DNA of 41,613 nt from the NCBI GenBank assembly GCA_913060655.1, contig CAJXTG010000013.1, forward strand, positions 1 to 41,613, given 5' to 3'. Position numbers and translations under genes: made by a program. Below the pieces are notes generated by a model that saw only the letters and a program-made list of their open reading frames with translations, did no database searches and had not been told where the DNA came from. Source of the DNA: an uncultured Nitriliruptoraceae bacterium. Its GTDB lineage: Bacteria; Actinomycetota; Nitriliruptoria; Nitriliruptorales; Nitriliruptoraceae. The number at the start of each line of letters is the position of its first letter. The first letter of the stretch is position 1. Positions 1 to 41,613 of this stretch are shown here, piece after piece.

Positions 1-30
1 GCGAGGCCCACCCCGGAGGGTGGGCCTCGC
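1..30 (-). terminator. Intrinsic-type terminator hairpin after hppA
   Basis: A perfect 12-bp inverted repeat (arms 1-12 and 19-30, 6-nt loop CCGGAG) lies 23 bp past the hppA stop codon. Its position at the 3' end of a minus-strand gene supports a transcription terminator. The sequence beyond base 1 is not visible, so a U-tract or a convergent neighbour sharing the hairpin cannot be judged. Confidence 0.75.
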
Positions 31-53
31 CCGGTGCGACGACGGTCAGACGG

Positions 54-2165
54 TCACAGGAACACGGGTGCGAACACGAGCGCGACGATCGTCATGACCT
101 TGATGAGGATGTTCATCGCGGGGCCGGAGGTGTCCTTGAACGGGTCCCCGACGGTGTCGCCGACGACCGCGGCCTTGTGGGCCTCGGAGCCCTTCCCACC
201 GTGGTTGCCCGCCTCGATGTACTTCTTCGCGTTGTCCCACGCACCCCCCGAGTTCGCCATGAAGATGGCGACGAGGAAGCCGGTGACGAGCGAACCGCCG
301 AGCAGACCACCGAGCGCCTCGGCCGAGTAGAACCCGACGACGAGCGGCACGACGACGGCGAGCGAACCCGGCAGGATCATCTCGCGCAGCGACGCCCGCG
401 TCGAGATGTCCACGCACTTCGCGTACTCGGCCTTGACGCCCTCGCGGCCCTCCCGCAGGCCCGGGATGTCCGCGAACTGGCGGCGGACCTCGATGATCAT
501 GTCGTTCGCGGCCCGGCCGACGGACTTCATCGTCAGCGCGGCGAACGCGAACGTGAGCATCGCCCCGATGAACAGGCCGATGATGACCTCGACCTCGGTG
601 AGGTCGATGCCGCCGACGTCGATCCCGACCGCGGCCGTGTAGGCGCGGAACAGCGCCAGCGCGGTGAGCGCGGCCGAGCCGATCGCGAAGCCCTTCGCGA
701 CCGCCGCGGTCGTGTTCCCCAGCGAGTCGAGCGAGTCGGTGACCTCGCGGACCTCCGGCGGCAGGTGGGACATCTCGGCGATCCCGCCGGCGTTGTCCGA
801 GATCGGCCCGTAGGCGTCGACGGCGACGACCGCGCCGGTCGTCGCGAGCATGCCGATCGCGGCGAGCGCGGCCGCGTACAGCGCCCCCTCGACCTCGAAG
901 GGGCTGCCGGCGAACGCCAGCAGCCCGAACCAGTAGGAGCCGCCGATGGCCGCGCCGATGAGGGCGACCGAGGCGAACGTGGAGATCATGCCCTCGGCGA
1001 CCCCGGCGATGATGACGGTGGCGGGGCCGGTCTCGGCCTGCTTCGCGAGCTTCTTCACGGGGCTGTAGTGGTCCGACGTGTAGTACTCGGAGGCGAAGCC
1101 GATGAGGTACCCGGCGGCGAGCCCGAGCACGATCGGCATGCCGAGCCAGATCGGGTTGGCGACCTCGGCGACGTCCCCGAACAGCCACATCGCGGAGGCG
1201 ACCCCCGCGACGGCGGTGACGACCATGGCGACGTTGGTGCCGAAGTGCAGCTGGCTGGAGAGGGACTTCCCGGGCCGGCCACGGACGAGGAACGAGCCGA
1301 GGATCGACGCGAACATGCCCAGCGCCCCGACGAGCAGGGGGTAGAGGAACGTCGTCTCCTGCAGGGCGGAGAAGTCGGACGCGACCACCTTCGACGCGGC
1401 GTCGACGCCACCGAACAGCAGGGCCGCGAGCACCATCGGTGCGACGATCGACCCGGCGTACGACTCGAACAGGTCGGCCCCCATGCCGGCCACGTCGCCG
1501 ACGTTGTCGCCGACGTTGTCCGCGATCGTCGCGGGGTTGCGCGGGTCGTCCTCGGGGATGCCCGCCTCGACCTTGCCGACGAGGTCCGCGCCGACGTCGG
1601 CGGCCTTCGTGTAGATGCCGCCGCCGATGCGGGCGAACAGGGCGATGGAGGACCCTCCGAGGCCGAAGGTGGCGACGACCTGGAACGCGTCGTCGACGCG
1701 GAGGACCTGGACGAAGAGCAGGTAGGCGAGCGCGATGCCGAGCAGGCCGAGGCCGGCGACGGTGAAGCCCATCACGGCCCCGCCGCGGTAGGCGAGCGGG
1801 AGCGCCTTGTCGGCGCCCTCGCGGGCGGCCTGGGCGGTGCGGACGTTCGCGGCGGTGGCGATGCGCATGCCGACGAACCCGGCGATGGCGCTGAACACGG
1901 CGCCGAGGACGAGGCTGAGCGAGCCCCAGGGGCGCAGCGTCGGCAGCACCGCGTAGACGACGCCGGCGAGGACGACGACGAACACCGCGATCGCCCGGTA
2001 CTCGCGCCGGAGGAAGGCCATCGCGCCGTCACGGATCGCACCGGCGATCTCCTGCATGACGGCACTGCCGGGGTCCGCGGCGGTGACGAGGCGTGCGTAG
2101 GAGGCGGCGAGCGCCAGGCTGGCGACCGCGGCGACGACCGCGAGCAGCGGGATCATCTCGAGCAT
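54..2165 (-). CDS. hppA: Membrane-bound ion-translocating pyrophosphatase
   Basis: A 703-aa polytopic protein of the M-PPase family, which couples hydrolysis of pyrophosphate to export of H+ or Na+ across the cytoplasmic membrane. The signature residues are visible: [11 protein letters not shown] (about 190-200), the acidic DNVGDNVGD motif (216-224), DNAGGIAEM (457-465) and a C-terminal [15 protein letters not shown] segment. Length and about 16 hydrophobic segments fit the family. The potassium-determining motif reads GNTTAA (483-488), with Ala where potassium-independent enzymes carry Lys, so a K+-dependent enzyme is predicted. FESY (233-236) resembles Na+-type enzymes, so the pumped ion is open. 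ATG start, with AAAGGA about 10 nt upstream. Transcribed alone and divergently from topA, from a TAGGCT -10 at 2320-2325. Confidence 0.96.
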
Positions 2166-2319
2166 GGGGGCCGGTCCTTTCGGGGGCGGATCCGGAGCGG
2201 GGTCCGGAGCGTCAGGTCCCGGGCGTGCGGGACGGACGGCGTCGAGGGGGGCCGCGTGGGGCCGGTCGGGTGCGCTCGGGCACGCCGGACGCCTGGGAGG
2301 CGCCTCACGGGGCGCGCGG

Positions 2320-2325
2320 AGCCTA
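2320..2325 (-). promoter_or_regulatory. -10 element for hppA (TAGGCT)
   Basis: On the minus strand this hexamer reads TAGGCT, the same -10 word found upstream of the tRNA, P450, hpt, disA and other genes here. Transcription would start near 2313, giving hppA an unusually long leader of about 150 nt. No TTGACA-like -35 box is seen. Confidence 0.5.
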
Positions 2326-2422
2326 GCGCCTCCCGACCCCCGCTCCGCGTGCGCTCAGCGCACGTCCTGAGGGGCGTGGTTCCACAGCCGGCGACGGTCG
2401 ACGTCCGCCGCCGGCCCGAACG

Positions 2423-2447
2423 CGGGGTCCCCCGTAGGGGGACCCCG
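2423..2447. repeat. Perfect 11-bp palindromic hairpin between divergent promoters
   Basis: Arms 2423-2433 and 2437-2447 are perfectly complementary around the 3-nt centre GTA (CGGGGTCCCCC / GGGGGACCCCG). It lies upstream of both inferred transcription starts, so it is more likely a protein-binding palindrome than a terminator, but its role is unknown. Confidence 0.7.
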
Positions 2448-2517
2448 AGCGGCGCGGGGGCGCGCTCCGGGGTCGTGCGCCACCGCGCGGGGTCGGACCG
2501 ACGGCCGGACGGGGGGT

Positions 2518-2546
2518 TTGACACGGCCGCCCCGGCCCGTTCACCT
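2518..2546 (+). promoter_or_regulatory. Putative topA promoter
   Basis: A consensus TTGACA -35 (2518-2523) is followed after exactly 17 nt by TCACCT (2541-2546), a weak -10. It lies about 70 nt before the topA start codon. It is one of only two full TTGACA boxes I placed in the window. Confidence 0.45.
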
Positions 2547-2578
2547 TCCGCCGCCGTGCGGCCCTCCGCACCCCTGGC

Positions 2579-2600
2579 CCCTCGAGCCGACCCTCGAGGG
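2579..2600 (+). promoter_or_regulatory. Leader hairpin abutting the topA ribosome binding site
   Basis: CCCTCGAG (2579-2586) and CTCGAGGG (2593-2600) form a perfect 8-bp stem with a 6-nt loop. GGAG (2603-2606), the likely ribosome binding site, starts 2 nt later. The hairpin could modulate topA translation or mRNA stability; this is inferred from position only. Confidence 0.4.
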
Positions 2601-2615
2601 CCGGAGCAGCCACCT

Positions 2616-5294
2616 GTGAGCAACGACCTCGTCATCGTCGAGTCCCCGGCGAAGGCCCGGACGATCGAGCGCTACCTCGGTCCCGGCTACACGGTGCTCG
2701 CCTCCTACGGGCACGTCCGCGACCTGCCGCGCTCGAACTTCGCCATCGAGCTCGACGAGGAGGGGGGCGGCTGCAGCCTCGTCTACGAGGTCCCGGAGCG
2801 GTCCGCGAAGCACGTCGCCGCCCTGCGCAAGGCCGCCCGGTCCGCCGACACCGTCTGGCTCGCCCCCGACCTCGACCGGGAGGGCGAGGCGATCGCCTGG
2901 CATCTCGCGCAGGTCCTCGACCTCGACGTCGCCACCACCAACCGGGTCACCTTCGACGAGATCACCGAGTCGGCGATCCGTGACGCGTTCGCCGCCCCCC
3001 GCCACCTCGACCTCGCGCTCGTCGAGGCGCAGCAGGCGCGGCGCGCCGTCGACCGCATCGTCGGGTACCGGCTCTCGCCGGTGCTGTGGCGCACGGTCGC
3101 GTCCGGCATCTCCGCCGGACGGGTCCAGTCCGTCGCCCTCCGCATGATCGTCGACCGCGAGGACGAGATCCGCGCGTTCGTCCCCGAGACCTACTTCGAC
3201 CTCGCCGGCCTGTTCGGCCGCACCGCCGGCGAGCGCGACGTCCGCGCCCGGATGGTGCGCGTCGACGGGCTGCGCCTCGCCACCCCCAAGGACCTCGAGG
3301 GCAAGGACGACGCGGCCCGCGCGCAGCTGCGGGTCGTGCGCACCCAGGAGGAGGCCGACGCGCTCGTCGCGCGCGCCGAGCGGCTCGACTACGCCGTCAC
3401 CGAGGTCCGCCGGACCCAGCAGCAGCGCAACCCGAAGCCCCCGTTCAAGACGTCCACCCTGCAGGGTGAGGCGTCGCGCATCGGCTTCAGCGCCCGGCAG
3501 ACGATGGCCGTCGCCCAGCAGCTGTACGAGGGGATCGCGCTCGGCGGGGGCGAGCAGGTCGGCCTCATCACCTACATGCGGACGGACTCGCTCAACCTCT
3601 CCGACCAGGCGCTGACCGAGATCGGCGGGCTGGTGCGCTCCACCTACGGCGACCGGTACGCGCTCGACACGCCCCGCCGGGCGACGAACGCGACGAAGGG
3701 GGCGCAGGAGGCCCACGAGGCCATCCGCCCGACGTCGGTGCTGCGCACGCCCGCGTCGGTGCGCCCGCACCTGACGGGCGAGCAGGCGCGCCTGTACGAG
3801 CTCATCTGGTCGCGCACCGTCGCCACGCAGATGGCGCCGGCCGTGTTCGACCGCGTCGCCGCCGACGTGACCGGCTCCGACGCGGACGGCGACGTCGTGT
3901 TCCGCGTGACCGGACAGGTCGAACGCTTCGACGGGTTCCTGCGCGCCTACCGGATGGAGCGCGACGAGGACGACGCCGTCGAGGACGAGGCGGGGGACGG
4001 GCTGCCCGACCTCGAGGAGGGCCAGACGCTCGTCCTCGCCGACGTCGAGACGGAGTCGCACGAGACGTCCCCACCGCCCCGCTACAGCGAACGCACCCTC
4101 GTCGAGGCCCTCGAGGAGCATGGCATCGGCCGCCCGTCGACCTACGCGGCGATCATCTCGACGCTCGAGCAGCGCGCCTACGTCACCAAGGAGTCCCGAC
4201 GTTTCTTCCCGACGCCGCTCGGCGAGGTCGTCGTCGCCTTCCTGCTGCGCCACTTCCCCGAGATCGTCGACCTCGAGTTCACCGCCCGGATGGAGGGGAC
4301 GCTCGACGAGATCGCGGCCGGCGACGCCCCGTGGTGCGGCACCGTCACGTCGTTCCTCGACGAGGTCGACACGTGGGTGAGCGAGCGCAAGCCGGAACGG
4401 CCCCGCCTGCCGCTGCGCAACGACACGCCCTGCCCCGACTGCGGCGCCCCGATGGAACGCGTGTTCTCCGGCAAGGCCCGTGACTGGTTCGCCTCCTGCA
4501 GCCGCTGGCCCGACTGCGAGGGCACCCTGCCCCTCGAGCCGGACGGCACCGTCGGCGAGCGCCTCGACGTCGAGCCGGACGAGCAGGTCCCGTGCCCCGA
4601 GTGCGGCAAGCCCATGCAGCTGCGCGACGGCCGCTACGGCCGGTTCTACAGCTGCGTCGACTACCCGACGTGCAAGGGGGTGCGCAACCTGCAGCGGCGT
4701 GCGGTCTTCATGACCGCGGAGGGCGACGTCCGCCCGTTCCGGTCGGTGACCGACCCGCGCCACTACATGGAGCTGCGCACCTCCCGCTACGGCAAGCCGT
4801 TCCTCGGGACCACCGGCTACCCGGAGGACGTGTTCTCCGTGTGGTCGCTGCCGCTCGCGACGCCCTGCCCGGAGTGCGGCGCACCGCTGCGCCAGCCGCC
4901 CCGCAACCGCAAGGTCCCGACCGCGATCTGCGCGAACCCGACCGTCAACCACGTGTTCGAGCTGCCCACCTTCGACGTCCCGACCGTCGCGACGCAGACC
5001 GTCGTCGACGGCGTCCCCGCCTACGACCCCGAGCTCGGCGGCGAGGCGCTCGCGATGGACGACGTGCCCGGACCGATCCCGATGACGTACGTCGGCTCGC
5101 AGGACCCGCCGCCGCCACGCGGCAAGAAGGCGACGACCGCGCGTGCCGACGCCGGGGCCGCGAAGAAGGCGACGAAGAAGGCCACGAAGAAGACCGCGAA
5201 GAAGACCGCGAAGAAGGCGACGAAGAAGGCCGCCACGAAGACCGCGAAGAAGGCGACGAAGAAGGCGACGGCTCCGGCGCCCCGAGGGGCCTGA
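2616..5294 (+). CDS. topA: DNA topoisomerase I (type IA)
   Basis: An 892-aa enzyme that relaxes negatively supercoiled DNA by transient cleavage of one strand. The GTG at 2616 is chosen because the protein then begins with the Toprim strand (LVIVESPAKARTIERYLG) and GGAG lies 9 nt upstream. Visible landmarks are the Toprim acidic motif APDLDREGEA, the active-site tyrosine Tyr320 in GLITYMRTDS (E. coli Tyr319), and HEAIRPT. The C-terminus has two full tetracysteine zinc ribbons (CPDCG...SCSRWPDC and CPECG...SCVDYPTC), a degenerate third one, and a tail of KKAT/KKTA repeats. Mycobacterial TopA lacks the zinc ribbons, so this copy keeps the more general bacterial layout plus the actinobacterial basic tail. 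It heads a topA-tmk-holB cluster. Confidence 0.97.
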   Translation: MSNDLVIVESPAKARTIERYLGPGYTVLASYGHVRDLPRSNFAIELDEEGGGCSLVYEVPERSAKHVAALRKAARSADTVWLAPDLDREGEAIAWHLAQVLDLDVATTNRVTFDEITESAIRDAFAAPRHLDLALVEAQQARRAVDRIVGYRLSPVLWRTVASGISAGRVQSVALRMIVDREDEIRAFVPETYFDLAGLFGRTAGERDVRARMVRVDGLRLATPKDLEGKDDAARAQLRVVRTQEEADALVARAERLDYAVTEVRRTQQQRNPKPPFKTSTLQGEASRIGFSARQTMAVAQQLYEGIALGGGEQVGLITYMRTDSLNLSDQALTEIGGLVRSTYGDRYALDTPRRATNATKGAQEAHEAIRPTSVLRTPASVRPHLTGEQARLYELIWSRTVATQMAPAVFDRVAADVTGSDADGDVVFRVTGQVERFDGFLRAYRMERDEDDAVEDEAGDGLPDLEEGQTLVLADVETESHETSPPPRYSERTLVEALEEHGIGRPSTYAAIISTLEQRAYVTKESRRFFPTPLGEVVVAFLLRHFPEIVDLEFTARMEGTLDEIAAGDAPWCGTVTSFLDEVDTWVSERKPERPRLPLRNDTPCPDCGAPMERVFSGKARDWFASCSRWPDCEGTLPLEPDGTVGERLDVEPDEQVPCPECGKPMQLRDGRYGRFYSCVDYPTCKGVRNLQRRAVFMTAEGDVRPFRSVTDPRHYMELRTSRYGKPFLGTTGYPEDVFSVWSLPLATPCPECGAPLRQPPRNRKVPTAICANPTVNHVFELPTFDVPTVATQTVVDGVPAYDPELGGEALAMDDVPGPIPMTYVGSQDPPPPRGKKATTARADAGAAKKATKKATKKTAKKTAKKATKKAATKTAKKATKKATAPAPRGA
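5161..5273 (+). repeat. Lys-rich low-complexity repeat in the TopA tail
   Basis: Reiterated AAGAAGGCGACG-like units encode a run of KKAT and KKTA tetrapeptides. Basic tails of this kind are known in actinobacterial TopA, where they aid DNA binding. Being a DNA repeat, it may vary in length between strains. Confidence 0.85.
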
Positions 5295-5306
5295 CCGCGC
5301 CACCGC

Positions 5307-5312
5307 TAGGGT
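5307..5312 (+). promoter_or_regulatory. -10 element of a probable leaderless promoter
   Basis: TAGGGT ends only 6 nt before the ATG at 5319, so transcription should start at or within a base or two of the start codon. No ribosome binding site is seen in that gap. This is the geometry of leaderless actinobacterial mRNAs. Confidence 0.55.
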
Positions 5313-5318
5313 TCGGCC

Positions 5319-7391
5319 ATGGGTCGTGACGGCGCACCAACCCCCGTGATCCCCGTGCAGCTGCCGGCGGAACCCGCCGTCGCCGCGCGGGGGCTGCTCG
5401 CCTCGCGCCCGTTCCGCCGCATGGCGCTCGCGACCGGGGCGGCGTCGCTCGGCGACTGGATCGGGTTCCTCGCGATCATCGCGCTGACGGCCGACATCAT
5501 GGGGCCGACCCGCGCGGCCGCGTTCGCCGTGTCCGGCGTGATGGCCGCCCGGGTCGTCCCCAGCCTGCTGCTCGCGCCCGTCGCCGGCGTGTTCGTCGAC
5601 CGGTGGGACCGCAAGCGGGTCCTCATCGTCACCCATGTGGGACGCGGGATCATCATGGCGCTGATCCCGTTCACCCAGGAGCTGCTCACCCTCATCCTCG
5701 CGACGCTCCTCATCGAGATCCTGTCGTCGCTGTTCGCCCCGGCGAAGGACGCCGTGTTCCCCACGCTCGTGCGACGCGACCAGCTGCTCGTCGCGAACCA
5801 GATCAACCTCGTGCTGACCTACGGGATGCTCCCCGTCGCCGGCGTGCTCTACGCCGTCCTCGTCGAGCTCGCCGCGACCGTCGCGCCCGTCGGCAGCGTC
5901 GTCGCCGGACGTCCCATCGCCGTACCCATCTGGTTCAACGCGGTCACGTTCCTGCTCGCGGCCGCCGCCATCCGGACCATCACCATCCGGCGCGCACCGA
6001 CGTCCCCCCGCGGCACGCCCGTGCGCATCAGCGCGCAGTTCACCGAGGGCATCCGCTTCGTCGCCGGCCATCCGATCATCCGGATCTTCATCGTCGGCGT
6101 CATGCTCGTCGCCGTCACCGCCGGTGTGGTGATCACCACCGGGGAGTTCTTCGCCGACCTGCTCAACGCCGGGCCGAGCGGGTTCGGGATCCTCGTCGCC
6201 ACCGTCGGCGTCGGCATGGTCGTCGGACTGACCGTCTCCGCACCCCTGTCGCGGCACCTGCGGCCCGACTGGCTGTTCGCCCCCGGCATCGTCGCCGCCG
6301 GCTCCGGACTCGTCCTCACCGCGGTGTCGTCCGACCTCGGTGCGGCCCTCGCCCCCGCAGCGCTGATGGGCGGCGGCGCCGGGCTCGTGTTCATCGTCGG
6401 CTACACCGTCCTGCAGGAACGGGCCGACGACCGCATCCGAGGCCGCACCTTCGGGGCCTTCAACGCCGGGGTGCGCGTGTCCATCTTCCTCGCGACGATC
6501 GGCGTCCCGTTCACGATCGGGCTCATCGGCCGCGAGCGGCGCGTCACGACCGTGGTCGACGGGGTCACCACCTCGGCCTACCCGTACGTGTTCGGCGGCA
6601 TCCGGATCTCGCTGGTCGCGGCCGGGGTGCTCGCGATCCTCGGCGGGCTCGCCCTGCAGGTCGTGCTCGCCCGTGCGCTCCGGCGGGAGGGCCGACGGAC
6701 GGTCGCCGGCGGCGCCCCCTCCGTCACCGGGGTCGGTCCCGGCGGGCTCGCCCGACGCGGCCTGTTCGTCGCCTTCGAGGGCGGCGACGGGTCCGGGAAG
6801 TCCACCCAGCTCGGACTGCTCCGCGACCACCTCGAGGGGCTCGGCGTGCCCGTCCTCGTCACCCGCGAGCCCGGCGGCACCGCGATCGGCGAGCGGATCC
6901 GGGCGATCCTCCTCGATCCGGAGAGCGCCGCGCTCAGCGACCGGGCCGAGGCGCTGCTGTACGCCGCCGCCCGCGCCCAGCACGTCGCCGAGGTCATCGA
7001 GCCGGCGCTCGAGCAGGGGACCGTCGTCCTGTGCGACCGGTTCATCGACTCGTCGATCGTCTACCAGGGCGCCGGCCGTGACCTCGGCGAGGACCGCGTC
7101 GAGGAGCTGAACCTGTGGGCGACCGGGCAGGTCGTCGCCGACCTCATCGTCCTCCTCGACGTCGAGGTGGAGGAGGGGCTGCGCCGGGCGGGCGCCGGCG
7201 GCGCGCACGACCGGCTGGAGGCCGCCGGGGAGCCGTTCCACTCGCTCGTCCGGACCGCCTACCGCCGTCGGGCCGACGCGGAGCCGCACCGGTGGCTGCT
7301 CCTCGACGGTCGTGAACCCGTCGACGTGCTGCACGCCCGCATCCGCGACGACGTCCTCCAGGCGCTCGCCCCCTACCGGACCGGCGCGTGA
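5319..7391 (+). CDS. tmk: MFS transporter / thymidylate kinase fusion
   Basis: A 690-aa two-domain protein. Residues 1 to about 455 form a major-facilitator-type membrane domain with multiple hydrophobic helices and the inter-helix motif VFVDRWDRKR. Residues about 479-690 are a full-length thymidylate kinase, which phosphorylates dTMP to dTDP. That domain shows the P-loop FEGGDGSGKST (Lys494), TREPGGT, the DRF motif in CDRFIDSSIVYQG, and a C-terminal lid region. One uninterrupted frame joins them through a short Gly/Pro/Val linker. The site between topA and holB is the normal place for tmk, so the kinase is probably the essential activity. What the transporter half moves is unknown. From memory, similar fusions are annotated as dTMP kinase in some actinobacteria. 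It overlaps holB by 4 bp. Confidence 0.93.
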   Translation: MGRDGAPTPVIPVQLPAEPAVAARGLLASRPFRRMALATGAASLGDWIGFLAIIALTADIMGPTRAAAFAVSGVMAARVVPSLLLAPVAGVFVDRWDRKRVLIVTHVGRGIIMALIPFTQELLTLILATLLIEILSSLFAPAKDAVFPTLVRRDQLLVANQINLVLTYGMLPVAGVLYAVLVELAATVAPVGSVVAGRPIAVPIWFNAVTFLLAAAAIRTITIRRAPTSPRGTPVRISAQFTEGIRFVAGHPIIRIFIVGVMLVAVTAGVVITTGEFFADLLNAGPSGFGILVATVGVGMVVGLTVSAPLSRHLRPDWLFAPGIVAAGSGLVLTAVSSDLGAALAPAALMGGGAGLVFIVGYTVLQERADDRIRGRTFGAFNAGVRVSIFLATIGVPFTIGLIGRERRVTTVVDGVTTSAYPYVFGGIRISLVAAGVLAILGGLALQVVLARALRREGRRTVAGGAPSVTGVGPGGLARRGLFVAFEGGDGSGKSTQLGLLRDHLEGLGVPVLVTREPGGTAIGERIRAILLDPESAALSDRAEALLYAAARAQHVAEVIEPALEQGTVVLCDRFIDSSIVYQGAGRDLGEDRVEELNLWATGQVVADLIVLLDVEVEEGLRRAGAGGAHDRLEAAGEPFHSLVRTAYRRRADAEPHRWLLLDGREPVDVLHARIRDDVLQALAPYRTGA

Positions 7392-8647
7392 GCGGCGTCC
7401 TCCCCCTGCCGGCGGAGGGGCTGTGGGCCGACGCCGGGCTCGGCGGGGCGCGCGCCGCGGCGAGCGCGCTGCACGACGCCGTCGCCGCCGACCGTCTCTC
7501 CCACGCGTGGCTGCTCGTCGGGCCGGACGGGGTCGGCCAGCGCGAGCTCGCCGTCGCCCTCGCCGCCCACGCGAACTGTGCGGTCGACGACCCGGCCGGG
7601 CGCCCGTGCGGCGGCTGCGACGCGTGCGTGCGCACGCGCCGGGAGGTCCACCCGGCGCTCGTCACGTTCGAGCCCGACGGCGCCGCGCACCGGGTCGAGG
7701 ACGTCCGCGGGTCGTGGACGGAGGCGGCGATGCGCACCACCCCTGAGGCGCGGCGCAAGGTCCTGCGCGTCGTCGCCGCCGACCGCATGAACGTCGCCGC
7801 GCAGAACGCGTTCCTCAAGCTGCTCGAGGAGCCGCCGGCGTCGGTCGTGTGGTTGCTCGAGGCGGAGGACCCCGGTCGCCTGCTCGAGACGATCCTGTCC
7901 CGCTGCCGACGTGCGGACCTCCCGCCGTGGCGGGCCGACGACGTGCGCACCTGGCTGCGCGCGACCCTCGGTGGGGACGCCGCTGCCGGCCCGGACGACG
8001 CGGCCCTGATCGAGGCGGCGGTGAGTGCGGCGCGCGGTTCCGGGGAGTGGTTGCGCGGGCTCCGGCGCGACCTCGCCGGCGCCGGCCCGCGTGAGGCCCG
8101 CGAGGTGCTCGCCGCGGTGCGGACGCTGCGACAGGCGCACCTCGACCTCGTCGACGTGCTCGCCCGCGAGGGGCCGGGTGCGGTCGTGCCGACGGCGAAG
8201 CGGCTCGTCGCCGGTGCGAAGGCCCGGCGGGAGGCGCTCGCGCAGCGCCACGCCGAGGAGCTCGCCGCCCTCGAGGAGGCGTACGGCGTGGAGGGCAACC
8301 GCGGCTGGCCGCCCGGGGTGAAGGCCCGGATCGAGAAGCGCTTCGAACGCATCGCCCGCGCCGAGGAGCAGCGGACGCTGCGGCTCGCCCTCGACGACCT
8401 CGCCGGCCATCTGCGGGACCTCCTCGCGGTCGCTGCGGGGGCCGGGCCGGACGCGCTCCTCTCGCCGGACACGGTCGACGCGCTGCGCCGCGACGCGGGA
8501 CGGCTGCACCGTGCCGACGTGCTCGCCGCGCTCGAGGGGGTCGCGACGTGCCGCGAGGCGCTCGAGCGCAACGGGGCCGCCGAGCTGCAGCTCGAACGGC
8601 TGCTGCTCGGGCTGGCGACGTCCCTCTACGTGCGCAGCGCCGCCTGA
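7388..8647 (+). CDS. holB: DNA polymerase III subunit delta prime
   Basis: A 419-aa clamp-loader subunit of the AAA+ delta-prime type, which helps load the sliding clamp onto DNA. The GTG start overlaps the tmk stop in a GTGA, implying translational coupling. The nucleotide-binding loop reads GPDGVGQR (about 45-52) and lacks the P-loop lysine, as expected for delta prime, which does not hydrolyse ATP. A four-cysteine zinc module is visible (Cys64, Cys74, Cys77, Cys80), followed by the conserved core NVAAQNAFLKLLEEPP. The 3' end overlaps the convergent P450 gene by 22 bp, so no separate terminator fits between them. Confidence 0.95.
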   Translation: MSGVLPLPAEGLWADAGLGGARAAASALHDAVAADRLSHAWLLVGPDGVGQRELAVALAAHANCAVDDPAGRPCGGCDACVRTRREVHPALVTFEPDGAAHRVEDVRGSWTEAAMRTTPEARRKVLRVVAADRMNVAAQNAFLKLLEEPPASVVWLLEAEDPGRLLETILSRCRRADLPPWRADDVRTWLRATLGGDAAAGPDDAALIEAAVSAARGSGEWLRGLRRDLAGAGPREAREVLAAVRTLRQAHLDLVDVLAREGPGAVVPTAKRLVAGAKARREALAQRHAEELAALEEAYGVEGNRGWPPGVKARIEKRFERIARAEEQRTLRLALDDLAGHLRDLLAVAAGAGPDALLSPDTVDALRRDAGRLHRADVLAALEGVATCREALERNGAAELQLERLLLGLATSLYVRSAA

Positions 8648-10095
8648 CGCGGCTCGACCCGGACGGGCACCGGACCACGGGCGCGGTAGGTCGCGCGGGG
8701 CTGTGCCCGGGGGAGCGGGCGCCGGCCGGTCGGCACCAGCCGGAACCGGCGAGCAACCGCCAGCAGGATGATGCGGCCCTCGAGCAGTGCGAACTGGTCG
8801 CCGAGACAGCGGCGCGTCCCGGCACCGAAGGGGACGTACGCCCCCCGCGGAAGCCCCCGCTCGAACCCCTCCACCCAGCGGTCCGGACGGAAACGGTCGG
8901 GGTCGGCGAAGATCGCCGGGTCACGATGCGTCACGTACTGGCTGACGATGACGTGCGCACCGGCGGGCAGACCGACCCCTTGGACGTCGACGTCCCGCAA
9001 CGCCCGCCGCGGGGCGACCCACACCGGCGGGGCGAGGCGGAGCGTCTCGTTGAGGACCGCGCTCGCCACAGGGGTCGCGAGCAGCTCCTCGACGGTCGGG
9101 GGTCGCCCCTCCATGAGCCACGCCTGCGCGTCCGCCTCGCGTTCGAGGTCGAGGCGGACCTCCGGGTCGGTCGCCAAGTAGCTGAACGCCCACGTCAGCG
9201 TGTTCGCGGTCGTCTCGTGGCCGCTGAGGATCAGCGTGAGCGCCTCGTCGCGGACCTCGTCGTCGCTGAAGGAGGAGCCGTCCTCGTCGCGAAGTGCGAG
9301 CAGGAGCCCGAGCAGATCCTCCTCCTTGCGCGCGGTCGCCACGTCGCCGGCCGTCACTCCCTGTGCGCGCCGCTCCCGGACGAGGCGTTCTGCGATCGCT
9401 GCGAGCTCGTCGGACGCGCGGGCGAACGCGCGGAACCACGGGAGGGACGAGTGGTCGAACCGATCGAGGCCGGGCAGCATCGTCCGCTCGATCCGGTCGA
9501 TGGCGACGTCCATCGCCGCCCCGATACGCGCCGCGTCGTGCGCCGCGCCGGTCCCGAACAGCGTCCGAGCGACGATCTCCAGCGTGAGTCGCATCATCGT
9601 CGGCGCGAGGGGGAGCACCGTCCCCGGCGTCCAACGGTCGAGCTCCTCCGCCGTCAGCGTCGCCATCAGGGCCGCGTAGTCATCGAGGCGCGAGTGGTGG
9701 AACGGCGCCTGCATCATCCGCCGATGTCGGAGGTGGACCGGTTCCTCGTTGGTGAGCAGGCCCTCGCCGAGCACCTTCCGCATCCGCGCGAAGCCCACGC
9801 CCTTGACGAAGTCGTGCTGCTTCGCGACGAGGACGTCGTGCACCATCGCCGGGGCGAACAGTGCGACGAAGAGCTCTCCGCGGAGCTCGAACGCGCTCGC
9901 CGCGCCGTGCCGCCGACGCAGGTCCATCAGGAAGCGCGGGGTGTCGCGGACGAAACGGAGGGTCGTGCGGCCCGGGACGACGGACCGAGGGCCGGCCGGG
10001 AGGGCGGCGGCCGGGGTGGGTCGGACGGCCGGGCGGACCGCCGGTGGCACGTCGGCGTACTCCGCCGGCCGCGGCGCGGTGAACGGGCGTCCCAT
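8626..10095 (-). CDS. Cytochrome P450
   Basis: A 489-aa soluble-type P450 monooxygenase. The I-helix oxygen-activation motif LILSGHETTANTLTW, the K-helix ExxR in LNETLRL, the PERF-like FRPDRW, and the heme-thiolate loop FGAGTRRCLG (Cys430) are all present. Without a fused reductase it would need separate ferredoxin and reductase partners, and none is encoded nearby. Substrate is unknown; the nearest genes give no pathway clue. It is transcribed alone, from a TAGGCT -10 (10137-10142) that faces away from the tRNA-Thr promoter, and its 3' end runs 22 bp into holB. The position beside a tRNA is compatible with an acquired gene, but no repeats or integrase remain. Confidence 0.95.
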   Translation of the reverse strand: MGRPFTAPRPAEYADVPPAVRPAVRPTPAAALPAGPRSVVPGRTTLRFVRDTPRFLMDLRRRHGAASAFELRGELFVALFAPAMVHDVLVAKQHDFVKGVGFARMRKVLGEGLLTNEEPVHLRHRRMMQAPFHHSRLDDYAALMATLTAEELDRWTPGTVLPLAPTMMRLTLEIVARTLFGTGAAHDAARIGAAMDVAIDRIERTMLPGLDRFDHSSLPWFRAFARASDELAAIAERLVRERRAQGVTAGDVATARKEEDLLGLLLALRDEDGSSFSDDEVRDEALTLILSGHETTANTLTWAFSYLATDPEVRLDLEREADAQAWLMEGRPPTVEELLATPVASAVLNETLRLAPPVWVAPRRALRDVDVQGVGLPAGAHVIVSQYVTHRDPAIFADPDRFRPDRWVEGFERGLPRGAYVPFGAGTRRCLGDQFALLEGRIILLAVARRFRLVPTGRRPLPRAQPRATYRARGPVPVRVEPRQAALRT

Positions 10096-10136
10096 GGCGT
10101 TCGGCTCCCGGTGCCGCCCCCCGACGGCAGGAGGGC

Positions 10137-10158
10137 AGCCTACGACCTCCGGTAGGCT
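10137..10158. promoter_or_regulatory. Back-to-back -10 elements for P450 and tRNA-Thr
   Basis: The minus-strand TAGGCT (10137-10142) and plus-strand TAGGCT (10153-10158) are separated by 10 bp and form an inverted repeat. The plus copy ends 11 nt before the tRNA, an ideal distance for a tRNA promoter. The minus copy lies about 42 nt before the P450 ATG. Their -35 regions would overlap the opposite transcription unit, so the two promoters may interfere. Confidence 0.55.
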
Positions 10159-10169
10159 TCGGCACTTCC

Positions 10170-10245
10170 GCTGGAGTAGCTCAGTCGGTAGAGCAGCCGC
10201 CTCGTAAGCGGCAGGTCAGGGGTTCAAGTCCCCTCTCCAGCTCCA
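10170..10245 (+). tRNA. tRNA-Thr (anticodon CGT), CCA encoded
   Basis: The full cloverleaf can be drawn. Acceptor stem GCTGGAG/CTCCAGC (10170-10176 with 10235-10241), D stem GCTC/GAGC, anticodon stem GCCGC/GCGGC with loop CTCGTAA (anticodon CGT at 10203-10205), T stem AGGGG/CCCCT with loop TTCAAGT. Discriminator T is at 10242, followed by a genomically encoded CCA (10243-10245). It reads ACG threonine codons. Confidence 0.97.
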
Positions 10246-10275
10246 CCTCCCCGTCCAGGACGAACGGTCCCGCCC

Positions 10276-10791
10276 GTGGTCGACCTCGACGACGCGAACA
10301 CGATCCGCGCCGGCGTGTTCGGCGTCCAGGACGGGATCGTGAGCACCTTCGGCCTCGTCATGGGCGTCGCCGGGGCGCAGGTCAGCCCCGAGGCGATCCT
10401 CATCGCGGGCCTGGCCGGCGCGTTCTCCGGCGCCGTGTCGATGGGTGCGGGCGAGTACGTGAGCGTGCGCGTCCAGCACGAGCTGATCGCGGCCCGCGGG
10501 GTCACCGACGGCGCGAACGTCCACCCGACCCGGGCGGCGGCCGCGAACGCCGGCCTGTTCGTGCTCGGTGCGGCGTTCCCCCTGGCACCGTTCCTCGCGC
10601 TGGAGGGGCTGGCGGCGGTCGTGGTGAGCGCACTGCTCAGCGCCGGGTCGCTGTTCGCCACCGGGGCGCTGCTGACCCGGCTGACCCGCCGACCCCCCTG
10701 GGCCTCCGGCCTGCGGATGCTGCTCATCGGCGGCGGCGCGGGAGTGCTCGGCTACCTCGTCGGCTCGCTGCTGGGCGTCGCGGTCGGCTGA
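10276..10791 (+). CDS. VIT1/CCC1-type transporter family membrane protein
   Basis: A 171-aa integral membrane protein with the N-terminal signature of the VIT/CCC1 family: GVFGVQDGIVSTFGLVMGVAGA, then SGAVSMGAGEYVSVRVQHEL. Family members move Fe2+ or Mn2+ out of the cytosol. About four to five membrane helices are visible. It is short compared with eukaryotic VIT1, lacking most of the cytosolic metal-binding loop, which is common in small bacterial members. Metal specificity is not decidable. The GTG start is the furthest in-frame one after the tRNA and the Shine-Dalgarno signal is weak (AGGA about 15 nt upstream). It begins 30 bp after the tRNA and may be co-transcribed with it. Confidence 0.85.
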   Translation: MVDLDDANTIRAGVFGVQDGIVSTFGLVMGVAGAQVSPEAILIAGLAGAFSGAVSMGAGEYVSVRVQHELIAARGVTDGANVHPTRAAAANAGLFVLGAAFPLAPFLALEGLAAVVVSALLSAGSLFATGALLTRLTRRPPWASGLRMLLIGGGAGVLGYLVGSLLGVAVG

Positions 10792-10808
10792 CCGAACCCG
10801 GCGGGCCC

Positions 10809-10863
10809 GCGGACGGCCGGCGGAGGGCCTCCGGAGGGTCTCGCGGACGGCCTGCGGAGGGCC
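10809..10863. repeat. 21-bp direct repeat in an intergenic region
   Basis: The words at 10809-10829 and 10843-10863 are identical except for one base (G to T at the eleventh position). Between and within them lie small GGAGG/CCTCC hairpins, for example CGGAGGGCCTCCG at 10821-10833. The repeat follows the VIT-like gene and could act as a rho-independent-like terminator or simply be GC-rich duplication. Confidence 0.6.
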
Positions 10864-11059
10864 GGTGGGCGGCCCGCAGGGCCCGGTCGGCGCAGGGACC
10901 TCCGTCCAGCGGCGCAGGCTCCGAAGGTCCCGACGACCGGTGTCCTGCGGCAGGCCCCTGCGCCCCCTCGGGCGACGACACTTCCTGGCGAGCGGTCGGA
11001 CACCGGCCGCAGCAGGACCCGAGCACCCGAGGCCCATGAGGGCAACAGGAGACAGATCC

Positions 11060-11593
11060 ATGAGCACGCTCACCACCGAGGGGACGGCGACCGCGACCGG
11101 CGCCGCGTCCCGCAACCGGCAGTTCGCAGTGGTCGCACTCGTCGCCATCGTCGTCGGGATCGGTTCGGTCCTCGGTGGGATCGGTGGCATGGCCTACACC
11201 TGGCAGAACGCCGCGAAGGAGAACATCACCACGCCGGACGACGCACCCATCGCGGGCGTGTCCGTCGACGGCCCGCTGTCGCTGTGGTCGCAGGCCGCCA
11301 TCATCGAGGAGCACCAGCTGAACCGCACCGAGGGCCTCCGCTACGCGGAGATGCCGCGGATGATCCCGCAGCTCGACGAGGCCGGCGAGCCGGTCATCGG
11401 TGAGGACGGGGAGCCCGTGATGGTCCCCAACGCGACCCGCGCGAGCTGGATCGACGCGACCTCGCTGATCAGCGTCCTCAACCTCGGCCTGATGGCCTAC
11501 GCACTGAGCCTGTTCGCGATCGTCATGGGTGCGACGGTCGCGGGCCTGGGATGGGTGGTCCTCCGGCTGAGCCGGAACCCGGCGCTCGCCTGA
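11060..11593 (+). CDS. Small two-helix membrane protein, function unknown
   Basis: A 177-aa protein starting at the ATG at 11060, preceded by AGGAGA about 8 nt upstream. The reading frame is open further upstream but without family features. It has a membrane helix at about residues 22-47, an acidic outer segment containing NITTPDDAPI and WSQAAIIEEHQLNRTEGLRYAEMPRM, then a second helix at about 135-168 and a very short tail. I do not recognise a catalytic motif. From memory, similar actinobacterial proteins are sometimes labelled LigA ring-opening dioxygenase, which I consider a mis-transferred name because nothing enzymatic is visible. It sits alone, convergent with the pirin gene. Confidence 0.8.
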   Translation: MSTLTTEGTATATGAASRNRQFAVVALVAIVVGIGSVLGGIGGMAYTWQNAAKENITTPDDAPIAGVSVDGPLSLWSQAAIIEEHQLNRTEGLRYAEMPRMIPQLDEAGEPVIGEDGEPVMVPNATRASWIDATSLISVLNLGLMAYALSLFAIVMGATVAGLGWVVLRLSRNPALA

Positions 11594-11627
11594 GCGTCAG
11601 GGCGGCTCGCCCCGCCCATCCGACGCC

Positions 11628-11663
11628 GAGGGGCCGGACGCGCGCGAGCGCGACCGGCCCCTC
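11628..11663. terminator. Shared bidirectional terminator hairpin
   Basis: A perfect 10-bp inverted repeat (GAGGGGCCGG 11628-11637 and CCGGCCCCTC 11654-11663) encloses a GC-rich loop that can itself pair. It lies between the 3' ends of two convergent genes, 34 bp after one stop and 12 bp from the other, and so probably serves both. Confidence 0.75.
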
Positions 11664-11675
11664 TGGTGTGTGCGG

Positions 11676-12662
11676 TCAGGCGCCGTCGGGCACGACGTTG
11701 CCGCCCTCGTGCAGGGCGGGGATCGTGCCGAGCTTGCCGGCGTTGAAGTCGTCGAACGCCTGCTGCAGCTCCGCCCGGGTGTTCATCACGAACGGGCCGT
11801 ACCACGCGACGGGCTCGCGGATCGGCAGGCCGCCGAGCACGAGCACGTCCATCTTCGGGGCGCGCGTCTCCTGGGAGGCGAGGGCGGCGAGGTCGATGGT
11901 CTGGCCCGGGCCGAACACGGCCAGCTGGCCCATCTCGATCGGACGCCGCTCGGCGCCGACCGTCCCGCGGCCGGCCAGCACGTACGCCAGGGCGTTGAAG
12001 TCGTGGCGCCACGGCAGCGACACCTGCGCGTCCGGCTCGAGGGTGGCGTGCAGCAGCGTGATCGGGGTGTGCGTGGACCCCGGACCGGTGACGCCGGCGA
12101 GGTCACCGGCGATCAGCCGGAGGATCGCCCCGCCGTCGTGCGAGCTGAGCAGCTGCGTGTCCCGCGCTCCGAGGTCCTGGTAACGCGGCTCGGACCACTT
12201 CTTCGCGGCCGGCAGGTTCACCCACAGCTGGAAGCCGTGGAACAGGCCGCCCTTCATGACGACCTCCTCCGGCGGGGCCTCGATGTGCAGCAGCCCCGAC
12301 CCGGCGGTCATCCACTGGGTGTCCCCGTCGGTGATGAGGCCGCCGCCGCCGTGCGTGTCGGCGTGTCGCAGCGTCCCGTCGAGCATGTAGGTGACGGTCT
12401 CGAAGCCGCGGTGCGGATGCCACGGCGTGCCCTTCGGCTCGCCCGGGGCGTACTCCACCTCGCCCATCTGGTCGAGGTGGATGAACGGGTCGAGGTCGGC
12501 GAGGTCGACGCCGTGGAACGCACGGCGGACGGGGAAGCCCTCACCCTCGAAGCCGCGGGGCGCGGTGGTGATGGACCGCACGGCGCGCGGCCGGGAGAAC
12601 GCGGCCTCGGGGCGCGGGACACGGGGGAGGGTCAGCAGGTCATCGACGGTCACGGCGGGCAT
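11676..12662 (-). CDS. Pirin family protein
   Basis: A 328-aa bicupin protein of the pirin family. The N-terminal cupin shows the metal-site residues in HPHRGFETVTYMLDG and the downstream HTQW-equivalent DTQWMTAGSGLLHIE, and the family block GLFHGFQLWVNLPAAKKW follows. The second cupin and a C-terminal segment with MNTRAELQQAFDDFNAGKLG complete the usual length. Bacterial pirins bind iron; some have quercetinase activity and others act as redox-sensitive partners of regulators or enzymes, so the exact role is undecided. GAGGAG precedes the ATG closely. It lies 87 bp after the sulfur-relay operon on the same strand but has its own promoter-like signals. Confidence 0.93.
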   Translation of the reverse strand: MPAVTVDDLLTLPRVPRPEAAFSRPRAVRSITTAPRGFEGEGFPVRRAFHGVDLADLDPFIHLDQMGEVEYAPGEPKGTPWHPHRGFETVTYMLDGTLRHADTHGGGGLITDGDTQWMTAGSGLLHIEAPPEEVVMKGGLFHGFQLWVNLPAAKKWSEPRYQDLGARDTQLLSSHDGGAILRLIAGDLAGVTGPGSTHTPITLLHATLEPDAQVSLPWRHDFNALAYVLAGRGTVGAERRPIEMGQLAVFGPGQTIDLAALASQETRAPKMDVLVLGGLPIREPVAWYGPFVMNTRAELQQAFDDFNAGKLGTIPALHEGGNVVPDGA

Positions 12663-12686
12663 GGGGGCTCCTCGGGTCGGAGCCCC

Positions 12687-12714
12687 AGCGTACCGGAGAT
12701 AGTTGCAGGCGCAA
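12687..12714 (-). promoter_or_regulatory. Pirin promoter with overlapping inverted repeat
   Basis: On the minus strand TTGCGC (12714-12709) and TACGCT (12692-12687) are spaced by 16 nt and form a plausible -35/-10 pair, with transcription starting about 20 nt before the pirin ATG. The -35 end overlaps TTGC-N4-GCAA (12703-12714), a small inverted repeat of the kind bound by MarR-type repressors. The operator role is inference. Confidence 0.4.
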
Positions 12715-12749
12715 GGAGACCGGGGCCATCCCGCCGCACGGCCCTGCGG

Positions 12750-14120
12750 TCAGACCCCCGCGGGCTCCGCGACACGGCCCGGCACGTCGCCCGGCAGGCA
12801 GAAGTCGTCGATGAGGACCACCTCGAACCCGCTGCGCACCAGGAACGACGCCGCGATCGTCGCCCGCGCCCCGGTGGCGCAGTAGACCCAGACCGGCCGG
12901 CCCCGCGGGACCTCCCCGATGCGCTCCGGCAGCTCGTGGAACGGGACGTGCACCGCGGCGTGGTGGTGGCCGCTCTCGAACTCCCACGTGTCGCGGACGT
13001 CGAGGATGGTGCGGGCGTCGTCGTCGACGAGGCTGAGCCCGTCGAAGCTCACGATCTCGATGGACCGCTCGAGCTCGTGGCCGGCGAACGTCCCCGACTG
13101 CGCGATGAGCCGGCCCTGGAGCCGGTCGTAGCCGATCCGGGCGAGCATGCGCTGCGCCTCGGCGAGCACCGTCGCGTCGTCGCCGACGAGCACGAGGTGC
13201 TCCTCGAACGGGACCATCCAGCCGAGGTAGTTCGGCAGGTCGTTGCGCAGCTCGGCGTTGATCGCCCCGGCGAGGAACGACGCGTTGAAGTCGCGCCGGT
13301 TGCGCAGGTCGATGACCCATGCGCCCTCGCGCAGCAGCGCGGCGACCCGCTCGAGGTCGAAGTCCTCCGGTGGGGTGTCGTCGAACGCCGCCGGGCCGAG
13401 CACGTTCGCGGGCGCCATGTGGCGGTAGTAGGTGGGGTAGGGGGTGAGCCCGCCGATGAGCTCGGTGAGGAAGTCCTCCTCCGACTTCACGAGCGCCGGG
13501 TTGTCGCCCCGCTCCGCGCCGACCGTCGAGGACTGCTTCGTCGCCTGCGTCGCCGAGCAGTGACTGCCGAAGCCGTGGGTCGGGTGCACGCCGGCGGTGT
13601 CGTCGACCTCGTCGGCGATCCGGCGCACCGAGTGGTACTGGCTGCGCGACAGCTCCATCGTCAGCTCCGGACCGATCAGGTCGGTCCGTCCGACGGTGCC
13701 GAACAGCATCGACCCGCCGGTGAACACGCCGACGGCACGGTCGTCGGCGTCCAGCAGGACGTAGGACAGGTGCGTGGGCGTGTGGCCGGGCGTGAGGAGG
13801 GCCCGCACCCGCATCGTGCCGCTCGTGAGGACGTCGCCGTCGGCCAGCCCGTGGCGGTCGAAGCGCACGTCGTCGTCCGCGTTCAGGCAGTAGGCGGCGT
13901 CGACCATGGACGCGAGCGCGTGCCCGCCGGTCACGTAGTCGTTGTGGACGTGGGTCTCGACGACGTGGGTGACGTCGAGGCCGTGCTCGTGCAGGACGTC
14001 GAGGACCCGGTCGATGTCGCGCTGCGGGTCGATGACGACCGCGCTCGACCCGTCATGGGCCACGTAGCTGCGGTCACCGAGCGACGGCGTCTCGATGGTC
14101 ACGATCTCGATGCTGCCCAT
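12750..14120 (-). CDS. MBL-fold hydrolase with two rhodanese domains (persulfide dioxygenase-like)
   Basis: A 456-aa protein with an N-terminal metallo-beta-lactamase fold (about 1-235) and two C-terminal rhodanese domains (about 250-345 and 360-450). It resembles ETHE1/CstB-type enzymes that oxidise persulfides to sulfite. Metal-site residues His57, His59, Asp61 (HVHNDY), His113 (PGHTPTH) and His182 (PTHGFGSHC) are present. The usual sixth position of HxHxDH is Tyr62, and the FTGD aspartate is Gly136 (FTGGSM), so the metal centre is atypical. The first rhodanese domain has no catalytic cysteine; the second has an active-site loop YCATGAR. ATG start with GAGGGGG upstream. Third gene of the dsrE2-tusA operon, supporting sulfur handling. 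Exact reaction uncertain. Confidence 0.88.
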   Translation of the reverse strand: MGSIEIVTIETPSLGDRSYVAHDGSSAVVIDPQRDIDRVLDVLHEHGLDVTHVVETHVHNDYVTGGHALASMVDAAYCLNADDDVRFDRHGLADGDVLTSGTMRVRALLTPGHTPTHLSYVLLDADDRAVGVFTGGSMLFGTVGRTDLIGPELTMELSRSQYHSVRRIADEVDDTAGVHPTHGFGSHCSATQATKQSSTVGAERGDNPALVKSEEDFLTELIGGLTPYPTYYRHMAPANVLGPAAFDDTPPEDFDLERVAALLREGAWVIDLRNRRDFNASFLAGAINAELRNDLPNYLGWMVPFEEHLVLVGDDATVLAEAQRMLARIGYDRLQGRLIAQSGTFAGHELERSIEIVSFDGLSLVDDDARTILDVRDTWEFESGHHHAAVHVPFHELPERIGEVPRGRPVWVYCATGARATIAASFLVRSGFEVVLIDDFCLPGDVPGRVAEPAGV

Positions 14121-14176
14121 GCGCGTCCCCCTCGTTCGCGGGTCCGGGGCCCGCCGGCCCCGGACCGTCCGGTGCC

Positions 14177-14407
14177 TCAGGCCTTCTCGATCAGGAACGT
14201 GAAGCGGTCGCCGCCGTCGTTCTGCTCGACGAGCCGGTTCCCGGTCGACTGCGCCCAGGCGGGGATGTCCTGGAGCGAGCCACGGTCGGTCGAGATGACC
14301 TCGAGGACCTCGCCGGAGGCGAGCTGGTCGATGGCCTGGCGGGTGCGGACGACGGGCATCGGGCAGGCGAGGCCGCTGGCGTCCAGGGTCTGGGTGACGT
14401 CGGGCAT
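14177..14407 (-). CDS. tusA: TusA-family sulfur carrier protein
   Basis: A 76-aa protein of typical TusA length with the hallmark CPxP motif (Cys15, CPMP) in DASGLACPMPVVRTRQAI. TusA proteins carry sulfane sulfur as a cysteine persulfide between rhodaneses, DsrE-type proteins and downstream enzymes. A strong AGGAGGAG lies a few bases upstream of the ATG. Its position between dsrE2 and a rhodanese-containing gene matches the rhd-tusA-dsrE2 arrangement known from sulfur-oxidising bacteria such as Allochromatium, which points to sulfur oxidation rather than tRNA thiolation. Confidence 0.94.
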   Translation of the reverse strand: MPDVTQTLDASGLACPMPVVRTRQAIDQLASGEVLEVISTDRGSLQDIPAWAQSTGNRLVEQNDGGDRFTFLIEKA

Positions 14408-14420
14408 GGGTGCTCCTCCT

Positions 14421-14456
14421 GTGGTCGTGGTGCGTGGTCGTGGTGCGTGGTCGTGG
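14421..14456. repeat. 13-bp tandem repeat between tusA and dsrE2
   Basis: GTGGTCGTGGTGC is present twice in full (14421-14433, 14434-14446) and once in part (14447-14456). It fills the short spacer between the two genes and looks like slippage-type duplication; copy number may vary between strains. Confidence 0.85.
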
Positions 14457-14458
14457 GG

Positions 14459-14932
14459 TCAGATGAACAGGTTGATCTTCGAGCGCTGCATGTTCGACAT
14501 CGCCGCGGCCGCGCCGAGCGGTTCCTCGATGCCGTCGATGAGGTCCTCGCGCTTCAGCCCCATCAGGTCCATCGTCATCTGGCAGGGGGCCAGCTTCACG
14601 CCGAGCTCACGCGCCGTCTCGATGAGCTCGCTCGGCGGGGCGACCTTGTGGCGCTTCGCGATGCTCTTCATCATCTTCGGTCCGGCGCCGCCGAAGTTGA
14701 GGTGGCTGAGCCGCTCGTTGTTCACCGTCCCGAGCATCTTGGTCATCCAGTTGTCGCCGGTGACCTTGACCTCCGGGCGCTTCAGCGTGAACAGCCCCCA
14801 GAAGGTGCAGAACAGCGTGACCTCCATGCCGTAGGCGGCACCGGTCGTCGCGAGGATGTACTGCGGCCAGACCTTGTCGAGCTCGCCCGACCAGGCCACG
14901 ATCGTCATGCGCTCTACGCCGTCGTCCTCCAC
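14459..14932 (-). CDS. dsrE2: DsrE/DsrF-like protein (DsrE2 type)
   Basis: A 157-aa protein of the DsrE2/peroxiredoxin-like family. The N-terminal strand is MTIVAWSGELDKVWPQYILATTGAAYGMEV, followed by FCTFWGLFTL (Cys42) and the conserved LAPCQMTMDLMGL (Cys117), where the cysteine is the probable persulfide carrier. In sulfur oxidisers DsrE2 exchanges sulfur with TusA. First gene of the minus-strand operon. The GTG at 14930-14932 is used with a GGGGGG tract upstream; an internal ATG eight codons in (MTIVAW) is an alternative start. The TTGACA promoter at 15115-15120 would give a leader of about 150 nt containing palindromes. Confidence 0.9.
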   Translation of the reverse strand: MEDDGVERMTIVAWSGELDKVWPQYILATTGAAYGMEVTLFCTFWGLFTLKRPEVKVTGDNWMTKMLGTVNNERLSHLNFGGAGPKMMKSIAKRHKVAPPSELIETARELGVKLAPCQMTMDLMGLKREDLIDGIEEPLGAAAAMSNMQRSKINLFI

Positions 14933-14988
14933 GGTGTTCCCCCCTGCCCTTCCGGGCGGCCCTCACGGGCGTCGGCTGCGCGGGTCCC

Positions 14989-15008
14989 GACGCGGTCGCG
15001 ACCGCGTC
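14989..15008. promoter_or_regulatory. Perfect 20-bp palindrome upstream of dsrE2
   Basis: GACGCGGTCG followed directly by its reverse complement, with no centre spacer. It lies 57 bp before the dsrE2 start codon in the gap shared with the arsR gene. A dimeric regulator site is the natural reading, but no protein can be assigned from sequence. Confidence 0.6.
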
Positions 15009-15045
15009 CCCGGACTCCCGACCGGGCCCCGGACTCCCGACCGGG
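15008..15045. repeat. 19-bp perfect tandem duplication
   Basis: CCCCGGACTCCCGACCGGG occurs twice head to tail (15008-15026 and 15027-15045) in the dsrE2/arsR intergenic gap, directly beside the 20-bp palindrome. Each unit also has CCGG ends able to pair. It may be a duplicated binding site or a slippage product. Confidence 0.85.
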
Positions 15046-15091
15046 GTGGCGGCGGGCCCGGCGTTCGCGCAAGCCCGCAAGCAGCGCCGCT

Positions 15092-15120
15092 ATCGTGGTC
15101 GGCGCACGGGCCGCTGTCAA
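15092..15120 (-). promoter_or_regulatory. Putative promoter of the dsrE2-tusA-MBL operon
   Basis: On the minus strand a full consensus TTGACA (15120-15115) is followed after 17 nt by CACGAT (15097-15092), a partial -10. Transcription would start near 15085, leaving a leader of about 150 nt that includes the tandem duplication and the palindrome. Confidence 0.5.
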
Positions 15121-15128
15121 GGCTGCCC

Positions 15129-15148
15129 TACCGTGCCGGGGGGCACGG
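15129..15148 (+). promoter_or_regulatory. arsR -10 element overlapping an inverted repeat
   Basis: TACCGT (15129-15134) fits the TANNNT -10 form used elsewhere in the window. It overlaps a 7-bp inverted repeat CCGTGCC / GGCACGG (15131-15137 and 15142-15148). An autoregulatory operator for the ArsR protein would be expected at such a place. Confidence 0.4.
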
Positions 15149-15213
15149 CGCGGGTCCGGACGTCCGACCCGCGGGAGGCCGGCACCCGTCCGCGGGAGCC
15201 GAGGGAGAGGGCG

Positions 15214-15594
15214 ATGGTCCCCAGCGCCGCGACGACGCGTCCCGCCGACGGCCGGCGCACGCCGACCCCCGTCGACGACGCCCTGCGCGGGGAGCTCACC
15301 CAGCTCACCGCCACGCTGTGTCACGCGCTGAACGACCCCAAGCGGCTGCTGATCCTCCATGCGCTCGCCGAGGGGCCCGCGTCCGTCGGCGAGCTCGCCG
15401 AGACGGTCGGCGCCACGGTCGCCAACGTCTCCCAGCATCTCGCGGTCCTGCGGGAGCGCGGGCTCGTCGACTCCGAGCGGGACGGGCTGAACGTCATCTC
15501 GACGCTGCGCTACCCGGAGCTGATCGACGCGATCGACGCGCTGCGGGACATCCTCCGGACCGAGCTGCGCCGACGCAGCGAGCTGCTCGCGTGA
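15214..15594 (+). CDS. ArsR/SmtB-family winged-helix regulator
   Basis: A 126-aa protein starting at the ATG at 15214, with GGGAGAGG just upstream. The ArsR fold is clear: ALNDPKRLLILHALAEGPASVGELAETVGATVANVSQHLAVLRERGLV..., with recognition helix ATVANVSQHLAVL and a beta-wing. The arsenic-type ELCVCDL metal motif is absent. Only one cysteine (Cys36) is visible, so it is also not a classic two-cysteine persulfide sensor of the SqrR/BigR type. Its place at the centre of two sulfur operons, divergent from dsrE2 and upstream of the molybdoenzyme genes, suggests it controls them. The inducer is unknown. Confidence 0.92.
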   Translation: MVPSAATTRPADGRRTPTPVDDALRGELTQLTATLCHALNDPKRLLILHALAEGPASVGELAETVGATVANVSQHLAVLRERGLVDSERDGLNVISTLRYPELIDAIDALRDILRTELRRRSELLA

Positions 15595-15614
15595 TCGCAC
15601 GCTTGCGCGAGCGC

Positions 15615-15643
15615 TTGACCATCGCCCACGCGTGGGCGACGAT
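15615..15643 (+). promoter_or_regulatory. Promoter-like region with an 18-bp perfect palindrome
   Basis: TTGACC (15615-15620) and GACGAT (15638-15643), 17 nt apart, resemble -35 and weak -10 boxes. Nearly the whole spacer is the perfect palindrome TCGCCCACG/CGTGGGCGA (15622-15639). A repressor bound there would block polymerase, which is the usual arrangement for ArsR-type operators. It lies 28 bp after arsR and about 70 bp before the next gene. Confidence 0.5.
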
Positions 15644-15712
15644 GCACCAGGGAGCACGGGCGGCCGCCGGACCCCGGGGGGTGGGGCGGCACCCGTCGAC
15701 GAGGGAGTGGAC

Positions 15713-17302
15713 GTGACCGATCTCCGAACACCGCTGCCGTTCGCCGGCGCGACGTCCCACGAGGGCGACGGCGTCAAGTGGGCGAAGATCATCGACCAGG
15801 AGCGGTGCATCGGCTGCCACGCCTGCACGGTCGCCTGCAAGACGGAGAACGAGGTCCCCGTCGGCGTCTCCCGCACCTACGTGAAGTCCGTCGACGTCGG
15901 CCTGTTCCCCGAGGTGCGGCGCAACTTCCAGGTGACGCGCTGCAACCAGTGCGTCGACGCCCCGTGCGTCACGGCCTGCCCGACGAGCGCGATGTACAAG
16001 CGTGACGACGGCATCGTCGACTTCGAGAAGGACGCGTGCATCGGCTGCAAGGCGTGCATCGCCGCCTGCCCCTACGACGCGATCTTCATCAACCCCGAGG
16101 ACCACTCGGCCGAGAAGTGCAACTTCTGCGCCCACCGCATCGACATGGGGATGGAGCCGGCGTGCGTCGTCGTCTGCCCCGTCGAGGCGATCTTCGTCGG
16201 GGACATGAACGACCCCGGCTCGAAGGTCTCCCACATGGTCAACCGGGAGCCCGTCGCGGTGCGTCGCCCCGAGAAGGACACGAAGCCGAAGCTGTACTAC
16301 CGCGGTGCCCACGCCTCGACGCTCGACCCGCTCGCGGCCGAGCGGCCCACCGGCGACATCTTCGCGTGGGCCCAGCAGGCGCAGGAGGACGCGCACACCA
16401 TCAACTCGGGCTCCGAGCCGGGGACCGGCAGCTCCTCCGCCGCCGCGATCATCGCCTACGACGTGGGGCACTCCGTCCCCTGGGACTGGCGCGTCGGCCT
16501 GTACACGTGGACGAAGAGCATCTCGGCGGGCGTCTACCCCGTCGTCGCCGCCCTCGTCGTGCTCGGGCTGCTCGGCACCGACTCGCTGCTGTGGACCATC
16601 GTCACGCCCGTCATCGCCGGCGCGTTCCTCGCGCTCACCGGGGTCGTCCTCATCTGGGACCTCGAGCACCCGGCCCGCTTCTACTACCTGCTGACCCGAC
16701 CCCAGTGGAAGAGCTGGCTCGTCCGTGGTGCCGTCATCCTCGGCGTGTACGCGGCGGTGCTCGCGACCCACTTCGCCGCCGGCGTGTTCATCGGCGGTGA
16801 CGCCGGGGCGTCGCTGCGGTGGCTGGGGCTCCTCGGCGTCCCCGCCGCGGTGATGACCGGCGTGTACACCGCGTTCCTGTTCGCCCAGGCGAAGGCGCGC
16901 GACCTGTGGCAGAACCCGCTGCTGCCGCCGCACCTCGCCGTCCAGTCGGTGCTCGCCGGCTCGGCGACGCTCGTCCCCGTCGCGCTCGTCATGGGGCTCG
17001 GTGACGCCGTCCTCGACGCGCTCGCCTGGACGGTCGCGGTCAGCGCGGCCGTGCACCTGCTGATGATCCTCGGCGAGGTCACGCTGCCGCACCCGACCGC
17101 CCACGCGCGCACCGCCGCGCACAACCTCACGGGCGGCCGCTTCAAGGTGCCGTTCCGGGCCGGTGTCGCCCTCAGCGTCGTCGCGCTCGCCGCCCCCGTC
17201 GCCCCCGTCCTCGCGCTGCCCGCCGCGCTCGCGGGCCTCGTCGGCCTGTGGGCCTTCGAGCACGCCTACGTGCAGGCCGGCCAGTCCGTCCCGCTCGCCT
17301 GA
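15713..17302 (+). CDS. Fused 4Fe-4S electron-transfer and NrfD-type membrane subunit (SoeBC-like)
   Basis: A 529-aa fusion of two subunits that are usually separate. Residues about 20-200 carry 16 cysteines in four ferredoxin-type clusters (Cys32/35/38/42, 77/80/85/89, 109/112/115/119, 136/139/151/155). Residues about 265-529 contain about eight membrane helices with NrfD/PsrC features, including DLEHPARFYYLLTRPQW and the terminal AGQSVPL. It would pass electrons between the molybdoenzyme encoded next and the quinone pool. No signal peptide precedes the clusters, so they face the cytoplasm. The GTG at 15713 is chosen for GAGGGA 6 nt upstream; the frame is open to 15632 but that would place the operator inside the gene. 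38 bp from the next gene. Confidence 0.93.
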   Translation: MTDLRTPLPFAGATSHEGDGVKWAKIIDQERCIGCHACTVACKTENEVPVGVSRTYVKSVDVGLFPEVRRNFQVTRCNQCVDAPCVTACPTSAMYKRDDGIVDFEKDACIGCKACIAACPYDAIFINPEDHSAEKCNFCAHRIDMGMEPACVVVCPVEAIFVGDMNDPGSKVSHMVNREPVAVRRPEKDTKPKLYYRGAHASTLDPLAAERPTGDIFAWAQQAQEDAHTINSGSEPGTGSSSAAAIIAYDVGHSVPWDWRVGLYTWTKSISAGVYPVVAALVVLGLLGTDSLLWTIVTPVIAGAFLALTGVVLIWDLEHPARFYYLLTRPQWKSWLVRGAVILGVYAAVLATHFAAGVFIGGDAGASLRWLGLLGVPAAVMTGVYTAFLFAQAKARDLWQNPLLPPHLAVQSVLAGSATLVPVALVMGLGDAVLDALAWTVAVSAAVHLLMILGEVTLPHPTAHARTAAHNLTGGRFKVPFRAGVALSVVALAAPVAPVLALPAALAGLVGLWAFEHAYVQAGQSVPLA

Positions 17303-17340
17303 CCCGCACCGCCGGCACGACCAGCCACGAGGAGCAGCAG

Positions 17341-20289
17341 ATGGACGCAGACCTCGACCGCCTCGCCGAGCGGGTCGACGCCGCCCGCACCGCCACCGAG
17401 GCGCGCGGCGAGACCTTCTACGAGGGTCCGTCGCGCAGCCAGCTCGCCATGTTCCCGCCGAAGGAGCGCTGGGACGACTGGGTCGAGCTCGACAGCAAGG
17501 CGTGGCCGAAGCGGGTCGAGAAGCGGTTCATGCTCGTGCCGACGACCTGCTTCAACTGCGAGTCGGCGTGCGGGCTGCTCGCCTACGTCGACAAGGACAC
17601 CCTGCAGGTCCGCAAGTTCGAGGGCAACCCGGAGTCGCCCGGCTCGCGCGGCCGCAACTGCGCGAAGGGTCCGGCGGTCCACAACCAGATCACCGACCCC
17701 GACCGCATCCTCCACCCGATGAAGCGCGTCGGCGAGCGGGGCGCCGGCGGCTGGGAGCGGATCGGCTGGGACGAGGCGCTCGACGAGCTCGCGCTGCGCA
17801 TCCGGCGCGCCATCGAGGACGAGCGGCAGAACGAGGTGATGTACCACGTCGGGCGTCCCGGCGAGGACGGCTTCACCGAGCGGGTGCTCGCCGCGTGGGG
17901 CGTCGACGGGCACAACTCGCACACCAACGTGTGCTCCTCCGGCGGCCGGACCGGGTTCCAGTTCTGGACCGGCATCGACCGCCCGAGCCCCGACCACGCC
18001 AACGCCCGCACCATCCTGCTGATCTCCTCGCACCTCGAGACCGGCCACTACTTCAACCCGCACGCCCAGCGCATCATCGAGGCGAAGCACAACGGCGCGA
18101 AGCTGATCGTGATGGACGTGCGGCTGTCCAACACCGCCACGCACGCGACCGAGTGGGTCGCCCCGTACCCGGGCAGCGAGCCGGCGATCCTGCTGTCGAT
18201 CGCCCGCGAGCTGATCGTCAACGGCGAGTACGACCGTGACTACGTGCGCCGCTGGTGGAACTGGAAGCAGTACCTCACCGAGCAGCACCCCGACCGTCCG
18301 GCGACGTTCGAGACGTTCGAGGAGGTGCTGCGCGACCTGTACGCCGACTACACGTTCGCCTACGCCTCGCAGGAGTCCGGCGTGTCGGAGGCGCAGATCC
18401 GTGCGGTCCACGCGGCGGTCGCCGAGGCCGGGAACCGCCTCGCCGTGCACTCGTGGCGCTCCGCCGCCGCCGGCAACGAGGGCGGCTGGCAGGTGTCGCG
18501 CACGCTGTTCCTGCTGTCCGCACTCATGGGTGCGATCGCCGTGCCCGGCGGCACCTACCCGAACGCGTGGAACAAGTTCGTCGCCCGTCCCATCCACCTC
18601 CCGCACCACCCGGCCGCGTGGAACGAGCTGACCTACCCGCTCGAGTACCCGATCGCCCAGAACGAGCTGTCCTTCCTCCTCCCGCACTTCGTCGAGGAGG
18701 GGCGCGGGCTCATCGACGTGTACTTCACCCGCGTCTACAACCCGGTCTGGACGAACCCGGACGGCTTCAGCTGGATCGAGATGCTCACCGACCACAAGAA
18801 GGTCGGGCTGCACGTCGCGCTGACCCCGACGTGGAACGAGACGGCCTACTTCGCCGACCTCGTCCTCCCCATGGGCCTCTCCAGCGAACGCCACGACATC
18901 ACCAGCTACGAGCAGTACGACGCCCAGTGGCTGTCGTTCCGCCAGCCGGTGCTGCGCGCCGCGCGGGAGCGGCTCGGTGAGACGATCACCGACACCCGTC
19001 AGGTCAACCCCGGCGAGGTGTGGGAGGAGAACGAGTTCTGGATCGACCTGTCGTGGCGCATCGACCCCGACGGGTCGCTCGGCATCCGCCAGTACTTCGA
19101 GTCGAAGGCGGAGCCGGGCACCAAGCTCGGCGTCGACGAGTACTACGGCTGGATGTTCGAGCACTCGGTGCCCGGCCTGAAGGAGAAGGCCGCCGAGGAG
19201 GGGCTCACCGCCCTGGAGTACATGCGGCGCTACGGCTCCTACGAGATCCGCCGGGGCATCGGCCCGCTGCACGAGACGCCCGTCCCCGCCGAGGAGCACG
19301 CGACGGACCGTCGTGTCGACGAGTACGGCCGCGTCTACTCCCGCGACCCCGAGCCGCCGAAGGAGAACTTCGCGCCGACCGGTGCGCCCGACCCCGACCA
19401 CGAGGGGCGCCGCGCCGTCGGTGTCGAGGTCGACGGCGAGGTGCTGCGCGGCTTCCCGACCCCGTCCGGGCTGCTCGAGTTCTACTCGCGCACGCTCGTC
19501 GACTGGGGCTGGGGCGAGCACGCCATCCCCACCTACATCAAGAGCCACATCCACCCCGAGCACCTCGAGGCCGGGCAGGTGCCGCTCATCTCCACGTTCC
19601 GGCTCGTCACCCAGATCCACACGCGCAGCGCGAACTCGAAGTGGCTCGACGAGCTCTCGCACACCAACCCGCTGTGGATCCACCCGGTGCAGGCCGCCGA
19701 CGTCGGCGTCGTCACCGGCGACCTCGTCCGTGTCGAGACCGAGCTCGGCCACTTCGTCGTCAAGGCATGGGTCACCGAGGGCATCCGCCCCGGCGTCGTC
19801 GCCTGCTCCCACCACATGGGCCGCTGGCGGCTCACCGGCCACGAGCAGGCGCACCGCCTCAACACGACGACCGTCGCGCTCCACAACGACGGTTCGAAGT
19901 GGTCGATGAGCCCCGAGCAGTCGCACGGGGCGTTCGAGAGCAGCGACCCGGACACCTCGCGCATCTGGTGGACCGACGTGGGCGTGCACCAGAACATGAC
20001 GTTCGGCGTCCACCCCGACCCGGTGTCCGGCATGCACTGCTGGCACCAGGCGGTGCGGGTCGTCAAGGCGCAGGAGGGCGACCGTGCGGGCGACATCTTC
20101 GTCGACACCGACCGGTCCCGGGCCGTCTACCGGCAGTGGCTGGAGAAGACCCGCAGCGCCACGGTCGTCTCGCCGAACGGTGAGCGGCGGCCGCGCTGGC
20201 TGATCCGTCCGCTGAAGCCGACGTCCGACGCGTTCCGCATCGGCGGTCCGGTCGGCCGCAGGACCGACGACGCCCCCGTCTCCGGGTGA
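17341..20289 (+). CDS. Molybdopterin oxidoreductase catalytic subunit (SoeA/PsrA-like)
   Basis: A 982-aa member of the DMSO-reductase family. The N-terminal iron-sulfur motif is complete (Cys70, Cys73, Cys77, Cys107). The likely molybdenum ligand is Cys198 in NVCSSGGRTGF, as in polysulfide, thiosulfate and sulfite-type enzymes. The C-terminal molybdopterin-guanine-dinucleotide domain begins near TFRLVTQIHTRSANSKW. No twin-arginine signal is present, so the protein should stay in the cytoplasm. That favours a SoeABC-like sulfite dehydrogenase over periplasmic PsrA/PhsA. ATG with GAGGAG 6 nt upstream. Partners are the fused subunit upstream and the chaperone gene that overlaps its stop. The neighbouring sulfur-carrier operon supports sulfite or another sulfur substrate. 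Confidence 0.93.
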   Translation: MDADLDRLAERVDAARTATEARGETFYEGPSRSQLAMFPPKERWDDWVELDSKAWPKRVEKRFMLVPTTCFNCESACGLLAYVDKDTLQVRKFEGNPESPGSRGRNCAKGPAVHNQITDPDRILHPMKRVGERGAGGWERIGWDEALDELALRIRRAIEDERQNEVMYHVGRPGEDGFTERVLAAWGVDGHNSHTNVCSSGGRTGFQFWTGIDRPSPDHANARTILLISSHLETGHYFNPHAQRIIEAKHNGAKLIVMDVRLSNTATHATEWVAPYPGSEPAILLSIARELIVNGEYDRDYVRRWWNWKQYLTEQHPDRPATFETFEEVLRDLYADYTFAYASQESGVSEAQIRAVHAAVAEAGNRLAVHSWRSAAAGNEGGWQVSRTLFLLSALMGAIAVPGGTYPNAWNKFVARPIHLPHHPAAWNELTYPLEYPIAQNELSFLLPHFVEEGRGLIDVYFTRVYNPVWTNPDGFSWIEMLTDHKKVGLHVALTPTWNETAYFADLVLPMGLSSERHDITSYEQYDAQWLSFRQPVLRAARERLGETITDTRQVNPGEVWEENEFWIDLSWRIDPDGSLGIRQYFESKAEPGTKLGVDEYYGWMFEHSVPGLKEKAAEEGLTALEYMRRYGSYEIRRGIGPLHETPVPAEEHATDRRVDEYGRVYSRDPEPPKENFAPTGAPDPDHEGRRAVGVEVDGEVLRGFPTPSGLLEFYSRTLVDWGWGEHAIPTYIKSHIHPEHLEAGQVPLISTFRLVTQIHTRSANSKWLDELSHTNPLWIHPVQAADVGVVTGDLVRVETELGHFVVKAWVTEGIRPGVVACSHHMGRWRLTGHEQAHRLNTTTVALHNDGSKWSMSPEQSHGAFESSDPDTSRIWWTDVGVHQNMTFGVHPDPVSGMHCWHQAVRVVKAQEGDRAGDIFVDTDRSRAVYRQWLEKTRSATVVSPNGERRPRWLIRPLKPTSDAFRIGGPVGRRTDDAPVSG

Positions 20290-21188
20290 GCCGCACCGGA
20301 CTCCTCCGCGCCCTCGCCGACCTCGCCGCCAGGCCGCACGCCGGGTCGGCCGCCGTCGCCGAGGCGCTCGAGCTGCCGCGCCCACCGACGGCCGGTGAGC
20401 ACGCCGACCTGTTCGACTTCCAGGTCTACCCGTACGCGTCGGTCCACCTCGGCGCCGAGGGCATGCTCGGCGGGGACGCGCGCGACCGGGTCGCCGGCTT
20501 CCTCCGCGCCCTCGACGTCACCCCGCCGCCGGAGCCCGACCACCTCGTCGTGCTGCTGCACGCCTACGCCGACCTCACCGACCTGGCCGCATCCGGTGCA
20601 CCACGTGCCGACCACGCCCGCCGGGTGCTGCTGCACGAGCACCTCGGCAGCTGGGTGGGCCGCTTCCTCGCCCGCGTCGTCGAGCTCGGCGCGGACCCGC
20701 TGCGGACGTGGGCGCACCTGACCGTCCGAGCCCTCGCCGACGAGCTCGCCGTCTGCGGCCCGCCGCCCGGACCGCCGGCCGCGCTGCGGGACGCCGAGCC
20801 GCTGCCGGAGCCGGAGGACGCCACCGCCGCCGACTGGACCCAGGGGCTGCTCACCCCCGTCCGCAGCGGGCTGGTCCTCGCCCGTGCCGACCTGGCCCGG
20901 GCCGCCCACGAGCTCGGCCTCGGCACCCGCGTGGGCGAGCGCGCGTTCGTGCTGCGGGCCCTGCTTGACCAGGACGCCCGGGCGGTGCTCGGCTGGCTCG
21001 CCCGCGAGGCCGTCCGGCAGGCCGACGACCTCGGACCGGTCGCCGCCACCGGCGGGGAGCCCACCGCCCGCTGGTGGCGCGAACGGCTCGGCCACACCGC
21101 CACGATGATCGACCGGCGGCTCGGCGCGGGCGCAGGACCGTCCGGCGCGGAGTCCGGCGCGGAGTCCGGAGCGGAGGAGGACCGATGA
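20286..21188 (+). CDS. TorD/DmsD-family molybdoenzyme chaperone
   Basis: A 300-aa helical protein with the family core QVYPYASVHLGAEGMLGGDARDRV and HLVVLLHAYADLTDLAA. Such chaperones bind the apo-molybdoenzyme and assist cofactor insertion in the cytoplasm. The GTG start overlaps the oxidoreductase stop in a GTGA, so translation is probably coupled to its client. It is longer than typical TorD (about 200 aa), with an extra C-terminal half containing a second helical segment and an acidic tail made of three 12-nt repeats (GAES, GAES, GAEE). The client is almost certainly the upstream catalytic subunit. It overlaps the transporter gene downstream by 4 bp. Confidence 0.9.
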   Translation: MSRTGLLRALADLAARPHAGSAAVAEALELPRPPTAGEHADLFDFQVYPYASVHLGAEGMLGGDARDRVAGFLRALDVTPPPEPDHLVVLLHAYADLTDLAASGAPRADHARRVLLHEHLGSWVGRFLARVVELGADPLRTWAHLTVRALADELAVCGPPPGPPAALRDAEPLPEPEDATAADWTQGLLTPVRSGLVLARADLARAAHELGLGTRVGERAFVLRALLDQDARAVLGWLAREAVRQADDLGPVAATGGEPTARWWRERLGHTATMIDRRLGAGAGPSGAESGAESGAEEDR

Positions 21189-22921
21189 CCAGCAGCAAGC
21201 CGGCCGCGCGTGCGCAGGGGCTCCTCCGCCTGCCCGACGGCTACGACCGGACCGGGGTCCGCGCCGACGTCGTCGCCGGCCTGTCGCTCGTCGTCGTCCT
21301 CATCCCCCAGGCGATGGCGTTCTCCGCGCTCGTCGGCGTCCCCCCCGTCGCGGGCCTGTACGCCGCGCTCGTGTCGCTGCTCGCCTACGGGCTGCTCGGC
21401 TCCAGCGCCGGCCTGTCGTTCGGACCGATCGCCGTCGTGTCGCTGCTCAGCGGCGCGGCCGTCGCCCCGCTCGCGGACGGCGACGTGGAACGCGCCCTCG
21501 CCCTCGTCGCCCTGCTCGCCGGGATGGTCGGCGTCGTCCACCTGGCGCTGGGGCTGCTGCGCGCCGGTGCGATCGTCGACGTCATCTCCTACCCGGTGCT
21601 GCTCGGGTTCACCGCCGGCGCGGGCTTCACGATCGCGGCGAGCCAGCTGCGCGATCTGCTCGGCATCACCGCGTCCGGGTCGGACCGGTTCGTCGAGGCC
21701 GTCGCGATCGTCGTGCCCGCCCTCGGGGAGCTCCATCCGCTCACCGCCGGCATCGGCGTCGTGTCGCTCGTGCTGCTGCTCGTCACCCGGCGCGTGCGAC
21801 CGAACTTCCCGACCGTGCTCGTGCTCGCGATCGTCGCCGTCCTCGCGTCCGTCGCGTTCGGCCTGGAGGCGCGCGGCGTCCGCATCGTCGGCGACATCCC
21901 GTCCGGGTTCCCCGTGCCGGCCGTGCCGGCCGTCACCGTCGCCGACGCGCAGGGCCTGCTCGCCCCCGCTCTCGCCATCGCCCTCGTCGGCTACGCGCAG
22001 ACCATCGCCGTGGGCAAGGCGATCGCCGCGCGGACCCGCCAGCGGATCGACGCGAACCGGGAGTTCCGCGCGTCGGGCGTCGCCAACGTCCTGTCCGGAC
22101 TGTTCGGCGGGTTCCCCACGTCCGGCAGCCTGTCGCTGTCGTCGGTGCTCGGTGCCGCGGGCGCGCGCTCCCGGGTCGCCCTCGGGGTCGCGGCCGCCGC
22201 GCTCGGCCTCGTCCTGCTGCTGCTCACCCCGCTGCTCGAACCGCTGCCGCGCGTCATCCTCGCCGCGCTCATCATGGCGGCGGTCGTCAGCTTCATCGAC
22301 GTGCCCGGGTTCCTCGAGCTGTTCCGCATCGACCGCGGCGAGGGCGCCGTCGCCGCCGTGACGCTCGGGGCGGCACTCACGCTCGGCCTGCTCGAGGGGC
22401 TCGCCCTCGGGGTCGGCACGAACCTCGCCATCCACGTCGTGCGCCGCATGCGCCCCGGGATCGTCGAGCTCGGCCGGGTCGAGGGGACCGTGCAGTACCG
22501 CGACCGCACCCGCTTCCCCGCCGTCGTCGCCGACGACGGGGCGATCGTGCGCCTCGAGGGCTCGATCGACTTCCTCGACGCGAGCGCCGTCGGCACCCAG
22601 CTGCGACGGCTCGTCGCCGCCCGCCCCGAGCTGCGCTGGCTCGTGATCGACGCGTCCGGGGTCACCGAGCTCGACGCGACCGGGCTGCGCATGCTGTCCG
22701 GCCTCGCCGAGGGGTTCGCCGCCGCCGGGGTCGAGCTGCGGCTCGTGTCGCTGCGCGGCGCCCTCCGTGACGTCGTCGAACGGGCCGGTGCCCGCGAGCT
22801 GCTGCTCGAACGCTGCCACCGCGCCTCGCTCGCGGAGGCGCTCGCGTCCGTCGGCGTCGGTGCGGACGATCCGCTGCGTGCGCCGACGCCGGACGAGCAG
22901 GCGCCCACGACGCTGCCGTGA
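21185..22921 (+). CDS. SulP-family anion (sulfate) transporter with STAS domain
   Basis: A 578-aa SLC26/SulP protein. The N-terminal signature VVAGLSLVVVLIPQAMAFSALVGVPPVAGLYAALV is followed by multiple membrane helices to about residue 425. The cytoplasmic STAS domain (about 445-555) includes IDASGVTELDATGLRML. Family members move sulfate, bicarbonate or other anions. The ATG overlaps the chaperone stop (ATGA), tying it to the molybdoenzyme operon, so sulfate (the product of sulfite oxidation) is the best guess. Whether it would act in uptake or efflux cannot be read from sequence, and bicarbonate remains possible. It is the last gene of the operon. Confidence 0.93.
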   Translation: MTSSKPAARAQGLLRLPDGYDRTGVRADVVAGLSLVVVLIPQAMAFSALVGVPPVAGLYAALVSLLAYGLLGSSAGLSFGPIAVVSLLSGAAVAPLADGDVERALALVALLAGMVGVVHLALGLLRAGAIVDVISYPVLLGFTAGAGFTIAASQLRDLLGITASGSDRFVEAVAIVVPALGELHPLTAGIGVVSLVLLLVTRRVRPNFPTVLVLAIVAVLASVAFGLEARGVRIVGDIPSGFPVPAVPAVTVADAQGLLAPALAIALVGYAQTIAVGKAIAARTRQRIDANREFRASGVANVLSGLFGGFPTSGSLSLSSVLGAAGARSRVALGVAAAALGLVLLLLTPLLEPLPRVILAALIMAAVVSFIDVPGFLELFRIDRGEGAVAAVTLGAALTLGLLEGLALGVGTNLAIHVVRRMRPGIVELGRVEGTVQYRDRTRFPAVVADDGAIVRLEGSIDFLDASAVGTQLRRLVAARPELRWLVIDASGVTELDATGLRMLSGLAEGFAAAGVELRLVSLRGALRDVVERAGARELLLERCHRASLAEALASVGVGADDPLRAPTPDEQAPTTLP

Positions 22922-22967
22922 CCGGGCCGCACGACGCTGCGGCCGACGCCGCCCGGAGGCGCTCCGG

Positions 22968-22973
22968 TAGGCT
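22968..22973 (+). promoter_or_regulatory. -10 element (TAGGCT)
   Basis: TAGGCT 47 bp after the SulP stop, giving a leader of about 70 nt before the GTG at 23050. No recognisable -35 box. It probably starts a unit covering the small secreted protein and tilS. Confidence 0.5.
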
Positions 22974-23049
22974 CTGCACCCGCTCCGCCGGCCGCACGCG
23001 CCGGCCCGCCGCACCGGCCCGCACCGACATCGACGGAGGTCGCCCGACC

Positions 23050-23430
23050 GTGGAACGCCCCGCCGCGCGCGCCCTGCCCCGCCCGTCCACCGTCCGCGAC
23101 CGGACGCTCGTCGCGGTGCTCGCCGCCCTCACCGCCGCCCTGCTCGCCGGCCTGCCGACCGCACCGGCCGCCGCCGCACCCGACGCCGCCGGCCCGGTCG
23201 TCCTCGCCGTCGACGGAGCGGAGCTGCTCGGACCCGACCCGGTCCCCCGCGAGGCGGAGGACAACCCGGCCCGCGACCTCGGCGGCTACGAGGACCGAGA
23301 GACGCCGTTCACGTGGGGCGCCGCCTGGCTGCTCACGTTCCTCGGGCTCGGCGGGCTCGCCACCATGGGCCTCGTCTACTGGCGCGCCGTCGACCGGCCC
23401 GGACGCGCGCGGCGGCCGGCACGACGCTGA
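23050..23430 (+). CDS. Small exported, membrane-anchored protein of unknown function
   Basis: A 126-aa protein. The GTG at 23050 is chosen because GGAGGT lies 9 nt upstream and the product then begins with a basic segment, a hydrophobic helix LVAVLAALTAALLAGLPTAPAAAA (a signal sequence with likely cleavage after AAA) and a short polar domain. Near the C-terminus a second helix (FTWGAAWLLTFLGLGGLATMGLVYW) is followed by an Arg-rich tail, the pattern of a membrane-anchored extracytoplasmic protein. No known motif or fold is recognised. It is joined to tilS by a 4-bp overlap if tilS uses a CTG start. Confidence 0.75.
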   Translation: MERPAARALPRPSTVRDRTLVAVLAALTAALLAGLPTAPAAAAPDAAGPVVLAVDGAELLGPDPVPREAEDNPARDLGGYEDRETPFTWGAAWLLTFLGLGGLATMGLVYWRAVDRPGRARRPARR

Positions 23431-24839
23431 CCGGACCGGCCGCGTCGACACCCGGGGCGCTGCCGCCCGGGACCGACGCGCGGACCGTCCTCGCCGAGGT
23501 CCGCGCCCGCCTCGCACCGCTCGCCCCCGGCGCGACCACGCTCGTCGCCTGCTCCGGTGGACCGGACTCCAGCGCCCTCGCCGTGCTCGTGCATGCCGCA
23601 CGACCGGACCTCGCCCTCATCCTCGCCACCGTCGCCCACGGGCTGCGGACGGCCGGTGACGACGCGGCGGACGCCGCGCACGTCGCCGCGCTCGGCGCCG
23701 CCGTCGACGCGCAGGTCGTCACCCTCCCCGTCACCGTCGAACGCACCGGCGCCGGGCTCGAGGCCGACGCGCGACGGGCCCGGCACGCCGCGCTCGCCGA
23801 CGCGGCGGCGTCGTACGGCGCCGCCGCGGTGCTGCTCGGCCATCACGCGGAGGACCAGGCCGAGACGCTGCTGCTGCGGGCGGCCCGCGGCACCGGTCTC
23901 GACGGCCTCGGGGGGATGGCGCCCGTGGCGGGCCGCCGGCTGCGGCCGCTGCTCGCGGTGCGGCGCGCGGACGTGCACCGTGCCGCGCGGACCCTCGCCC
24001 CCGACCTGCAGGCCGCCGCCCGCCACGACCCGATGAACGACGACCTCGACGTCGCCCGCGTCCGCGTCCGACGCGAGGTCCTCCCCGCCCTGGACCGCAT
24101 CGGCCCCGACGCCGTCGGGGCGCTCGTCCGGCTCGCCGACCTGGCCCGCGACGAGGCCGTCGCCCTCGACGCCGCCGTCGACGTGCTCGTCGCGAGCCTG
24201 CCCGTCGTCGAGGTCGGCGACGCCGCCGCCGTCCCCAGCGCCGGGCTGCGCGCCGCGTCGCCCGCCCTCGCCCGCCGCGTCCTGCGCCGGCTCCTCGGGC
24301 CGGTCGACGCGCGCACCGTCGAACGGCTCCTCGGCGCCCCCGACGGGTGGCGGGCGACGCTGCCGGGGCCCCGCGATGCGAGCGTCGGACGGGGCTGGCA
24401 CGTCCTCGCCCCCGTCGGCGCGCCCCCGGCCGGCGCCCCGGCCGTCCTGCGACCGGGGTTCGGCGGGCCCGCCGAGACGTCGCACGCGCCGTCGTCGCTG
24501 CGGCTGCGGGCCGACCTCGTGCCCGACGTCGGCGCCCCGGTGTCGACGCTCGCCGTGACGTCCGCCCCGCCGCTCCCGCCGGGGCTGCACCGGGGGCGGA
24601 GCACCGTCCGGCTGCGCGGCGGGGGACCGTGGACGGTGCGCACGCGTGACCCGGGGGAGCGCATCCGGCTCGCCGTCGGCTCGCGGCCGATCGCCGACGT
24701 GATGCTCGACGCCGGGGTGCCGCGGTCGCTGCGCGACCGGCTGCCCGTCGTCGCCGACGCCACCGGACGGGCGGTGTGGGTGCCGGGGCTCGCCGTCGAC
24801 GTGACCCAGCACGTCGGCCCGCCGGTGCCGCGGCACTAG
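23427..24839 (+). CDS. tilS: tRNA(Ile)-lysidine synthase
   Basis: A PP-loop ATPase that converts C34 of tRNA-Ile(CAU) to lysidine so that it reads AUA. The P-loop CSGGPDS and the downstream LGHHAEDQAETLLLRAARGTGLDGL are clear, and a C-terminal TilS domain with VRTRDPGERIRL is present. The start is ambiguous. The only ATG/GTG in frame upstream is the GTG at 23313, which would overlap the previous gene by 118 bp. A CTG at 23427 gives the 4-bp CTGA overlap seen at other junctions here (as ATGA/GTGA) and leaves 42 residues before the P-loop, enough for the family. The stop overlaps the hpt -10 element. In actinobacteria tilS normally precedes hpt and ftsH, as here. Confidence 0.9.
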   Translation: MTGPAASTPGALPPGTDARTVLAEVRARLAPLAPGATTLVACSGGPDSSALAVLVHAARPDLALILATVAHGLRTAGDDAADAAHVAALGAAVDAQVVTLPVTVERTGAGLEADARRARHAALADAAASYGAAAVLLGHHAEDQAETLLLRAARGTGLDGLGGMAPVAGRRLRPLLAVRRADVHRAARTLAPDLQAAARHDPMNDDLDVARVRVRREVLPALDRIGPDAVGALVRLADLARDEAVALDAAVDVLVASLPVVEVGDAAAVPSAGLRAASPALARRVLRRLLGPVDARTVERLLGAPDGWRATLPGPRDASVGRGWHVLAPVGAPPAGAPAVLRPGFGGPAETSHAPSSLRLRADLVPDVGAPVSTLAVTSAPPLPPGLHRGRSTVRLRGGGPWTVRTRDPGERIRLAVGSRPIADVMLDAGVPRSLRDRLPVVADATGRAVWVPGLAVDVTQHVGPPVPRH

Positions 24840-24842
24840 GCT
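24837..24842 (+). promoter_or_regulatory. -10 element for hpt (TAGGCT)
   Basis: TAGGCT begins with the tilS stop codon TAG and ends 44 nt before the hpt GTG. It suggests hpt can be transcribed separately from tilS. No -35 consensus is evident. Confidence 0.45.
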
Positions 24843-24886
24843 CGGACGCGCGGCGCCACCCGGTCCGTCGCGACGAGGGGGCGGAC

Positions 24887-25549
24887 GTGTCGACCACACC
24901 TTCCGACGGGCCCACCGTGGCGACGCCCGGCGCACCCGCGTCGTCGCCGGCGCCGGTGACGCCGGTCACGCCGGCGGAGGACCCGTCGCTGTGGATCCCG
25001 GAGCAGCTGCGGGACGACGTCGACCGCATCCTCATCCCCGAGGCCGCCATCGCCGCCCGGCTCGACGCGCTCGCCGCGGAGGTCGACCGGGACTATGCGG
25101 GCCGCGAGTCGGACCTGCTGCTCGTCGGGGTGCTGCGCGGTGCCGTGTTCACCCTCAGCGACCTGGCGCGCCGGCTCACCATCCCCTCGGCGATCGACTT
25201 CATGGCGTGCTCGTCGTACGGGTCGTCGACGACGTCGTCGGGCGTCGTGCGCATCCTCAAGGACCTCGACACCGAGATCGAGGGGCGTGACGTGCTCCTC
25301 GTCGAGGACATCGTCGACACCGGGCTCACGCTCGACTACCTGATCAAGAACCTGCGGTCGCGGCATCCCGCGAGCGTCGAGGTGCTGTCGCTGCTCACCA
25401 AGCCGAGCCGCCGCGAGGTCGAGCTGCCCGTCCGGTACGTCGGCTTCGAGGTCCCCGACGTGTTCGTCGTCGGGTACGGCCTCGACTTCGCCGAGCGCTA
25501 CCGCGGCATCCCCCACATCGTCAGCCTGCGGCCCGGCACCGGGGTCTGA
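24887..25549 (+). CDS. hpt: Hypoxanthine phosphoribosyltransferase
   Basis: A 220-aa purine-salvage enzyme that makes IMP or GMP from the free base and PRPP. The PRPP-binding motif VLLVEDIVDTGLTL is intact, and the active-site loop (ACSSYGSSTTSSG) and the C-terminal VPDVFVVGYGLDFAERYRG are typical. The GTG at 24887 follows GAGGGGG closely. The first 35 or so residues are a Ser/Thr/Pro/Ala-rich extension not needed for the fold. The tilS-hpt-ftsH order is conserved across actinobacteria. Confidence 0.95.
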   Translation: MSTTPSDGPTVATPGAPASSPAPVTPVTPAEDPSLWIPEQLRDDVDRILIPEAAIAARLDALAAEVDRDYAGRESDLLLVGVLRGAVFTLSDLARRLTIPSAIDFMACSSYGSSTTSSGVVRILKDLDTEIEGRDVLLVEDIVDTGLTLDYLIKNLRSRHPASVEVLSLLTKPSRREVELPVRYVGFEVPDVFVVGYGLDFAERYRGIPHIVSLRPGTGV

Positions 25550-25551
25550 GC

Positions 25552-25596
25552 CCACCGGCCGCAGGGTCGCCCCGGAGGGCCATCCGGGGCCGGTGG
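25552..25596 (+). terminator. Hairpin after hpt
   Basis: CCACCGGCC (25552-25560) pairs perfectly with GGCCGGTGG (25588-25596); the loop contains further GC pairing. It lies 2 bp after the hpt stop and ends exactly where the ftsH -10 begins. There is no T-tract, as is common for high-GC terminators. Confidence 0.55.
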
Positions 25597-25602
25597 TAGC
25601 CT
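25597..25602 (+). promoter_or_regulatory. -10 element for ftsH (TAGCCT)
   Basis: TAGCCT abuts the hpt terminator hairpin and implies a leader of about 115 nt before the ftsH ATG. The leader contains an 11-bp near-triplicated repeat (25684-25710). Confidence 0.45.
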
Positions 25603-25683
25603 CGGACCCCCTGCACCCCACTCCTGCGCACCGCACCGCGCACCGCGCGGCGCCGCGCAGCCGCAGGCGGTCGACCCGACCGC

Positions 25684-25710
25684 CCGGAGACCGTCCGGAG
25701 ACCGTCCGGA
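25684..25710. repeat. 11-bp tandem repeat in the ftsH leader
   Basis: CCGGAGACCGT is repeated twice (25684-25694, 25695-25705) plus a partial third copy, ending just before the ftsH ribosome binding site GAGGTG. Confidence 0.85.
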
Positions 25711-25722
25711 ACTCGAGGTGCC

Positions 25723-27671
<1,949 letters not shown>

Positions 27672-27690
<19 letters not shown>

Positions 27691-27717
27691 GCGTCATCCC
27701 CGACGGCGCCTGAGCGC
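27672..27717. repeat. 23-bp tandem duplication spanning the ftsH stop codon
   Basis: The words at 27672-27694 and 27695-27717 are identical except for the final base. Each contains CGGCGCCTGA, so the ftsH stop context is duplicated, with the second copy lying in the ftsH-folE gap in a different phase. Confidence 0.9.
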
Positions 27718-27745
27718 CCCGACGGGGCCCGAGACCGGAGCGGCC

Positions 27746-28384
27746 ATGAGTGGCACGAGCGAGCACGAGGACGTCACCGCTGCACGCGTCGAGCACGTCA
27801 CCGGCGTGAGCCCGGAGCACGTGTTCGACCACGACCGCATCGAGCAGGCCGTCCGGATGCTGTTCGAGGCCATCGGGGAGGATCCCGACCGGCCCGGCAT
27901 CGCGGACACGCCCGCCCGCGTCGCCCGCGCCTACGACGAGATGTTCGCCGGCCTGCTCATCGACCCCGCCGACGTCATCTCCGTCACGTTCGACGAGGCG
28001 CACGACGAGATCGTCATGATGCGGGACATCCCGTTCCACTCGATGTGCGAGCACCACCTCGTCCCGTTCATGGGTGAGGCGCACGTCGCCTACCTGCCCG
28101 GCAGGGACGGTCGCATCACGGGCCTGTCGAAGCTCGCCCGGCTCGTCGACGTGTGCGCGAAGCGTCCCGGGCTGCAGGAGCGCATGACGACGCAGATCGC
28201 CGACGCGCTCGAGCGGGCGCTCGAACCCCGCGGCGTGCTCGTCGTCATCGAGGCGCGGCACCTGTGCATGGAGATGCGCGGCATCCGCAAGCCCGGCGCG
28301 TCGACGGTCACCTCCACGGTCCGTGGCATCTTCCGCGAGGACGAGAAGACGCGCGCCGAGGCGATGGCGCTGCTGCGCCGGTGA
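27746..28384 (+). CDS. folE: GTP cyclohydrolase I
   Basis: A 212-aa enzyme that converts GTP to 7,8-dihydroneopterin triphosphate, the first step of folate synthesis. Zinc ligands Cys101 and His104 in [10 protein letters not shown] and Cys174 in [11 protein letters not shown] are present, as is the GLSKLARLV motif. All zinc ligands are kept, so this is the classical zinc-dependent IA type. The ATG at 27746 follows a purine-rich GACCGGAG. Its stop overlaps the folP start (GTGA), so folE to folK form one coupled run. Confidence 0.97.
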
Positions 28385-29259
28385 CCGTCGACCTCCGGCA
28401 CGCGACCGGCGCGCTGCCGACGGCGTCGCGGCCCGTCGTCATGGGGGTGCTCAACGTCACCCCCGACTCGTTCAGCGACGGTGGGCTCGCGCTCACCGAC
28501 GACGGGACGCCCGACCGGGCCCTCGCCGTCGGCCGGGCGCTCGTCGCGGCCGGCGCCGACTGCATCGACGTCGGCGGGGAGTCCACCCGGCCCGGCGCCG
28601 AGCCCGTCCCCGTCGACGAGGAGCTCGCCCGCGTCGTGCCCGTCGTCGCCGGCCTCGCCGCCGACGGCATCGTCGTCTCCGTGGACACGCGCCATGCGGC
28701 CGTCGCCCGCGCCGCGCTCGCCGCCGGCGCGTCGCTCGTCAACGACGTCGGGGGGCTCGCGCCCGACGCGGGGATGCTCGACGCGGTCGCGTCGGCCGGC
28801 GCCGGCTACGTGCTCATGCACCTGCGGGGCGAACCGCGGACCATGCAGGACGACCCGCGCTTCGACGACGTCGTCGCCGAGGTGGAGGGTGAGCTCCTTG
28901 CCGCGCGGGCCGCGGCGACCGACGCCGGCATCGACCCCGCGGCGATCGCCCTCGACCCGGGGATCGGGTTCGGCAAGACCCTCCCGCACAACCTGGCGCT
29001 GCTCGCCGCGGTCCCGCGACTCGCCGCCCTCGGCAGCCCCCTGCTCGTCGGCACGTCCCGGAAGTCGTTCCTCGGCCACCTCACCGGCGTCGACGAGCCG
29101 GCACAGCGGCTGGCGGGTTCACTGGCGAGCGCCGTGCTCGCCGTGCGGGACGGCGCCCGGATCGTCCGGGTCCACGACGTCGCCGCGACCGTCGAGGCGC
29201 TCGCCGTCGTCGGGGCGATCGACGGCGCCGGCGGCGGGCCACGACACGGAGGAGCATGA
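28381..29259 (+). CDS. folP: Dihydropteroate synthase
   Basis: A 292-aa enzyme that joins p-aminobenzoate to dihydropterin pyrophosphate; the target of sulfonamides. All the TIM-barrel signatures are visible: [55 protein letters not shown] and GTSRKSFLG. The GTG start overlaps the folE stop by 4 bp, and the stop overlaps the folB ATG. Confidence 0.97.
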
Positions 29260-29624
29260 CGATGGGCAGCGACCGGATCGCCCTCCACGGGCTCACGGCG
29301 TTCGGGCACCACGGCGTCCTCGACCATGAGCGCGAGCTCGGGCAGACCTTCGGCGTCGACGTCGACCTCGACGTCGACCTCGCGCCCGCCGGCCGCAGCG
29401 ACGACCTCGCCGACACCGTCGACTACGGCGCCCTCACCGCCGACCTCGCGGCCGTCGTGCGCGACGAGCGGTACGCGCTCATCGAGCGGCTCGCGGAACG
29501 GCTCGCCGAGGTGTGCCTCGCGCGCCCCCGGGTCGACGCCGTCACGGTGACCGTCCACAAGCCGCACGCGCCGGTGCCGGAGCCCGTCGCCGACGTCACC
29601 GTGACCGTGCACCGCCGGCGATGA
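29256..29624 (+). CDS. folB: Dihydroneopterin aldolase
   Basis: A 122-aa enzyme producing 6-hydroxymethyl-dihydropterin. It shows the family opening IALHGLTAFGHHGVLDHERELGQTFGVDVDL, the motif DTVDYGAL, and the C-terminal VTVHKPHAPVP. GGAGGAGC lies just before the ATG, which overlaps the folP stop (ATGA); a second ATG two codons in is an alternative. It overlaps folK by 4 bp. Confidence 0.95.
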   Translation: MTMGSDRIALHGLTAFGHHGVLDHERELGQTFGVDVDLDVDLAPAGRSDDLADTVDYGALTADLAAVVRDERYALIERLAERLAEVCLARPRVDAVTVTVHKPHAPVPEPVADVTVTVHRRR

Positions 29625-30322
29625 GCGGGAGCGACGACGCCGGCGTCACCGTCCTGCTCGGGCTCGGCGCGAACGTCGGCGACCCGATGGTGCAGCTCGC
29701 GGCCGCCGTCGAGCTCCTCGACGACCTCGACGGCGTCACCGTCGAGGAGGTCTCGTCCGTCTACGCGACGCCGCCATGGCCACCGCCCGACGACCCGCGG
29801 CACGTCCCCCAGGACGACTTCCGCAACCTGGTCGTGCGGGCCCGCACCACCCTCGACCCCGACGCACTGCTCGACGCGACGCTCGAGCTGGAGGCGCTGC
29901 TCGGCCGCGACCGCACCGTCGAGCAGCGGTGGGGACCGCGTCCGATGGACATCGACCTCCTCGTCCACGGCGACACGGTGCGTGACGACGAGCGGCTCAC
30001 GCTGCCGCACCCACGCATCGCCGAGCGGGCGTTCGTCCTCGTGCCGCTGCTGGAGGTCTGGCCCGGCGGCGTGCTGCCCGCCCGGCACGACCCGCAGGGC
30101 ACCGAGGGGCCGCCCGCGGAGGGGCTGCGGGTCACCGCCGCGCTGACCGCCCTCGCCGCCGAGCACCCCATCGACGACGTCCTGCTCGTCGGCCGGCTCG
30201 AGGAGGCCCCCTCCACCCACCTCGACCGGCCGGACGGGCCGGTCGCGCCGCCGGCCGGGTTCCGACGTCCCGGCACCGAGGACGTCGCCCGCGAGCACGG
30301 TGCCGGCGGGGCCGGCCGATGA
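29621..30322 (+). CDS. folK: Hydroxymethyl-dihydropterin pyrophosphokinase
   Basis: A 233-aa enzyme that transfers pyrophosphate from ATP to hydroxymethyl-dihydropterin, supplying FolP. It contains LLGLGANVGDP, the diagnostic RWGPRPMDIDLL, and LPHPRIAERAFVLVPLLEV. The ATG overlaps the folB stop (ATGA). The catalytic domain ends near residue 170. The remaining 60 or so residues are a Pro/Gly/Arg-rich tail without recognisable structure that makes the protein longer than the usual 160 aa. The stop overlaps the next gene's ATG. Confidence 0.95.
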   Translation: MSGSDDAGVTVLLGLGANVGDPMVQLAAAVELLDDLDGVTVEEVSSVYATPPWPPPDDPRHVPQDDFRNLVVRARTTLDPDALLDATLELEALLGRDRTVEQRWGPRPMDIDLLVHGDTVRDDERLTLPHPRIAERAFVLVPLLEVWPGGVLPARHDPQGTEGPPAEGLRVTAALTALAAEHPIDDVLLVGRLEEAPSTHLDRPDGPVAPPAGFRRPGTEDVAREHGAGGAGR

Positions 30323-31188
30323 GCGGCGGTCGCGCCGCGCTCGTCGGTCCGGGCCGGCTCGGCACGCTCCTCGCCCACGCGCTCGCCGCGGCCGGCACGC
30401 CCGTGGTGCGGGTCGCCGGCGGGTCCGACGCCGCCCGTGCCCACCTGCGCGACCGGCTGGCCGGTGTGCGTGACGTGCCCGTCGAGGAGGTCGCCGACGG
30501 GGCGGACCTCGTCGTCGTCGCGACGCCCGACGGTGCCGTCGCCGACGTCGTCGACCGGCTCGTCCGTGCCGACGCGCTCGGCCCCTCCCACCGGGTCGTC
30601 CACGTCGCCGGGGTCCACGGGCTCGCACCGCTGCGCCGCGCCGGGCTCGCCGGCGCCCGCATCGCCGCCCTCCACCCGGCGATGACCGTGCCCGCCGGTG
30701 CGACCGACCCGGCGCTGCTCCACGGCGTCGCCTGGGCCGTCACCGCCCCTCCGGGTGACCGGCCCTGGGCGCACGAGCTGGTGACCAGCCTCGGTGGCGA
30801 CCCCTTCGACGTGGCCGACGACGACCGTGTCCGCTACCACGCGGCCCTCACCCTCGCCGGCAACGCCGTCGGCGCGGCGGTCGTCGCCGCCCGCCGCACG
30901 CTCCTCGCCGCCGGGGTCGACGGGCCCGACCGGCTGCTCGCCCCGCTCGCGCACGCCAGCGTCGACGCGGCCGCCACCGGTGGGGCCGCCGCGCTGACCG
31001 GCCCGGTCGTGCGTGGCGACACGACGACGGTCGCCGCCCATCTCGCCGCGCTGGGCACCGACCTCCCCGAGGTCGCCGCCGCCTACCGGGACCTGTCCCG
31101 TGCGGTCCTCGGCGCGGTCCGTCCCGCGCTCGGGGCCGACGTCGCCGACGAGCTCGACCGGCTGCTGGCCGGACCGGACACGGCATGA
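30319..31188 (+). CDS. Rossmann-like / DUF2520 domain protein
   Basis: A 289-aa protein with an N-terminal NAD(P)-binding Rossmann motif (ALVGPGRLGTLLAHAL) and the second Rossmann signature ADLVVVATPDGAVADVV. A C-terminal helical DUF2520 domain begins around LHPAMTVPAG and contains YHAALTLAGN. The overall shape is that of 6-phosphogluconate/ketopantoate-type dehydrogenases. The gene overlaps folK and panC by 4 bp on each side. Co-location with panC makes a ketopantoate reductase-like role attractive, but no classical PanE signature is present, so this is a hypothesis. The same gene is linked to panC in mycobacteria. Confidence 0.9.
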   Translation: MSGGRAALVGPGRLGTLLAHALAAAGTPVVRVAGGSDAARAHLRDRLAGVRDVPVEEVADGADLVVVATPDGAVADVVDRLVRADALGPSHRVVHVAGVHGLAPLRRAGLAGARIAALHPAMTVPAGATDPALLHGVAWAVTAPPGDRPWAHELVTSLGGDPFDVADDDRVRYHAALTLAGNAVGAAVVAARRTLLAAGVDGPDRLLAPLAHASVDAAATGGAAALTGPVVRGDTTTVAAHLAALGTDLPEVAAAYRDLSRAVLGAVRPALGADVADELDRLLAGPDTA

Positions 31189-32201
31189 GCGGCCGGCTGG
31201 TCCGCTGCGACGACCGTGCCGCGCTCGACACGGCGCTGGCGGCCGCCCGTGCGGAGGCGACGCCGATCGCGTTCGTCCCCACGATGGGGGCGCTGCACCA
31301 CGGGCACCGGGCGCTCGTCGAGCGGGCGGCGACGCTCGCCCCGGTCGTCGTCGTCAGCATCTTCGTCAACCCGACCCAGTTCGACGCGGCGGACGACCTC
31401 GCCGCCTACCCCCGCACCCTCGACGCCGACCTGGACGTGCTCGCCGACGTCGCACGGACCCGGGACGTCACCGTCGTCGCCTTCGTCCCCACCGTCGACG
31501 TCATCTACCCCGACGGTCCGGCCGCGACGCTGCACGTCCCCGACGTCACCGACCACCTGTGCGGCGCGAGCCGGCCGGGCCACTTCGACGGCGTCGCCAC
31601 CGTCGTCGACGCGCTGCTCACCGCCGTCCGACCGACGGTGCTCGTCATGGGCCGCAAGGACCATCAGCAGCTCGTCGTCGTCGGGCGTCTCCTGACGCTG
31701 CGTGGCCATGCCGTCACCCTGGACGCCGCCCCGACGGTGCGCGACGACGACGCCGTCGCCGTGTCCAGCCGCAACACCCGGCTCGACGCGTCCGCCCGCA
31801 CCCTCGCCCGCCGCATCCCCCGTGCGCTCGGCGACGCCGTGCACGAGGTCCGGGGTGCGCGCGCCACCGGCGACCCGGTCGCGGCCGACGCCGTCGTCGC
31901 GGCCGCCCGGGCGGCCCTCACCGTCGACGGGCTGACCGTCGACTACCTCGAGCTCGTCGACGCGGAGCGGATCGTCCCCCTCGCGGGGCCGCTCGCCCCC
32001 GACGGTGAGGCGCTGCTCGCCGTCGCGGTCCACGTCCGCACCGGCGCCGACGGCAGCGTGCGGCTCATCGACAACGTCCGGCTCGGCGACGTCGCCGACG
32101 AGCAGCGCCTGCTCGACGCGCTGGCCGCCGCCCCGACGGACGGCCCGGCCGACGGCTCGGGCGTGCCACGCGCACCACGGCCCCGGGCCCCCCAGGGCTA
32201 G
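31185..32201 (+). CDS. panC: Pantothenate synthetase
   Basis: A 338-aa enzyme that condenses pantoate with beta-alanine using ATP. The HIGH-like motif is MGALHHGHRALV; FVNPTQFD, VMGRKDHQQLVVV and the VSSRNTRLD region (the KMSKS equivalent) are present. A Pro/Arg-rich C-terminal extension is not part of the conserved fold. The ATG overlaps the upstream stop (ATGA). The usual actinobacterial followers panD and coaX are not found here; lysS starts 31 bp later. The stop codon TAG forms the first bases of the lysS -10 element. Confidence 0.96.
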   Translation: MSGRLVRCDDRAALDTALAAARAEATPIAFVPTMGALHHGHRALVERAATLAPVVVVSIFVNPTQFDAADDLAAYPRTLDADLDVLADVARTRDVTVVAFVPTVDVIYPDGPAATLHVPDVTDHLCGASRPGHFDGVATVVDALLTAVRPTVLVMGRKDHQQLVVVGRLLTLRGHAVTLDAAPTVRDDDAVAVSSRNTRLDASARTLARRIPRALGDAVHEVRGARATGDPVAADAVVAAARAALTVDGLTVDYLELVDAERIVPLAGPLAPDGEALLAVAVHVRTGADGSVRLIDNVRLGDVADEQRLLDALAAAPTDGPADGSGVPRAPRPRAPQG

Positions 32202-32204
32202 GGT
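32199..32204 (+). promoter_or_regulatory. -10 element for lysS (TAGGGT)
   Basis: TAGGGT starts with the panC stop codon and ends 28 nt before the lysS GTG. It suggests lysS is transcribed independently of the folate-pantothenate run. Confidence 0.5.
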
Positions 32205-32232
32205 CCGCCCCGCACCCTGCGACGAGGTCCCC

Positions 32233-33789
32233 GTGTCCGACGAGCCCGAGCTGGACGCCACCGACGAGGCGTCCAAGCTGGACGAGATCATGGCGGTGCG
32301 CCGTGAGAAGCTCGCCCGGCTGCGGGAGGCCGGCATCGACCCGCATCCGCCGCGCTTCCGCCCGTCGCACACCCTCATCGAGGTGCGTGACGCCCACCAC
32401 GCGCTGCCCGCGGAGACGGAGACCGACGAGGTCGTGACGGTCGCCGGCCGGATCGTCGGTCGCCGGGAGCTCGGCCGCCTCACGTTCCTCGTGCTGCGCG
32501 AGGACGGGGTCGACCTGCAGCTGTTCTGCCGCAGCGGCACGCTCGACGACGCGGCGCGTGCGCTGCTCGCCGAGCTCGACGTGGGGGACTGGGTCGGCGC
32601 GACCGGCGTCGTGATGACGACGCGCACCGGTGAGCTGTCGGTCGGACCGTCGACGCTGACGCTGCTCGGCAAGGGGCTGCGACCGCTGCCGGACAAGTGG
32701 CACGGGCTCACCGACACCGAGCAGCGCTACCGGCAGCGCGAGGTCGACCTGACCGTCAACCCCGACGCACGTCGCGTGTTCGCGACCCGCAGCCGCATCG
32801 TCAGCGCGCTGCGACGCACGCTGCAGGGGCACGGGTACGTCGAGGTCGAGACGCCGATGCTGCACCCGATCCCCGGCGGGGCGAGCGCCCGCCCGTTCGT
32901 CACCCACCACCACACCCTCGACCTCGAGCTGTACCTGCGCATCGCACCGGAGCTGTACCTCAAGCGGCTCATCGCCGGGGGCATGCGCCGGGTGTTCGAG
33001 GTCAACCGCAGCTTCCGCAACGAGGGGATGAGTCCGCGGCACAACCCCGAGTTCACGATGCTCGAGAGCTACGCCGCCTACGACGACTACACCGACATCA
33101 TGGCGCTCACCGAGGAGCTCATCACCGCCGCCGCGCTCGCGGCGAACGGGTCGACCGACCTCGAGCATCAGGGGCGCCCGCTGTCGCTCGCCGCGCCGTT
33201 CCGACGCGTCACGCTGCTCGACCTCGTCCGGGAGGCGACCGGCCGCGACGACCTCACCTACGACCTGCCGCGGGCCGACGTCGCCGCGCTGTGCGCCACG
33301 CATGACGTCGACGTCGACGACGCGTGGGGCGTCGGCCGACTCGTCGTCGCGCTGTACGAGGAGCTCGTCGAACCCGTGCTGTGGGAACCGACGTTCGTGC
33401 TCGACCATCCGGTGGAGGTGTCGCCGCTGGCCCGCACCCACCGCGACGACCCGGCGGTGACCGAACGCTTCGAGCTGATCGTCGGCGGACGGGAGCTCGC
33501 GAACGCGTTCAGCGAGCTCGTCGACGCCGACGAGCAGCGGCGCCGGTTCACCGCCCAGGTCGCCGCACGTCACGCCGGTGACGACGAGGCGATGCGCATC
33601 GACGAGGCGTACCTGCGGGCGATGGAGCTCGGGATGCCGCCGACCGGCGGCCTCGGCGTCGGCATCGACCGTCTGGTGATGCTGCTCGCCGACGTGGCGA
33701 CGATCCGCGACGTCATCCTCTTCCCGACGCTGCGCCCCGACCGGCCCGACGACGACCGGCCCGACACCGACCGGCCCGACACGGACTGA
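32233..33789 (+). CDS. lysS: Lysyl-tRNA synthetase, class II
   Basis: A 518-aa class II synthetase. It has an N-terminal OB-fold tRNA-binding domain (VTVAGRIVGRRELGRLTFLVLRED...) and the catalytic core. Motif 1 spans VEVETPMLHPIPGGASARPF; motif 2 includes FEVNRSFRNEGMSPRHNPEFTM; motif 3 is GLGVGIDRLVM. The GTG at 32233 follows GACGAGGT. The C-terminus ends in an unusual acidic tail of repeated DRPD units encoded by 15-nt repeats (about 33738-33786). Confidence 0.96.
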   Translation: MSDEPELDATDEASKLDEIMAVRREKLARLREAGIDPHPPRFRPSHTLIEVRDAHHALPAETETDEVVTVAGRIVGRRELGRLTFLVLREDGVDLQLFCRSGTLDDAARALLAELDVGDWVGATGVVMTTRTGELSVGPSTLTLLGKGLRPLPDKWHGLTDTEQRYRQREVDLTVNPDARRVFATRSRIVSALRRTLQGHGYVEVETPMLHPIPGGASARPFVTHHHTLDLELYLRIAPELYLKRLIAGGMRRVFEVNRSFRNEGMSPRHNPEFTMLESYAAYDDYTDIMALTEELITAAALAANGSTDLEHQGRPLSLAAPFRRVTLLDLVREATGRDDLTYDLPRADVAALCATHDVDVDDAWGVGRLVVALYEELVEPVLWEPTFVLDHPVEVSPLARTHRDDPAVTERFELIVGGRELANAFSELVDADEQRRRFTAQVAARHAGDDEAMRIDEAYLRAMELGMPPTGGLGVGIDRLVMLLADVATIRDVILFPTLRPDRPDDDRPDTDRPDTD

Positions 33790-33817
33790 CCCGTCGCGGC
33801 GCCGCGTCGTCGGTCGC

Positions 33818-33842
33818 GACCTGCGCCCCCGTCGCGCAGGTC
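33818..33842 (+). terminator. Terminator hairpin after lysS
   Basis: GACCTGCGC and GCGCAGGTC form a perfect 9-bp stem with a 7-nt loop, 29 bp after the lysS stop. Flanking GGCGCC palindromes could extend the structure. No T-tract follows. Confidence 0.7.
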
Positions 33843-33999
33843 CCGGCGCCGCGATCGCCGGCCCGCGCCGAGGTCGGCGGGACGGGTGAACCGGCCGGGC
33901 CCGGGCCCCGAACCCCCTCGCGAGCGTCCCCGCCTCCGCGGGGGTCCGGACGGGCGTCTCCGGCCCGGAACGGCCCGGAGCGGCCCGCAGGGCATGGGT

Positions 34000-34005
34000 T
34001 ACGCT
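34000..34005 (+). promoter_or_regulatory. -10 element for clpC (TACGCT)
   Basis: TACGCT ends 25 nt before the clpC ATG, giving a short leader that contains GAGAAGAGGTG as the ribosome binding site. The 160 bp upstream to the lysS terminator hold GC hairpins (for example CCCCGC-CTCC-GCGGGG) and no gene. No clear -35 box. Confidence 0.5.
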
Positions 34006-34030
34006 CGAGGACGACGAGAAGAGGTGTGCG

Positions 34031-36571
34031 ATGTTCGAGCGGTTCACCGACCGGGCCCGACGGGTCGTGGTCCTCGCCCAGGAGGAGGCGAGGATGCTCA
34101 ACCACAACTACATCGGCACCGAGCACATCCTCCTCGGCCTCATCCACGAGGGTGAGGGCGTCGCCGCGAAGGCGCTCGAGTCGATGAACGTGTCCCTCGA
34201 GGCGGTGCGCGACCAGGTCGGTGAGATCATCGGCCGTGGGCAGTCCGCGCCGGCCGGCCACATCCCCTTCACGCCGCGCGCGAAGAAGGTGCTCGAGCTG
34301 TCGCTGCGCGAGGCGCTGCAGCTGGGCCACAACTACATCGGGACCGAGCACATCCTCCTCGGCCTGATCCGTGAGGGCGACGGGGTCGCCGCGCAGGTGC
34401 TGCAGAAGCTCGGCGCCGACCTCAACCGGGTCCGCCAGCAGGTCATCCAGCTGCTCGCCGGCTACGCCGGTGGCGAGGCCGCGAAGGCCGGCGCCGGGGT
34501 CGGCGAGGGGTCGGGCAGCGGCACGCGCGACGGCTCGGCGATCCTCGACCAGTTCGGCCGCAACCTGACGCAGGCCGCCCGTGACGGTGAGCTCGACCCG
34601 GTCGTGGGCCGTGCGCGCGAGATCGAACGGGTCATGCAGGTCCTGTCGCGGCGCACGAAGAACAACCCGGTCCTCATCGGTGAGCCGGGCGTCGGCAAGA
34701 CCGCGATCGTCGAGGGCCTCTCGCAGCGCATCGTCGCCGGCGAGGTCCCCGAGACGCTGACCGACAAGCACCTGTACACGCTCGACCTCGGCGCGCTCGT
34801 CGCCGGCTCCCGCTACCGCGGTGACTTCGAGGAGCGCCTGAAGAAGGTCCTCAAGGAGATCACCACCCGCGGCGACATCATCCTGTTCATCGACGAGATC
34901 CACACGCTCGTCGGTGCCGGGGCCGCCGAGGGCGCGATCGACGCGGCGAGCATCCTCAAGCCGATGCTCGCGCGCGGTGAGCTGCAGACCATCGGCGCGA
35001 CGACGATCGACGAGTACCGCAAGCACCTCGAGAAGGACGCGGCGCTCGAGCGTCGGTTCCAGCCGGTCAAGGTCGACCAGCCGTCGCTCGAGCACGCCGT
35101 CGAGATCCTCAAGGGCCTGCGGGACCGCTACGAGGCGCACCACCGGGTCACGATCACCGACGACGCGCTCAGCGCCGCGGTCGAGTACGCCGACCGGTAC
35201 ATCTCCGACCGCTACCTGCCGGACAAGGCGATCGACCTGATCGACGAGGCCGGCTCGCGCCTCCGCATCCGGTCGATGACGACGCCGCCGGACCTGCAGG
35301 ACCTCGACGCGGAGATCGCCGAGGCGCGCACCGCCAAGGAGTCCGCCATCGACGCGCAGGACTTCGAGCGGGCGGCCGGCCTGCGCGACGAGGAGCGCAA
35401 GCTGCTCGAGAAGCGCGAGCGGCGCGAGCAGGAGTGGCGCAGCGAGGGCATGGACACCGTCCTCACCGTCGACGAGGACGTCATCGCCGACGTGCTGTCG
35501 AACTGGACCGGCATCCCGATCGTGAAGCTCACCGAGGAGGAGTCCGAGAAGCTCCTCCACATGGAGGAGGAGCTCCACAAGCGGGTCATCGGCCAGGACC
35601 AGTCCATCGCGGCCGTGTCGCGCGCGATCCGTCGCACGCGGGCGGGGCTGAAGGACCCGAAGCGTCCGTCCGGCTCGTTCATCTTCCTCGGCCCCTCGGG
35701 CGTGGGGAAGACCGAGCTCGCGAAGACCCTCGCCGAGTACCTGTTCGGCAAGGAGGACGCGCTCATCCACCTCGACATGTCCGAGTACATGGAGAAGCAC
35801 ACGGTCAGCCGGCTCATCGGCTCGCCCCCCGGCTACGTCGGGTACGACGAGGGTGGCCAGCTCACCGAGCAGGTGCGGCGCAAGCCGTTCTCCGTCGTGC
35901 TGTTCGACGAGGTCGAGAAGGCGCACCCGGACGTGTTCAACACGCTGCTGCAGATCCTCGAGGACGGCCGGCTCACCGACGCCCAGGGGCGGACGGTCGA
36001 CTTCAAGAACACCATCCTCATCATGACGTCGAACCTCGGGACGAAGAACCTGACCTCCCCGGCGGTCGGCTTCGTCAACGCGAACGACGACTCGATCTAC
36101 GAGAAGATGAAGCGGCAGGTCGACGACGAGCTGAAGAAGCACTTCCGCCCGGAGTTCCTCAACCGCATCGACGACACCATCGTCTTCCACCCGCTCACCA
36201 TGGAGGAGGTCACGCGCATCGTCGACCTCATGATGACGCGGGTGAAGAAGCAGATGGCGCTCAAGGGGCTCGACCTCGAGCTGACCGACGCGCTGAAGGA
36301 GTGGCTGGCGGAGAAGGGGTACGACCCGCAGCTCGGTGCCCGTCCGCTGCGCCGCACCATCCAGCGCGAGCTCGAGGACGTGCTCAGCGAGCGGCTCCTG
36401 ACCGGCGAGTTCCACGCCGGACAGCTCATCGTCGCCGAGCTGAACGAGGCCGGTGACGGCGTCGACTTCCGGGCCGTCGAGGCGCCGAACGCCCCCGACA
36501 CCCCGCCCGTCGAGCTGGCCGGCGGTGGGGGTGGCGACGACGCCGTGCCGCCCGCCCCCGAGGCCGACTGA
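34031..36571 (+). CDS. clpC: ATP-dependent Clp protease ATPase subunit ClpC
   Basis: An 846-aa Hsp100 unfoldase that feeds substrates to the ClpP peptidase. It has a double N-terminal Clp repeat ([14 protein letters not shown] occurs twice) and an AAA-1 domain with Walker A GEPGVGKT (Lys223). A UVR/middle coiled segment ([21 protein letters not shown]) precedes AAA-2, whose Walker A is GPSGVGKT (Lys560). The C-terminus has the D2 small domain with [14 protein letters not shown] and a Gly/Asp-rich tail. Length and domain order match the ClpC1 type. It follows lysS directly; the lsr2 gene that sits between them in mycobacteria is absent. Confidence 0.97.
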
Positions 36572-36597
36572 CGCCGGGCCCGGACGGAGGGACCGGC

Positions 36598-37251
36598 GTG
36601 GGACACGACCTCATCGACTCGACGGAGATGTATCTCCGCATCGTGCTCGAGCTCGAGGAGGAGGGGGTCCCGGCGCTGCGGGCCCGTGTCGCCGAGCGGC
36701 TGCACCTCTCCGCACCGTCGGTGTCGGAGGGCGTGTCGCGCCTCGAGGAGCAGGGGCTGCTGCGGCTCACCGAGGACCGCACGGTCGAGCTGACCGACCG
36801 CGGGCGGGAATGGGCGTCGAGCGTGATGCGCAAGCATCGGCTCGCCGAGCGGCTGCTCGCCGACGTCATCGGGCTCGACCCGGCGTTCCTCCACGAGGAG
36901 GCGTGCCGCTGGGAGCACGTCATCTCCGACCGGGTCGAGGAACGGATCGCCGAGCTGCTCGGCCATCCGACGACCAGCCCGTACGGGAACCCGATCCCGG
37001 GCGCCCCGACCGACGGCACCGTCGCCGCCCCGCTCGACACCTTCGACGGTGCGCGCGCGGTCGTCCACTCGCTGTCCGAGCAGCTGCAGGCGGAGGAGGA
37101 CACGATCGCGGCGCTGTTCGCCGCCGGGATCCGTGCCGGCGCGACCGTCGACGTCGAACGTGCCGGGGAGGGCACCGTGCTGCGCACCGCCGACGGGGCG
37201 GTCGTGCTCGACGCCGTCCACGCCCGGCTCGTCTTCGTCCGGTCCGCCTGA
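36598..37251 (+). CDS. ideR: Iron-dependent repressor, DtxR/IdeR family
   Basis: A 217-aa metal-activated repressor. A winged-helix DNA-binding domain (RVAERLHLSAPSVSEGVSRLEEQGL) is followed by a dimerisation domain. All the metal ligands recognisable by alignment to DtxR numbering are kept, shifted by one: Met11, Cys103, Glu106 and His107 (primary) and His80, Glu84 and His99 (ancillary). The block EEACRWEHVISDRVEERI and the GNPIPG turn match IdeR closely, and a short SH3-like domain follows. It should repress iron uptake genes when Fe2+ is plentiful. GTG start with GGAGGGA 5 nt upstream. It lies 26 bp after clpC and 9 bp before mutY. Confidence 0.95.
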   Translation: MGHDLIDSTEMYLRIVLELEEEGVPALRARVAERLHLSAPSVSEGVSRLEEQGLLRLTEDRTVELTDRGREWASSVMRKHRLAERLLADVIGLDPAFLHEEACRWEHVISDRVEERIAELLGHPTTSPYGNPIPGAPTDGTVAAPLDTFDGARAVVHSLSEQLQAEEDTIAALFAAGIRAGATVDVERAGEGTVLRTADGAVVLDAVHARLVFVRSA

Positions 37252-37260
37252 CCGCGCCGG

Positions 37261-38163
37261 GTGGGCGCACGCGAACGCGGGCTCGTCGAGGCGCTCCACA
37301 CGTGGGGTGCGGCGACGCTGCGCGACCTGCCGTGGCGACGGACCCGTGACCCGTGGGCGGTGCTCGTCAGCGAGGCGATGCTGCAGCAGACCCAGGTCGC
37401 CCGCGTCGTCGACCGCTTCGGCCCGTTCCTCGCGCGCTTCCCCACGCCCGCGGCGATGGCCGCCGCACCGCTCGCCGACGTGCTCGAGGCGTGGGCCGGC
37501 CTCGGGTACTACCGCCGCGCCCGTGACCTGCACCGCAGCGCGACCGTCATCGTCGCCGAGCACGCCGGCCGGGTCCCCGACACGCTCGCCGCGCTGCGTG
37601 CGCTGCCCGGCGTCGGCCCCTACACGGCGCGGGCGGTCCTCGTGCACGCCCTCGAGCAGGACCACGCGGTCGTGGACACCAACGTCGCCCGGGTGCTCGC
37701 CCGGGCCGTGCAGGGCGAGGCGATGACGGCCGCGGTGACGCAGCGGCTCGCCGACACCCTCGTGCCGCCGGGGCGCGCGTGGCTGCACAACCAGACGCTG
37801 CTCGACCTCGGCGCGACGGTCTGCACCGCCCGCACGCCCCGCTGCGGGGCCTGCCCGCTGCGGTCCCGCTGCCGCTGGCGGCGTGCCGGCGGTGGGGACC
37901 GGGCCGGCGCGTCGGCCCCGCCCGACCCGGCCCGACGCACCGCGGGGACGTCACGCCCCCAGGCCGCGTTCGCCGGCTCCGACCGGCAGGGCCGCGGCCG
38001 GCTCCTCGCCGCCCTGCGCACCGCCGATGCCGGCCTCGCCGTCGACGAGCTCGACCGGGTGACCGGCTGGGACGACGCCGACCGCAGCCGGCGGGTCGCC
38101 GACGGGCTCGTCGCCGACGGGCTGGCGCGCTGGTCGCGCGGCCGGCTGCGCACCCCCCGATGA
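37261..38163 (+). CDS. mutY: A/G-specific adenine glycosylase
   Basis: A 300-aa base-excision repair enzyme that removes adenine mispaired with 8-oxoguanine. Catalytic Glu38 (VSEAMLQQTQV), the helix-hairpin-helix LPGVGPYTARAV and Asp139 (VVDTNVARV) are in place. The iron-sulfur loop is complete (C-x6-C-x2-C-x5-C in CTARTPRCGACPLRSRC). Tyr in the hairpin, not Lys, agrees with a monofunctional MutY. The C-terminal MutT-like 8-oxoG recognition domain is short or missing; about 80 poorly conserved residues replace it. GTG start 9 bp after ideR. Confidence 0.94.
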   Translation: MGARERGLVEALHTWGAATLRDLPWRRTRDPWAVLVSEAMLQQTQVARVVDRFGPFLARFPTPAAMAAAPLADVLEAWAGLGYYRRARDLHRSATVIVAEHAGRVPDTLAALRALPGVGPYTARAVLVHALEQDHAVVDTNVARVLARAVQGEAMTAAVTQRLADTLVPPGRAWLHNQTLLDLGATVCTARTPRCGACPLRSRCRWRRAGGGDRAGASAPPDPARRTAGTSRPQAAFAGSDRQGRGRLLAALRTADAGLAVDELDRVTGWDDADRSRRVADGLVADGLARWSRGRLRTPR

Positions 38164-38190
38164 GCGGCCGATGAGCGCCCGATGAGCGAC
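38158..38190. repeat. 11-bp triple repeat containing three ATGAGCG starts
   Basis: CGATGAGCGNN occurs three times head to tail (38158-38168, 38169-38179, 38180-38190). Because the period is 11, the three ATGs fall in three different reading frames. The first overlaps the mutY stop as ATGA; only the third (38182) is in frame with the helicase. Confidence 0.9.
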
Positions 38191-39789
38191 CCGCTGCGCA
38201 CGCGCGTCCGCGCCGTCCTCGCCGCCGGCGACGCGACGGTCACCGAGCTCGTCGCCGCCGTGCGGCGCGGCGGTGCGGACCGGGTGGCGCGCGCCGCGGT
38301 CGAGCGGACCCTCGCCGGCGACCCGGCGTGCGTCGCGGTCGAGGAGCTCGGTCGGACCCGCTGGCGGCTGGACCCGGCCGCCGCCGCACCCGACGACGCC
38401 GATGAGGGTCCCGTCGACCTCGCGACGTCGCGCGCCGGGCTGGACGCGCTCGCACTGCGCGACTGGCAGGCGGCGGCGCTCGCCGCGTGGAGCGCACCGG
38501 GACGGGGGGTCGTCGAGGCCGTCACCGGGTCGGGCAAGACCCGCCTCGCGCTCGCGGCCGTGCGGCTCGTCGTCGAGCGCGGCGGCGTCGCGCTCGTGCT
38601 CGTCCCCGGCCTCGGCCTGCAGGATCAGTGGGTGCGGGAGCTGCGCCCGATCGTCCCCGGCGGCCGTGTCGGTCGGCTCGGCGGTGGGGCGGCCGACGAC
38701 CTGCACGAGCACCGGGTCGTCGTCGCCACCCCCCAGTCCGCCGGACCGTTGCCGATCGGCCCGCCGCACGGGCGCCCCGGGCTGCTCGTCGCCGACGAGG
38801 CGCACCGGCTGGGCGCGCCGACGTGGGCGGACGCGCTCAAGCCCGACTTCGCGCTGCGGCTGGCCCTCACCGCCACGTTCGAGCGGGAGGACGAGGGGGT
38901 CGCCGACGTGCTCACCCCCTACTTCGGGGACGTCGTGCATCGCTACGACTACGCGGATGCGGCCCGTGACGGCACCATCGCGCCGTTCGCGCTCGCCCTC
39001 GTCGGCGTGCCGCTGACCGCCGCCGAGCAGGAGCGGCACGACGCGCTCGACGGCCGGGTGCGGCGGCTGACCGGCGGGCTCGCCGCCTCCGGTGGGCTGC
39101 CGCGCGAACCACGTGCGCTGATCGCCGCGCTCAGCGCGATCGTCGGCGAGGCGGAACGGACCGGACGGGACGGGCCGCAGGTCCGCGCGGCCCGCGACTA
39201 CCTCGCGGCCGTGCGCGAACGGCGTGCGCTCGCCGCGGGGGCGCAGGGCAAGGCCGCCGTCGTCGCCGCGCTCGCCCCGGCCCTCGCCGCGCACCGCACC
39301 CTCGTGTTCACCGACACGGTCGAGCAGGCCGAGCAGGTCGTCACCGTGCTGCGCCGCGGCGGGGTGGCGGCGGCGAGCGTCCATGGCGGCCTCGACGACC
39401 GGCAGCGGCGGGCACGGCTGGCCCGCTTCGGCCGCGGGGAGCTCGTCGCCCTCGCCGCCCCGCGGGTCCTCGACGAGGGCGTCGACCTGCCCGACGCGGA
39501 CGTCGCGCTCGCGCTGTCCGCCTTCCGGACCCGCCGCCACCTGGTGCAGCGTCTCGGCCGGGTGCTGCGTCGCAAGCCGGACGGCCGTGGCGCCCACCTC
39601 GTCCTGCTCCACGCCGCCGGCACGCTCGAGGACCCCGCCCGTGGCGGCCACCACGGGTTCCTCACACAGGTCGACGGCGTCGCCACCGCCCGGCTCGACC
39701 TGGACGTCCCCGCCGGCGCGTCCGGCGACCATCCGGCGGCGGCCCTCGCCCCGCTGCTGGACCGGCTGGCCGGCCGCCCGCACCGCTGA
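38182..39789 (+). CDS. XPB-like DEAH-box superfamily 2 helicase
   Basis: A 535-aa helicase. After an N-terminal helical region of about 85 residues comes the Q-motif-like LRDWQAAALAAW, Walker A EAVTGSGKT, motif II LLVADEAHRLG (DEAH), motif III LALTATFERED, and the second RecA domain ending in motif VI VQRLGRVLRR. The two-domain pattern resembles archaeal and bacterial XPB/Rad25-type or phage-like SF2 helicases. Substrate is unknown, though flanking mutY and disA suggest DNA repair or genome surveillance. The conserved actinobacterial radA gene is expected here and is absent. Confidence 0.9.
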   Translation: MSDPLRTRVRAVLAAGDATVTELVAAVRRGGADRVARAAVERTLAGDPACVAVEELGRTRWRLDPAAAAPDDADEGPVDLATSRAGLDALALRDWQAAALAAWSAPGRGVVEAVTGSGKTRLALAAVRLVVERGGVALVLVPGLGLQDQWVRELRPIVPGGRVGRLGGGAADDLHEHRVVVATPQSAGPLPIGPPHGRPGLLVADEAHRLGAPTWADALKPDFALRLALTATFEREDEGVADVLTPYFGDVVHRYDYADAARDGTIAPFALALVGVPLTAAEQERHDALDGRVRRLTGGLAASGGLPREPRALIAALSAIVGEAERTGRDGPQVRAARDYLAAVRERRALAAGAQGKAAVVAALAPALAAHRTLVFTDTVEQAEQVVTVLRRGGVAAASVHGGLDDRQRRARLARFGRGELVALAAPRVLDEGVDLPDADVALALSAFRTRRHLVQRLGRVLRRKPDGRGAHLVLLHAAGTLEDPARGGHHGFLTQVDGVATARLDLDVPAGASGDHPAAALAPLLDRLAGRPHR

Positions 39790-39836
39790 CCCCTCCCGCC
39801 GGTCCCGCCTCCCGCGGTCGGCCGCCGGACGGCCGT

Positions 39837-39842
39837 TAGGCT
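39837..39842 (+). promoter_or_regulatory. -10 element for disA (TAGGCT)
   Basis: TAGGCT ends 30 nt before the disA ATG, in an 83-bp gap after the helicase gene. No -35 consensus. Confidence 0.5.
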
Positions 39843-39872
39843 GCCCACGGTCGACGGCAGCAGGAGCGCACG

Positions 39873-40949
39873 ATGGTGGAGCGGGCCGACGACGCGCGCC
39901 GCCTCGAGATCCTCGCGATGCTCGCGCCCGGCACGATGATGCGGGACGGGCTCGAACGCATCCTGCGCGCCGGTCGGGGCACGCTCATCGTCATCGGCTC
40001 GACCCCGCAGGCGCTGTCGCTGTGCTCCGGCGGGTTCGTCATCGACAGTCCGGCGACCGGGCAGCGCATCGCCGAGCTCGCGAAGATGGACGGCGCGCTC
40101 GTCGTCGACGCGGAGGCCGGGCGGATCCTGCGGGCGAACGTGCAGCTGGTCCCGGACGCGGCGATCCCGACGGACGAGACGGGGACACGGCACCGCAGTG
40201 CGGAGCGGACGGCGAAGCAGACCGGCCTGCCCGTCGTCGCCGTCTCCGAGTCGCTCGGCGCGATCAGCCTCTACCTCGACGGGGTCCGCTACGTCGTCGA
40301 CGAGGTCGCGACGGTCATGCACCGCGCCAACCAGGCGATGTCGACGCTGGAGCGGTACCGCGCCCGCTTCGACGAGGTCATCGACCTGCTCGCGGTCCGC
40401 GAGGTCGAGGACCAGGTGACGCTGCGTGACGTCGCCCTGGCCCTGCAGCGGGCCGAGATGCTGCGGCGCATCGCCGACAGCCTCGGCGGCTACGTCGTCG
40501 AGCTGGGCGACGAGGGGCGGATGCTGGCCCTGCAGCTCGAGGAGCTGTTCGAACCGGTGTCGGGCGTGCTGGAGCTGATCGTGCGCGACTACCTGGCCGA
40601 CCGCCGTCGCCGTCCCGCCCGCCCGGTCGCCGGCATCGCCGCCCTCTCGACCGACCAGCTGCTCGACCACGCGCAGGTCGTCAAGCTCCTCGGCGGCGAC
40701 GGCGACCTCGACCGTCGGCTGTCGCCGCGCGGCTACCGGATGCTCGGCACGATCCCGCGGCTGCCGCTCGTCGTCGTCGAACGCATCGTCGACCACTTCG
40801 GCTCCCTCGCCGCGATCCTCGACGCGAACGCGGCGGCGCTGGGGGACGTCGAGGGCGTCGGATCGACCCGGGCGCGCACGATCCGCGAGGCGCTGCGGCG
40901 CCGGCGGGAGCAGCTGCTGCCCAACGGCGGCCATCCGGACGCCGGCTGA
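39873..40949 (+). CDS. disA: DNA integrity scanning diadenylate cyclase
   Basis: A 358-aa protein that makes cyclic di-AMP from two ATP while scanning DNA for branched structures. The DAC domain has the catalytic DGA (Asp73-Ala75) and RHR (Arg106-Arg108, in GTRHRSAERTAKQTG) motifs. A central helical spine and a C-terminal helix-hairpin-helix DNA-binding domain (LGDVEGVGSTRARTIREAL) follow. Everything needed for activity is present. The ATG is at 39873. The neighbouring gene is a helicase instead of radA, which usually encodes the regulator of DisA activity. Confidence 0.96.
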   Translation: MVERADDARRLEILAMLAPGTMMRDGLERILRAGRGTLIVIGSTPQALSLCSGGFVIDSPATGQRIAELAKMDGALVVDAEAGRILRANVQLVPDAAIPTDETGTRHRSAERTAKQTGLPVVAVSESLGAISLYLDGVRYVVDEVATVMHRANQAMSTLERYRARFDEVIDLLAVREVEDQVTLRDVALALQRAEMLRRIADSLGGYVVELGDEGRMLALQLEELFEPVSGVLELIVRDYLADRRRRPARPVAGIAALSTDQLLDHAQVVKLLGGDGDLDRRLSPRGYRMLGTIPRLPLVVVERIVDHFGSLAAILDANAAALGDVEGVGSTRARTIREALRRRREQLLPNGGHPDAG

Positions 40950-41037
40950 CACGCGACCGCCGCGGAGGGCCGGTTCGGGCTCCTGCGAGGTCCTACGGGC
41001 CCCTCCGAGGCGTTCTGCTGCCTCCGAGCGGCGCTGG

Positions 41038-41043
41038 TACCCT
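41038..41043 (+). promoter_or_regulatory. -10 element for carD (TACCCT)
   Basis: TACCCT fits the TANNNT pattern and gives carD a leader of about 70 nt. The preceding 90 bp after disA contain short CTCCGAG repeats but no gene and no clear terminator. Confidence 0.4.
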
Positions 41044-41119
41044 GCCCTCCAGGAGCGAACGAGGTCACCGTCGGACCGCGAGGTCGGGTCGCGGGCCTCC
41101 TGACACGGGGAGCAGTGCT

Positions 41120-41611
41120 TTGGCGTTCAGCGTCGGCGACACCGTCGTCTACCCGCACCACGGTGCCGCCGTCATCGAACGGACCGAGCGCCGTGAGCTC
41201 AAGGGCGAGGTGTGCGACTACCTCGTGCTGCGGCTGACCTACGGCGACCTCACGCTGATGGTCCCCGCCGACTCCTGCGCGGAGGTCGGGATCCGCAAGG
41301 TCGTCTCCAAGCGGGAGAGCGAGCGGGTCCTCGACGTGCTGCGGACCCCGGAGCCGAAGGCGGCCGGGAACTGGTCGCGCCGGTTCAAGGCGAACTACGA
41401 GAAGCTGCGCTCCGGGGACATCTACCAGGTCGCCGAGGTCGTCCGGAACCTGTCCTGCCAGGACGACGAGAAGGGCCTGTCGGCCGGCGAGAAGCGCATG
41501 CTGACCAAGGCCAAGCAGATCCTGCTGTCCGAGATCTCCGTCGCGATCAAGAAGGACGAGCAGAAGACGGAGGAGCTCCTCGAGCGCATCCTCCGCGAGT
41601 CCCAGGGCTGA
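41120..41611 (+). CDS. carD: CarD-family RNA polymerase-binding transcription factor
   Basis: A 163-aa global regulator that binds the RNA polymerase beta subunit and stabilises the open complex. It has an N-terminal Tudor-like RNAP-interaction domain (FSVGDTVVYPHHGAAVIE, then YLVLRLTYGDLTLMVPAD) and a C-terminal helical DNA-binding domain containing the wedge tryptophan in NWSRRFKANYEKLRSGD. The start is a TTG at 41120, 7 nt after GGGGAG; no in-frame ATG or GTG fits. CarD matters most for promoters with weak -35 elements, which suits the promoters in this window. Complete; it ends 2 bp before the window edge. Confidence 0.96.
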   Translation: MAFSVGDTVVYPHHGAAVIERTERRELKGEVCDYLVLRLTYGDLTLMVPADSCAEVGIRKVVSKRESERVLDVLRTPEPKAAGNWSRRFKANYEKLRSGDIYQVAEVVRNLSCQDDEKGLSAGEKRMLTKAKQILLSEISVAIKKDEQKTEELLERILRESQG

Positions 41612-41613
41612 CC

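Follow-up and report, generated by a model that had tools for sequence, protein, structure and literature searches.

Introduction

In hETHE1, AcPDO, PaPDO and Beggiatoa PDO, iron is bound within an MBL fold by two His and one Asp. The ligands in AcPDO are H57, H113 and D130, and the D130A, D130E and D130H variants of this enzyme kept 0.5-2% of the activity, with a low iron content in D130H and D130A, according to the available text of the report (PMC6060420). The activity given for AcPDO is 122 U/mg. Position 117 (C117 in AcPDO, S116 in MxPDO) is tied in the available descriptions to the second sphere around D129/130. In Beggiatoa PDO the corresponding His117 is described as the sole second-sphere residue that differs from the other type I enzymes, and as displacing a water. 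Type III enzymes have Phe or Tyr at the last position of the HxHxDH motif (PMC6060420, available text).

A further enzyme, ScPDO (SCO0618) of S. coelicolor, was purified and showed O2 uptake with glutathione persulfide (GSSH), with a Vmax of 1.19 μmol O2/min/mg and a Km of about 94 μM GSSH. Deletion of SCO0618 raised the cellular sulfane sulfur from 6.4 to 16.1 μM/OD, and complementation restored it (PMC7533328, available text).

The gene and its product

The window (the whole stretch of DNA that was analysed, 41,613 nucleotides from an uncultured Nitriliruptoraceae bacterium) contains a gene whose product, from here on the window protein, is predicted to belong to this group of enzymes. The gene and the relevant parts of its product are as follows.

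12750..14120, (-) strand: predicted Asp-less type III-like persulfide dioxygenase-sulfurtransferase, 456 aa, with MBL, pseudo-rhodanese and rhodanese domains
13935..13952, (-) strand: HVHNDY motif, residues 57-62; H57 is an expected iron ligand, and Tyr62 stands instead of the His of types I/II
13782..13784, (-) strand: codon of His113, an expected iron ligand
13770..13772, (-) strand: codon of His117, the proposed substitute ligand, a second-shell position in published structures
13713..13715, (-) strand: codon (GGG) of Gly136, which stands where ETHE1 and AcPDO have their Asp ligand (Asp154 and Asp130, respectively)
13557..13577, (-) strand: HGFGSHC, residues 182-188, with His182 in the second shell and an invariant Cys188
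13092..13358, (-) strand: middle rhodanese-like domain without active-site Cys, approximately residues 255-343
12810..13028, (-) strand: C-terminal rhodanese domain with the CATGAR loop, residues 365-437, including Cys414

The motifs TPGHT, FTGGSM, THGFGSHC and CATGAR were located at residues 110-114, 133-138, 181-188 and 414-419, respectively. These positions confirmed all the residues that a sequence-only reading of the gene had named, namely HVHNDY with Tyr62, Gly136 within FTGGSM, and CATGAR. The same reading was right in describing a first rhodanese domain without Cys and a second one with CATGAR, as no Cys is present in the active-site loop of the middle domain and Cys414 lies in the C-terminal one. 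Pfam recognised the C-terminal domain strongly (Rhodanese PF00581, residues 365-437), and the MBL domain slightly below the cut-off. Both iron-ligand His of the 2-His-1-carboxylate site of ETHE1 are therefore present in the window protein (H57 and H113), and the Asp ligand is absent.

A sequence search of solved structures gave full-length matches to Alicyclobacillus 3tp9 (E 5e-54) and S. aureus CstB 3r2u (E 2e-43). The AlphaFold2 model of the window protein, built with 46 sequences (pLDDT 92.8, pTM 0.90), was superimposed on 3tp9 with Z 43.1 over 445 residues, on 3r2u with Z 38.1 and on hETHE1 4chl with Z 29.9. The MBL fold and the equivalents of His57 and His113 are common to the window protein and to hETHE1, AcPDO, PaPDO and Beggiatoa PDO; however, these enzymes retain the Asp, their HxHxDH motif ends in His and they have no C-terminal domains of the CstB type. 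CstB and 3tp9 are closer, sharing with the window protein the fold, the HxHxD-aromatic motif and the three-domain layout of type III enzymes, in which an MBL domain is followed by a Cys-less rhodanese-like domain and a C-terminal rhodanese domain with Cys. The aromatic residue is Tyr62 in HVHNDY of the window protein and Phe in both structures, and position 117 is Ser in CstB and His in 3tp9 and the window protein.

Four oddities had been pointed out in this protein from its sequence. Two of them, Tyr62 and the Cys-less middle domain, turned out to be ordinary for the CstB layout, because 3tp9 and CstB have Phe at the former position and no Cys in the latter; the Asp-to-Gly change is the unusual one. 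In fact, the alignment with CstB that had been called for located the real departure at Gly136, since CstB and 3tp9 both keep the Asp (FSGD). Tyr62 was accordingly discarded as a novelty, Phe or Tyr in type III enzymes being already in print (PMC6060420, available text).

The genomic context

A divergent sulfur cluster occupies positions 14177-22918 of the window, with DsrE2, TusA and the dioxygenase genes pointing one way and, on the opposite arm, genes for an ArsR regulator, a ferredoxin-NrfD fusion, a molybdoenzyme, a NarJ-like chaperone and a SulP permease.

14177..14407, (-) strand: TusA sulfur carrier, 76 aa (PF01206), the next gene upstream of that for the dioxygenase, in the same orientation
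14459..14932, (-) strand: DsrE2-like sulfur carrier, 157 aa (PF13686), upstream on the same strand
15046..15594, (+) strand: divergent ArsR-family regulator, true start probably downstream of 15046; its BigR-like score is weak, below the cut-off
15632..17302, (+) strand: 4Fe-4S ferredoxin fused to an NrfD-type membrane subunit, start uncertain
17341..20289, (+) strand: molybdopterin oxidoreductase, thiosulfate/polysulfide-reductase-like, a possible sulfite dehydrogenase

The best solved match of the molybdoenzyme, which may be SoeA-like, was thiosulfate reductase 2vpw. The cluster may represent a full route from sulfane sulfur through sulfite to sulfate in a 1.67-Mb genome. Sulfane sulfur would be supplied probably by TusA/DsrE2 or by a low-molecular-weight thiol, together with the C-terminal rhodanese domain (Cys414), the dioxygenase would oxidise it to sulfite, and the adjacent molybdoenzyme would perhaps carry the oxidation of sulfite further.

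Genome contigs were scanned with patterns taken from the window protein, which biases the resulting 80 loci (nearly all Actinomycetota by record title) towards its own kind and makes them no gauge of the rarity of Asp-less proteins elsewhere. A molybdoenzyme gene was close to the dioxygenase gene in six of these loci (L007, L008, L016, L027, L049 and L052), and a seventh, L012, gave a weak molybdoenzyme match that was 24% identical. TauE-like permeases were found near the Gly136 gene in 44 of the 80 loci, rhodaneses in 37 and CsoR-like repressors in 31, one representative of each having been confirmed by Pfam. The order DsrE2-TusA-dioxygenase was common to the window, L007 and L008. The dioxygenases of these three are the only ones with His187, that is with GSHC instead of GSFC (13557-13562, residues 187-188).

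A characterised relative with Gly136

The printed composition of SCO0618 (PMC7560446, available text) served as reference for finding the sequence of ScPDO among the fetched Streptomyces homologues. The 461-aa, GTG-start protein of locus L259 had a composition distance of 0, against 10 for the runner-up. Its pI (5.27), GRAVY (0.053) and order-dependent instability index (32.67) were all equal to the printed values, and its mass was 48215.5 as compared to 48216.15. The L259 neighbourhood, with TauE, a rhodanese and a CsoR-type repressor having Cys37 and Cys66, was that described for SCO0619-0621. This protein reads HVHNDY, FTGG and PTHGFGSFC.

ScPDO shared 47% identity with the window protein over 436 aa, and every site residue was aligned. 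They share the Tyr, Gly136, His117, the Cys-less middle domain and the C-terminal rhodanese domain, and belong to the same clade of the tree. They differ in their neighbours, which are CsoR, TauE and rhodanese genes in one case and the TusA, DsrE2 and molybdoenzyme cluster in the other, and at residue 187, Phe in ScPDO and His in the window protein. Since ScPDO has Gly136 and consumes O2 with GSSH, an enzyme without the Asp can still be a dioxygenase, and it is very likely that the window protein has kept the persulfide dioxygenase function.

The words iron and metal are absent from the main text of the ScPDO paper, and its assay section, in the available text, has no inactive-mutant control (PMC7533328). 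Among the listings and paper passages that a literature search covered, there was no printed remark on a missing Asp in such enzymes.

The rate of ScPDO is about 100 times lower than that of AcPDO (1.19 vs. 122 U/mg), the assays having been run at 25 and 40 degrees, respectively, and perhaps with the wrong thiol in the former case. Actinobacteria use mycothiol, whereas the ScPDO assay used GSSH. The low rate may also denote a crippled site, and loss of the Asp may account for it.

Spread and conservation of Gly136

In a first alignment Gly136 was present in 91 of 93 rows, among which the window protein was counted twice. The recurrence of Gly136 in these rows and in the 79%-identical L007 protein excludes chance or a sequencing slip. 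The final count comprised 298 distinct rows, after 21 duplicates among 321 had been left out together with a GloB-like gene of the same genome (L004/L006) and L310_2, which belongs to another family; position 136 was Gly in 262 rows, Asp in 33 and His in 3 (L306-L308, counted apart from the other two groups). Additional Asp136 rows were drawn from plasmid hits and from 30 genomes of Streptomyces, the choice being made by hand and not at random. A sequencing error or a pseudogene was ruled out by the intact frame and by the occurrence of Gly136 in 262 distinct sequences.

The Gly136 rows were from actinobacterial genomes or draws, except L298 (a Comamonadaceae plasmid) and, going by their record titles, L029 (a Spirochaetaceae MAG) and L031 (an unverified Bacillus record). 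In the tree, the actinobacterial Gly136 rows grouped together with full support. Throughout a large clade of actinobacteria the Asp-to-Gly change is fixed. Of 198 Actinomycetota genomes that were drawn, 24 (the one studied here among them) had a close relative at E 1e-90, a figure that reflects similarity only and not the motif at 136. The genome of the window also holds a second, 53% identical Gly136 copy (L002, contig C6), whose nearest relative is the Nitriliruptoraceae protein L022. A second and a third subgroup of Gly136 proteins, from Streptomyces or other actinobacteria, were also noted, the second reading HLHADF and PTHGAGSFC (L226, L230-L235, L297 and L023) and the third HVHNDY and PTHGAGSSC (L227-L229).

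H57, H59, D61, H113, H117, Q161, H182, C188 and C414 were invariant in the 262 Gly136 rows, and residue 181 was Thr in 254 and Ser in 8 of them. In the Asp136 rows residue 117 was Ser (26/33) or His (7/33), and residue 161 was Leu or Met in all 33.

These counts bear on the proposal, made from the sequence, that the protein is chiefly a rhodanese. The MBL domain would then be a scaffold and sulfur would be transferred through Cys414, in keeping with the missing Asp ligand, with the TusA and DsrE2 genes that adjoin the dioxygenase gene and with Cys414 and Arg419, both invariant in 262/262 Gly136 rows. However, the metal-site residues H57, H59, D61, H113 and H182 are just as invariant (262/262), and ScPDO, with the same Gly136, was measured as a dioxygenase that uses O2 with GSSH and whose loss raises sulfane sulfur. 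This evidence does not support the proposal, and we give it a slim chance.

A candidate for the third ligand

The accompanying suggestion that the metal may be bound differently gained inferential support: the Asp ligand is gone, and His117 is the only candidate to replace it that is invariant whenever residue 136 is Gly. The model pairs strands 118-123 and 129-135 as a hairpin, and strand-end arithmetic (register sum about 253) puts residue 117 opposite 135/136. Its second-shell place and this hairpin position make His117 the best-placed substitute. The same residue also occurs with Asp136, in 7 of 33 rows, in 3tp9 and in Beggiatoa PDO; it is therefore not peculiar to Gly136 proteins, and could be a structural residue of earlier date. 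Also against a ligand swap are AcPDO D130H, in which a His at the place of the Asp gave poor activity and low iron, and the low rate of ScPDO.

We lean, by a modest degree, to the reading that the window protein is a working persulfide dioxygenase-sulfurtransferase with the CstB layout, its third ligand replaced, most likely by His117. The carboxylate of the 2-His-1-Asp site would have been lost with the change to Gly136, and His117, lying across from 136 on the adjacent strand, would have moved from the second shell into the vacated place. Iron would then most likely be held by His57, His113 and His117, all invariant in 262/262 distinct Gly136 rows, as in the 3-His site of cysteine dioxygenase. 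The latter is a cupin of unrelated fold and the likeness, 3-His iron ligation in a sulfur dioxygenase, is an analogy only, being a proposal for the window protein. The sequence features and their conservation across the clade were observed, and the activity of a Gly136 relative is published; which metal is bound, that His117 is a ligand, what carries the substrate and what the molybdoenzyme does are inferred.

Alternatively, His57 and His113 alone might hold the iron, with water or substrate at the place of the Asp and His117 remaining in the second shell. Such a site would agree with the 0.5-2% activity and low iron of AcPDO D130A, with a Vmax of ScPDO that relative to AcPDO is of the same order as this residual activity, and with the His117 of Beggiatoa PDO, a second-shell residue and not a ligand in the available description. 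Gln161 and Thr/Ser181, both linked to Gly136 in 262/262 rows, also suggest a reorganised second shell. A site of this kind leaves unexplained why His117 is present in 262/262 Gly136 rows, as compared to Ser in 26/33 Asp136 rows, and we regard it as unlikely, if worth keeping in mind.

It is improbable that the metal has shifted to the second-site arrangement of the MBL fold, involving His182 and/or Asp61, or is Zn/Mn, with dioxygenase activity becoming secondary. Asp61 and His182 are invariant in the Gly136 rows, and glyoxalase II and B1 lactamases bind zinc with the equivalent residues; yet site 2 of glyoxalase II also involves a bridging Asp and the His that is Tyr62 here (PMC4383860, available text), and both the deletion phenotype and the O2 uptake of ScPDO indicate persulfide oxidation.

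For the clade as a whole, a natural 3-His iron dioxygenase site, formed by exchanging the MBL-fold carboxylate for a second-shell His, is a serious possibility to which we give somewhat less than an even chance. This clade already has a characterised enzyme, with a role shown in the control of sulfane sulfur in Streptomyces, and the change goes unremarked in the available text on it. Mutagenesis of AcPDO made the iron ligands look almost irreplaceable (PMC6060420, available text), and a widespread natural clade manages without the Asp. This clade makes it possible to test directly whether a metal ligand can be exchanged within the MBL fold, and loss of a motif alone is a poor ground for calling such proteins inactive.

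Origin of the Asp loss

The Comamonadaceae plasmid protein L298 (positions 2474-3913 of its record) has Gly136, His117, Gln161 and Thr181, and its rhodanese half groups with Asp136 proteins. In the whole-protein tree it was placed among Asp136/His117 rows (100/98), a position that would imply a second loss, but a single origin of Gly136 was not rejected (AU p 0.084). A tree of the MBL half, from which the trait columns had been removed, gave a support of 30, too low to place L298, and in the tree of the rhodanese half a single origin was rejected (p 0.001). The conflict between the two half-protein trees suggests that L298 may be a domain swap; convergent loss of the Asp may also have produced it. 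Two independent Asp-to-Gly events were dropped as proof because of the AU value and of this conflict. As read from these trees, the pairing of Gly136 with His117 has one or at most two origins, and hence represents few independent events.

Another natural change at the same ligand site was observed in the three His136 rows, which are small, plasmid-borne MBL proteins of Thiothrix, Acidiphilium and Burkholderia: His takes the position of the Asp (GHT), and Ala replaces His182.
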